Assembly: GCA_900299305.1 (NCBI GenBank)
Contig: OMJJ01000265.1
Location: 1 to 52,759, forward strand
DNA from: a bacterium
Lineage (GTDB): Bacteria; Armatimonadota; Chthonomonadetes; Chthonomonadales; Chthonomonadaceae
Length of the DNA: 52,759 bases
Direction: 5' to 3'
Shown: in pieces, positions 1-52,759 of the stretch
How the letters are laid out: every line of letters starts with the position of its first letter
Position numbering within the stretch: position 1 is the stretch's first letter
Notes under the pieces: model-generated
What the model was told of the DNA's origin: nothing
What the model saw: the letters and a program-made list of their open reading frames with translations, nothing else
The model's database searches: none
Made by a program: the position numbers and the translations under genes

Positions 1-605
1 CCTACGGCGACCATATCGTCGTTTTGCGTTGCGGGACCATCTTTGATATGCAGTAGCGGCGCACGCTCTCCTAAGTCGGCGACAATGGCGGCAGGGTTCT
101 GCCCTGCGGTCTGAATCCAGTAGGTATCCAGTTCAAAGAAGATGTCGGGGTGTAGCAAGGGGCGCAGAATGTCGTAGGGCAACTTTTCGCCGATGGGTTC
201 AAACTCCCACCAGTGGTTATGTAGCCCAAAGCGAATACCATGACTACTGGTGACATCGTGAGCGGCGTTGTAGGTTTCGGCGAGGCTGTGTAGCCCTTCC
301 AGGGTTTGATAGCGTTCGTCTACGGGCCAGCCATGCCATACAGCGCGGTCGCACTGTAGTGTTTCTAGTAGAGAGAGTGTGAACTCTTGCGTCTCTCCTA
401 GTGGAAGGGGGCAGTGTGCGGCTAGGACCGTAAGACCAAGCGCATCGAACTGCTGTTTTGCCTCTTGTACGGTGATGTTGTCGCTAAAAAAGGCGGTCTC
501 AACGCCTTTGAATCCGATGTCGGCAACCCGTTGAATGGTTCCGTGAAAGTCTTCGGCGAACTGGTCGCGAAGGGAGTAGAGTTGTAACCCGATTTGTGGC
601 TTCAT
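1..605 (-). CDS. Sugar phosphate isomerase/epimerase family (xylose isomerase-like TIM barrel), 3' end truncated by window edge
   Basis: Reverse-strand open frame from ATG at 605 reads MKPQIGLQLYSLRDQFAEDFHGTIQRVADIGFKGVETAFF...HNHWWEFEPIGEKLPYDILRPLLHPDIFFELDTYWIQTAGQNPA...LLHIKDG and runs off the left edge; it is absent from the ORF track for that reason. Confidence 0.88.
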   Translation of the reverse strand, partial: MKPQIGLQLYSLRDQFAEDFHGTIQRVADIGFKGVETAFFSDNITVQEAKQQFDALGLTVLAAHCPLPLGETQEFTLSLLETLQCDRAVWHGWPVDERYQTLEGLHSLAETYNAAHDVTSSHGIRFGLHNHWWEFEPIGEKLPYDILRPLLHPDIFFELDTYWIQTAGQNPAAIVADLGERAPLLHIKDGPATQNDDMVAV

Positions 606-713
606 GGGTAATGGAGTTCCTTTGATGATAGAGTGAGGGATAACTACTTGGGGTCGTAAGGGATGCTACTGGGTTCGAGGGAGACACGAGACACTAACGC
701 GAAATTCAGGCAT

Positions 714-953
714 CTACAACTTCTCTTTCGGGGCTAAAGGGTAGATTATATCGACATTTAGACCCCGTAGCCCAAGAGGGTCTCGAACCTTTTCGTCAAC
801 CATTTTACTACGTTCGAGGTAATCTATTTTTTTGAAGCCCTCCCATACGATAATGCCTTTAATCAGGTCTCTCTCTTCTCTAAAACCATCCACATTCGCA
901 CCGGGGAAACTTTTCTGTATTAAGGCTTTCATCTCTTCAAGAGTTACTGGCAT
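714..953 (-). CDS. Small hypothetical protein, weak BolA-like pattern
   Basis: ORF 714..1013; internal start MPVTLEEMKALIQKSFPGANVDGF preferred, preceded by GGAGG. The FPGA...F..D..ER.KMV...L layout resembles BolA, but the conserved His is missing. Confidence 0.45.
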   Translation of the reverse strand: MPVTLEEMKALIQKSFPGANVDGFREERDLIKGIIVWEGFKKIDYLERSKMVDEKVRDPLGLRGLNVDIIYPLAPKEKL

Positions 954-1061
954 AAGCGTTTTCTCGCCTCCTCTCTGCGAAGTTCTACAAGAGTAGTATA
1001 CCATGCCGCCCACAAAGAAGGTTTGGTGCTACCTACCTACTCCACCACACCTTCCCATTTG

Positions 1062-3446
1062 TTAGTTAGGAAGCACTGGCAGAAGGAGATAGGACTCCTT
1101 ACCGGGTTCATGGAAGAGGGTCTGCTTGGCGGTAATCATGCGGGTTCCGGTTGCGATGTCCTCGCCCGTGTTCAGGTTTCTGTCGTAGATAGGGAAGCAG
1201 GAAGAGGTTATCACAATCCGAATCTGGTGTCCCTTCTGAAATACGTGTCCCAAAGACCACAAGTCCAGTTCGTAGTTCGCAACCTCATTGGGTTTCAGTA
1301 GCGTGGGCTTCTCGAAGGAGTTTCGGAAACGTGCCCTCAGTATGCCTTGAGCAAGGGTAAGCGACTTTCCATCGGGAAACACATCGCTGATATAGGCAAA
1401 CCAGTCGGTATCTTTGGCACTGGTGCTTGCGGCGATACGGAGGAAGAGCGGACCGGCGACCACCACATCACTTTTCAGGCTACCCGATGAGTAGACAAGC
1501 AGGTTGGGGTCTTTTTCGTCGGAGGTCATATCCAGAGAGGTGTTATCCGCCTGTTTTGCGAGGTCACTTTTGAAGGTGTGTGGGATATAGGGGTTTTTAG
1601 GGTCGTAGGTATAGTGGTCGGGTTGCTCTTTGGCGGGGCTATCGGTAGAGAGTTTGCCGTCGCCTTTCGCAGTATTCGCTTTGCCACCAGAGTGTAGATA
1701 CCACTTCTGAATAGTAGCCTCTGCGGGGGGCCACTGGCTGAACTTGCGCCACTCATTGCGCCCCATAAGGAACGCCTCTACAGGGGGTTCGCGGTCAATA
1801 CCGTTATCTACCCCTTTTAACCAGTGGTCAAACCAGCGCAGATAGAGGGTATCGAGGTCTTTGAGGGAGTTCGAGCCGAAATCGAGTTCTCCGATTTTTG
1901 TCACCGAGTTTACGGCGTGGGGCCAAGCCCCATAGATAAGTTTTTGGTTTGCCTGTCCACCTTTTATCATGGCGGCGTAGTTGCGCTTCGTGCCCACCCC
2001 GTCTCCATCAAACCAGCCCGACACATGAAGCGCGGGAAGCGGTTTGAGCAGTCCTTGCTCCATGCGCTCATTGAAGTTTACATGGCTCCAGTAGGCGTTA
2101 TTCGTAGGGTTTTGCAACCATTTCTGATAGAAGGGAATCGTTTTGCCGAAAACGGCTTTGTCTATCTCTTTGAGGGGGAGGGTATAGAACTTTTTTATAT
2201 CGGTGAGGTGGTGCGGTGTATTCATGCCCTTGTCTTTTACAATCTGCGCCCACCACAAACCGGGATAGAGAAACAACGCTCCATACGCATACGGGATATT
2301 AAAAAACGGGTCGGGGGGCGAGACGATAGGAACAATACACTTTAAGTAGTCACTACCCTCTCGTGCCGCCGCCCACTGCACAAAGCCCACATAAGAGCCG
2401 CCTATCATGCCCACTTTTCCGCTAGACCACTCCTGTTTACCACACCACTCCACCGTATCGAAGCCATCTTGTGCCTCATTAACAAACGGCTCGAAAACAC
2501 CCTCAGAGTCGAACTTGCCGCGTACATCTTGCGCCACAAAAATATACCCTCGTTTCGCGAAGTAGTTCGCTTCGAGGGCTTTCTCACGTCCGTAGGGGGT
2601 TCTTTGCAGAATAACGGGGTACTTGCCCGGCTCTTTGGGACGGTACACATCGGCTACCAGTTTTACCCCGTCCCGCAGGGAGATTTTCACCCCCTTGTCT
2701 ACTGTTACTTCAAAGGTTGGCTTGGAGAGGAGGGGGTCGTTGGGTTCCTCTGCCCAAGCGACCTCCTTATAGCCTTCACGCCATGCCTTGTACTTTTGAG
2801 AGGGTACGTTCCATCCCAAAATACGCTTATCCGAATCGGCATACACCTCAATCTCTACTTTCCCTGCGCCTCCCACAATCCCCAGTGTGTAGGTTAGAAC
2901 AGGAACCATCTTACCGGCTACTTTGCGAGGCTTGTTTCCTTTTGCAGTCACGTCCATCTTAACAGGAACGCCCCCGTTGATAATCAGGATGTCGAGTTTT
3001 TGAGTTCCGCCTTTGGTGTCGTTGTACGCCCGTAGTAGGCTACTAAGAACATGAGGGGCGAAGTTATCGAAGGGGTAGAGTTTCTCTTTGAGGGGTTGGG
3101 TTTTGGGCTTGCCGCCGTTGAGGGTTACTACCGCTTTCCCATCGGCGATGCTGAGGGTGTACTTCCCACCCGGCTTTGATTCGTAATTAACAGAGGTTAT
3201 CACCCCACCCTTTGCCTGAATTTGGGCTTTTGCATCGCTTTTGTTTCCGAACAGATTCAGTTTCTGTTCGTAGGTGGTTCCCCCTTGCGCGTCGGACTTA
3301 AAGGTGTAGGTTCCTATCTCATTCTCTTGAATGTTGAGGATAAACTTGCCCGAATCGGGCTTTTGCGCGACGGCAGGTAAGAGCGAGATTACCAAGAGAC
3401 CTAGCGTTAGGAAGACGCATGGTACAGAGAGAGTGATTCGTTTCAT
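1062..3446 (-). CDS. CocE/NonD family hydrolase (X-Pro dipeptidyl-peptidase S15 type) with secretion signal and N-terminal extension
   Basis: Signal peptide; RDGVKLVADVYRPKEPGKYPVILQRTPYG; GMIGGSYVGFVQWAAA nucleophile elbow; C-terminal beta-sandwich. Confidence 0.9.
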   Translation of the reverse strand: MKRITLSVPCVFLTLGLLVISLLPAVAQKPDSGKFILNIQENEIGTYTFKSDAQGGTTYEQKLNLFGNKSDAKAQIQAKGGVITSVNYESKPGGKYTLSIADGKAVVTLNGGKPKTQPLKEKLYPFDNFAPHVLSSLLRAYNDTKGGTQKLDILIINGGVPVKMDVTAKGNKPRKVAGKMVPVLTYTLGIVGGAGKVEIEVYADSDKRILGWNVPSQKYKAWREGYKEVAWAEEPNDPLLSKPTFEVTVDKGVKISLRDGVKLVADVYRPKEPGKYPVILQRTPYGREKALEANYFAKRGYIFVAQDVRGKFDSEGVFEPFVNEAQDGFDTVEWCGKQEWSSGKVGMIGGSYVGFVQWAAAREGSDYLKCIVPIVSPPDPFFNIPYAYGALFLYPGLWWAQIVKDKGMNTPHHLTDIKKFYTLPLKEIDKAVFGKTIPFYQKWLQNPTNNAYWSHVNFNERMEQGLLKPLPALHVSGWFDGDGVGTKRNYAAMIKGGQANQKLIYGAWPHAVNSVTKIGELDFGSNSLKDLDTLYLRWFDHWLKGVDNGIDREPPVEAFLMGRNEWRKFSQWPPAEATIQKWYLHSGGKANTAKGDGKLSTDSPAKEQPDHYTYDPKNPYIPHTFKSDLAKQADNTSLDMTSDEKDPNLLVYSSGSLKSDVVVAGPLFLRIAASTSAKDTDWFAYISDVFPDGKSLTLAQGILRARFRNSFEKPTLLKPNEVANYELDLWSLGHVFQKGHQIRIVITSSCFPIYDRNLNTGEDIATGTRMITAKQTLFHEPGKESYLLLPVLPN

Positions 3447-3455
3447 AAGTTGTCC

Positions 3456-3794
3456 TTAAAAGTTGCGTAAGTACCGAAAAGTGACGATTAGCCCCCAAAA
3501 CAGGTCGAGGCACAGAACGGTGCTACACGCGATAACGTAGAAAACAAACGATATTCCGGGTACAAAAGCAAGTGCGAACGCCACAAGAATGGTGCGTAGC
3601 CCTGTTTTGTACAGTTCGCGTCCGCTATACTCGTTAACGGGATACCAGATATTGGGATTACTGAGGGTTTTGGGGACGCGGAAGCCGTACCACGGATTGG
3701 GTGGTACACGCCGCCGAATAAGAGGCACCGAGACCGCGAGCAGTGCCAGCCCTGATAGAACATAGAGAATCAGCATAGAGTAGAGTGTATGCAT
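3456..3794 (-). CDS. SdpI-family membrane protein
   Basis: RRRVPPNPWYGFRVPKTLSNPNIWYPVNEYSGREL is the characteristic SdpI-family segment; hydrophobic segments on both sides. Confidence 0.8.
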   Translation of the reverse strand: MHTLYSMLILYVLSGLALLAVSVPLIRRRVPPNPWYGFRVPKTLSNPNIWYPVNEYSGRELYKTGLRTILVAFALAFVPGISFVFYVIACSTVLCLDLFWGLIVTFRYLRNF

Positions 3795-3826
3795 AGTGGG
3801 TACTCCTGAATTTTTGCGTTACGAAA

Positions 3827-4384
3827 TCAAGACGATTCACCGTTAGAATCCGTTTCAGCGGTTTCGGGAAAGAAGGCACTAGAGAAAAAATATCGCCGCT
3901 TGCCTTCTGCGGGGCGGGTAATATCCATAGAGGTTAGTACCTCCTTCATTCTCTCTGAGAGTTGTATCTTCTCTTCTTCCGAAAGGTAGAGAATAGCAGT
4001 GCCATAACTCACGGTCTGCCCTATCTTTTCTGCCTGTTCTTGTTGTAGGTATGCCTGATACGCCGGCAAAAGTGAAGAGAGAAAGGCTTGGAAGTAGCGG
4101 TAGTGGTCTTCTTTGCTTGCACCCATAAACTCTTCCCGCGAAATACGGGCGTTCTCTCCTACAAGGGCGTACACCTTCTCTACTGCGCCACGCACCCGGT
4201 TCTCACGGACTACCGATAATACCCCTACCTCTACCAGACGATTGAGGTGACGATAGAGCGAAGCCTGCGCCACGTTCGGCAAAGCCTGCGCTATCTCTTG
4301 GGCAGTCATTTCGCGCCCTGCAACGACCCAAACCATCTGTAGGCGTACAGGGTGCAGAAGGGTCTCCATTCGGTTTTGCGGCAT
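3827..4384 (-). CDS. ArsR-type winged helix-turn-helix transcriptional regulator
   Basis: LLHPVRLQMVWVVAGREMTAQEIAQALPNVAQASLYRHLNRLVEVGVLSVVRENRVRGAVEKVYAL. Confidence 0.85.
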   Translation of the reverse strand: MPQNRMETLLHPVRLQMVWVVAGREMTAQEIAQALPNVAQASLYRHLNRLVEVGVLSVVRENRVRGAVEKVYALVGENARISREEFMGASKEDHYRYFQAFLSSLLPAYQAYLQQEQAEKIGQTVSYGTAILYLSEEEKIQLSERMKEVLTSMDITRPAEGKRRYFFSSAFFPETAETDSNGESS

Positions 4385-4404
4385 TGTGTCTCCTCAATAC
4401 AACC

Positions 4405-4422
4405 ATTATCAAAAATGATTAT
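4405..4422. promoter_or_regulatory. Candidate operator upstream of the ArsR-type gene
   Basis: Inverted repeat ATtATCA-AAAA-TGATtAT located 20-40 bp upstream of the regulator start codon. Confidence 0.4.
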
Positions 4423-4537
4423 ATTACCATTTATGGGAATTGTCAAGGGGTAAAACCGAATTATAAGCAGGGAAAGTTGGCAGATTAAGAGTTTTATGAT
4501 ACAATGGAAAGTGCTATTACCGAAAGGAACTTATTTT

Positions 4538-6451
4538 ATGCGGCTACTATTTGTGCCTGTTCGCTTGTTGCTTTTGCTCTGTGTACTGCTCTCTTTCTAT
4601 GGTTGCGGTTCTGGAAACTCGGCTCTTAGCGTTATAACGGGAGGCGGGGGGGGTAACAAACGCTCGGTAAAACCCGAAGACTTTGGGGCAGTGGGAGACG
4701 GTACTACCGACGACACTCTTGCTCTTTTAAGAACGGTGCAGTCTAACCAAGACATCGTTTTTACCTCTGGGAAGACCTATATCGTTAGCGGGCGCATCAC
4801 CCTAAAGCCCGGTCAGAAACTCACAGGGAACCACGCTACTCTCAAAAAAGCCCCTCAGCCGGTCTCTATCACTACCAGTACTCCCATTACCACGGGGGTC
4901 ACGACCCAAATCACCACCGACCAGACTCCCGTAGGATATGCGGTAGGAAACTCACTGGTGTTTAGTCAGGGCGCACAAGCCCAGCTAGACAACCAGAAAA
5001 ACCTCTCTACCAGTATGTCCAAAATCGCCTCTATTCAAGGGAATGTGATTACTCTGGACTCGCCTATCAATCAGACGTTTTCGGGTACTACCGACATCCA
5101 TGTCTCTTTCGCTTCCGTTGAGATGAAGGACGGCTGTAGCGTGGTCGACCTGATTTTTGAGGGGAATAGTGCCAACTGGACATGGGCGCGATGGGAGTGT
5201 ACTCACGAAATCGACATTACCGGCAACCAGTGCATTGTTCAGAACTGCCGTATTCAGAACGCGCCGGGTGAGGCTGTGGTGTTACAAGGTGTAGGCAATG
5301 TAGTGCGCGATACTCAGATGGCAAACCTGAACGGAAATGGAGTTCACTTTTCGGGGTCGTCTCATGCGGTGATAGATAACGTAACGGTGAATGGGGCAAA
5401 CGCCGTGATTGCGGTAGGACACCAGCAGGGCTGTATCATCGCCTCGAATAGTGTAGACGACACCTATATCTCCAACTGTAGCCTTACGGGAGGCTTGACG
5501 GGTATCGGTGGCTTCGATAGCCCCGGTAATAGCAATAACACCTTTATCAACAACTCTATCTACAACTGCGGCATGGGCATACAGGCGGTACTGAGTGCCA
5601 CCAATAACATTATCTCTGGGAACCGTATCTATAACTGCGGAACGCGACTTACGGGTATCGTAGTGAGTGCAGATGTAAATGGTGGGTTCCAAATAAATAA
5701 CAACGTCCTTCTAAACTGCGGGATACAGATTCGGAGTGCCTCTGTAGGAAATCTATCTGCGCCTTCTGGGGTTCAGTGCGTATCCAATCACATTGAGAAC
5801 GCCGACCTGTGGGTGGGTGGTTTGAACCACTCAAAGGTATCTCAAAACACGGTGCTCGCTGGCAATATTCGTGTATTTCAGCAGTGCGACAGCCTAGATA
5901 TAACGGGTAACTCCATAGACAATACAGGAGATACGGCACGCCCTTGCATACAGGTGGATGCGAACAACATTACCAACTTAAATCTCAGCCAAAACACAAT
6001 AACGGGTGGGTTTTCAGGGATAACGTTTGGGGCTACAGGGCAGACAAACTTTACCATTGTAGGAAACAGCATTACCTCTGCGTCCTCTTTTGGCATTCGT
6101 GGGCTTGGCAACACCCCCTACGCAAGCGCGACCATTCAGGGAAATCAGATAACGAACAACCTTCCTACTGCCCAAGACTGGCAAGGTATCTACCTAGAGC
6201 CGCAACAGTTTACGGTAGGTCAAAACCGTATTACCAACCCCGCAGGACAGACGGCACGTTATGGTATCCGGGTGGTAAATTCGCGTACTATTCTTGATGG
6301 GAATAGCGTTTTTGGGAGTTATACTACTACTCCTATCCAGATTGCCCCTACCTGTGTAGGTGTGGTGGTACAGAATAACGTAACGAATGCCCCCATCGCC
6401 GACCAAGGGACGGGAACGATACTGATTAACAACACGATTGTTACCCCCTAG
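4538..6451 (+). CDS. Secreted lipoprotein with right-handed parallel beta-helix (pectate-lyase-3-like)
   Basis: Lipobox LLSFYGCGSG; EDFGAVGDGTTDDTLALLRTV; many N-rich beta-helix rungs. Start refined to MRLLFVPV within ORF 4496..6451. Confidence 0.88.
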   Translation: MRLLFVPVRLLLLLCVLLSFYGCGSGNSALSVITGGGGGNKRSVKPEDFGAVGDGTTDDTLALLRTVQSNQDIVFTSGKTYIVSGRITLKPGQKLTGNHATLKKAPQPVSITTSTPITTGVTTQITTDQTPVGYAVGNSLVFSQGAQAQLDNQKNLSTSMSKIASIQGNVITLDSPINQTFSGTTDIHVSFASVEMKDGCSVVDLIFEGNSANWTWARWECTHEIDITGNQCIVQNCRIQNAPGEAVVLQGVGNVVRDTQMANLNGNGVHFSGSSHAVIDNVTVNGANAVIAVGHQQGCIIASNSVDDTYISNCSLTGGLTGIGGFDSPGNSNNTFINNSIYNCGMGIQAVLSATNNIISGNRIYNCGTRLTGIVVSADVNGGFQINNNVLLNCGIQIRSASVGNLSAPSGVQCVSNHIENADLWVGGLNHSKVSQNTVLAGNIRVFQQCDSLDITGNSIDNTGDTARPCIQVDANNITNLNLSQNTITGGFSGITFGATGQTNFTIVGNSITSASSFGIRGLGNTPYASATIQGNQITNNLPTAQDWQGIYLEPQQFTVGQNRITNPAGQTARYGIRVVNSRTILDGNSVFGSYTTTPIQIAPTCVGVVVQNNVTNAPIADQGTGTILINNTIVTP

Positions 6452-6504
6452 TTGGTAAGGCAATAGCCTACGTCTTAACCGTGGAGTGAGAATTCGGGAA
6501 TCTG

Positions 6505-7572
6505 TTAGTGGTGGAAGAAGCGAAACCTCTTCCACCACTTTTCTTGTGTGGAGGGTTCCTGATTTGCAGGGCGTAGCAACTCTTCGGGAGGTGTGGTTTC
6601 GTGGGTGGATAGGGGGCGAACCAGTTCGTCGGTATTGTCGGGGACACTACTCTCGCGTAGAAGCGACCTCCTTTCGGCGAGCCTAAGAAAGAGGGTAGCC
6701 GCGCTCGTGTGGACATCTTGCGGGGTACGTCGGCTTTTCAGGAGGCTTTTACAGTAGCCCTCTATGTTTTGGCGTACCTCGTCCGTCTCTTGGACAAGTG
6801 TTTTGAGTACAGGGCTGAGTATTGGGTCTTCGATATTACCGAGTGCTTCCGCCGCCGCCCAACGCACATAGTGCTTACTGTCCTTTAGCGCGTCGATTAA
6901 GGGGAAAACCGCATGGGTGCATCCTATTTTCCCCAGTGCTTGCGCTGCCGATAGCCTCACAAAGCCGCTCTTATCTTTTAGGGTACGTATGAGCGGGTCG
7001 GTAGCCTGAAGGTCGCCGAGCGTTCCCAATGCCGCCGCTACGTGCTGGCGTACTATCTCATTTTTGTCCTTTAGTGCCTCTATCAGAGGTAACACGGCGG
7101 CACTATCTGCAAGTCTTTCTAGTGCCTCTACGGCGCACCATCGAACGTTGCTCTTTGGGTCGTGGAGTAGTGGTAGGAGGGGCATAACTGCTCTTCTGGC
7201 TCCAATACACCCCAACGCCCAAGCCGTATTTCGACGCACCTCCCACGAGGTATCTTGTAGGCTCTCTATAAGTGCGTCTACTGCGCTCGTTGCTTGCATC
7301 TTTCCAAGTGCGATCGTAGCATAACGCCGCATCTCAGGGGTTCCGCTCTGCACGATGTCAATAATGACAGGAACGGCAGAGGTTCCAATAAGTACCAACG
7401 TGTTTAGAATGTTTTGTTGGAAGCGGAGACTCCCCCTCTTTACCTCTATTTGTAGACGTGGGAGGACGCTCTCTCCCATCTGCGCCAGAGTATACATAGC
7501 AGGTGTATACTCTGTATGGTCTTCCTTATGGAGAGCAAGGATAAGTACGGCTATTTCGGTAGAGTTTGCCAT
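6505..7572 (-). CDS. HEAT-repeat domain protein
   Basis: Repeated units such as VDALIESLQDTSWEVRRNTAWALGCIGARRAVMPLLPLLHDPKSNVRWCAVEALERL. Start refined to MANSTEIAVL, after the stop of the upstream gene. Confidence 0.88.
   Translation of the reverse strand: MANSTEIAVLILALHKEDHTEYTPAMYTLAQMGESVLPRLQIEVKRGSLRFQQNILNTLVLIGTSAVPVIIDIVQSGTPEMRRYATIALGKMQATSAVDALIESLQDTSWEVRRNTAWALGCIGARRAVMPLLPLLHDPKSNVRWCAVEALERLADSAAVLPLIEALKDKNEIVRQHVAAALGTLGDLQATDPLIRTLKDKSGFVRLSAAQALGKIGCTHAVFPLIDALKDSKHYVRWAAAEALGNIEDPILSPVLKTLVQETDEVRQNIEGYCKSLLKSRRTPQDVHTSAATLFLRLAERRSLLRESSVPDNTDELVRPLSTHETTPPEELLRPANQEPSTQEKWWKRFRFFHH
6507..6539. terminator. Strong hairpin between convergent genes, overlapping the 3' end of the HEAT-repeat CDS
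   Basis: AGTGGTGGAAGA-N9-TCTTCCACCACT (12-bp perfect arms) followed by TTTTC on the + strand. Confidence 0.75.
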
Positions 7573-7580
7573 TGGCTTGC

Positions 7581-8753
7581 CTATACTTTTACACGCAAAC
7601 CCTCTTGTGCAGACTTCTGGCACGCTTCGATGATGCGCTGTGTGGCTAACCCGTCCTCAAAGGTAGGAGAGAGAGGTGACAGAGGGTTCCCCGCTTCGTA
7701 AGCCGCTACGTTGTTTACAAAATCGAAGAGGCTATGGATATGGAAGTTCAGCCAGCCAACGGCGTTTTTGGTGGCTCCCAAAGAGTAGGGTTTGGGGTAA
7801 CGGGTAGTACACTCTATCTGTTTGTAGCCGCGCTCTCCGCCCAGTGCGCTCTCTGGAGTAGAAGCGTCGTAGGCGTAGAGCCAGTTGGGTTCCATGAGGT
7901 TGAACTTTAGCCCCCCCTTAGAGCCGTGCAGTTCTAGGCGTATTTCGTCCTGTACCCCGGTTGCAAGGCGCGATGCCTCCAGCGTTCCCAAAGCCCCGCC
8001 CTCCATTTCGCACATTGCAAAGGCGATGTCGTCTACCTCTACAGGGCGCATTGTGCCTGTTTTGGGGTCTTTGCGCTCGCGAATTACGGTTTGTAGGTTG
8101 GCTTGTAGGTGAGAAATCTCCCCTGCCCGTTCGATGTTGGTATCGGCAGTAAGAAAGCGGAGGAGGTCGATGATATGCGCCCCCAAGTCGGCGATTGCGC
8201 CCCCTCCGCTACGTGCCTTATCCAGCCGCCACGAGTAGGGACGGGCAGGGTCGATATACCCCGCGTGGAGGTAGGCGGCGCGGAAGGTAAACAGTTCTCC
8301 TAGTAGCCCCTCTTCTATTAGGTGCCGTGCCCGAAGAATAGCGGGTATAAAGCGGTAGTTGAAGGTCATCTGATGAACGCCTTGTGCGGTTCTTGCTAGG
8401 GCGGTTATCTCCTCTGCCTCTGCACTATTGAGGGCGAGAGGCTTATCGCAGTAGATATGCTTGCCGGCGCGGAGTGCGTCGATAATCGCGTCACGGTGGC
8501 TATCGTTTGGGGTACAGATATGAATAAGGTGAATGTCGTCTCGCGCTAGTAGGTCGCGGTAGTCGGTGGTCGCGAAGGTAAAATCTGCCTGTTCTTGCGC
8601 TTTGCGCCCACTGGCTTCACTGGCGGTACAGACTCCTACAAGGCGCGTTTTTGCGGGTAGGGGGTCGTAAAAGAGAGGTAGAGAGCGGTGCGCGTGGGTA
8701 TGCACTTTACCGATAAATCCGTAGCCTATCATTCCAACACCGAGGGTTTGCAA
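7581..8753 (-). CDS. Gfo/Idh/MocA family oxidoreductase
   Basis: GVGMIGYGFIGKVHTHAHRSLP Rossmann motif; GKHIYCDKPLALNSAEAEEI; GGGAIADLGAHIIDLLRFL. Confidence 0.93.
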   Translation of the reverse strand: MQTLGVGMIGYGFIGKVHTHAHRSLPLFYDPLPAKTRLVGVCTASEASGRKAQEQADFTFATTDYRDLLARDDIHLIHICTPNDSHRDAIIDALRAGKHIYCDKPLALNSAEAEEITALARTAQGVHQMTFNYRFIPAILRARHLIEEGLLGELFTFRAAYLHAGYIDPARPYSWRLDKARSGGGAIADLGAHIIDLLRFLTADTNIERAGEISHLQANLQTVIRERKDPKTGTMRPVEVDDIAFAMCEMEGGALGTLEASRLATGVQDEIRLELHGSKGGLKFNLMEPNWLYAYDASTPESALGGERGYKQIECTTRYPKPYSLGATKNAVGWLNFHIHSLFDFVNNVAAYEAGNPLSPLSPTFEDGLATQRIIEACQKSAQEGLRVKV

Positions 8754-8950
8754 CTATTTTTCTCCTAAAATGGGGATTATAGTTGCCTGTTCACCCTAGA
8801 AATCGAGAAAACCTGCCTAAAATAGAAGTAAGAAAGAAACAAAGCGAAACAGGAATCTGCAAACGAGTGTCGAAATGATAATGTAGGACGATTTTGGGCT
8901 TACGGAAGAACGGGCGCAGGGCGTTGCGTATTTAAGGACTGAGTACAGAG

Positions 8951-9469
8951 ATGCCAAACTCACACGCACACGATGTTATTACGGTACTGACGGCGGTAGG
9001 GGCAAATGTCGCCTATTTTCACTACGCGCCGCACCCTCAGCCTAGCCTTGCGGTACTGTTTACCGCGACCTATATCTTTGCGGGCTACGCCTGTGCCGGC
9101 GACCTCGACCTCGATTCGCGTGAGTTTCGGCGTTGGGGTCCGCTACGGGTTATCTGGCTACCCTACCAAAAGATGGTTCCGCACCGCTCTTGGATTTCGC
9201 ATGGCTTGATATTAGGAGGGGTAGTGCGTATCTGCTACCTGATTGCGGTGTGCGCCCTGCTCTCTTGGGGCGGCTTAAAAGCCTACTCCTATTTCTATAA
9301 TCCGTCGCTAAACCCGACGGCAATCACTTCCGAGAAGTGGTCTTCGCTCGTTCACCTTATGCGTTCAAGACCACTCGAAACCACCGCCCTCTTAGGGGGC
9401 TTCATTCTCGCAGGAACCACCCATTCGCTTTCAGATTTTATCTGGTCGTGGTTCAAACGTTGTTTCTGA
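8951..9469 (+). CDS. DUF2227-family putative metal-binding membrane protein
   Basis: HDVITVLTAVGA...AGDLDLDSREFRRWGPLRVIWLPYQKMVPHRSWISHGLILGGVVRICYL, a characteristic family pattern. Confidence 0.78.
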   Translation: MPNSHAHDVITVLTAVGANVAYFHYAPHPQPSLAVLFTATYIFAGYACAGDLDLDSREFRRWGPLRVIWLPYQKMVPHRSWISHGLILGGVVRICYLIAVCALLSWGGLKAYSYFYNPSLNPTAITSEKWSSLVHLMRSRPLETTALLGGFILAGTTHSLSDFIWSWFKRCF

Positions 9470-9481
9470 AACGTCAGAAAC
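9462..9481. repeat. Perfect inverted repeat overlapping the DUF2227 stop codon
   Basis: GTTTCTGA-AACG-TCAGAAAC. Confidence 0.5.
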
Positions 9482-9508
9482 CCACTTCATAAAGGAGCAA
9501 GTACCGTC

Positions 9509-10318
9509 ATGTTTTCTGTTCGATTTACGCGCCTTGGCGTATCGGTTGCCCTACTTGTCGGGGCGATGTTTGTATCCACAGGAGCCGCAAAAGCGACCCC
9601 CGCGTTTGCAAAAAAAGAGATGCAGAAATGCAACTACTGCCACGTAAAGCCTGGTGGAGACCGTAACTTCCGTGGTCTGTACTACGCCGCCAACGACCAC
9701 TCTTTCGAGAAGTTCGATAACGAGTTCGAGGCGAAAGTAGCGGGTGTAAAGCCCGATACACTGGGTATCGAAGCCGTTCCTACAAAGGCAGAGTATCCTC
9801 CCAAAGAGTACAAAGTACCCAAAGCCCTTAACTTCCTTATGCAAGACATCGAGGGTAAACCCGCCCACTTGGGACGCTACGAAGGTAAAGTGACGATGTT
9901 TGTGAATGTCGCCTCCTTCTGCGGAAACACCCCTCAGTACGAAGCACTTCAAAAACTGTATACCAAGTACAAAGAGAAGGGCTTGGTTATCTGCGGCTTC
10001 CCCGCAAACGAGTTCGGTAAGCAGGAGCCGGGAACCAACGAAGAGATTAAGAAGTTCTGTACCAGCAAGTACAACGTTACCTTCCCCATGTTCGCAAAAA
10101 TCGTGGTGAAGGGAGAAGAGATTCACCCGCTGTATAAGTTCCTTACCAGCAAGAAAACCGACGAGAAATTCGCGGGCGATATTGAGTGGAACTTCGCGAA
10201 ATTCCTTCTGAACCGCAAAGGCGAGGTGATTGCACGCTTCAAAGCAGGAACCAAACCCGACACCGAAGAGGTGGTGAAAGCGATAGAGAAGGCTCTGGAG
10301 CCAGAAAAGAAAGAGTAG
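9509..10318 (+). CDS. Glutathione peroxidase-family protein with N-terminal c-type heme motif
   Basis: Signal peptide, MQKCNYCHVKPGGDRN (CxxCH), then VNVASFCGNTPQYEALQKLYTKYKEKGLVICGFPANEFGKQEPGTNEEIKKFC and WNFAKFLLNRKGEV. Confidence 0.9.
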   Translation: MFSVRFTRLGVSVALLVGAMFVSTGAAKATPAFAKKEMQKCNYCHVKPGGDRNFRGLYYAANDHSFEKFDNEFEAKVAGVKPDTLGIEAVPTKAEYPPKEYKVPKALNFLMQDIEGKPAHLGRYEGKVTMFVNVASFCGNTPQYEALQKLYTKYKEKGLVICGFPANEFGKQEPGTNEEIKKFCTSKYNVTFPMFAKIVVKGEEIHPLYKFLTSKKTDEKFAGDIEWNFAKFLLNRKGEVIARFKAGTKPDTEEVVKAIEKALEPEKKE

Positions 10319-10344
10319 TTCACTCTTTTCGTATGTTTGGAAAA

Positions 10345-10377
10345 GAACCGTAGCCGAAGGTATTTCGACTACGGTTC
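10345..10377. terminator. Intergenic hairpin after the Gpx gene
   Basis: GAACCGTAG...CTACGGTTC with inner CGAA/TTCG pairing. Confidence 0.6.
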
Positions 10378-10424
10378 CCCTGTATTCTCTCTTATCTCCC
10401 CTTGTTGTTAGAAAAGGTGAACCT

Positions 10425-12497
10425 ATGCGCCTCTCTATCTCCCTACTTTCCCGAACGGTGTGCGCTGTGTTTGTGCTAGGCGCACTTGGAGCCTCTGCTA
10501 TGCCTACCAGTGCCGACGAGAAACTGCCCTATCCCAAAACGTTGCCCGATAGAGACCTTCGTGCCGCTCACGAACCCTATACCCTTGATACATTTCGCCC
10601 GTTTCCAGAGTACAAAACCCTTGCGGAGTGGCAAGCACGGCGGCAGTGGATTCGTAATCATATTTTGGTCTCTACCTCCCTTTTGCCTGCCCCAAAGAAG
10701 ACCCCTCTCAAGCCCCACGTCTTTGACCGTGTGGAGCGCGATGGCTATACGATAGAGAAGGTCTCTATCCAGACCTATCCGGGCTTCTATCTGGCGGGGA
10801 ACCTCTATCGTCCGCGCAACGCCTCCGCAAGTAAGCACCCCGGTATTCTGGTCGCGCACGGGCACTGGGCGAATGGAAGAATGGCGAATCAGGCAGAAGG
10901 CTCTATCTCGGCAAGGGCGATTACCTTTGCACGACAGGGGTACGTAGCGTTTACCTACGACATGATTGGGTACAACGACACGCGGCAGGTAGACCACCGC
11001 TTTGCAAAGACAGCAGAACACTGGCTTTGGGGCGTGAGTATTATGGGGATGCAGACATGGAACAGCACCCGCGCACTCGATTTTCTCTGCTCTCTGCCCG
11101 ATGTAGATACCTCTCGCCTTGCGATTAGCGGTGAATCGGGGGGCGGAACCCAGACCATGATTTTGGGGGCTATTGAGGATAGGCTAACCGCTACTGCGCC
11201 CTGCGTAATGGTCTCGCATACGATGCAGGGAGGCTGTGTTTGCGAGAACGCCCCGAATCTACGACAAGATGTCTATAATGTAGAGGTCGCCGCGGTGTCT
11301 GCACCGCGTCCGCAGATTATTGTAGGGGCTACCGGCGACTGGACAGCAACGACCATGACCCATGAGGGACCCGCATTGGCGCATATCTACGAACTGTTTG
11401 GTAAGCCCGAAAACGAGAAGCACGTTATCTTTAACTATGGTCACAACATCAACCAGACCAGTAGAGAAGCGGTCTATGCGTTCTTGGGGAAGCAGTTTTT
11501 GGGTGAGCAGGACGAAAGCAAACTGAAAGAGCCACCCTATACGATGGAACCTGTCGAGGCTTTGCGCGTCTTTCCGGATAGTATGCCGCTTCCGAAAGAT
11601 GCCAAAAACGAAGAGCAGATGACCGCCTATATCAAACAGATTGGGCAGGAGGCACTGGAGAGCCGTAAGCCTAAAGATAGTACGAGCCTGAAGCGTTTTC
11701 AGAAGACTTATGGCACGGTTTGGGAGCATACGCTCTGCGTGGAGCAACCCAAAAAGTCGGCACTCCTCTCCAAAACGGTGAAGAGTACCCCTAATAGCAC
11801 CACTTATGAGATTGGGAGGGCGGAGCGTGGCGATAACATTCCGGTAACGCTCTACAAACCTGCCAAGTCGGGAAACCCCGTTACCGTTGTAATGGTATCT
11901 CCCGAAGGCGCAAAAGCGTTTACGGATGCTAGTACGGGTAGCCTAATCGGTGACGCAAAAGCACTCTATGAACAGGGCTACACGGTAGTATTGGCAGACC
12001 TCTTCCTAACGGGCAGCCGCTACGACGCGAAGGCACTCGAAGCCCGCAAGAAGCCGTTTGGTGTGTTCTTTAATACCTACAATCGTACCAACCTCCAAGA
12101 GCGGGTACAGGATATTCTAACCGTTTGCGCGTTTGCAAAGAGGTCGGGGAACCGCGTAGTACTTTGGGGTAGTGGCAAGGCAGGACTTTGGACGATACTC
12201 GCAGGAGCAGGGGCGGACGTGCTGATTGCAGATGGGGCGCAGATTGACCTTACCAACGACGCCTACCTGCTGGAAGAGGACAACTATGTACCGGGTTTGC
12301 GCCGTATGGGAGATGTTCGCACGGCTCTCACCCTTGTAGCACCCAAGCCGATACTGCTCTACAACACAGGGGCGCACTTCGCAGGAACCGAGTGGGTAAG
12401 CGACGTGTACCGAAGTCTTGAGAAAGCGAGCGCGTTTCGTGCAGAGGCTACCGCAGTGAGTGGGCAGGTGATACAGGACTGGATTGGAAAACTTTAG
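10425..12497 (+). CDS. Secreted alpha/beta hydrolase (acetylxylan-esterase-like), two hydrolase-like halves
   Basis: Signal peptide; FYLAGNLYRPRN...HPGILVAHGHWANGR; AISGESGGGTQTMILGAIEDR. Confidence 0.82.
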   Translation: MRLSISLLSRTVCAVFVLGALGASAMPTSADEKLPYPKTLPDRDLRAAHEPYTLDTFRPFPEYKTLAEWQARRQWIRNHILVSTSLLPAPKKTPLKPHVFDRVERDGYTIEKVSIQTYPGFYLAGNLYRPRNASASKHPGILVAHGHWANGRMANQAEGSISARAITFARQGYVAFTYDMIGYNDTRQVDHRFAKTAEHWLWGVSIMGMQTWNSTRALDFLCSLPDVDTSRLAISGESGGGTQTMILGAIEDRLTATAPCVMVSHTMQGGCVCENAPNLRQDVYNVEVAAVSAPRPQIIVGATGDWTATTMTHEGPALAHIYELFGKPENEKHVIFNYGHNINQTSREAVYAFLGKQFLGEQDESKLKEPPYTMEPVEALRVFPDSMPLPKDAKNEEQMTAYIKQIGQEALESRKPKDSTSLKRFQKTYGTVWEHTLCVEQPKKSALLSKTVKSTPNSTTYEIGRAERGDNIPVTLYKPAKSGNPVTVVMVSPEGAKAFTDASTGSLIGDAKALYEQGYTVVLADLFLTGSRYDAKALEARKKPFGVFFNTYNRTNLQERVQDILTVCAFAKRSGNRVVLWGSGKAGLWTILAGAGADVLIADGAQIDLTNDAYLLEEDNYVPGLRRMGDVRTALTLVAPKPILLYNTGAHFAGTEWVSDVYRSLEKASAFRAEATAVSGQVIQDWIGKL

Positions 12498-12510
12498 TTT
12501 GGGGGAAACC

Positions 12511-13293
12511 ATGGACATTGCAGAGGCTTTGTATGAATTAGGGGTGCGTGAGGATACGCTGACCCAAGCAGAGAAGGATTTTCTGGATGAGAACGGCTAC
12601 TTGCCGCTAGGTCGTATTTTGAGCGATGAGCAGTTAGAAGCCATTCGTAACCGTCAGGAGGAAGTGCTTGGGGAAGAGGGCGACAAGGCGGGACTGGAGG
12701 TGCATCAGGAAGGAGGGACAGATAGGCTCTCTGACCTTATCAACAAGGGAACGATGTACCATGTGGTTATTACGCATCCGCGCCTGCTTGCCGCTATCGC
12801 CCATGTGCTGAAAGGCGACCTCAAACTCTCTTCTCTTAATAGCCGCGCCGCACACCCCGGTAAGGGGTTGCAGGGGCTTCATGCGGACTGGGGAGAGTTG
12901 GAGACGGCGGGAGATTTTCAGGTCTGCAACTCGATATGGCTGTTGGATGACTTTACACCAGAGAACGGCTCGACTCGTGTAGTACCGGGTAGCCACAAAC
13001 AGACGAAAACACCTCACCAAGTGCTACCAGACCCTTCTGCCGCACACCCCGACGAAAAGATCCTGCTTGGAAGCGCGGGGGAGGTAGTGGTGTTCAACGC
13101 GCATACGTGGCACGGGGGAACTCTAAACCGAACGGATAAGCCCCGCAGAGCAATGCACGGCTACTTTACACGCCGACATCAGCCCCAACAACTCGACCAG
13201 CAGAAGTATATTCGCAAAGCAACCTGGGAGGTGCTTAGTCCGGCGGCGCGGGTGGTGCTAGGGGTGGAAGAACCCAACGAGTGGACACGATAA
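12511..13293 (+). CDS. Phytanoyl-CoA dioxygenase (PhyH) family protein
   Basis: GLQGLHADWGEL (HxD), PENGSTRVVPGSHKQ, FNAHTWHGGTLNRTDKPRRAM. Start refined to MDIAEAL. Confidence 0.9.
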   Translation: MDIAEALYELGVREDTLTQAEKDFLDENGYLPLGRILSDEQLEAIRNRQEEVLGEEGDKAGLEVHQEGGTDRLSDLINKGTMYHVVITHPRLLAAIAHVLKGDLKLSSLNSRAAHPGKGLQGLHADWGELETAGDFQVCNSIWLLDDFTPENGSTRVVPGSHKQTKTPHQVLPDPSAAHPDEKILLGSAGEVVVFNAHTWHGGTLNRTDKPRRAMHGYFTRRHQPQQLDQQKYIRKATWEVLSPAARVVLGVEEPNEWTR

Positions 13294-13294
13294 T

Positions 13295-13585
13295 CTAGGG
13301 GTGTGGCGTGATTGCAACAACCGTTATCACCCCTTGAGCGGGACCATAGTACCAAAATACACGCCATGCAGAAGGCACGTTATTTTCGACATACGATTCC
13401 CAAATATCTTCCCCATTCAGCCCCTTTTGAGACACCATTTTGTGTGAATTTAGTCCGGGATGTTTGGGGTCTTGAGCCAGTAATCCGAGTGTTTTTTGGA
13501 TTTTCCGAAATCTTTTCACATCCTTTTGTGCGAGTTCTTGCATCAATTTTTCGACAGAGAGGGTGCGTTCGATATGAAAAGGCAC
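13295..13585 (-). CDS. Type II toxin, RelE/ParE-like
   Basis: KDVKRFRKIQKTLGLLAQDPKHPGLNSHKM...IWESYVENNVPSAWRVFWYYGPAQGVITVVAITPHP; GTG start preceded by GAGGAGG; directly downstream of a small antitoxin-like ORF. Confidence 0.75.
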   Translation of the reverse strand: MPFHIERTLSVEKLMQELAQKDVKRFRKIQKTLGLLAQDPKHPGLNSHKMVSQKGLNGEDIWESYVENNVPSAWRVFWYYGPAQGVITVVAITPHP

Positions 13586-13588
13586 TCT

Positions 13589-13894
13589 CTAATCCTCCTC
13601 AATCTCTAAGTCGGCGTATTGAGAAAAATCGACGTTGCCAACTGTCAAACCTGCGTGTGCCTCTTCCAATCCTTGCCGTAGGGTTGCAAGAGCCTCTGGA
13701 TTTCGATAGAGCCACATCTCCCGCTCTGGTATTGCAATAACGGGGGTGAGCAGTAGTTCACCGCTCTCGCTTCTCAGCACACGAAAACTCTGTCCGGAGT
13801 AGTCGCTCCCCAAGTCAACACGCCCACTTTCGTCCACTCGCACTGCATTGCAAACCTCTTCAAACACAGTACTTGATTCTAACATAATAGGCAT
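13589..13894 (-). CDS. Probable cognate antitoxin (AbrB/MazE-like N-terminal segment)
   Basis: Small acidic ORF ending 3 bp before the toxin start; VRVDESGRVDLGSDYSGQSFRVLRSESGELLLTPV. Confidence 0.65.
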   Translation of the reverse strand: MPIMLESSTVFEEVCNAVRVDESGRVDLGSDYSGQSFRVLRSESGELLLTPVIAIPEREMWLYRNPEALATLRQGLEEAHAGLTVGNVDFSQYADLEIEED

Positions 13895-13948
13895 TGTGGC
13901 TACCTCCCCAACAAGGAAAATCCTAATCCCATTATAATAGGCATTGTG
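13884..13948. repeat. 15-bp direct repeat ATAATAGGCATTGTG, two copies (13884-13898 and 13934-13948) spaced exactly 50 bp
   Basis: Exact match read directly; one copy spans the antitoxin start codon. Confidence 0.9.
13900..13944 (-). CDS. Possible 14-codon leader ORF (MPIIMGLGFSLLGR) upstream of the antitoxin
   Basis: Reverse strand: ATGCCTATTATAATGGGATTAGGATTTTCCTTGTTGGGGAGGTAG, 5 nt before the antitoxin ATG; its last codons contain the GGGGAGG SD. Confidence 0.35.
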   Translation of the reverse strand: MPIIMGLGFSLLGR

Positions 13949-13994
13949 CGGAATGTCAACCTACGGTATCTGCTCCATGGCTCTACCTATCTTT

Positions 13995-14019
13995 ATATGA
14001 AGGAATCTGCGCTTCATAT
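13995..14019. promoter_or_regulatory. Inverted repeat upstream of the aminotransferase
   Basis: ATATGAAG-gaatctgcg-CTTCATAT, 8-bp perfect arms. Confidence 0.45.
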
Positions 14020-14064
14020 GACGAAACCAGAAGCGAACCCTAGTAACCTAAGAGGATAAAGAGA

Positions 14065-15366
14065 ATGACCGCAGAGTTAATAGAGACGACAGACGAAATT
14101 TCCCCCGAAGCAGAGGCGCGTATAGAGTATGTGTACGACCTCTACCGCGAAAGTGTGAACCCCGGACTCGCTAAGTTGATGATGTTCGCGGGGTTTGGGG
14201 ACATTGAGGATTCGGGAGAGGGTTGCCTACTACGTACCGCGTCGGGGAAGGAATACCTCGACTTTGTGGGGGGCTTTGGCGTGTTTTCGTTGGGGCATCG
14301 CCACCCGAAAGTCGTTGCGGCGGTGCATCGGCAACTCGATAGGCTTCCGCTCTCTACACGCACGTTTTTCAATCAGCAGATGGCGGAACTCTCCCAGAGG
14401 CTTGCAGAGATTGCCCCCGGCGATTTGCAGTACACCTTTTTCTCGAATAGCGGGGCGGAGGCGGTGGAAGCCGCTCTCAAGTTTGCGCGTATCGCAACGG
14501 GCAAAACCGATTTTATCAGCACAAATGGGGCGTTTCATGGTAAGACGTTTGGTGCACTCTCGGTAACGGGTCGCGAAAAGTACCGCAAACCCGTAGAGCC
14601 ACTGGTTCCCGGTGTGGTGTTCGTCCCTTTTAACGACCTTAATGCGATGGAGAACGCTGTCACCGAAAAGACCGCCGCTATTATTATTGAGATGGTGCAG
14701 GGTGAGGGGGGTATCTATGTCGCCTCTGAGGAGTATATGCAGGGGTTGCGCCGTCTGTGTGACGATAGAGGGATACTGCTGATTGTGGACGAGGTACAGA
14801 CGGGGATGGGGCGTACCGGACGGATGTTCGGGGTGGAGCATAGCGGGGTGGTTCCGGATATTATGACGCTCGCGAAGGCTTTGGGGGGCGGGGTTATGCC
14901 GATTGGGGCAACCCTCGCGACTTCTGCTATCTGGGACAAAGTTTTTGGAGAGAACCCGCTTCTGCACACGAGTACCTTCGGGGGAAACCCTTTGGCGTGT
15001 GCCGCAGGGATTGCCGCCATCGAAGCCACCCTCGACGAAAACCTCTGCCAGAACGCAGAAGAGCGGGGAGAGCAACTGCTTACGGGGCTACGCCAACTAC
15101 AAACGCAGTTCCCCAACATTATTAAAGAGGTACGCGGGCAGGGCTTGATTATCGGGTTGGAGTTCCCGATGCAGGAGTATGCCGAACTGACGATTAACGG
15201 GTTGGCAGGGGCGAACATCATCGCCGCTTACACCCTCAATAATCCCAAAGTTATCCGCATTGAGCCTCCGCTTATTGTTACAAAAGCGCAGTGCGAAACC
15301 TTCTTGAAGGCGTTTGAGGAAGCCATTCAGATGGCGCATACCATGCTTTCGGATTTGGAAGTTTAG
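14065..15366 (+). CDS. Class III (PLP-dependent) aminotransferase, aspartate aminotransferase family
   Basis: FGVFSLGHRHPKVV; FFSNSGAEAVEAALKFAR; GAFHGKTFGALSVTGREKYR; LLIVDEVQTGMGRTG; ALGGGVMPIGA. Confidence 0.93.
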   Translation: MTAELIETTDEISPEAEARIEYVYDLYRESVNPGLAKLMMFAGFGDIEDSGEGCLLRTASGKEYLDFVGGFGVFSLGHRHPKVVAAVHRQLDRLPLSTRTFFNQQMAELSQRLAEIAPGDLQYTFFSNSGAEAVEAALKFARIATGKTDFISTNGAFHGKTFGALSVTGREKYRKPVEPLVPGVVFVPFNDLNAMENAVTEKTAAIIIEMVQGEGGIYVASEEYMQGLRRLCDDRGILLIVDEVQTGMGRTGRMFGVEHSGVVPDIMTLAKALGGGVMPIGATLATSAIWDKVFGENPLLHTSTFGGNPLACAAGIAAIEATLDENLCQNAEERGEQLLTGLRQLQTQFPNIIKEVRGQGLIIGLEFPMQEYAELTINGLAGANIIAAYTLNNPKVIRIEPPLIVTKAQCETFLKAFEEAIQMAHTMLSDLEV

Positions 15367-15414
15367 TTTGACATGCTAGGTGATTGTTATTCTTTATTGG
15401 GGAGGAGTTACTGT

Positions 15415-16998
15415 ATGACATCGCATCTTAAACCACGCCGCTATCGCTTTTGGGGAGTAGCGGGCTGTACTTTGCTACTGGGTACGGGGGTGGCACTCGC
15501 CGAAACCACCCTCAAACGTCCCGACAACAAAGAGGTACATCAACAGATTATCGCGCTGGAACGCGATAAGTCGGAGGTCGTGAACACCCTCGAATACCTG
15601 AGCGATATGATTGGTCCTCGCCTCACAGGCTCCGAAAAGATGCTACAGGCAAACAAGTGGACGGCGGAAAAGATGAAAGAGTACGGGCTACAAAACGTAA
15701 CCCTCGAACCCTACACTATTCCGCAAGGCTGGGAACGGAACCGCTGTGAGGCGCATATCGTGTCGCCAATCGACTTTAAACTGCATGTAGACCAAGGGGC
15801 TTGGACACCCGGTACTCGCGGAAAAGTGAAGGGTACGGTCACGGTGTTTGCCCCTCGTAGTGAAGCCGACTTCGAGGCGTTTAAGGGCAAGCTCAAAGGT
15901 GCAATCGTGGTAGAGGCGGCTCCCGCCAATAACTTTATGCGGGGCGGTGTTCTGCCCGGCGGAACCCCTCCCCCTCCAATTCCTGCGTTCGCGAAATCCT
16001 CTAGTGTACGCCTAAACGAACCCACAGAGCGCACTATGACGGGTATGGAGATGGACGAAGAGCATACCGATGCACAGCCCCCCCGCAGACAGGGTAGGCA
16101 GGGTGGAATGGCGGGGTTTATGGAGTTTCGGCGTAAACTAGGTGAATTTATGCAGAAGGAGGGAGTGGTTGCCACCCTCCGCGTCTCTGAAAAGTCTCAT
16201 GACCTCCAAAACATGACGGGGAGTTGGGCATCACAGAGCAAAGTCCCTGTTCTGTTTATTACCCAAGAACACATGGCACTTATCTACCGCCTTATGAAGC
16301 GAAATCTGCCCGTTGAGATAGAGGTGAACGCGGGGGGTAGGTTTACTAAGGGGCCCGTTACCGTCTACAACACGGTGGGCGAGATACCGGGTACCGAAAA
16401 AGCAAATGAGATAGTTCTGCTGGGGGCGCACCTCGATTCGTGGGACTTAGCACAAGGCTCTACCGATAACGGGACGGGTTCCTCTATTGTGTTAGAGACG
16501 GCGCGTATCTTCCAGACCCTAAACCTGAAACCCAAGCGTACCATTCGGTTTGTGCTGTTTAGCGGGGAGGAGCAGGGGCTGTTTGGTTCTGCCGCCTACG
16601 TAGAAGCGCATAAGGCAGAGATGCCGCGCTTTAGCGTGGTGTTTGTACACGATACGGGAACGGGGCGCGTGAAGGGGGCATGGCTACAGGGGCGCAGTGA
16701 GGTGCTTCCCGTGCTGGAGGGCGAGTTCGATAACCTGCTGGCTCTGGGACTACTCAACGAAAAAGGGAAGTTCTTCCCCGGCAAAATGAACGGAACCGAC
16801 CACGCCTCTTTTGATGATGCGGGGGTTCCCGCGTTTGCCTTTAATCAGGATAGCGCAGAGTATAGCCTTACGCACCACTCTCAATCGGATACCTTCGATA
16901 AGGTACGCCCTGATGACCTGAAACAGGGCGCGTGTGTTATGTCGATTCTTGCCTATAACGCGGCTACCCGTGATGAAGCGTATCCGCGTAAGAAGTAG
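15415..16998 (+). CDS. Secreted M28-family metallopeptidase
   Basis: EIVLLGAHLDSWDLAQGSTDNGTGSSIVLE; FVLFSGEEQGLFGSAAY; FFPGKMNGTDHASFDDAGVPAFAF. Start refined to MTSHLKPRRY after GGAGGAG. Confidence 0.92.
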   Translation: MTSHLKPRRYRFWGVAGCTLLLGTGVALAETTLKRPDNKEVHQQIIALERDKSEVVNTLEYLSDMIGPRLTGSEKMLQANKWTAEKMKEYGLQNVTLEPYTIPQGWERNRCEAHIVSPIDFKLHVDQGAWTPGTRGKVKGTVTVFAPRSEADFEAFKGKLKGAIVVEAAPANNFMRGGVLPGGTPPPPIPAFAKSSSVRLNEPTERTMTGMEMDEEHTDAQPPRRQGRQGGMAGFMEFRRKLGEFMQKEGVVATLRVSEKSHDLQNMTGSWASQSKVPVLFITQEHMALIYRLMKRNLPVEIEVNAGGRFTKGPVTVYNTVGEIPGTEKANEIVLLGAHLDSWDLAQGSTDNGTGSSIVLETARIFQTLNLKPKRTIRFVLFSGEEQGLFGSAAYVEAHKAEMPRFSVVFVHDTGTGRVKGAWLQGRSEVLPVLEGEFDNLLALGLLNEKGKFFPGKMNGTDHASFDDAGVPAFAFNQDSAEYSLTHHSQSDTFDKVRPDDLKQGACVMSILAYNAATRDEAYPRKK

Positions 16999-17058
16999 GG
17001 ATTGCTCTTACTTTGGTGCTAATTTGAGGTAGTGAGGTTTCAGACCACCCCCTCTCAA

Positions 17059-17083
17059 TCTCCCCCTTAAAAACAGGGGGAGA
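17059..17083. terminator. Palindrome between convergent genes
   Basis: TCTCCCCCT-TAAAAAC-AGGGGGAGA. Confidence 0.55.
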
Positions 17084-17103
17084 AGTGTCGTTGCTGAAAG
17101 GGG

Positions 17104-17475
17104 CTACTCGGTGGGAGCTGATTCGCCCATCTGACCAAAGCCGATGATGTTGCCGTCTGGGTCTTTTACATGAAAATCTATCATGCCGTAAGGCTGAACG
17201 ACGGGGGCAGAGTCGGCTTTTGCACCGCGGGCTATTACCTCTTCGTAGTATGCTTGTACGTCGTCTACCACAAAGTAGAGATTGCTTTTCCCTACTCCTT
17301 CGTGTAGGGTCGTAACATGGAAGATAACCTCTCCTTGCGAAAAACTGAGGTGAAAAACGGGTTCTCCCCACTCCCAATCGAGGTGAAAGCCGAGTAGTTC
17401 CCCATAGAACTGCTTTGCTTGGTCGATACAAGACACTCCAACCGCGGGGTGTTGATTCAGAAATTTGACGCTCAT
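17104..17475 (-). CDS. VOC/glyoxalase-fold family protein
   Basis: KQFYGELLGFHLDWEWGEPVFHLSFSQGEVIFHV...KSNLYFVVDDVQAYYEEVIARGAK...VKDPDGNIIGFGQ. Confidence 0.9.
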   Translation of the reverse strand: MSVKFLNQHPAVGVSCIDQAKQFYGELLGFHLDWEWGEPVFHLSFSQGEVIFHVTTLHEGVGKSNLYFVVDDVQAYYEEVIARGAKADSAPVVQPYGMIDFHVKDPDGNIIGFGQMGESAPTE

Positions 17476-17589
17476 AGTTGACTCCTAAACAGTAGTAGTA
17501 AGATTGGCAATTCGCTTAAAATACTACACAAGGATTGTTAAAAGCGGCAACAGATTTGTACTAAATTTTAGTTAAGGAGAGGCGAGAAA

Positions 17590-19035
17590 GTGACAAACGT
17601 TATTCTCGTAAGTTTCGATACCACCCGTGCAGATAGGCTCTCGTGTTATGGGCATTTTCGGCGCACCAGCCCCCATATCGACCAAGTAGCAGAGCGCGGG
17701 GTACTCTTTACCGACTTCTTTAGCCCCCATATCCCCACCTTTCCGGGGCATACCACCATGATGACCGGAATGGATGTGTACGCTCACCGTGTAACGGGGC
17801 AACTGCACAACTACGAACCCACCGAAGGCGTTCAGATGCTTGCGGAAATTCTACAAAAAAAGGGCTACTATACCGCCGCCGCCGACAACTTAGGACGCTG
17901 GTTTGCGCGGGGCTTTGAAGCCATAGAGCCGTATGGATGGGATACCGCCGACAAAAACCACTGGCGCAAAGCAGAAGCGGTGAATGGGGCAGTGAAGAAA
18001 GTACTCACCTCCGCCGCTAGCCAGGATAAGCCTTTCTTTCTCTTCTTTCACTACTGGGATCCGCATACGCCCTACCTACCCCCTGCCCCATTCGATAGGA
18101 TGTTCTACTTTGGTGACGAGAAAGACCCCGACAATACGAGTATGGACGCGGTTTGGGACTTCGAGAACTTTAAGTACTACTTCTCGGAGTGGATGCCAGA
18201 CGTAACCGATATAGAGTTTCCCAAAGCGCAGTACGATGCCGAAATCGCCTATATGGATGCCTGTTTTGCTCACGTTCTTACCCAACTCGACGAACTCGGC
18301 TTGACAAGCGACACCCTTCTTGTGCTTACCGCCGACCATGGGGAGGAGTTGGATGAGCATGGTCACTGGTTCGACCATCACGGGCTATACGATACCAATA
18401 TCCATGTCCCCCTTATACTGTCCTGCCCTAGCCTCCTACCGGAAGGGTTGCGCGTGGGCGGTCTTACCCAAATGCCCGACCTTACTCCCACAATACTGGA
18501 TATTTTGGACTTGGGACACATCGCACAAGAGCAGGGGATGTTCGGTAAAAGCCTACTTCCGCTTATCAATAGCCCCGCCTCTACCCAACGTGGCTCTACT
18601 GACTGTATTCATATTACTGAAAATACGTGGATGAAGAAGCGGGGACTACGTACCCACCAGTGGAAGTTTATCTATCCGCTAGAGGTTCCGGATTTGCATG
18701 GAAATTCGGATATTGAACTCTACGACCTACTAAACGACCCCGACGAACAGGTGAATCTGGTACATGAGCGTCCGGAGGTGGTGGCACGGTTTACAAAGCA
18801 GTTGGAGGACTGGGTGGCGGAACGGCTTACGGCTACGAATAACGAAGACCCCCTACCCCTACACCCCATTCCCTTACGTAGTATTGGAAGAAGCATGGAT
18901 ATAGCGGTTCCACGCGACAAACGTCTCACAAAAGAGGTGGAAAAGCCCGTAACCGACGAGAGCCTTGAAGGAGGAGACTTCATCGGTTACGAGCGAGAGG
19001 AAGGAAACACTACTTCCAGTTCTCACAACCCTTAA
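17590..19035 (+). CDS. Sulfatase-fold (alkaline phosphatase superfamily) hydrolase
   Basis: GTG start; NVILVSFDTTRADRLSCYGH; PTFPGHTTMMTGMD; LLVLTADHGEELDEHGHWFDHHGLYDTNIHVPLIL. Confidence 0.9.
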   Translation: MTNVILVSFDTTRADRLSCYGHFRRTSPHIDQVAERGVLFTDFFSPHIPTFPGHTTMMTGMDVYAHRVTGQLHNYEPTEGVQMLAEILQKKGYYTAAADNLGRWFARGFEAIEPYGWDTADKNHWRKAEAVNGAVKKVLTSAASQDKPFFLFFHYWDPHTPYLPPAPFDRMFYFGDEKDPDNTSMDAVWDFENFKYYFSEWMPDVTDIEFPKAQYDAEIAYMDACFAHVLTQLDELGLTSDTLLVLTADHGEELDEHGHWFDHHGLYDTNIHVPLILSCPSLLPEGLRVGGLTQMPDLTPTILDILDLGHIAQEQGMFGKSLLPLINSPASTQRGSTDCIHITENTWMKKRGLRTHQWKFIYPLEVPDLHGNSDIELYDLLNDPDEQVNLVHERPEVVARFTKQLEDWVAERLTATNNEDPLPLHPIPLRSIGRSMDIAVPRDKRLTKEVEKPVTDESLEGGDFIGYEREEGNTTSSSHNP

Positions 19036-19819
19036 ACGGCATACACTCCCCTTCGATGTACTTGGGGTAGGGATTGTAGTCGTTGATGCCCTCTACCGCA
19101 GAGCCGCGTAGCAGGAAGGCACTGGGCCAGCGTCCTTCTGGGCTAAGAGGTCCGCGGAGGTGGATTTTGGTGGTGGCAGGAATGTAGCGGATGGTTAGCC
19201 CTGCACGGCGCATGGGCGAGAGGTTCGCCTCCGAGCCGTGAATGATGTTCGGATGGTGAATAGAGACTCCGCCGCGTTCCAAAATACAGTCCACCGCCTT
19301 CTCTGCCTCTACAAATTCGGGAGGGGTCTCCGAATTCAGCACGTTAGCGATATCTTTGCGATCTTGCAACTCTTTTAGGTCGAGGGTGTGGGTACCGGGT
19401 ATAACGCGCATACACCCGTTTTCAGGAGTAGAAGCATCGACTGCCAACCAGATAGTAATAACCTCCATCGGTTCGAGGGGCCAGTAACTGCCGTCCTGAT
19501 GCCATAGTACGGGTTGACCATCGAAGGGCGGTTTACTGATGTAGTGTGAGGCAAACAGCCCGATATTTTCCCCAATAAACACCTCTACTATATCGAGTAG
19601 GCGCGGGTCACTAACGAGGCGCACCCAGAAGGGGTCGTTTGTCATAAGGGTATGCCCTAGCAGTTCGGGGCGTAGGTCGGGGTTTCTCTTCTGTAGCCAG
19701 TCGATATGGTCACTCGCCTCTGCAATGAGGTCATCGTCGAGTACTTTGGGGAACAGAAGATACCCCTCACGGTCATACTGTTCGCGCAGGGCATTTTTGT
19801 CAAGGGTAAGTGTAGACAT
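19010..19819 (-). CDS. Phytanoyl-CoA dioxygenase (PhyH) family protein
   Basis: VLWHQDGSYWPLEP (HxD), TPENGCMRVIPGTH, NIIHGSEANLSPMRRAGLTIRY. Start refined to MSTLTLDK. Confidence 0.92.
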   Translation of the reverse strand: MSTLTLDKNALREQYDREGYLLFPKVLDDDLIAEASDHIDWLQKRNPDLRPELLGHTLMTNDPFWVRLVSDPRLLDIVEVFIGENIGLFASHYISKPPFDGQPVLWHQDGSYWPLEPMEVITIWLAVDASTPENGCMRVIPGTHTLDLKELQDRKDIANVLNSETPPEFVEAEKAVDCILERGGVSIHHPNIIHGSEANLSPMRRAGLTIRYIPATTKIHLRGPLSPEGRWPSAFLLRGSAVEGINDYNPYPKYIEGECMPFKGCENWK

Positions 19820-19862
19820 GAAAACTCTCCTTAGAGTGGTGGAGTGGAGACACACTCCTATT

Positions 19863-21467
19863 TTACCTGTTTTGAGAAGGGGAAAGGTTGGCTAGAGGTG
19901 GGTTTTCCGCCTTGTACTCTTTCAGGCTCTCACGGAAGCAGGGATTGGGTAGAACAGTAAAGGCGTTCGCCTCGCGGTCTTTGTAGTACCAAAGACCATT
20001 TTTGTCGCTGAGGGTGCTGAGAGCGTAGTCTAGTATACGGCGTTGGGTGGTGTCGGAGGTGGCACGGATTTGGAAGGCAAGCCCTGTTGTAGAGAGGTTG
20101 AAGTCGGCGGGAGCGACATCACCTTTGGGGACGAATACCGGACTGGTAGGTGGAAGCGGAAACGGATTCGGTTTTGGGGGATGTTTCGCAACGTAATCGG
20201 CGTGTTGTTTGACGGCAAGGTCTTGGGGCAGGGTTGCACTAACCAGTAGAAGCGGCACGGTTCCGCCATTTTCGCGATAGACCTGTACCACCCAATCGAG
20301 TAACCCTTTGGTTTCGGGACGCAAAAACGGCTCTTCAGCCTCTTTTGCAATCGTGATAGTAGCAGAAGGCTTGACGGATACAAGCCGCCCCACCTGTACC
20401 GCCTTCTGCACCGCAAGAGAGGTAGGAAGTGCCTCCTTGTGTGCGCTAGGATACCACAACACGCCTTTGGAGCGTCCCGGTAGAAGTGCCTCCCACTCCG
20501 CTTGAAATGCCTGTTTGTCCTTCCGAAAGAGTTCGAGTATCTCGTGTGCTACGCGAATTTTCCACCAATAGTAGCGGTGGTCATCGCTTCTGCCATAGAG
20601 GTAGAGAAAGGCGGACAGGTTGGTTTTTGGAGTAAGGTCGAAGTAGAGGCTCTCGAAATCGGGGCTACTGCCGTAGAGTTTGAGGGTACGCGCTACCCCC
20701 GCTTCGCCGCCGTGATACGCCTGAAACACCCATTCGGGAGAGGGGTATCGCCCGTAGAGGCGAAGCAGGTAGCGCGTTTGAGCGTTAATGGCTTTGGCGA
20801 GGTCGTACCTCTCATCTGCTTCTCGGCGTTTGGCACGTAGGCTCTCCAGTTCCGCTAGGGCTTGTTGGCGGGAGGGGTTGGGGGTATTGGTGTGTTGAGT
20901 GTTATACTCGTCCCACCGATACCGGTAGTTCTGCTCTCGTATCTTTTCGGAGAGGCGGCGCGACTCCGCTAGGTTGACCTTCAAACCCACTCCATGCGCG
21001 GTTCCTGCCAGCCACTGCGCCACCCCTACCGCTTGCGCCGACGATACCGCGTCGTCTCTTCCTCCCGATTCGAGGAAAATATCTGCCTCCTGCCAGTCTG
21101 CCCACTGTTTTTTCTGTTCCTCTAGGGAGAGACCTTGCGCTTGCGCCATCTTTTGCAGGACGGGCTGTACATCGGGGAGGTTTACGGCACTCTCTAGCAG
21201 AGGGCGTACCAGTGTCGCAACACGCTCCACGTCCTCCTTTGCCTCTAGTCGTCCCAATACGCGCTTCCAAAGGCTTTTCAGGAGGGCTTCACGGCGTTGT
21301 TCTAAGGAGAGGTTAAGGGGAAGTGGCTCTTGTACTAGGAGGGGGGCAGAAGGCAAAACAACAGGGCGGGAGGCTACGGGCTTCTCTTCCCTGCGGCATC
21401 CCGCACCACAAACCAGCAGATTCACACCCAAAAGCGTGACGATTAGCCTGGAAATTACGGAGGGCAA
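19863..21467 (-). CDS. Lipoprotein with lytic transglycosylase (SLT-like) domain
   Basis: VCGAGCRREE lipobox; LESGGRDDAVSSAQAVGVAQWLAGTA; YDLAKAINAQTRYLLRLYGRYPSPEWVFQAYHGGEAGV. Confidence 0.8.
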   Translation of the reverse strand: MPSVISRLIVTLLGVNLLVCGAGCRREEKPVASRPVVLPSAPLLVQEPLPLNLSLEQRREALLKSLWKRVLGRLEAKEDVERVATLVRPLLESAVNLPDVQPVLQKMAQAQGLSLEEQKKQWADWQEADIFLESGGRDDAVSSAQAVGVAQWLAGTAHGVGLKVNLAESRRLSEKIREQNYRYRWDEYNTQHTNTPNPSRQQALAELESLRAKRREADERYDLAKAINAQTRYLLRLYGRYPSPEWVFQAYHGGEAGVARTLKLYGSSPDFESLYFDLTPKTNLSAFLYLYGRSDDHRYYWWKIRVAHEILELFRKDKQAFQAEWEALLPGRSKGVLWYPSAHKEALPTSLAVQKAVQVGRLVSVKPSATITIAKEAEEPFLRPETKGLLDWVVQVYRENGGTVPLLLVSATLPQDLAVKQHADYVAKHPPKPNPFPLPPTSPVFVPKGDVAPADFNLSTTGLAFQIRATSDTTQRRILDYALSTLSDKNGLWYYKDREANAFTVLPNPCFRESLKEYKAENPPLANLSPSQNR

Positions 21468-21592
21468 TGGCTTTCCTGTTCTGTAGTCATCTTGAGTTTA
21501 TAGATTACGGTGAGAGGGGCTAAGAGTGGATTCCACCGCCTTCTGTACGGTACAACAGGCACGAATAGGGTGAGTTTTGAGCGACGAGAGGG

Positions 21593-22294
21593 TTAGTTCA
21601 GGGCTTCATCGGAGGTTGCAAGGTGGCTTGCCGCCAGTTGATGCAGTTCCCCTTTTTCAATAAAGTAGACGCGCTCGGCGATATTCACCACATGATCGCT
21701 TATGCGCTCTAGGTACTTGGCGGCGAACATTACGTTCAGGGCGACCAGCCCCTTACTACTATCGGTTGTAATGATATGGGTAAGGTAGTCCCGCATTTCG
21801 TGGTAGAGGTTGTCTACTGCGTCATCATCCTGTATTACCTGCTCTACCATCTGTAGGTCGTGTTGAATAAAGGCTTGCAGGGCGTTGTGGAGCATATCGC
21901 GGGTCATTTGGGTCAGTTTGGGGAGATCTACAAGGGGGCGATATATCCCGTGATTGCGTTGGATGCGCCGCCCTATTTTGGCAATATCTACGGCGTAGTC
22001 GGCAATCCGCTCAATGTCGGTTATCACTTTAAGAGCGGTACCGATGATACGTAGGTCACGTGCAACGGGTTGCTGAAGGGCAATGAGGTTTAGGCACTGT
22101 GTCTCTATCTCAATATCGAACCTATCCACAATGTCGTCACGCCGTACAATCTGTCTTACCAACTCCATATCGCCCTCTATCAGCGCACGTACTGCGTCGG
22201 ATACCATGGTGTCGGCACACGTCGCCATCTCCAAAATCTGTTCTTGGAGAGAGGAGATACTTTGCGAGTAGTTGGTACGAATGGAGGTGGTCAT
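21593..22294 (-). CDS. phoU: Phosphate signalling protein PhoU
   Basis: Two PhoU repeats; VVRRDDIVDRFDIEIETQCLNLIALQQPVARDLRIIGTALKVITDIERIADYAVDIAK; pst operon context. Confidence 0.95.
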   Translation of the reverse strand: MTTSIRTNYSQSISSLQEQILEMATCADTMVSDAVRALIEGDMELVRQIVRRDDIVDRFDIEIETQCLNLIALQQPVARDLRIIGTALKVITDIERIADYAVDIAKIGRRIQRNHGIYRPLVDLPKLTQMTRDMLHNALQAFIQHDLQMVEQVIQDDDAVDNLYHEMRDYLTHIITTDSSKGLVALNVMFAAKYLERISDHVVNIAERVYFIEKGELHQLAASHLATSDEALN

Positions 22295-22314
22295 AATCTG
22301 CCTTTAAGCGTATT

Positions 22315-23181
22315 TTAGCCGAAACGCCCCTGCACATAGTCTTCGGTGCGCTTGTCTCGTGGAGAGGTGAATATCTTGATGGTATCATCCGATTCAATAA
22401 GTTCACCTTTATAGAAAAATGCAGTGCGCTCCGAAACGCGCCCCGCTTGTTGCATATTGTGGGTAACGATAACAATCGTGTACTTGCTCTTCAACTCGCC
22501 CATAAGCTCTTCAATCTTCATGGTAGAGATGGGGTCGAGGGCAGAACAGGGTTCGTCCATAAGAATAACTTCGGGTTCAACGGCGAGTACCCTTGCGATA
22601 CAGAGCCTCTGCTGTTGTCCACCAGAGAGGTCGAACGCCGATTTGTGTAGGCTATCTTTTACCTCGTCCCAAAGGTATGCTTGGCGCAAACTGGTCTCTA
22701 CTAACTCGTTGAGGCGAGTTTTGTTTCGCTCCCCATGAAGTTTGGGTCCGTAGGCGATGTTCTCCCAGATGCTCATAGGGAAGGGGTTTTGCTTCTGGAA
22801 CACCATGCCCACGCGCTTTCTCAAGCCCACCACATCCACGCCCTTTGCGTAGAGGTTTTCGCCGTTTAGGGTCAGGTTTCCTTCTAGGCGCGTGTTGGGG
22901 TAGAGGTCGTTCATGCGGTTCATGGTGCGTAAAAAGGTCGACTTACCACAACCGGAGGGCCCAATCAGTGCCGTTACCTGATTGGGGTATATCTCAATGT
23001 TAATACCTTTTAGTGCCTGAAATTTGCCGTAGTAGAAATCTACGCCTTGGGCTTGTATGAGGGGCTTTTGGGAGCTAGCTAACTCTCTTTGCCCAACTCC
23101 TGAAGAGGTGCTCACACTAGGTGAGAGAGGAGGCTCTTCAGTGGTAAGAACCGCACTGCTATTCGGCGATACTGATGTCAT
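22315..23181 (-). CDS. pstB: Phosphate ABC transporter ATP-binding protein PstB
   Basis: [81 protein letters not shown]. Confidence 0.97.
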
Positions 23182-23554
23182 TCAAAACTCCCGCGTCTGG
23201 TTTAACGCTTTTGGCGGCATCACGAGCTACGTCCTCGGCTCGGTCTTTCTCATCGGTGGTTTTTACCGTTCCAGAGAGGTGTACCGTTCCTCCAGAGACG
23301 CTTACCTCTATTTTTGCCTCTTTTAAGGTTGCCTCTGCTTTTATCTTATCGGATATAGCACTTTGTAGTTTTCCATCATCGGCAGAAGATACTGGGTTGG
23401 GCGCAGTACTCCCTTCGGAACCACTTTTGTCGGCAGTATTGGGAGCCGTAGTGGCTACACTCTGCTTCTCTGCGGGCTTATCCCCACCGCATCCCATCCA
23501 AGCCATGCCCCAAATCGGGACAATTACCGTTATCAGTAGAAGTTTTTTCACCAT
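23159..23554 (-). CDS. BON-domain lipoprotein
   Basis: Lipobox [47 protein letters not shown]. Confidence 0.85.
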
Positions 23555-23582
23555 CGAAATCTATACCCTTTACGTCGCTTAT

Positions 23583-25631
23583 CTAGGCGGTGCGGCTAAA
23601 GCGGTTACGGGTAAAGATTCGAGCGAGGATGTTAAACACCAACACCAACATGACGAGCAGAAACGCTGCGCCCCAAAGTTGGTGGTAGGTGTCGGGTTGG
23701 TCGCGTAGTGTGTAGATAAGCATGGGAAGCGAGGCTATCGGGCTTTTCATGTCCGTGCTCCACATCGTGCTGTTGCACCCCACCATAAGAAGGGGGGCGG
23801 TCTCTCCTGCTACACGCGCTACTGCCAACAGAATTCCTGTTACGATACCGCCACGCGCCGCCGGCAGAACTACCTGCCACATGGTGCGCGTATAGGTTGC
23901 CCCTAACGCTAATGAGCCTTCGCGAAGCGACATCGGAACCAAGCGAATCAGCTCCTCTGTAGTTCGCATCACCGTCGGTATCATCATAATACCCAATCCG
24001 AAGGCTCCAGCTTTAGCAATTTCCGCTTTTTCTGCGGCAGGAACAATAATTACCGAGTAGGCGAATATCCCAATGACGATAGAAGGAACTCCATTAAGCA
24101 AATCGGTAGCAAAGCGGATAACACTTCCAACACGAGAGTTTCCGAACTCGGCAAGGTAGATACCGCCCATAACACCTACAGGAATACCGATAAGAGATGC
24201 CCAAAACACCAGCAGTCCGGTTCCGACAATCGCATGGCGTACCCCTCCCGCGTCCGGCATTTTGAAGAAATCTCCATTAAGAGCAGAGATACCCTCTTTA
24301 CCTACAAAAATCAACAGTGCGAACAGGGCAAAACAGGCGACAAAAGCGCATAGACCACACACACAGACCGCAAACAGGCTACTCGATTTGCGCCAAGCCA
24401 CGAACACCGGTTTGGCGGGAACCCATTGGTTAAAGAGTACCAACCCTAAAAGCAGATACCCAACGATTTCTGCCGTTCCAAATAGCCCTGCCGCCCCCTT
24501 ATGAGAAACATCGCTAAAGAACTGGAGAACAAAAACGAGAGACACCAGTCCCAACGCACACCATCTGCTTCCACTACTAATGCCCTCTTTCAGTTTCTGG
24601 CTCCATAGGTTTCCACTACCGGGCTTCATCGCTGTAAGCCATACCATACCGCGTGCCAGCGCATTAACCAGTATGGTAACAAGAAAAAGGGTAAACCCTA
24701 TCTGTGTGAGGGCGGCTTTGTGCAAATCCGAGTTGGGGCTAGGATACTGGTCGGCAAGCAGAGCCGTCATGGTGTACCCAGAGCGAAACAGGGAGAAACT
24801 TGCGGCATTTCCGATTGCGGGAAAACTGATTTTACTGCCTATCACCATCGTTACCGCCATCGTCTCTCCGATAGCGCGTCCCAAACCAAGCATAACCGCC
24901 CCAATAATACCGCTACTGGCGTATCTTAGGACTACCGTTTTTATCGCCTCCCAGCGTGTCGCGCCCATGCCATAAGCGGCTTCACGTTGGGTAAGGGGAA
25001 CGGTTCGCAGAACATCTCTCGACACGGCGGTAATAAAGGGAAGTACCATCATGGCAAGGATAATCCCCGCCGCAAAAAAGTGCTGCCCGGTACTGGCATC
25101 GGGGGTGGGCGCAAAAAATGGTATCTGAGGAAAGGTGCTGGTGAACCAGTTTCCTACATGGGCTTGAAGCGGTGGAATGAGGTAGTTTAATGCCCAGAAA
25201 CCATAAACGATACTAGGAACTGCCGCCAATAACTCCACCACAAAAGAGATCGGAGTACTTAGCCATTTAGGGGCGATTTCCGAGAGGAAGATAGCCCCGC
25301 CAATTCCTAAAGGAACCGCGATAAGCAGGGCCACTCCAGAGGTAACGAGGGTTCCGTAGAGGAAGGGAAGTGCGCCAAAAAGGTCGCCCACTTTTTTGTC
25401 TTCACTTGCCGCTACCGGATCCCACTGGGTAGAGGTGTAGAAACTGGAACCAGAGTGTGCAAAACTAGGACGAGAAACCCAACCCAACATCACCCCAATA
25501 AGAACGATAAGGAACACGGTGACACACGCGATAATGAGCGTGAGATTCCGGAAAACCCAGTCCGTTTGAGAAGCGGTTAGGATACGGCGGCGTACCTGCG
25601 GAGGCGTGAGGTTTTGAGGTGTCGAAGTCAT
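23583..25631 (-). CDS. Fused phosphate ABC transporter permease PstC-PstA
   Basis: N-terminal half has PstC signatures (VELLAAVPSIVYGFWAL; GMGATRWEAIKTVVL; GLGRAIGETMAVTMVIGS); C-terminal half has PstA signatures (GGIYLAEFG; DLLNGVPSIVIGIFAY; ALGATYTRTMWQVVLPAARGGIVTGILLAVARVAGETAPLL). One uninterrupted 682-aa frame. Confidence 0.93.
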   Translation of the reverse strand: MTSTPQNLTPPQVRRRILTASQTDWVFRNLTLIIACVTVFLIVLIGVMLGWVSRPSFAHSGSSFYTSTQWDPVAASEDKKVGDLFGALPFLYGTLVTSGVALLIAVPLGIGGAIFLSEIAPKWLSTPISFVVELLAAVPSIVYGFWALNYLIPPLQAHVGNWFTSTFPQIPFFAPTPDASTGQHFFAAGIILAMMVLPFITAVSRDVLRTVPLTQREAAYGMGATRWEAIKTVVLRYASSGIIGAVMLGLGRAIGETMAVTMVIGSKISFPAIGNAASFSLFRSGYTMTALLADQYPSPNSDLHKAALTQIGFTLFLVTILVNALARGMVWLTAMKPGSGNLWSQKLKEGISSGSRWCALGLVSLVFVLQFFSDVSHKGAAGLFGTAEIVGYLLLGLVLFNQWVPAKPVFVAWRKSSSLFAVCVCGLCAFVACFALFALLIFVGKEGISALNGDFFKMPDAGGVRHAIVGTGLLVFWASLIGIPVGVMGGIYLAEFGNSRVGSVIRFATDLLNGVPSIVIGIFAYSVIIVPAAEKAEIAKAGAFGLGIMMIPTVMRTTEELIRLVPMSLREGSLALGATYTRTMWQVVLPAARGGIVTGILLAVARVAGETAPLLMVGCNSTMWSTDMKSPIASLPMLIYTLRDQPDTYHQLWGAAFLLVMLVLVFNILARIFTRNRFSRTA

Positions 25632-25691
25632 ACTTTTAGAGAAGCGGGGTAGGGCTTGGTAGATACACCCTGTACCCCGCTGAATATGTTT

Positions 25692-26729
25692 CTAGTGAAC
25701 GGAAGAGCCGGGTATGCTCTTTAGCACGGCTTTGTTCACTCCGACAAGTTTGTCGGGTAGAGCAGAGTAGTAGAGTGTTTGTGCAAACTCTTGTTGCGCC
25801 TTCTCCAAAGCCCAGTCCCACAGTTTGGTAACGTTGGCGTTATTAGGGTTGTTGGCTTTGTAGATAAGGATGTATGTCAAGCCCGAAATGGGGTAACTGT
25901 TCTTACCCGCAGAGTCTACTATGGGGGTCTTGATGTCCTTTTTAAGTTCGTTCACGGCTCCCGCAATGGCGGCGGTTACACTCTGAACCGACGGCGCAAC
26001 AAAGTTATTGCTTCGGTTTTTAAGAGAGGCGTAAGCGATGTTCTGCTTTACTGCGTACTCTAGTTCGATGTACCCAATGGCTCCCGGTGTGCGTTGAATA
26101 GCACCTGCAACCCCCGCATTTCCTTTACCGCCGATACCAGCGGGCCAGTTGACAGATTTTCCTGCCCCCGGTCCTGCCGCCCAGTCTGCACTCACCTTTT
26201 TAAGATAGTGGGTAAAGATGTAGGTAGTACCAGAGCCATCAGTGCGGTGTGCGGGTTGAATAGCAAGGTCGGGTAGCGCAATTTTCTTGTTTACCGCTAC
26301 GATAGCAGGGTCGTTCCACTTGGTGATTTTTCCCAAGAAGATACCCGCCACAATATCGGAAGTGAGGCGAAGCCCAGCACCAACCCCCGGAACATTGTAC
26401 CCCAAAACCACCGCACCACCAACTGTGGGGATATGCACTACAGGCGCAGGCATCGCACGCTCTTCCTCTGCGGTGAGGGGCGCGTCGCTTGCGCCAAAAT
26501 CGACGGTCTTGGCTTTCAGAGCATTATAGCCTTGCCCCGAACCAACCGACTGGTAGTTTACTCCAACACCAGTAGCCTGTTGGAACTTGGTAAACCACTC
26601 TTTATAGATAGGATAGGGGAAGGTGGCTCCTGCCCCTTGAAGTGTTTGGGCGGACGTATTGACGGTTACGAGGGAGAAAAGCCCCACTGCCGCAAGCATC
26701 AGCCCTTTGTGAAAACCTTTGAGGTTCAT
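25692..26729 (-). CDS. pstS: Phosphate ABC transporter substrate-binding protein PstS
   Basis: LQGAGATFPYPIYKEWFTKFQQATGVGVNYQSVGSGQGYNALKAKTVDFGASDAPL; HRTDGSGTTYIFTHYL. Confidence 0.97.
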   Translation of the reverse strand: MNLKGFHKGLMLAAVGLFSLVTVNTSAQTLQGAGATFPYPIYKEWFTKFQQATGVGVNYQSVGSGQGYNALKAKTVDFGASDAPLTAEEERAMPAPVVHIPTVGGAVVLGYNVPGVGAGLRLTSDIVAGIFLGKITKWNDPAIVAVNKKIALPDLAIQPAHRTDGSGTTYIFTHYLKKVSADWAAGPGAGKSVNWPAGIGGKGNAGVAGAIQRTPGAIGYIELEYAVKQNIAYASLKNRSNNFVAPSVQSVTAAIAGAVNELKKDIKTPIVDSAGKNSYPISGLTYILIYKANNPNNANVTKLWDWALEKAQQEFAQTLYYSALPDKLVGVNKAVLKSIPGSSVH

Positions 26730-26797
26730 TAGATGTCTAACTCCTTAGTGTGTCATCTGTAATGTTTGGTTATGATTGGGAGTATAGTCGACTTTTG

Positions 26798-26847
26798 TTA
26801 AGGATAGATTAAGGAGTAGTTAATTTTGTATTAAGGAGGGGTTAAGG
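26798..26847 (-). promoter_or_regulatory. Candidate Pho box: five direct repeats with exact 11-bp period upstream of pstS
   Basis: TTAAGG/TTAATT cores at 26798, 26809, 26820, 26831 and 26842; on the pstS strand CTTAACCCCTC CTTAATACAAA ATTAACTACTC CTTAATCTATC CTTAACAA. Confidence 0.75.
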
Positions 26848-26994
26848 GGAGAGGCGAGAAAGCCAAGTTTTGTTACACAAACACCGCTATCTGGGCGTAA
26901 TCGGGTACTATAGGAGGTGAAACCTGAACTGCCCACGCTACCCTAACTTTGGAAGCAGTAGGGCAACCAAAATACTCTCTATCGAGGTGAGTTT

Positions 26995-27984
26995 ATGGCA
27001 ACTTATAGCCGAAACCCGTTGCTGTCTTTGCTGGTCGTTAGCGTCGTCGCTTCTCTTGTGATGCTACCCAAACAAGAGGCAAAGTACACCAACCTTCCGA
27101 ACTACTTTCCGTCCAAACCCGACAACCAAGCCATTGGTCCAGCCCACGGGGGCGCATCTGTAGACCGTGCGGGCAACATCTATGTGAGTACCGATACCCC
27201 GCGTGGGATACTGGTCTTTGGGAAAGATGGCAAGTACAAACGTTCGTTTGGACCTACCCAGATACACGGGCTGTATCTTCAACGTGAAAAGGACGGTGAG
27301 TACCTCTATGCCGCCCGTCCTAACTTCCACGAAGTCACCAAAATCAAGACCGATGGAACCGTGGCATGGACAATGGGGTATCCTACCGAGTCTGGTATCT
27401 ACACCAAAGCCGAAGAGTTTGCGCCTACGAATGTAGTTGCGCTTAAAGACGGCACCATTTTTGTTGCAGATGGATATGGCAAAAACTACATCCATAAGTA
27501 CGACAAAAACCGCAAATACATTAAGTCGTTTGGTGGGCAGGGCGCAATGCCGGCAGAGGATGGCAAGTTCAACCGATGTCATGGGCTTGCGGTAGATAAC
27601 CGCGCCAAGAAGCCGCTTCTGGTGGTCTGTAACCGCGAAAGCGGGCGCGTGGAGCATTGGGATACAGACGGCAACCTTGTAAAAGTCCTACAGCGTAACC
27701 TGAGAATGCCTGCGGCAGTCAACGTAGGCAAAGACTATATTGCTATTGCGGAACTGCAAGGGCGTGTTACCATACTAGGAAAAGACAACAGCATCGTGGC
27801 AGTGCTTGCCGATAACCCCGACCCCTCCCAACGTGCCAACTTTGGGCTAGAGCCCTCTAAATGGACAGAAGGAATCTCCAACTCTCCCCACGGCATCACC
27901 TTCGATAAAGACGGAAATGTTATCGTATCGGAGTGGAGCCAGTACGGGCGACTACACAAGTTCCTGCTCAACACAGAGCCTTAG
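26995..27984 (+). CDS. NHL-repeat / six-bladed beta-propeller protein
   Basis: HGGASVDRAGNIYVSTDTPRGILVFGKDGKYKRSFG; DGTIFVADGYGKNYIHKYDKNRKYIKSFGGQG; GITFDKDGNVIVSEW. Confidence 0.83.
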   Translation: MATYSRNPLLSLLVVSVVASLVMLPKQEAKYTNLPNYFPSKPDNQAIGPAHGGASVDRAGNIYVSTDTPRGILVFGKDGKYKRSFGPTQIHGLYLQREKDGEYLYAARPNFHEVTKIKTDGTVAWTMGYPTESGIYTKAEEFAPTNVVALKDGTIFVADGYGKNYIHKYDKNRKYIKSFGGQGAMPAEDGKFNRCHGLAVDNRAKKPLLVVCNRESGRVEHWDTDGNLVKVLQRNLRMPAAVNVGKDYIAIAELQGRVTILGKDNSIVAVLADNPDPSQRANFGLEPSKWTEGISNSPHGITFDKDGNVIVSEWSQYGRLHKFLLNTEP

Positions 27985-27994
27985 TGTTGTACAC

Positions 27995-28031
27995 AAAAGC
28001 CCCGCCTCTTCTAAGAAGCGGGGCTTATTTT
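27995..28031. terminator. Bidirectional intrinsic terminator between convergent genes
   Basis: AAAAGCCCCGCctCTTCtaaGAAGCGGGGCTTATTTT. Confidence 0.9.
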
Positions 28032-29372
28032 CTACTTACCTGTATAACTCAGTCTCCACACCACTCCTGCCGCGTCATCGGTTATTAGCAGAGAGCCGTC
28101 GGGGAGGAGAGCAATCGCAACGGGTCTGCCCCATACCCTTCCATCGGGTAGCAACCAGCCCGAAACAAACTCCTCATAACTCCCCGTAGGCTTCCCGGTA
28201 TTATCGGTAAGAACACGTGCAATCGCATATCCCACCTTTTTGGAGCGGTTCCATGAGCCATGTAACGCGACAAATGCGCTATTCTTGTACTGAGCAGGGA
28301 ACTTATCTGCGGTATAAAACTGCATACCGAGAGCCGCAGAGTGAGAGAGAAGCAGGACATCGGGGGTTAGAGTTTTCTGTTGTAGTGCAGGTTTTTCTGG
28401 CATACGAGGGTCGTGCCCTCCACCAGGGAAGTAGTAGGGCCAGCCATAGAACCCGCCCTCTTTTACTGCGGTAATGTAGTCGGGTACAAGTTCATTCCCC
28501 AAGCCATCGCGCTCATTACACGCTGTCCACATCTCGCCCGTTACGGGGTGGAACGCCAGCCCAACTGGGTTCCGTATACCGTTGGCATATACACGATACC
28601 CTGTACCATCGGGGTTGTATTCTAGTATCGCGGCACGCTTTTCTGGCTCTTCTCCCACGTTGGTTTCCGAACCCACACTTACATACAGTTTTTTACCGTC
28701 TGGAGAGAACAGTAGGTTCCGCGTCCAGTGCTGATGATACCCACCGCCGGGAAGGTCTTTAATGATAACCTCCCCTTTGCCTCTTATATGCACGTCGTTG
28801 GGATGATATGGAAAGCGCACTACCGAGTCGGTGTTTGCGATGTAGATATACTTGGGGTCTTTGGGAGGGTAGAACGCAAGACCGAAAGGCTGATTCAGGT
28901 TTTCTGCATACACCGATTCAAAATCGGCGACCCCTGTGCCCTTTGTGTCTCGCAGAAGGCGTACTCTGTTGGGAATGCTCTCCACCACAAACACGTCGCC
29001 ATTGGGGGCAACATGAACGATACGCGGATTCTCTAGTCCGTGCGCCCACAACTTAATCTCAAAGCCGGGAGGCACACGTAGTGAGGCATCGCTAGGACGC
29101 TCTATAATCTTTGAGCCGTTATCTACGGAAGGAGTTGAGTAAGGAGGAGGTAGGTCTTGAACTCTGAGAGTGTGTACCTCTGGAGTTGCGATTGTATTGG
29201 GAGGATCCGTGGGAACTCTTTTCTTTGTCTCCACAAGCGTGGGCTTTGCGTTGAACTCAACATCGCCCGTTGTTCCCATCTCTGGCTGACATCCTACTAA
29301 CGCAATCACGCTCAACCCCCCTATCGCCGTCATATACAACCGGCGGTACAACCCAGTACGCCCTAAAACCAT
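28032..29372 (-). CDS. PQQ-dependent sugar (sorbosone-type) dehydrogenase-like lipoprotein
   Basis: LRVPPGFEIKLWAHGLENPRIVHVAPNGDVFVVESIPNRVRLL; GYRVYANGIRNPVGLAFHPVTGEMWTACNERDGLGNELVPDY; FVALHGSWNRSKKVGY; LLITDDAAGVVWRLSY. Confidence 0.9.
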   Translation of the reverse strand: MVLGRTGLYRRLYMTAIGGLSVIALVGCQPEMGTTGDVEFNAKPTLVETKKRVPTDPPNTIATPEVHTLRVQDLPPPYSTPSVDNGSKIIERPSDASLRVPPGFEIKLWAHGLENPRIVHVAPNGDVFVVESIPNRVRLLRDTKGTGVADFESVYAENLNQPFGLAFYPPKDPKYIYIANTDSVVRFPYHPNDVHIRGKGEVIIKDLPGGGYHQHWTRNLLFSPDGKKLYVSVGSETNVGEEPEKRAAILEYNPDGTGYRVYANGIRNPVGLAFHPVTGEMWTACNERDGLGNELVPDYITAVKEGGFYGWPYYFPGGGHDPRMPEKPALQQKTLTPDVLLLSHSAALGMQFYTADKFPAQYKNSAFVALHGSWNRSKKVGYAIARVLTDNTGKPTGSYEEFVSGWLLPDGRVWGRPVAIALLPDGSLLITDDAAGVVWRLSYTGK

Positions 29373-29465
29373 CCCTCTTTACCTCGTCATGTTCCAAAAT
29401 TTAAGGGGTTTCGAGAAAGAAACCCCTAACATTGTACCTCTGCAAGCGAACCTTTTTCCGCCAAT

Positions 29466-30446
29466 CTATGCAATTCGCTCCAAATCTTCCTCTCGAATTA
29501 CACAAAGAGGCTGTTTTCCGTTCACAAAAGCCTCTACATCGTCCACGGCTTGCCTCCCAAGATAGACGGTTGGCGGTCCCGCGATGTGCGAATTATAGAT
29601 AACGTTTGGTAGGCGGCGCAGAGGGCTATCAAGGGCGGCTGGCTCTGGGTAAGAAACATCCAAAAACGCAAAGAGCCGTCCTTTTTCTAGTTCTGCAATC
29701 AGCCCCACCTCATCTACACACCTCCCCCGCGAGGAGTTGATAAACACCGCATCGTCCTTCATTGCCCTAAACTGCTCGCCGCTCATAATGTGGTAGGTAG
29801 TGGGCAAATCCGGAGTGTGGAGCGTAACCACATCTGAAACGCGGCACAACTCCAAAAGGTCAGTCTTCAAAGAGACACCCAGCTCTTCTGCCTGTTTGGG
29901 GGTACAGAAGGGGTCGTACAGCACGATATGGCAAGGGAACATTCTCAGATACCGAATCACGCGCATTCCCACTTCGGAAGCACCAATCACCCCGATAGTA
30001 GACCCCGCCAACGTCTTGAGGTTGTGCGGCTTATCCGCTACTCCTTTGCGGTTTGCCTCTCCATTTTCATAGATGCGCCGCAAGCCCAGCAGTATCTGCC
30101 CAAGCACGACCTCTGCCACACTGTCCGCTATCGCCCCCTTACAAGAGCCTATAATTAAAGAGCTACCCCGCAGATGTTCACCAAAAAAGTGTTTTACTGT
30201 TCCTGCCGCGTGTTCCCACAGTTTTAGGTGGGGGCAACCTGCCATCAGTTCCGCAGTAGGATAGGGGGTACTCCAAGAACCCACTCCTATCTCACAATCC
30301 TGCAAAATCTCTATCGCTTGCGCCGTGCTAATAGGCGTGGGAGATTCGGTATAGACCACCTCTCCTAATGTGTTCAAACGTGCCAAATCTTCGGGGGTAA
30401 ATATCTGCTCTCGCAGGTTGGTATGCACCACAACACCGATTTTCAT
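29466..30446 (-). CDS. D-isomer-specific 2-hydroxyacid dehydrogenase family protein
   Basis: GSTIGVIGASEVGMRVIRYLRMFPCHIVLYDPF; VVTLHTPDLPTTYHIMSGEQFRAMKDDAVFINSSRGRCVDEVGL. Confidence 0.9.
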   Translation of the reverse strand: MKIGVVVHTNLREQIFTPEDLARLNTLGEVVYTESPTPISTAQAIEILQDCEIGVGSWSTPYPTAELMAGCPHLKLWEHAAGTVKHFFGEHLRGSSLIIGSCKGAIADSVAEVVLGQILLGLRRIYENGEANRKGVADKPHNLKTLAGSTIGVIGASEVGMRVIRYLRMFPCHIVLYDPFCTPKQAEELGVSLKTDLLELCRVSDVVTLHTPDLPTTYHIMSGEQFRAMKDDAVFINSSRGRCVDEVGLIAELEKGRLFAFLDVSYPEPAALDSPLRRLPNVIYNSHIAGPPTVYLGRQAVDDVEAFVNGKQPLCVIREEDLERIA

Positions 30447-30475
30447 ACTAATCTGCTCCTATCCGTTGTGAGAAT

Positions 30476-31258
30476 CTATGGGGAGAGGTTACTAAGCGAC
30501 GAACGCCGCTTTTTACGAACCTCTGGTAAGTACGGCGCAACTCGCAAACGATAAAAAAATCCGAGTGTCTTGTCGCGGTACGCCACCTTTACACGCGGTA
30601 ACAAAAACGGCGCATCGGAGGAGGTTGCAATGCCTCGCTGAGTAGTACACGCCCCCAAAAACCCCGCCTGTTCCACCAATGTAGGAGTACGCCCGTTTAG
30701 ATGACCAAAGGGATAGCAGAAGGTCGTTACCTGCCTCCCAAGTTCCGCCTCCAACTCCTGTTTTCCCTGCGCTATCTCGGCGAGGGCATCGGCATCGCTA
30801 AGAGCGTCTAGGTGAGGGTGGTTTGCGGTATGCCCCGCAATCTCCCAACCTGCCGCCTGCAACTCCCTCAAACGGTTCCAATCCATCAGAGGAAGCACCA
30901 CATTCTTGGTATCTGCATCCCAGTCGTTTGCTTTGCCTACTGCCCTAGAGACTGCAAACACAGTTGCTACAAAGCCCAGTTCCTGTAAAATTGGGGCGGC
31001 ATACTCTCCTACATTTACGTAGCCATCATCAAAAGTAATCACAAAAGTACGGGGGGGTAGGGGAGTACCTTCTGTCCACGCCGCCAGCACCTCTCCAAAC
31101 GTGCGGGCTACGTATCCCCAACGCTTCATTAGGCGCATCTGCTTGGCGAAATCCTCTGCCGAAACGTTTAGAAAGGTATCCCGCTTAGACACAACGGGTT
31201 CACCTACTTTATGATACATAAGGATAGGGACAGGGGGATGTTTCATGGGGCTAGGCAC
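30476..31258 (-). CDS. Polysaccharide deacetylase family protein
   Basis: PILMYHKVG; FVITFDDGYVNVGEYAAPILQELGFVATVF; WEIAGHTANHPHL; TTFCYPFGHLNG. Confidence 0.93.
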   Translation of the reverse strand: MPSPMKHPPVPILMYHKVGEPVVSKRDTFLNVSAEDFAKQMRLMKRWGYVARTFGEVLAAWTEGTPLPPRTFVITFDDGYVNVGEYAAPILQELGFVATVFAVSRAVGKANDWDADTKNVVLPLMDWNRLRELQAAGWEIAGHTANHPHLDALSDADALAEIAQGKQELEAELGRQVTTFCYPFGHLNGRTPTLVEQAGFLGACTTQRGIATSSDAPFLLPRVKVAYRDKTLGFFYRLRVAPYLPEVRKKRRSSLSNLSP

Positions 31259-32348
31259 GGTTTAGTATCTGTTGGTAGAGGGCTTCGATGTTGTCTACCA
31301 TCACCTTTGCAGAGAATCGCTCTCTCGCCTCTTGTTGGGCGTTCTCTCCCATCTTTTTGCACAGAGCGGGTTCGTTTAGGAGAGAGAGAAGCCCCTCCGC
31401 AACCGCAGAGGCGTTGCGTTCGATAAGCCGCCCCGTCTTAAAATCTGTTACCAGTTCGGGGTTTCCCCCTGCGTGTGTCACCACAACGGGCTTCCCCATC
31501 GACATCGCTTCGATGATTGCCATGCTACACGCCTCATAACAGGAGGGCAGAGCGATAACGGTAGTAGCACCTAGCAGACGCTTCACATCGTTGCGGGTTC
31601 CCGTAAAACGAATATGGTCTAGTACACCGCTGGCAGTAGCAGTATCGCAAAGGCTCTGCTTAAAGGCGGGGTCTGCGGGTCCCACACACATCAGGTAGGC
31701 ATTGGGGCGTACTGCGACTATCTCATGCATCGCGCTTACAAGCAGAGGATGCCCCTTAAAATCGTTGACGTGACCAAATATCCCAATAATCTCGGCGTTA
31801 TGCGGTATCCCAAGCTCGTCGTGCACGGAGTAGGGTTCCGTAGTAGCCTCTTCCTCTCCGCTCTCCGTAATAAACTCTGTTCCGTTATAGATTGTGTGTA
31901 TCTGCGCTTCCGGAATCCCTAGTTTAAGAAAACCCTCCTTCACCCAATCCGAAACCGTTACGATATGGTTACGCGGGTTTGGCATGAGGTAGCGATAGAC
32001 AAAATCGTGCGACTGAACATGAACCGAAGAGACCACAGAACGCCCCGTCATGCCCCCCAAAACACACCCTAAATAGGTAGCACGAGTAAGGTGGGAGTGG
32101 ATAATATCTATCTGGTGTTCATTTACGAACTGTTTGAGGTGGTTTGCTATACGGAGGAGGCGCGGAAAACTCATCTTATACTCAAAGACCTGTGCTCCCA
32201 CTGCCCGTAACTGGTCGGGGAGCCAGTCCCCTTGGGGGCAGATAGCAAAAATCGTATGCCCACGCTTCTTTAGGCGTTCGGTAAGCACCACAACGTGCTT
32301 CTCTGCCCCCGATATACGCGAACTAGAAACAATTTGCAGGATGTTCAT
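31251..32348 (-). CDS. Family 4-type glycosyltransferase
   Basis: ILQIVSSSRISGAEKHVVVLTERLKKRGH; DIIHSHLTRATYLG; VIALPSCYEACSMAIIEAMSMGKPVVVTHAGGNPELV. Start refined to MNILQIV. Confidence 0.93.
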   Translation of the reverse strand: MNILQIVSSSRISGAEKHVVVLTERLKKRGHTIFAICPQGDWLPDQLRAVGAQVFEYKMSFPRLLRIANHLKQFVNEHQIDIIHSHLTRATYLGCVLGGMTGRSVVSSVHVQSHDFVYRYLMPNPRNHIVTVSDWVKEGFLKLGIPEAQIHTIYNGTEFITESGEEEATTEPYSVHDELGIPHNAEIIGIFGHVNDFKGHPLLVSAMHEIVAVRPNAYLMCVGPADPAFKQSLCDTATASGVLDHIRFTGTRNDVKRLLGATTVIALPSCYEACSMAIIEAMSMGKPVVVTHAGGNPELVTDFKTGRLIERNASAVAEGLLSLLNEPALCKKMGENAQQEARERFSAKVMVDNIEALYQQILNRA

Positions 32349-32514
32349 TGAGTAGTATCCACAGCAGTATCTCAAAAAGAGTAGAGTAGTGGTCTATTGT
32401 ACCCCGTTCATAGGGTTTATCGAAACCTTTTCGTTTACTAGGAAGCAACACTCTTATAGGTATACTAACTCTGTACCTATGCACCAATCAAAGGGATGAA
32501 CAAGGAACAGAGCC

Positions 32515-33369
32515 ATGAGACGAACCAATCGGCATGACAAAGGAATAATCGCTTTAGCAATTGGTGTGCTTGTGGTCGTGATTGTTCTCAATATCCATAA
32601 GCGAATGCTCTATGCTGACCTCTCTAAAGCGGTCTTCGAGGGCAACCTGCCAGAGACCGAAAGGCTATTAAAGAAAGGGGCAAGTCCTATTCCTACGCGG
32701 GGGCTACTCTACGTCTCTTTAGTGAACCACCACGCCGATATTGCAAAGCGGCTTATCGACGCAGGGGCAGAGGTAGACGGGCGACTTCTTGGACTTGCTG
32801 TAAAACTAGACGAAAAGGAGATAGCCCTTCTCTTGTTACAAAAAGGGGTAGATGTAAAAACGGGCTACCGCCGTTTTGGGGTAGAGGAGCCGCTACTTCA
32901 TGCCGCTATAGGTAACGACAATAGAGAGATGGTAGCGGAGTTGATACGCCATAAAGCCCCCATCGACAAGGCGGTGGAGGCAACCGGTGCTACTCCGCTC
33001 CACTTGGCAATAAAGCGCGGTAATCCGGAGATTGCGGCTCTGCTACTAGAGGCGGGCGCAAACCCTAATACCACCGATGCCTTCAAAAATACCCCGCTTA
33101 TTAGTGCCGTAAAGGACGATAGCCTTCCCCTTGTACAACTGCTTGTAAAGTACCATGCCGATATAGATGTGAAGGGAGTGAAAGGTTATACCCCTCTGCT
33201 GGTCGCTTGCGCTCAGGGGAATGAAGAGATAGTAGATTATTTCCTAAACCTAAAGGCAAACCTAAACACGAAGACAGATGAGCAAGATGGGGCATTAGAC
33301 TTAGCGGCTTCCTTTCCCAACATTGTACAAGCACTCAAAAAATCGGGGGCGCAAGCGGTTACTCCATGA
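32515..33369 (+). CDS. Membrane-anchored ankyrin-repeat protein
   Basis: N-terminal TM segment; GATPLHLAIKRGNPEIAALLLEAGANPNTTDAFKNTPLISAVKDDSLPLVQLLVKYHADI. Confidence 0.9.
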   Translation: MRRTNRHDKGIIALAIGVLVVVIVLNIHKRMLYADLSKAVFEGNLPETERLLKKGASPIPTRGLLYVSLVNHHADIAKRLIDAGAEVDGRLLGLAVKLDEKEIALLLLQKGVDVKTGYRRFGVEEPLLHAAIGNDNREMVAELIRHKAPIDKAVEATGATPLHLAIKRGNPEIAALLLEAGANPNTTDAFKNTPLISAVKDDSLPLVQLLVKYHADIDVKGVKGYTPLLVACAQGNEEIVDYFLNLKANLNTKTDEQDGALDLAASFPNIVQALKKSGAQAVTP

Positions 33370-34256
33370 TACATGACCTACGCACCCTCCAACTCTACTG
33401 CGACCTTGTAGAGACGCGCTCGTTCTCACTTACCGCAGAGCGTAACTTTATTACGCAGTCGGCGGTTAGCCAGCGTATCCGTACTTTGGAAGCAGAACTC
33501 AAACGGAGTCTTTTAGAACGGGGAAGCGGTCAACGAGGTATTCTGCCCACCCCCGCAGGGCAAACCCTGTACGAAGGGGCAAAAGAACTGCTACAACGGG
33601 CTTCGGAGCTAGAAGAGAGTCTACAGGAGATAGGGGACGAAGTGGCTGGAACGGTGCGCGTGGTGACTGTCTATTCGGTAGGGCTACACGCGCTTCCCAA
33701 ACGCCTCAAACCTTTCCTTACTCAGTACCCTAAAGTCAATGTGCATCTGGAGTATAGCCAGACCTCAAGGGTAGTGCAAGAGGTGCTTTCGGGGAAGGTA
33801 GATGTAGGAATTATCGCGTGCCCCTCTCCGCGTCAAGGTGTGACAATCTACCCTTTTGAAGAGGACACGATGGTGCTGGTTTGTGCCCCCGAACACCCCT
33901 TCGCAACCCGCTCAGAAATCGCGCTTTCAGAACTCGCCAGAGAACCCTTTATTGCCTTCGCACCGCACATCCCTACCCGCCACCTCATAGACGAAAAACT
34001 GCGCCTTGCAGGGGTAGAAGCAACCATAGTAAACACTTTCGACAACATCGAGACCATCAAAAATCTGGTGGAGATTGGAAGCGGGGTCGCTATTTTGCCT
34101 CTCGAATCGGCGACACGCGAGGCAAACGAAAACGCCCTGAAAATCGTACCCCTCCGCCCCGAAGATGCTTTTACACGCCCTACCGGTATCCTTGTCAAGC
34201 AGACTCAACTGCGCTCTGCGGTACGCGCTTTTGTATCGGCTATGAGGCAGGAGTGA
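33366..34256 (+). CDS. LysR-family transcriptional regulator
   Basis: LRTLQLYCDLVETRSFSLTAERNFITQSAVSQRIRTLEAELKRSLLERG; C-terminal effector domain. Start overlaps the ankyrin gene stop (ATGA). Confidence 0.95.
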   Translation: MIHDLRTLQLYCDLVETRSFSLTAERNFITQSAVSQRIRTLEAELKRSLLERGSGQRGILPTPAGQTLYEGAKELLQRASELEESLQEIGDEVAGTVRVVTVYSVGLHALPKRLKPFLTQYPKVNVHLEYSQTSRVVQEVLSGKVDVGIIACPSPRQGVTIYPFEEDTMVLVCAPEHPFATRSEIALSELAREPFIAFAPHIPTRHLIDEKLRLAGVEATIVNTFDNIETIKNLVEIGSGVAILPLESATREANENALKIVPLRPEDAFTRPTGILVKQTQLRSAVRAFVSAMRQE

Positions 34257-34287
34257 GTGGTATAACTGATATTATGCAAATCTATTA

Positions 34288-34521
34288 TTATGAAGCTTCG
34301 GCAAGAATAGGTTGACGAACCTCTTCAAAACGGATACCGTTATCTCCCGGATAAGGCTCTGTATGCGGGTTCTCCCCTTTCCATATCTCTAAGGGGATGC
34401 CATTAGGGAAGGCGGCACAGATACGTCGCTTGCCGGGCTCGTTTCTTTTGTGAACACAACGCGAACAGACATCGCTATACAAAGGAATGGTTGTCTCAAT
34501 ACCATCCAATCGGTTATTCAT
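34288..34521 (-). CDS. Small Cys-rich protein with CxxC...C-AFPNGIPLEI motif
   Basis: MNNRLDGIETTIPLYSDVCSRCVHKRNEPGKRRICAAFPNGIPLEIWKGENPHTEPYPGDNGIRFEEV; AGGAGG SD; start overlaps the upstream stop by 1 nt (TGATG). Confidence 0.7.
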   Translation of the reverse strand: MNNRLDGIETTIPLYSDVCSRCVHKRNEPGKRRICAAFPNGIPLEIWKGENPHTEPYPGDNGIRFEEVRQPILAEAS

Positions 34522-35087
34522 CAATCTTCCTCCTGTGCATACTCCAAACCCAATCTTCTCGCCACCTGTAACCACACCTCATGCCAGTGCAGGGCTTGTG
34601 CCTCTGTAGGAGTCAACCGCTTTTGTGCAATCCTAGCATCAAATTCGTCGTAGACCCAGACCTCCACTTCATCTAGTGTGGGCTTTAATGTATCCTCCCA
34701 ATAGGAAAGACTCCAGCCCTCTGCCGGAGGTTTCATAGAAAAGCGTTGTTTGGGGGTAACTACCCGTATCTCTGCCAATTCGTGCGTAGAAGCAAGAGCA
34801 ATATCCGAATCCGAAAAAGAGTTCCCCCAAGAACGAATGTCACTATCCGGATACTCCAGCCCACGCGGATGATTGTGGGTAAGGATAGCCCCCTTCATTA
34901 GTGAGGTCTCTTCTCTAGTAAACTCTACTGTATACTGCACACCAGCCTTAGACAGAATCAAAATCCCTTGAGCATTATAGAGAAATGCCGATTCAAAAGG
35001 TTGTCGTCGGATAGAGTTCTCTTTCTCACGAATGATATTCTGTACTGTTCTGTGCTTTTCAGGAACCCTCTCTGTTTCGTCAGGCAT
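34521..35087 (-). CDS. JAMM/RadC-like 'THNHP' domain protein
   Basis: PFESAFLYNAQGILILSKAGVQYTVEFTREETSLMKGAILTHNHPRG...GNSFSDSDIALASTHELAEIRVVTP; consistent with an E...HxH...SxxD metal site. Confidence 0.65.
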   Translation of the reverse strand: MPDETERVPEKHRTVQNIIREKENSIRRQPFESAFLYNAQGILILSKAGVQYTVEFTREETSLMKGAILTHNHPRGLEYPDSDIRSWGNSFSDSDIALASTHELAEIRVVTPKQRFSMKPPAEGWSLSYWEDTLKPTLDEVEVWVYDEFDARIAQKRLTPTEAQALHWHEVWLQVARRLGLEYAQEED

Positions 35088-35185
35088 ATTACAGAAACCC
35101 TTTGGAGATGAAGAACCATTATGTGTTTCTCATAACGATTTAGTATGCCGCACTTATACAGCATTTTACCCCTATACACAAAGAG

Positions 35186-36085
35186 TTACACCTCCCACGC
35201 TTTCCGTGCCTCCTCCATCGTCACGGTTTTGCCCTCCTCCATCCAAGCGTAGTGTGCGATAGGGTCTGCCCCCATCCATCGCTCGTCGGCAGGTTCGTTG
35301 GCGCGTTGGTAGCGTGTGTCGGCGGTGATTCGGAAGCGATTACTGGTGTTGGTAAGCGAGCCGTGCATGGTAAACATCTCAAAAATCAGCACGTCCCCCA
35401 TCTCGAACTCAGAGGTAAGCCACCTACCTCCATACTTCTCTACGATTTCTAGCGGGTCATCCGAAAACGAGCCCGTCACGTGGTCTCTATCCACATCCAT
35501 TTTCCCATAGGTCTGCCGTACCCGCTCTAGGTTCGGCGCGTTGTGAGAGCCTTCCAAAATCGCAAGGGGCCCCATATCGTAACTCACATCCCCTAGGGGT
35601 GTCCAGCAGGTATAAAGGCACTGCGTACCCCGCCCCATGTAGGGCATATCGTAGTGCGCCCCCGAAAAGTCTCCCTGCCCAATAAGCCGCAACCACTTAT
35701 AGTCGAAGGTAAGAGCCGGTGCTTCCAAAAAACGCTCGAAAAAGCCCATTATCTCCACCGACTCCACCGTAGCCAAGAATTTGGGGTCGCGAGTCAGTCG
35801 CTTACTGCCGCCCATAAACGCACTTCGCGCCCCCGCTTTAATCACGCCCTCCATCAGTGGATAGTCAGCATCTAGTTGTCCATTCTCTGCAAGATTCTCC
35901 AGAAGGAAGCGACGGGTAGTCTCTACTGTCTCTCTGCGTTGTACGCCTCGTAGTAGCAGGTAGCCCTCCTCTGCCATTCTCCTCTGAAGGGCTTTCGCAT
36001 CGTGAAGAATGTCGTTCGACTCTCGCAAGTTTCCAAGAAGCGCACCCCCCAACTCCAGTTCTGCCTGTGCCATTTTTAGTTGCAT
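35186..36085 (-). CDS. Phytanoyl-CoA dioxygenase (PhyH) family protein
   Basis: FSGAHYDMPYMG (HxD); LAILEGSHNAPNLE; FEMFTMHGSLTNTSNRFRITADTRYQ. Confidence 0.88.
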   Translation of the reverse strand: MQLKMAQAELELGGALLGNLRESNDILHDAKALQRRMAEEGYLLLRGVQRRETVETTRRFLLENLAENGQLDADYPLMEGVIKAGARSAFMGGSKRLTRDPKFLATVESVEIMGFFERFLEAPALTFDYKWLRLIGQGDFSGAHYDMPYMGRGTQCLYTCWTPLGDVSYDMGPLAILEGSHNAPNLERVRQTYGKMDVDRDHVTGSFSDDPLEIVEKYGGRWLTSEFEMGDVLIFEMFTMHGSLTNTSNRFRITADTRYQRANEPADERWMGADPIAHYAWMEEGKTVTMEEARKAWEV

Positions 36086-36097
36086 CGCACCGCCTCC

Positions 36098-36754
36098 TTA
36101 GTTCTGTAGTAGCACTGGACGGCACCACGCCCCCGAATGTCCCTTTAGGTTAATTGGCAGTGCCATAAAGGTCTGCGGCATGGGCAGGGTATACACCTCT
36201 TGGGGGATATGTAACTCCTCTACTATCCAGATACCCTTCCCCAATAGCAGGGTATGAACCGCCGCGTCGTTTGCGCCATCCCATCCCCCAATACCCCAGT
36301 GGTCTACCCCTAAGCCGCGTATCTGCCTCTCTATCAGCCATTCCGCACATTCTGGGGTAAGGCGCGGCGACTGATAGAGCCACTTGCTAGTGCGCTCACG
36401 CATATCTCCCCAACCCGTTGCCATGAGTACAATGCTATCTTCTGGTAGGTCAGTTGGGAGGGCTTTTGCAAGTAGTTCGGAGGTAATTTTGCCTTGTGGC
36501 TCTATGCCCCTCAAGTCGGCAAGGTAGGCACTGCCCACAAACCCCTCTAGCGGCATCTCATCGATAGGCGTACCCCCTGCGATTTTGTGCAGGGGCGCGT
36601 CGATATGGCTTCCCGTATGGCTTGCAAGAGTGAGGGTCTCCCAGCACCACTCGGCTTTATCGTGGCTAGAACTCACTTCCGACTTCACCAGTGGGTGCGC
36701 GGGGCAGTTCGGTGCGGTATGGAAAATAGGTTGCGACAGATCTATCAGGCGCAT
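36098..36754 (-). CDS. Cyclase family protein (kynurenine formamidase-like)
   Basis: LIDLSQPIFHTAPNCPAHP; LASHTGSHIDAPLHKIAGGTPIDEMPL. Start refined to MRLIDLSQ. Confidence 0.88.
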   Translation of the reverse strand: MRLIDLSQPIFHTAPNCPAHPLVKSEVSSSHDKAEWCWETLTLASHTGSHIDAPLHKIAGGTPIDEMPLEGFVGSAYLADLRGIEPQGKITSELLAKALPTDLPEDSIVLMATGWGDMRERTSKWLYQSPRLTPECAEWLIERQIRGLGVDHWGIGGWDGANDAAVHTLLLGKGIWIVEELHIPQEVYTLPMPQTFMALPINLKGHSGAWCRPVLLQN

Positions 36755-36792
36755 AAGCGAAAAAACGCTCCTCTCTCTCAATGTCGTGGCGG

Positions 36793-38499
<1,707 letters not shown>

Positions 38500-38519
38500 T
38501 TACGTACTCGCCCTCATTC

Positions 38520-38560
38520 TGTCCTTGCAGGACATCTTTCCCCCAACTTTGGGGGAAAGA
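38520..38560. repeat. Double-hairpin intergenic element
   Basis: TGTCCTTGCAGGACATC followed by TTTCCCCC-AACTTT-GGGGGAAA. Confidence 0.6.
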
Positions 38561-38638
38561 GAGAGTAGAGAGGTATATTTGTTATGAGTAAGGTATACCT
38601 GTGCCAAAAGGCAGGAACCTTACTACACAGTGCATTCG

Positions 38639-38666
38639 CCTCTTCGCCCAAACTTGGGAGAAGAGG
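38639..38666. repeat. Imperfect intergenic palindrome
   Basis: CCTCTTCgCCCAA-AC-TTGGGaGAAGAGG. Confidence 0.6.
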
Positions 38667-38736
38667 TTGGTGATGAGGGCTAAAACCTTTCGCACTGCGT
38701 AACATGAGTCTGCACCATGAGTTGCTAAAGCGAGGC

Positions 38737-40158
38737 TTAAAACAACTCTGGTATGGGCTTACCCTTTGCCGCAAGGTAGATAGGTCTACCCGAAGGGCTA
38801 GGAATGGGCTTGGTACGGTCTATGCCTAGTTTTTCGTAGATAGTCGCCGCGTAGTCTTCTAGGGTATATGCCATGCTACTGGTGATGTAGCCCCCATCTC
38901 TATCCGTAGAGCCTACCACCTGCCCCCCCGGAACTCCTGCCCCCGCAAAAGCAAAACTAAAGGCGTTTGTCCAGTGGTCGCGCCCCTGCCTGTCGTTCAT
39001 TTTGGGGGTGCGTCCAAACTCGGTAACAAAACATACGAGCGTCTCCTCTAGCAAACCGCGCTGGTGCATATCCTCAATGAGCGCAGAGAAGGCTTGGTCG
39101 GTAGAACCCATCATGGGCCAAGTAGCGATACCGTAACGCCCTGCCCCCGGTCCTCCGTTTGGAATGTTGGTGTGACTTTTGGAGTAGATAGCATCGTGAT
39201 GATCCCAGTTCATGTTATTCCCACCGCTATAACTAACGGGCTTACCATCCCGAAATGAACTCTCTGGCTCACGCACATCTACCGTTACAAAGCGTACCCC
39301 CGATTCGATAAGTTTACGGGCAAGTAGGTAGCACTGCCCCCTATGCCCCATACCGTAACGCTCCCGCATCTGTGGGGTTTCGGTGTGCATATCGAAGGCT
39401 TTGCGCGTGAGGGGGTTGGTTAGCATATCCTCTGCTTGTCCCATAAGAGAGCGCATTGCCTGTACATCCCGTGCCCCCGCTTTGTTGACGTACCCTACAT
39501 CCAACTTACTTAGCAAATCGCGCCTATCCTTAAAGCGGCGTTCGTCGATGTTCGCGAGCAGTCCCAAATTAGGCACTCTCCAGTTGGGGTTCGCGGGGCT
39601 ACCGCCCGTTTTGAAGACGGTGTAACCGGGGGGCAGAAACCCGACGGTGGAGTTGTATGCTTGCTCACTGGTTCCGGGCAGGAGGATATTAGAAGGAAGG
39701 TAGAGTGCCTCTGTTCCCATCTGGTGCGCGACCACAGAACTCATGTCTGGCATCTCGATGGGGCCGCCGGGTGCCTCCCCAGAGTAGATGTACTGCGACC
39801 CTTTGGGGTGCGAGTTACCAATACCAGGCGTGGGCTGAATCATACAGCGTACTACCGTCAGGTGGTTCGCAACTTTGGCGGTACGGCTGAGGAGTTCTGT
39901 AAACTGCATTCCGGGTACGTTGGTCTGTATGGGTTTGAAGGGGCTACGGTGTTCGGCGGGTGCATCGGGCTTAGGATCCCATGTGTCCATCTGAGACAGT
40001 CCCCCCTGCTCAAAGATAACCAGTACCCGCTTTGCTCGTCCCGATTTAGTGTGAAGGCTCTCTAATGCCCCTACTTCTGTTCCAAGCAGTGCCGAGAACA
40101 CCCCGCCCAAACCGATCCCCAAAAAACTACGTCGCGGAAAGTCCCGCTGATGTGTCAT
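38737..40158 (-). CDS. DUF1501 domain-containing protein (Tat-type N-terminus, sulfatase-fold)
   Basis: RRSFLGIGLGGVFSALLG; KRVLVIFEQGGLSQMDTWDPKPDAPAEHRSPF; LVCFVTEFGRTPKMNDRQGRDHWTNAFSFAFAGAGVPGGQVVGSTD. Confidence 0.95.
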   Translation of the reverse strand: MTHQRDFPRRSFLGIGLGGVFSALLGTEVGALESLHTKSGRAKRVLVIFEQGGLSQMDTWDPKPDAPAEHRSPFKPIQTNVPGMQFTELLSRTAKVANHLTVVRCMIQPTPGIGNSHPKGSQYIYSGEAPGGPIEMPDMSSVVAHQMGTEALYLPSNILLPGTSEQAYNSTVGFLPPGYTVFKTGGSPANPNWRVPNLGLLANIDERRFKDRRDLLSKLDVGYVNKAGARDVQAMRSLMGQAEDMLTNPLTRKAFDMHTETPQMRERYGMGHRGQCYLLARKLIESGVRFVTVDVREPESSFRDGKPVSYSGGNNMNWDHHDAIYSKSHTNIPNGGPGAGRYGIATWPMMGSTDQAFSALIEDMHQRGLLEETLVCFVTEFGRTPKMNDRQGRDHWTNAFSFAFAGAGVPGGQVVGSTDRDGGYITSSMAYTLEDYAATIYEKLGIDRTKPIPSPSGRPIYLAAKGKPIPELF

Positions 40159-40180
40159 AGCGTCTTATCTCCGAGTTGCA

Positions 40181-40924
40181 CTATCGCCGTGCCTCCGCAA
40201 AAGGAAAGGAGGTGTGTTTTTGCAGACGGCTCACGTGCGGAATTCCCTCATAAAAGGGGTTGTTCTGGTAGTGGCACACGATGTTGGAACGCTCTACCGT
40301 ATCGACCTCTTTCATGCCGCGATGTGGGATATGAGAGAAGAAAAGGACAACATCTCCCGCTTTGGGATAGATGGTAACGTGTTCCAAACCTTCGCACCAC
40401 TCATTAAAGGCGGCTTCGGAGACCGACCACCCATCGGGGCGAACCACCTCGTCGGGTGGCGCGATACGGTGTCCGTTCTTGACGTAGGTGAGGTTCGCGA
40501 TACCCGGCGCATTATCTTGAAAGTAGAAGGTGGTGTTGATGCCCGTCGCTTTGGAGGCGTAGGGCGCGTGGTCTTTCTGCCGCCAATAGCCGTAAAAGTC
40601 CAGATGCCACTCCTGCTTATAGGGTCCCGGATTGATATGCCCACGCAGAGAGCGCAGTTGGCACTGAGACCCGTAGAGGGCTTCCAGATAGAGGCGGACG
40701 CTTGCATGACCCACCAGCGGTGAAAACACCTCCGACATTCGTTCTAGTAGGCTATCAAACCACATATTACCCACCGCGTTCAGCCCCTCTTCCCATCCAT
40801 TTGCGCGTGCTTGGTTGAGAGCGACACGACACCGTTCGTTCTCTTCGGGAGTTAAGCCGTTGGGAATGAGAACAAAGCCGTTCTCTTCTAGTTCTTGCAG
40901 TCCTTGTTCCAGCGTAGGTTTCAC
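40181..40924 (-). CDS. Phytanoyl-CoA dioxygenase (PhyH) family protein
   Basis: KQEWHLDFYGYWR (HxD); GDVVLFFSHIPHRGMKEVDTVERSNIVCHYQ. Confidence 0.87.
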   Translation of the reverse strand: MKPTLEQGLQELEENGFVLIPNGLTPEENERCRVALNQARANGWEEGLNAVGNMWFDSLLERMSEVFSPLVGHASVRLYLEALYGSQCQLRSLRGHINPGPYKQEWHLDFYGYWRQKDHAPYASKATGINTTFYFQDNAPGIANLTYVKNGHRIAPPDEVVRPDGWSVSEAAFNEWCEGLEHVTIYPKAGDVVLFFSHIPHRGMKEVDTVERSNIVCHYQNNPFYEGIPHVSRLQKHTSFPFAEARR

Positions 40925-40941
40925 AGTTTTCTCCTTAACGG

Positions 40942-41673
40942 TTACTTAGCGGATTTTGTCTCTAAAGAGCGAATCTTGATGCTACGAAATGCCGCTTTTG
41001 TCTGATAGGTAGAGATGCCAAGCGGCTTCGAGAGGGAGATTTCACCATGCCGTAGGCTTATCTTTTTGCCCGTTATCTCTAAGTCTACAATCGGCTTGTT
41101 ATCGAGCCACGCTTCGATTTTAGTGGGGGTTACGCGCAGTAGCACTTTGTACCAGTGGTCTTTTACAAAGGTGAGGTACTTTGTGGTGGTGTTCTCCACA
41201 GCGGCTTGCCCATCGATACTCGATATGCCGACCACACCTCCGCCCCAACCTCCCAAAATCAGACTCGCAAATGTATCTCCTACAGGGAAGGTAAGCCCAC
41301 AGAAGAAGTCGGTTCCCTGTACCTTCATGCCCTCCAACGCGACCTCGTAGTTTGTTTTGGGTAGGGCATCTCCTGTCCAGTTAAACCCACTAAGAGCCTC
41401 TCCGCTCTCCACAAAAATAGCAGGCTTCTCTTCACGAAACTTAGGCTCGAAGCGTACTTCGCCGCCGCCACCAAACTCGGTGCGCGTCCAACCCGTAAGC
41501 GATTTTCCGTCGAAGAGGTCTTTCCACTTGTTCTCTGTGGGCTTCTTTACGGGCGCAGTGACCCCCTTCTTTGGAGGTTTGCTTTTGGGTGCGCTCTGCA
41601 CAAGAACGGGAGCGGGCAATGCCAACTGTACGGCTAGAATGGTGGTTATAAGGGATGGAAACACGGGACACAC
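40942..41673 (-). CDS. DUF1080 (3-keto-disaccharide hydrolase-like) secreted protein
   Basis: Signal peptide; WKDLFDGKSLTGWTRTEFGG; DHWYKVLLRVTPTKIEAWLDNKPIVDLEITG. Confidence 0.87.
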   Translation of the reverse strand: MCPVFPSLITTILAVQLALPAPVLVQSAPKSKPPKKGVTAPVKKPTENKWKDLFDGKSLTGWTRTEFGGGGEVRFEPKFREEKPAIFVESGEALSGFNWTGDALPKTNYEVALEGMKVQGTDFFCGLTFPVGDTFASLILGGWGGGVVGISSIDGQAAVENTTTKYLTFVKDHWYKVLLRVTPTKIEAWLDNKPIVDLEITGKKISLRHGEISLSKPLGISTYQTKAAFRSIKIRSLETKSAK

Positions 41674-41831
41674 TCCTTTATGAAGGGAATACCGCTACTG
41701 GGTTCATTACTCTATTCAAAGAATACCTGATATACGCCTCTCTCTATTCAAATCCTGCTTGCTAAAAATGGCATGGAGTGGTATAGTTGCCCAAAGTGTT
41801 CACATTTCCTTCTTCTTGAGGAGAGATAACC

Positions 41832-44078
41832 ATGAGACATCGTAACGGAAACTCTTTTGTGATGGGTATTTTGTTGTGTATGGCGGTACGGGGAGAGGCA
41901 CAGACTGCCGCTCCTGCCGTGGTATCAGCACAACCGCTTTTGGCACAGGTTCGGCGTGTGGAGACAGCACTGGAAGCACTGGGTAGCCCCCTTCCTACTC
42001 GTAACCACGCCCTCCTAGAACGCGCCGCAAAAGAGGGCAACGACGCAAAAGCCGTTCAGATGGTGCAAACCGCTCTCGATTCACTCTGCCTACTCAATGT
42101 AAACATCAATCCAGAGGCACGGGTTAAGGTGAAGCAGGGCGCGGCAAAGCCCGAACTATTGGCACAAGGTTGGCGCGTCTTTCTGGTGCGTGTAGAGAAC
42201 ATGGCGGGGGTAACAGCCGAACTCAAAGCGTCTAGCCCCAACGCACAACCCCTCTACAACTCTCCGCAGTCAGAGGTACGTGATAGATGGATGGATATGC
42301 AGATGTTCAATGCAGAACCGCTCTCACCGCGTCTTAGCGGGCTAGGCTTGGAGTACCGCATTATCCAACTCTCTAGCCGAGATGCAGGACAGCGCGAGGC
42401 AAAAATTGCGTTTAATGTGGGGCAAGGCACACAGGATATAGGGTTTCGTAACGACGCGGATATTCTGTTTCACATCGCTCGCCCGTCCGAAGTGATTTTC
42501 CAGATTCGGGACGAGAACCAGAAACCCACTACCGCCATGTTCACCATTCGCGATAGTCTGGGGCGCGTCTATCCTGCTCAGACTCGAAGGCTCGCCCCCG
42601 ATTTTGCTTTTCACCCTCAAATCTATCGTGTGGATGGAGATAGGCTTGCCCTTCCGGTAGGCGAATATACTTTTGAGTACACCCGTGGACCGGAGTATAT
42701 CGCGCAATCTCGCAAGATAACGGTAGGCAAAAAGCCGCAAAAGATAGCCTTCGCTTTAGAACGGTGGATAGACCCCTCTCTGCTAGGTTGGTGGTCGGGC
42801 GACCATCACATCCACGCGGCAGGGTGCGCCCACTACACCAACCCCACACAAGGAGTTCACTCCCCCGATATGGCACTGCACTGCCGCGGCGAAGACTTGA
42901 AGGTCGGTTGTGTCCTCACATGGGGTCCCTGTTTCGACTACCAGAAGCAGTTCTTTACGGGCAAAATAGATACCGCCTCTAAAAACCCCTACCTGCTTCG
43001 CTACGACATAGAGGTATCGGGTTTCGGGTCACACCAGTCGGGACACCTCTGCCTTCTTCGCCTAAAAGACCAGATGTACCCCGGCGGCGACTCCTCGAAG
43101 CACTGGCCCACCCTCTGCCTCAACACTCTCAAATGGGCAAAGCGGCAAGGGGCAATCTGTGGGCCCGCGCATAGCGGCATTGGGTTAGGGGTCAACTCGA
43201 ACGACCTGCCCAACTACCTGATACCGCCCTTCGATGGTATCGGCGCGATAGAGTACATTGTGGACGTAACGCACACCGTTCCCGGTCCCAACGGAACCCC
43301 TGTCCCCGCAGTAGACTTTATGTCTACCGTAGACACCCCCTTCTCGAACGAACTGAACATCTGGTATCACACCCTGAACTGCGGCTATCGTACTCGTATT
43401 AGCGGCGAGACCGACTTTCCCTGTATCTCCGGTGAGCGCGTAGGTAAAGGGCGTTCCTATGTGAAACTAGACGGTAGCCTCGATTTTGATGCGTGGTGTG
43501 AGGGGATTCGGCAAGGGAGATGCTACGTTAGCGACGGGCGTAGCCACCTGATGGACTTTGCGGTCAACGGTCAGGGCGTGGGCGAAAAAGAGAGCGAGAT
43601 ACGCCTCCCCAAAGCCGGTAAAGTACACGCGAGTCTGAAAGTAGCCGGGCTACTCCCAGAAACCCCTGACCCCACCGCAAAGCAGGGTTGGTACTGGAAC
43701 TTGGAAAAGGCACGACTGGGAACGTCTCGGCAGGTGGAGGTAGAAATCCTTCAGAACGGCTACCCTGTGGGACGTAAAACCATTACGGCAGACGGCAAGA
43801 CCCAAGAGGTCTCTTTCGATATAGAAATATCGCGAAGCAGTTGGGTAGCGGCACGCATTCTTGGGTCGTCGCACACCAACCCGATATTTATCCTTGTAGA
43901 TAACAAGCCCATTCGCGCTTTCCGCCGAAGTGCAGAGTGGTGCTTAAAGAGCGTGGAGCAGTGCTGGTCGCAAAAGAAGCAGTTCATCGCCCCCGCCGAA
44001 ATGAACGACGCGATACAGGCGTACCAACACGCTCGTGAGGAGTATCGTAGAATACTATCGGAGTGCGAGTGGGAGTAG
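41832..44078 (+). CDS. CehA/McbA-type secreted metallohydrolase
   Basis: WWSGDHHIHAAGCAHYTNPTQG; GPAHSGIGLGVN; DFPCISGERVGKGRSYVKLDG. Confidence 0.87.
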   Translation: MRHRNGNSFVMGILLCMAVRGEAQTAAPAVVSAQPLLAQVRRVETALEALGSPLPTRNHALLERAAKEGNDAKAVQMVQTALDSLCLLNVNINPEARVKVKQGAAKPELLAQGWRVFLVRVENMAGVTAELKASSPNAQPLYNSPQSEVRDRWMDMQMFNAEPLSPRLSGLGLEYRIIQLSSRDAGQREAKIAFNVGQGTQDIGFRNDADILFHIARPSEVIFQIRDENQKPTTAMFTIRDSLGRVYPAQTRRLAPDFAFHPQIYRVDGDRLALPVGEYTFEYTRGPEYIAQSRKITVGKKPQKIAFALERWIDPSLLGWWSGDHHIHAAGCAHYTNPTQGVHSPDMALHCRGEDLKVGCVLTWGPCFDYQKQFFTGKIDTASKNPYLLRYDIEVSGFGSHQSGHLCLLRLKDQMYPGGDSSKHWPTLCLNTLKWAKRQGAICGPAHSGIGLGVNSNDLPNYLIPPFDGIGAIEYIVDVTHTVPGPNGTPVPAVDFMSTVDTPFSNELNIWYHTLNCGYRTRISGETDFPCISGERVGKGRSYVKLDGSLDFDAWCEGIRQGRCYVSDGRSHLMDFAVNGQGVGEKESEIRLPKAGKVHASLKVAGLLPETPDPTAKQGWYWNLEKARLGTSRQVEVEILQNGYPVGRKTITADGKTQEVSFDIEISRSSWVAARILGSSHTNPIFILVDNKPIRAFRRSAEWCLKSVEQCWSQKKQFIAPAEMNDAIQAYQHAREEYRRILSECEWE

Positions 44079-44092
44079 GGGCGTTTTAATCT

Positions 44093-44710
44093 ATGAAAAG
44101 GGTGAGAAAACGATACATTATGGGTGCGATATTCGCGCTCTGCTGTTTCTTAGTAGTCGGGTACCGACTGGCGCACCCTGTCGAAAACTTGAATGACGCT
44201 CTCTTTGTCGCTATCCGCGAGGGCGACGCTCAAAAGGTAGAGGCTTTGTTAAAGAGGGGAGCGAACCCGAACGGTTTGGGACGCTATGCTTCAGATATTG
44301 ATACCAGAGGCATTGTCAAGAGGATTGATTCTGCGTTTACGGGCAAATACGGCATTGAAGAGAATGGCTTTGAACTTCGCCCTGCTCTGCACCATGCTAT
44401 ACGATACGATGCAGTCATGTCTGTTCTTCTTAAACATGGTGCAGACATAAATGGGTATCCTAAAAACGGATCAGAGGCAAACGACGAAGTAGATGCCTTT
44501 AGGTCTCACACCCCACTATACACAGCTATTGTGGAAAATGACATTCACGCTGTAAAATTTTTATTGGATCATGGTGCGGACTATTCCCGAAAGATATACC
44601 GTGATGAATATGTGATTGGTCGTGCACGCTCTCCAGGTATGGCAGAGTTTCTGGAGCCTTACCGCCATAAAATCCATGCTGATCAGACAAGAGGATTCGA
44701 CCTGCCGTGA
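44093..44710 (+). CDS. Membrane-anchored ankyrin-repeat protein
   Basis: N-terminal TM; NLNDALFVAIREGDAQKVEALLKRGANPNG; RPALHHAIRYDAVMSVLLKHGADING; TPLYTAIVENDIHAVKFLLDHGADY. Confidence 0.87.
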   Translation: MKRVRKRYIMGAIFALCCFLVVGYRLAHPVENLNDALFVAIREGDAQKVEALLKRGANPNGLGRYASDIDTRGIVKRIDSAFTGKYGIEENGFELRPALHHAIRYDAVMSVLLKHGADINGYPKNGSEANDEVDAFRSHTPLYTAIVENDIHAVKFLLDHGADYSRKIYRDEYVIGRARSPGMAEFLEPYRHKIHADQTRGFDLP

Positions 44711-44737
44711 ATTTTTGGGGTTAGAGGAGGTGCTGTT

Positions 44738-45199
44738 ATGAAACGATGGTTTAAACAGCTTATTAAGAACCGCGCTCTGCTCGTGTCTTTGATATTTTTA
44801 CCTTTTGCCTTTTACATTTATCTACTGACTCCAAACGGCATTAAATGGCAAAAGCATCTATTAACCTATACATTTTATTTGCATCGAGGCGAATATGAAG
44901 CTATTGTTTCTAAAGCGGAGCGTTTGTTGTTTAAAAATGAGGAAGAAAAAAACTTGTATAACGGGGTGGATACTAGAGAGCGCACCATTGAGGGAACTGG
45001 CAATCCTGACATGGTGTTTGCACGCAGAGACAGCAAGGGATTCTACAGTGTGACAATCTATGTTATGGACTATGGGAGATTTGGAAGGTGTGCTTATGAC
45101 TATACAGACGAACCCGATAAACATTTCGGCAAGAAGTTTTTAGATATTGTCACAAGGATTAACGCCCATTGGAGTTTATCTTGCACAGATAGTGATTGA
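44738..45199 (+). CDS. Hypothetical single-pass membrane protein
   Basis: ORF with N-terminal hydrophobic segment (ALLVSLIFLPFAFYIYLL), good RBS (GGAGG), 28 bp downstream of the ankyrin gene. Confidence 0.6.
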   Translation: MKRWFKQLIKNRALLVSLIFLPFAFYIYLLTPNGIKWQKHLLTYTFYLHRGEYEAIVSKAERLLFKNEEEKNLYNGVDTRERTIEGTGNPDMVFARRDSKGFYSVTIYVMDYGRFGRCAYDYTDEPDKHFGKKFLDIVTRINAHWSLSCTDSD

Positions 45200-45294
45200 C
45201 CTCTTAAACCCTAATAAGGAGCGTTTACGATAGTGTAGGGCTAATCTGGTGATTGGAATGCCCACAGTTCTGCTCATGCCCCCTATTCTCCATC

Positions 45295-45325
45295 TCCTTT
45301 CCCCCGTTTGACACGGGAGAAAGGA
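45295..45325. repeat. Intergenic palindrome
   Basis: TCCTTTCCCCCG...CGGGAGAAAGGA. Confidence 0.5.
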
Positions 45326-45400
45326 GTGCTAGGGTGAAAGGTGTTCTGTTTGATTATAGACCATAAGGAAACAGAAGCCCCTTGAACACAAGGCATTTTG

Positions 45401-45431
45401 CCCTTTCTCCTGCGTGAAGCGGGGGAAAGGG
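45401..45431. repeat. Intergenic palindrome
   Basis: CCCTTTCTCC...GGGGGAAAGGG. Confidence 0.55.
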
Positions 45432-45608
45432 TTGGGATAGGGGGACGTTCGCTATACAAGAACCGCTATGAGTAAGCGCACAAACCCTGTGTAAAGTGAA
45501 TTGGCTATGAGTGCTGTTCGTCCCATTATAGCAATTTGTACTGACATTGAACCTCATGTTCTCCATTGAACTGGAGACTCTTGTGACGGATTAGGGAGTA
45601 CTAGAACG

Positions 45609-47780
45609 ATGCGAATCCTTGCGGGAAGCGTTCTTCTTATGTTGTGGGTCTCTTCGGTGCAGGCGCAAACAAAGCACTGGTCTTTTGTAAGCCCTGTGCG
45701 CCTTGTCGTGCCGAAGGTGAAACGTGCCGCATGGGTTCGCAACCCCATAGATGCCTTTATACTCCACTCCCTCGAAAAGCGGGGGATGTCGCCCTCACCC
45801 CCTGCGGATAAGGCGACCCTGCTTAGACGTGTTACCTTCGACCTCACGGGTTTGCCGCCCACACCGCAAGCGGTAGCCACCTTCCTCGCCGACAACTCTC
45901 CAAACGCCTACCCGAACATGGTGACAAGGCTACTGGCTTCGCCGCAGTACGGAGAGCGATGGGCGCAACACTGGTTGGATGTGGTGCGCTTTGCCGAAAC
46001 CAACGGCTACGAACTGGATGCAGACCGCCCACAATCTTGGCGGTATCGGGAGTACGTGGTTCACGCCTTAAATACCAATAAGCCCTACAATCAGTTTCTT
46101 ATAGAGCAGATAGCGGGAGACGAGATAGCCCCCAAAAGTTTTGAAGCGCGGGTAGCAACGGGCTTTCTAAGAGCGGGGGCGCGTCATGTGGTGGGAGGAA
46201 ATCAGGACGAGGCACTCAATCGGCAGGAGTGGCTTACTGAAGCGGTAGCCGGTATTGGGAACGGGGTGCTAGGCTTGACCATAGGGTGCGCCCGTTGCCA
46301 CGACCACAAGTACGACCCCGTATCGCAAAAAGACTACTATGCGCTACAAGCGTTCTTCTCCGCTTCCGATGAATACGACTACAAAGCGCACACTCAAGCG
46401 GAAAAGCAGAAGTACGAAGCGGCACTAAAGACACACGCAGAGAGCCTAAAACCCCTCAAAGAGCAACTTTCTACCCTAGAAAAGCCCTACTACGAGCAAC
46501 TTAAAGCAGAGAAGAAGGCACACCTCGAACCCAAGTACCTGCAAGCACTGGAAACTCCCGCAAAGCAGAGAACTTTAGAGCAGGTACGGCTTGCGGAGTT
46601 CGCGCACAACGCTATCAATGTTTCGTGGGATGAGATGCTTGCCGCTCTGCCCTCCGATGTGCGAGAGCGTAGGGCAAACCTCCGAAAGCAGTTGCACCAG
46701 TTGGAACAGAAGGAGCCTACCCCCTTACCAATGGCTCCGGGTGTCTCCGACATTCTCACACCTACCCCCGAAACACATCTCTTGGTACGCGGTGACGTGC
46801 ATACTCTCGGTGCAAGCGTAGCCCCCGACTTCCCTACCGTCTTGAAAACCGCCTCTAATCTACCAAACCCCTCTACAAACAGGCGACTGGCTTTAGCGCA
46901 GTGGCTCACTCGCCCTGATAACCCCCTTACGGCGCGAGTCATGGTAAACCGCATCTGGCAAGGCTATTTCGGAAAGGGACTCGTTCGTACTCCCAACGAC
47001 TTCGGGAAAAACGGCGAACGTCCCACGCACCCCGCACTGCTAGACTGGCTTGCTACCGAGTTGGTACGAACAGGGTGGAACCTTAAACAGATACATCGGC
47101 TCATTGTCACCTCAAACACCTACCAACAGGCGAGTACCTACAATGCCCTACGCGCTCGCCAAGACCCCGAAAACCGTCTACTTTGGCGACAAAATCGCCG
47201 CCGTTTGGATGCAGAGGCTCTCCGCGATTCGATACTCGCCTCTGCGGGAACCTTGAACCCTGCTATGGGAGGGGCATCGGTGCGCGTTCCCCTCGAACCG
47301 GAAGTAGTAGACACCATCTTCACTGAATCGGAGCCGGATAACCTCTGGCAAGTAGACCCCGACCCCAAACAGCACACGCGCCGAAGCCTCTACCTTGTAC
47401 GAAAACGGAACGTGCGCCTTCCCCTGCTTGCGGTGTTTGATATGCCCGATAGAATGCTCTCCTGCGCGGCGCGGGGGCAGAGTGTGAGCGCACTACAGTC
47501 GCTTACCCTGCTCAATAGCCCCTTTATGCAGGAGCAGAGCGGAGCGTTCGCAAGCCTCCTCCTAAAAACACAGCCCTCAGAAGAGTGGCGGGTGGCTACC
47601 CTCTTTATACGAACGCTCAGCCGCCTGCCCACCGAACGGGAAAAGCAGTCTACCCTGCGATTTTTGAGAGAACAGCGCAAACTACTCCAAAAACAGGGCG
47701 AAGCCAACCTAGAACAGAGACTCTGGTCAGACCTCTGCCTTGCTATCTTCAACCTGAACGACTTTATTTCGATACACTAA
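45609..47780 (+). CDS. DUF1549/DUF1553 domain protein
   Basis: LLRRVTFDLTGLPPTPQAV; YGERWAQHWLDVVRFAETNGYELDADRPQSWRYREYVV; GCARCHDHKYDPVSQKDYYALQAFF; TARVMVNRIWQGYFGKGLVRTPNDFGKNGERPTHPALLDWLA. Confidence 0.95.
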   Translation: MRILAGSVLLMLWVSSVQAQTKHWSFVSPVRLVVPKVKRAAWVRNPIDAFILHSLEKRGMSPSPPADKATLLRRVTFDLTGLPPTPQAVATFLADNSPNAYPNMVTRLLASPQYGERWAQHWLDVVRFAETNGYELDADRPQSWRYREYVVHALNTNKPYNQFLIEQIAGDEIAPKSFEARVATGFLRAGARHVVGGNQDEALNRQEWLTEAVAGIGNGVLGLTIGCARCHDHKYDPVSQKDYYALQAFFSASDEYDYKAHTQAEKQKYEAALKTHAESLKPLKEQLSTLEKPYYEQLKAEKKAHLEPKYLQALETPAKQRTLEQVRLAEFAHNAINVSWDEMLAALPSDVRERRANLRKQLHQLEQKEPTPLPMAPGVSDILTPTPETHLLVRGDVHTLGASVAPDFPTVLKTASNLPNPSTNRRLALAQWLTRPDNPLTARVMVNRIWQGYFGKGLVRTPNDFGKNGERPTHPALLDWLATELVRTGWNLKQIHRLIVTSNTYQQASTYNALRARQDPENRLLWRQNRRRLDAEALRDSILASAGTLNPAMGGASVRVPLEPEVVDTIFTESEPDNLWQVDPDPKQHTRRSLYLVRKRNVRLPLLAVFDMPDRMLSCAARGQSVSALQSLTLLNSPFMQEQSGAFASLLLKTQPSEEWRVATLFIRTLSRLPTEREKQSTLRFLREQRKLLQKQGEANLEQRLWSDLCLAIFNLNDFISIH

Positions 47781-47813
47781 TGGTCTGTTAAGATATATCT
47801 GCTATTTCCACCT

Positions 47814-47855
47814 CTCCCTGTCCTGCGGACATCCCTCCCCGACGCGGGGAGGGAC
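47814..47855. repeat. Double-hairpin intergenic element similar to 38520-38560
   Basis: GTCCTGCGGACATC followed by CCTCCCC-GACGC-GGGGAGG. Confidence 0.6.
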
Positions 47856-47942
47856 GGTGTTAAAGGCAGTCTTGTGAGGTATTTCCAAAAAACCATTCTT
47901 TAGGTTTACATATCACTAACGCTTGCGAGATAGGAGCCAGTT

Positions 47943-50900
47943 GTGAAAACTCATTGGACGCGCTTACTCTCTACTGCCCTGCTACTCATAGCCATAACCG
48001 CCACCTATAGCGCAACCGCGCAGACGGCGGTCTCTCTACCTACGGGCGTAAAAGCAAACTGGAACCTATCTCAAGCCTACCACGAGACAACTCCCACAAG
48101 AGAGCGTGTCTGCATCAATGGGCTTTGGCTCTGGCAACCTGACGAACAAGCCTCCTCTACTCCCCCAAAAGACCGTTGGGGCTACTTCAAAACGCCCGGC
48201 TGTTGGGTGGGCATTACCGACTATATGCAGAAGGACTGCCAAACGGTCTTCGCACATCCCAGTTGGAAGGAGACCAATCTAAGCCGTATCACCTCCGCAT
48301 GGTATCAACGGGAGATAACGGTTCCCGCGGGGTGGAAGGGGCGGCGTATCGCGCTCAGTGTGGAGTACCTGAACTCTTACGCGCTGGTCTTTGTAGACGG
48401 CAAGCGCGTGGGTGACCTCCACTTTCCCGCCGGTGAACTTGATATTACCAATGTGTGCCGTGCAGGGCAGAAGCACACGCTTAGTATGCGGGTGGTGGCG
48501 ATGCCCCTCAAAGCGGTAATGCTCTCCTACCAAGACACCTCCCACGCCAACGAGATAAAGGGAGAGGTAGCGCGGCGCGGTCTCTGTGGCGATGTGTTTT
48601 TAACCAGTACCCCCGCTCATGCCCATATCACCGCTACCAAATTAGATACCTCCGTAACGAAGTGGGAGGTACAGGTAACTGCGGATACGGAGGGGCTTTC
48701 TCCCAATAAAAACTACACCCTTCACGCCAGCATCACCGAGCAAGGGAGAGAAGTAAAGGCGTTCACCAGTCCCGTTTTCAAAGGAAGCACGAAAGCAGGG
48801 CGCACGGTGTTTCGTGCGTCGTGGAAACCCGCCAAACTTTGGGACTTGCACACGCCGCAAAATCAGTATCAGGCGGCACTCTCGCTTAGGGAGGAGGGAA
48901 CGCTTCAGGATGTTAGCCATCCCACGCCATTTGGGTTTCGCGAGTTTGTTATCAAAGGCAAAGACTTCTATCTAAACGGTTCGCGCCTCTTTCTCTCCGC
49001 CGTTCCACTAGATAACGCGCAGATAGGAGCCGCCCTCTCGACCTACGCAGGGGCAAAAGAGAGCCTGAAACGCCTCCAAAGTTTTGGGATAAACTTCGTC
49101 TATACACATAACTACGACTGTGAACCGGGGGCGCACCTCAGTTTTACCGAGATTTTAAGAGCCGCCGACGATGTAGGGATGTTGGTCGCACTTACACAGC
49201 CCCATTTCAGCCACTACGAATGGAAGAACCCCGGCGCAGAGCGCACCAATAACTACGCCCGTCACGCCGCGTTCTATGTGAAAGTGGCACAAAACCACCC
49301 CTCTGTAGTCGCCTACTCCATGAGCCACAACGCCACCGGTTATAACGAAGACATGAACCCCGATATGATAGACGGTATCCACGCCGATAGAGACGAATGG
49401 TCTAATCGAAATGCGAAGATGGCACTACGGGCAGAGGCTATCGTCAAAAGTTTCGACCCTAGCCGAATCGTCTATCACCATGCGGGGGGTAACATCGGGG
49501 CTATTCATTCTAGTAACTTTTACCCCAACTTTGTACCCATTCAGGAACTCTCCGACTGGTTCGGTCACTGGTCGAAGGAGGGGGTAAAGCCCGTGTTTCT
49601 GTGCGAGTACGGTGCGCCCTTTACGTGGGACTGGACGATGTACCGCGGTTGGTACAAGGGAAAGCGCGAATGGGGGAGTGCAGAGGCTCCTTGGGAGTAC
49701 TGCCTTGCCGAGTGGAACGCGCAGTTTTTAGGAGATAGTGCCTACAAGCTAACCGATATGGAGAGAGCCAACGTAACTTGGGAGGCAAAGCAGTTTCGAG
49801 AAGGCAGGTTATGGCATCGGTGGGACTACCCGTATCCGGTAGGCTCTAACGTATTCAAGGATGAGCATACCATCATAGGCAGGTATCTACAGGACAACTG
49901 GCGGGCATTCCGTACATGGGGCGTTTCGGGAATTTCCCCTTGGGAACACGACCACTTTTGGAAGTTACGGGCAGGGGTGGATAGAGGAAGAAAAGAGCTA
50001 AAGGTAGACTGGGATAACCTACAGCGTCCGGGCTTTAGCCCCGACTACCGAGGAGAGCAGTACGAGCGTTTTGACCTTGCTTATGAAGCAGAAGACTGGG
50101 TTCCTACCGAAGAGGGAAGGTCTCTGCTTCGCAACAATATGCCCACCCTCGCCTATATCGGTGGGAAATCGGCGAAATTTACCAGCAAAGACCACAACTT
50201 CTATGTGGGCGAAACCGTTGAAAAGCAACTTATTCTTATCAACAACTCCCGAAAAACGGTCACATTTACCTGTACATGGGAATCTCCGTTTCCTCTATTC
50301 GAGGGGGAAAAGCAGAAGATAACGGTAACAACAGGAGAACAGAGGCGGATTCCCATACGTTTCAGTATTCCAAGGGGGACAGAGGGAAAGGCATATACGT
50401 TAAAGGGTACCTTTCTGGTCGATGGTAAGAAGGTGCAAAAAGACCAGTTTGTATTTCACGTTTTCATTAAACCTTTTGTGTTTTTACCATCAATAAAAGT
50501 TGCCCTCTTCGACCCCAAAAGAGAGACGGAATCCCTGCTCAAATTTCCCTATCAGCGCATACAAGCAACCGATAGTCTGGAGGGATACGAAGCCCTCATC
50601 ATTGGGAAAGGGGCAGTTACTTTAGACAACGCAATCCCCGATATTCGCAGGGTTCGTGAAGGGTTGAAGGTACTTGTGTTTGAGCAGAGTTCGGAGGTGT
50701 TGGAAAAACGCTTTGGGTTTAGGGTAGAGGAGTATGGACTACGCCAAGTCTTTCGGCGTATTCTCAACCCAGATTTGGGATTCTGGCAAGAGTCTCTGCA
50801 CGACTGGCGCGGCGAAGCAACTACCCTGCCACCCCGCCTTGCCTACACCACGCGAGCAATGTATGGACCTACCGTTCAGTGGTGCGGAATAGATGTCACG

Positions 50901-51821
50901 CGGGTATGGCGGTGCGGGTCTCAGGGAAGCGTCGCGTCGGTACTTATCGAGAAGCCGGCGCGGGGAGATTTTCGCCCGATTTTAGACGGCGGCTACAACC
51001 TACAGTACAGTCCGCTCATGGAGTACCATGAAGGTAAGGGGCTTATTGTCTTTTGCCAGATGGATGTAACGGGGCGCACCGAAAAAGACCCCGCGGCAGA
51101 GACCCTCACCCACAACCTAATGAACTACCTCGCGGATTGGAAACCAAGCCCTCAAAGAGAGGCAGTCTATGTAGGAAGTGAGGCAGGGAGGGCGTACCTG
51201 GAAGCCAGCGGGGTAACTTTGCAACCCTACAAAGGAGGAGAAACTCTTGCCGACCAGACTCTGATAGTTACACAGGGGGGAGGTAAGATACTAGCGCAAA
51301 ACAGGCAGGCAATCGGTAAATGGCTGGATAGAGGAGGGCGGTTGTTAGTAGTAGGGCTAGAGGAGAAAGAGGCAAACGCCTTTCTACCGTTCTCCGTACA
51401 CACGACACAAACAGAGTATATCAATACCTACTTTGAACCTGTCGGCACACGCTCACTTCTGGCAGGAATTAGCCCCGCAGAGTTATACTTGCGCGCCCCC
51501 CGTGTAATTCCCTTACTAAATGGAGGCGCTAACCTCCGCAGTTATGGCGTGTTAGCAACCCAAGACTATAACATATTTTGTCAGTTAGTTCCTTGGGAGT
51601 TCGATAACCCCAAACAGATGAACCTAAAACGCACCTACCGCCGCCTAAACGTACTTATGTCGCGGCTACTCGCGAATATGGGTGTCGCCCAACAGACTCC
51701 TCTACTAGAGCGTTTTGTTACCCCACTCTCCAAAACCTCTTCAGAGAAGCGTTGGCTACAAGGCTTCTACCGCGACGATCCGGAGGAGTGGGACGACCCT
51801 TACCGCTTCTTCCGATGGTAG
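47943..51821 (+). CDS. Glycoside hydrolase family 2-like secreted protein, 1292 aa
   Basis: Signal peptide; GYFKTPGCWVG...SAWYQREITVPAGWKGRRIALSVEYLNSYALVFVDGKRVG sugar-binding domain; FREFVIKGKDFYLNGSRLFLSAV; KPVFLCEYGAPFTWDW. Confidence 0.87.
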   Translation: MKTHWTRLLSTALLLIAITATYSATAQTAVSLPTGVKANWNLSQAYHETTPTRERVCINGLWLWQPDEQASSTPPKDRWGYFKTPGCWVGITDYMQKDCQTVFAHPSWKETNLSRITSAWYQREITVPAGWKGRRIALSVEYLNSYALVFVDGKRVGDLHFPAGELDITNVCRAGQKHTLSMRVVAMPLKAVMLSYQDTSHANEIKGEVARRGLCGDVFLTSTPAHAHITATKLDTSVTKWEVQVTADTEGLSPNKNYTLHASITEQGREVKAFTSPVFKGSTKAGRTVFRASWKPAKLWDLHTPQNQYQAALSLREEGTLQDVSHPTPFGFREFVIKGKDFYLNGSRLFLSAVPLDNAQIGAALSTYAGAKESLKRLQSFGINFVYTHNYDCEPGAHLSFTEILRAADDVGMLVALTQPHFSHYEWKNPGAERTNNYARHAAFYVKVAQNHPSVVAYSMSHNATGYNEDMNPDMIDGIHADRDEWSNRNAKMALRAEAIVKSFDPSRIVYHHAGGNIGAIHSSNFYPNFVPIQELSDWFGHWSKEGVKPVFLCEYGAPFTWDWTMYRGWYKGKREWGSAEAPWEYCLAEWNAQFLGDSAYKLTDMERANVTWEAKQFREGRLWHRWDYPYPVGSNVFKDEHTIIGRYLQDNWRAFRTWGVSGISPWEHDHFWKLRAGVDRGRKELKVDWDNLQRPGFSPDYRGEQYERFDLAYEAEDWVPTEEGRSLLRNNMPTLAYIGGKSAKFTSKDHNFYVGETVEKQLILINNSRKTVTFTCTWESPFPLFEGEKQKITVTTGEQRRIPIRFSIPRGTEGKAYTLKGTFLVDGKKVQKDQFVFHVFIKPFVFLPSIKVALFDPKRETESLLKFPYQRIQATDSLEGYEALIIGKGAVTLDNAIPDIRRVREGLKVLVFEQSSEVLEKRFGFRVEEYGLRQVFRRILNPDLGFWQESLHDWRGEATTLPPRLAYTTRAMYGPTVQWCGIDVTRVWRCGSQGSVASVLIEKPARGDFRPILDGGYNLQYSPLMEYHEGKGLIVFCQMDVTGRTEKDPAAETLTHNLMNYLADWKPSPQREAVYVGSEAGRAYLEASGVTLQPYKGGETLADQTLIVTQGGGKILAQNRQAIGKWLDRGGRLLVVGLEEKEANAFLPFSVHTTQTEYINTYFEPVGTRSLLAGISPAELYLRAPRVIPLLNGGANLRSYGVLATQDYNIFCQLVPWEFDNPKQMNLKRTYRRLNVLMSRLLANMGVAQQTPLLERFVTPLSKTSSEKRWLQGFYRDDPEEWDDPYRFFRW

Positions 51822-51826
51822 CCGCG

Positions 51827-52714
51827 TTAGTCCAAAGGCACGAGCCGTAAAGCGTTTTGGTAGTACACTCTGTCTTGTACCTCTTGCGGCAAATCAAGGC
51901 TTCCCAGAAAGTCGAGGAGGTCGCTACCGTAGTAGTCTCGCCCGAAGAGGAGTCTATCTGAAAAGCGAATAAGAAACTCCCGTGCATGGTTTGGGTCACG
52001 TTTGAGAGCGCGGAGGGCAGACCCCGCCGAAAGGTCGGCGCACAGGTTTTCGTGGCGGTCAAACAGCCCGTGTAGCCGTCCCCCCGGTACAATGTCGCCT
52101 TCGGGGTAGGCAGAAGGGTCGGCGGCACAGTCACCCGAAATCTCGCGCCAAAAGCCGGGCGCATGACCGATAAAAGTGGTCTCTGGGCAAGCCTCTAAAG
52201 CGCGTTCGAGGTTATCAATCGTGCCGCCGTACCAGTTCTTCTGATAGCGCATCTCGCCTGTTTTCGCGTCGGCAAGGTAGGGTACGTCGAGGTGAAGCAC
52301 CACCGGACACCCCAACCTCCCTGCCACCCGATAGACCTCCAAACAGCGTGGGTCGTCGAAGCAGAGGCGGAACTTCCACTCTCCGCACACCCGTACCCCG
52401 TGTATCTTCACCGCCGCCTCAAACAGCTTGGGAGCTTCGGGAAGTTGTGGGTGCGGAAAGTAGCCCAAAACAAACCTATCAGGGTAGGCGTTTCGCGTGA
52501 AGATAAGGTCGCTTAATGGGATACCGCAGTGCGTTCCGTCGGGGCGAATATGGACGGGGTTTAGCACTCCATGATAGGCGGGTTCGTCTTCGTGGGGAAG
52601 CACCTCCCAACTAAGAAGCCATGCCCTATCTATCTGATGCGCGTCCATATCGGCAACCAGCCCCGCCGCGTCGCGCCCATGCCAAAAAACGTGCTGATGG
52701 CTATCTATCCGCAT
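51827..52714 (-). CDS. Amidohydrolase family (metal-dependent TIM barrel) protein
   Basis: MRIDSHQHVFWHGRD; GCPVVLHLDVPYL; TTFIGHAPGFW; DRLLFGRDYYGSDLLDFL. Confidence 0.9.
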   Translation of the reverse strand: MRIDSHQHVFWHGRDAAGLVADMDAHQIDRAWLLSWEVLPHEDEPAYHGVLNPVHIRPDGTHCGIPLSDLIFTRNAYPDRFVLGYFPHPQLPEAPKLFEAAVKIHGVRVCGEWKFRLCFDDPRCLEVYRVAGRLGCPVVLHLDVPYLADAKTGEMRYQKNWYGGTIDNLERALEACPETTFIGHAPGFWREISGDCAADPSAYPEGDIVPGGRLHGLFDRHENLCADLSAGSALRALKRDPNHAREFLIRFSDRLLFGRDYYGSDLLDFLGSLDLPQEVQDRVYYQNALRLVPLD

Positions 52715-52717
52715 AGC

Positions 52718-52759
52718 TTACCCCTCTTTCGCCTCGTTGTTCACCGCTTGGACGAGTGC
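52718..52759 (-). CDS. C-terminal fragment of an upstream gene, cut by window edge
   Basis: Reverse frame ALVQAVNNEAKEG-stop, 3 nt before the amidohydrolase ATG. Confidence 0.45.
   Translation of the reverse strand, partial: ALVQAVNNEAKEG

Follow-up and report, generated by a model that had tools for sequence, protein, structure and literature searches.

A five-unit candidate PHO box upstream of pstS in Chthonomonadaceae and its predicted regulon

The pstS gene of a Chthonomonadaceae genome is preceded by five TTAA-cored units repeated at exactly 11 bp, and we read this array, with a probability of about 90%, as a PHO box: five head-to-tail half-sites predicted to be bound by a PhoB-type regulator encoded on another contig (C268). 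Support comes from the geometry of the repeats, their spacing from a -10 box, their conservation at pstS, and the presence of the regulator together with its linkage to pst genes in relatives, all of it drawn from sequence comparison. A sequence-only reading had proposed a Pho box at this place and named three observations that would speak against it: a motif missing from other phosphate-starvation genes, a lack of conservation in relatives, and a genome devoid of a PhoB or SphR homologue. None of the three holds, and the proposal is supported.

A candidate PHO box upstream of pstS

The window, meaning the whole stretch of DNA analyzed, is a stretch of 52,759 bases on contig C265, from a genome of 4.47 Mb in 404 contigs (G000). 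TTAA cores start at 26798, 26809, 26820, 26831 and 26842, the very starts and the exact 11-bp step that had been claimed, and on the minus (pstS) strand the units read CTTAACCCCTC, CTTAATACAAA, ATTAACTACTC, CTTAATCTATC and CTTAACAAAAG, identical on re-reading to those first reported. The array lies about 69–116 bp upstream of the pstS ATG (26729), in agreement with an earlier estimate of about 70–120 bp. A PHO box is defined as two or more direct repeat units of 11 nt (PMC4415409), of which five are present here, and in PhoB promoters the repeats are placed ahead of the -10 box (PMC1906773, PMC3616915). A box that replaces the -35 element is expected about 10 bp upstream of the -10 box; the distance to TATACT is 11 bp. 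This -10 box was absent from the earlier description. The features of the promoter and of the genes behind it are as follows.

26798–26846, minus strand: candidate Pho-box array, five 11-bp units with a TTAA core (CTTAACCCCTC CTTAATACAAA ATTAACTACTC CTTAATCTATC CTTAAC...)
26781–26786, minus strand: -10 box TATACT, 11 bp downstream of the last TTAA (pattern match G000:C265:26781-26812, minus)
26741–26746, minus strand: ribosome-binding site AAGGAG before pstS, read from the sequence
25692–26729, minus strand: pstS, phosphate-binding protein, 345 aa (TIGR00975, 346.8 bits, over cut-off)
23583–25631, minus strand: fused pstC-pstA permease gene, 682 aa (TIGR02138 PstC at 26-331 and TIGR00974 PstA at 420-676, both over cut-off)
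23159–23554, minus strand: BON-domain gene within the pst row, 131 aa (PF04972, 50.7 bits)
22315–23181, minus strand: pstB, ATPase, 288 aa (TIGR00972, 406.2 bits, over cut-off)
21593–22294, minus strand: phoU, 233 aa (TIGR02135, 203.5 bits, over cut-off)

The five genes share one strand and are closely spaced, and we infer a single operon, pstS-pstCA-bon-pstB-phoU. The pstC-pstA fusion was found in every Chthonomonadaceae locus checked, whereas the two genes are separate in G033, a member of another family. The BON-domain gene sits between pstCA and pstB; at this place G001 and G007 have a gap without it.

Motifs were counted throughout by pattern searches, each with a reversed-pattern control. 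The window contains 106 copies of TTAA, from which the expected number of chains of five at a single fixed spacing is about 2e-9 per window. When the 265-bp intergenic region was shuffled 20,000 times with dinucleotides preserved, the longest 11-bp TTAA chain had two units. Across the genome, three TTAA at an 11-bp period (≤1 mismatch) occur 24 times; the reversed control pattern gave 6.

Conservation before pstS in relatives

The array stands upstream of phosphate-uptake genes in relatives as well. Homologues of pstS are preceded by five units in G007, by four in G001 and G003 (four with one mismatch in G002), by three in G010, G011 and G015, and by two perfect units in G004, G005, G006, G014 and G016. 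Two units are also found in some members of other families (G033, G042, G047, G050 and G055). At these promoters a -10-like box mostly follows about 11 bp past the array. Arrays of two to five units thus precede pstS in most family members checked, and conservation in relatives is present where its lack would have counted against a Pho box. No array was seen in the pstS upstream regions of G008, G012 and several more distant genomes. A PstS search of G009 and G013 gave no match; both still have an orthologue of the PhoB-type regulator and a small RNA with an array (see below). The distant relative G034 shows several TTAATGACTTTTTAATGACT-like copies, with two TTAA at 11 bp. In a scan of named genomes for PstS relatives, the matches listed came mostly from other phyla and included at least two records titled Armatimonadetes.

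A PhoB-type regulator encoded outside the window

The earlier proposal had the regulator encoded outside the window and acting in trans; a PhoB/PhoR-type pair on contig C268 could fill this role, and a PhoB homologue is thus present in the genome. The regulator (227 aa) is one of three full-length OmpR-type regulators in the genome. It scores 267.2 bits against the PhoB model TIGR02154, below the cut-off of 296.2, and slightly higher, 273.9, against YycF (cut-off 340). Failure to pass the curated PhoB model affects the name of the protein, not the layout of the operator. The best NCBIfam match of the kinase gene that follows is PnpS, just under cut-off, and the solved sequences closest to the regulator are RegX3 and MtrA.

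A single orthologue of the C268 regulator, 63–85% identical (71% in G005), occurs in each of the 16 other family genomes, and in two of them the pair adjoins pst genes: in G015 phoB-phoR immediately precedes pstS, and in G010 it comes right after pstB. The arrangement of G015 is also found in the distant genome G049. The G015 regulator is 72% identical to the C268 protein, compared with 42% and 39% to the other two regulators of our genome. In G008 an array of four units, with one mismatch, stands at the phoB gene itself, 11 bp ahead of TACACT; no array was found in the region upstream of our own phoB on C268, and a search for PhoD in our genome found none.

A structured small RNA behind the best match

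A pattern derived from the pstS promoters of relatives, CTTAAYA-N4-CTTAAYA-N9-TATAMT, has 7 matches in our genome and 0 in controls. The pstS promoter ranks second, with one mismatch; the best match, with none, lies at C246:170-202, and behind it we found one further feature.

C246:52-169 (L259, G000), minus strand: structured small RNA of about 118 nt, behind the array match C246:170-202

This RNA has three hairpins, one 5′, one in the middle and one that resembles a terminator, and it folds 3.9 sd better than shuffles. When the copies from our genome, G001 and G003 are aligned, 96% of base-pair cells hold and six pairs are changed on both sides, as against 2.4 in shuffles. No Rfam covariance model matched it at E up to 1. 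A covariance model of the RNA only, from which the array was excluded, found homologues in 12 other family genomes (two of which belong to the training set; the match in G012 is weak, E 0.04), and a pattern built on the invariant core occurs precisely once in our genome and in each of these 12, with 0 control matches. The core pattern was not found in other families of the order, nor was a copy of the RNA found in G005. In all 13 genomes a four-unit 11-bp TTAA array stands just upstream (eight perfect, five with one mismatch), a level reached by 0 of 1000 shuffles for each. A pyrimidine follows TTAA in 84% of the small-RNA units, compared with 88% of the pstS units.

The stretches ACUCUCC and AUC(A/G)CCC, both invariant, are rich in C, and the core of the RNA may accordingly pair with ribosome-binding sites. 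We considered that the transcript might be a 5′ leader and rejected this: in G001, G003, G009 and G013 the gene listed next lies on the opposite strand, and neighbours vary between genera. In four relatives the small RNA comes after the ligase gene that stands beside phoR in our genome, a hint only; no intact phoBR-ligase-RNA cluster was seen among the loci compared. At L251 (G015:C229), about six TTAA units precede TATACT with no long open reading frame close downstream, possibly another small RNA.

Array classes within the genome

The more general pattern TTAA-N7-TTAA-N11-TANNNT has 14 matches in our genome, against 1 in the control. Several precede DUF1559 pseudopilin genes (PF07596 with PF07963), others the genes of a DUF4920 protein, of a TPR lipoprotein and of a product with cytochrome c-type matches, and several recur in G001, G003 and G013. 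We initially entertained a single PhoB regulon comprising all TTAA arrays of the genome and dropped it, since flank preferences split them into classes. Units of the pstS arrays have C before TTAA in 74% of cases and a pyrimidine after it in 88%; units of a second class have T before (78%) and G after (53%). Both differences have Fisher p < 1e-9, a value that is optimistic in that units of related promoters are non-independent and membership of the second class was decided by the genes behind the arrays, although the split is large. The simplest reading is a different regulator, which the TTTAAG class probably has. The two further classes are located as follows.

L009, L010, L011, L029 and L030 (C299, C317, C326, C146 and C151): TTTAAG array class, 11 bp, before pseudopilin, cytochrome-like, DUF4920 and TPR genes; recurs in relatives
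L036, L040 and L042 (C310, C338 and C402), with L249 and L250 (G015:C323): third class, TTAAYGG at 11 bp with a TA-rich -10, near glycosyl-type genes

Sites across the family

In the 17 family genomes, the pstS-derived pattern CTTAAYAT-N3-CTTAAYAT-N8-TANNNT (≤2 mismatches) has 38 sites, compared with 3 in controls. Setting aside ten pstS promoters, four small-RNA promoters and three repeats of places already counted leaves 21. Fourteen of these precede DUF1559-type pseudopilin genes, an outcome with a chance below 1e-12 if such genes make up 1.5–5% of all genes, and another two, in G006 and G007, stand before genes for phosphoesterases of the beta-propeller type (PF04185, over cut-off). Pseudopilins were called from the FTLIELLVVIAIIAILAAILFPVF signature read protein by protein, and Pfam was run on two proteins of our own genome, which has 57 N_methyl matches. 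One DUF1559 site is a four-unit array in G005 (G005:C1:2566777), a genome whose pstS also carries the array.

That most further sites lie at DUF1559 genes and not at classical phosphate genes counts against the PHO-box reading. So do the regulator's score below the PhoB cut-off and the array-less pstS regions of G008 and G012. Outside pst, the motif was seen at the phosphoesterases of G006 and G007 and at phoB of G008; in our own genome phoB has no array and no phoD was found, two further points against the reading.

Proposed mechanism and alternatives

On the PHO-box reading, the C268 regulator would be activated by the PhoR-type kinase whose gene adjoins its own, and when phosphate is low the phosphorylated protein would occupy the five units in tandem. 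Bound there, it would replace a -35 element 11 bp upstream of TATACT and recruit RNA polymerase, leading to transcription of pstS-pstCA-bon-pstB-phoU. Binding by the C268 protein, its phosphorylation, activation rather than repression, and dependence on phosphate are steps that we infer. Judging by the motif and spacing that they share with pstS, this regulator probably drives the small RNA as well, together with some of the family's phosphoesterases and a group of its DUF1559 pseudopilin genes.

The array could instead be the site of another OmpR-type regulator, such as those encoded on C156 or C356 (both nearest CopR/CzcR-type models), and the signal would then not be phosphate. We consider this unlikely. 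Direct repeats of 11 bp are common across the OmpR/PhoB family, our genome has further TTAA array classes with different flanks, and many sites lie at DUF1559 genes, all of which would suit such a protein; yet linkage to pst in relatives was seen only for the orthologue of the C268 regulator, and the flanks of the pstS array differ from those of the TTTAAG class.

Two other readings are already disfavoured by the evidence against each. The array falls within an intergenic region shared with a divergent NHL-repeat gene (26995–27984, plus strand) and might serve that gene, but the plus strand has no -10 box at the conserved spacing, and relatives keep the array with pstS while the upstream neighbour varies, which makes this very improbable. 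AT-rich repeats in helical phase can bend DNA, and the units might accordingly be a structural feature of bendable DNA, or plain chance, with no sequence-specific protein involved. This we judge the least probable of all: no shuffle reached even three units, reversed control patterns have few matches, and relatives keep the TTAA cores at 11 bp although the spacers diverge.

Returning to the PHO-box reading, the box itself follows textbook PhoB logic with a TTAA-cored half-site, in a little-studied phylum. Its specialist interest lies in the predicted regulon, chiefly in the small RNA and the pseudopilins. Even with no more than sequence to go on, the motif is sufficiently specific to point to a regulon, and it ties an Rfam-less, family-wide small RNA and a large DUF1559 paralogue family of unknown function to a phosphate-type regulator. 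With odds only slightly better than even, we propose that the PhoB-type regulon of Chthonomonadaceae is non-classical, comprising pst, a structured small RNA and many DUF1559 pseudopilin genes; on that view, a shortage of phosphate would alter both translation and the surface structures related to pili or secretion.

Comparison with known systems

Like the pstS array, the E. coli PhoB pho box consists of 11-nt direct repeats about 10 bp upstream of the -10 box and before pst (PMC1906773, PMC4415409); its core, however, is CTGTCAT-like and it usually has two units, where the array has a TTAA core and five. The Synechocystis SphR Pho box comprises at least three tandem 8-bp repeats with 3-bp linkers and the consensus CTTAACCT (PMC1906773). 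A match to both the 11-bp PhoB period and the SphR consensus had been claimed for the array. The period, the 3-nt spacing and the CTTAAY core stand; the positions after TTAAY fit the SphR consensus only in part. The pstS array has five units, the arrays of relatives prefer CTTAAYAT, and the predicted regulator is an Armatimonadota PhoB-type protein.

Small RNAs linked to the phosphate response have been described elsewhere. PsiR1 of Synechocystis 6803 is a phosphate-induced transcript that is missing from Synechocystis 6714 (PMC5386190), and phosphate-induced sRNA candidates of S. meliloti are without an evident PhoB site (PMC2573895). The companion small RNA resembles these in its link to phosphate, predicted here from the array, and differs from them in occurring in 13 of the 17 family genomes, with a four-unit array every time.
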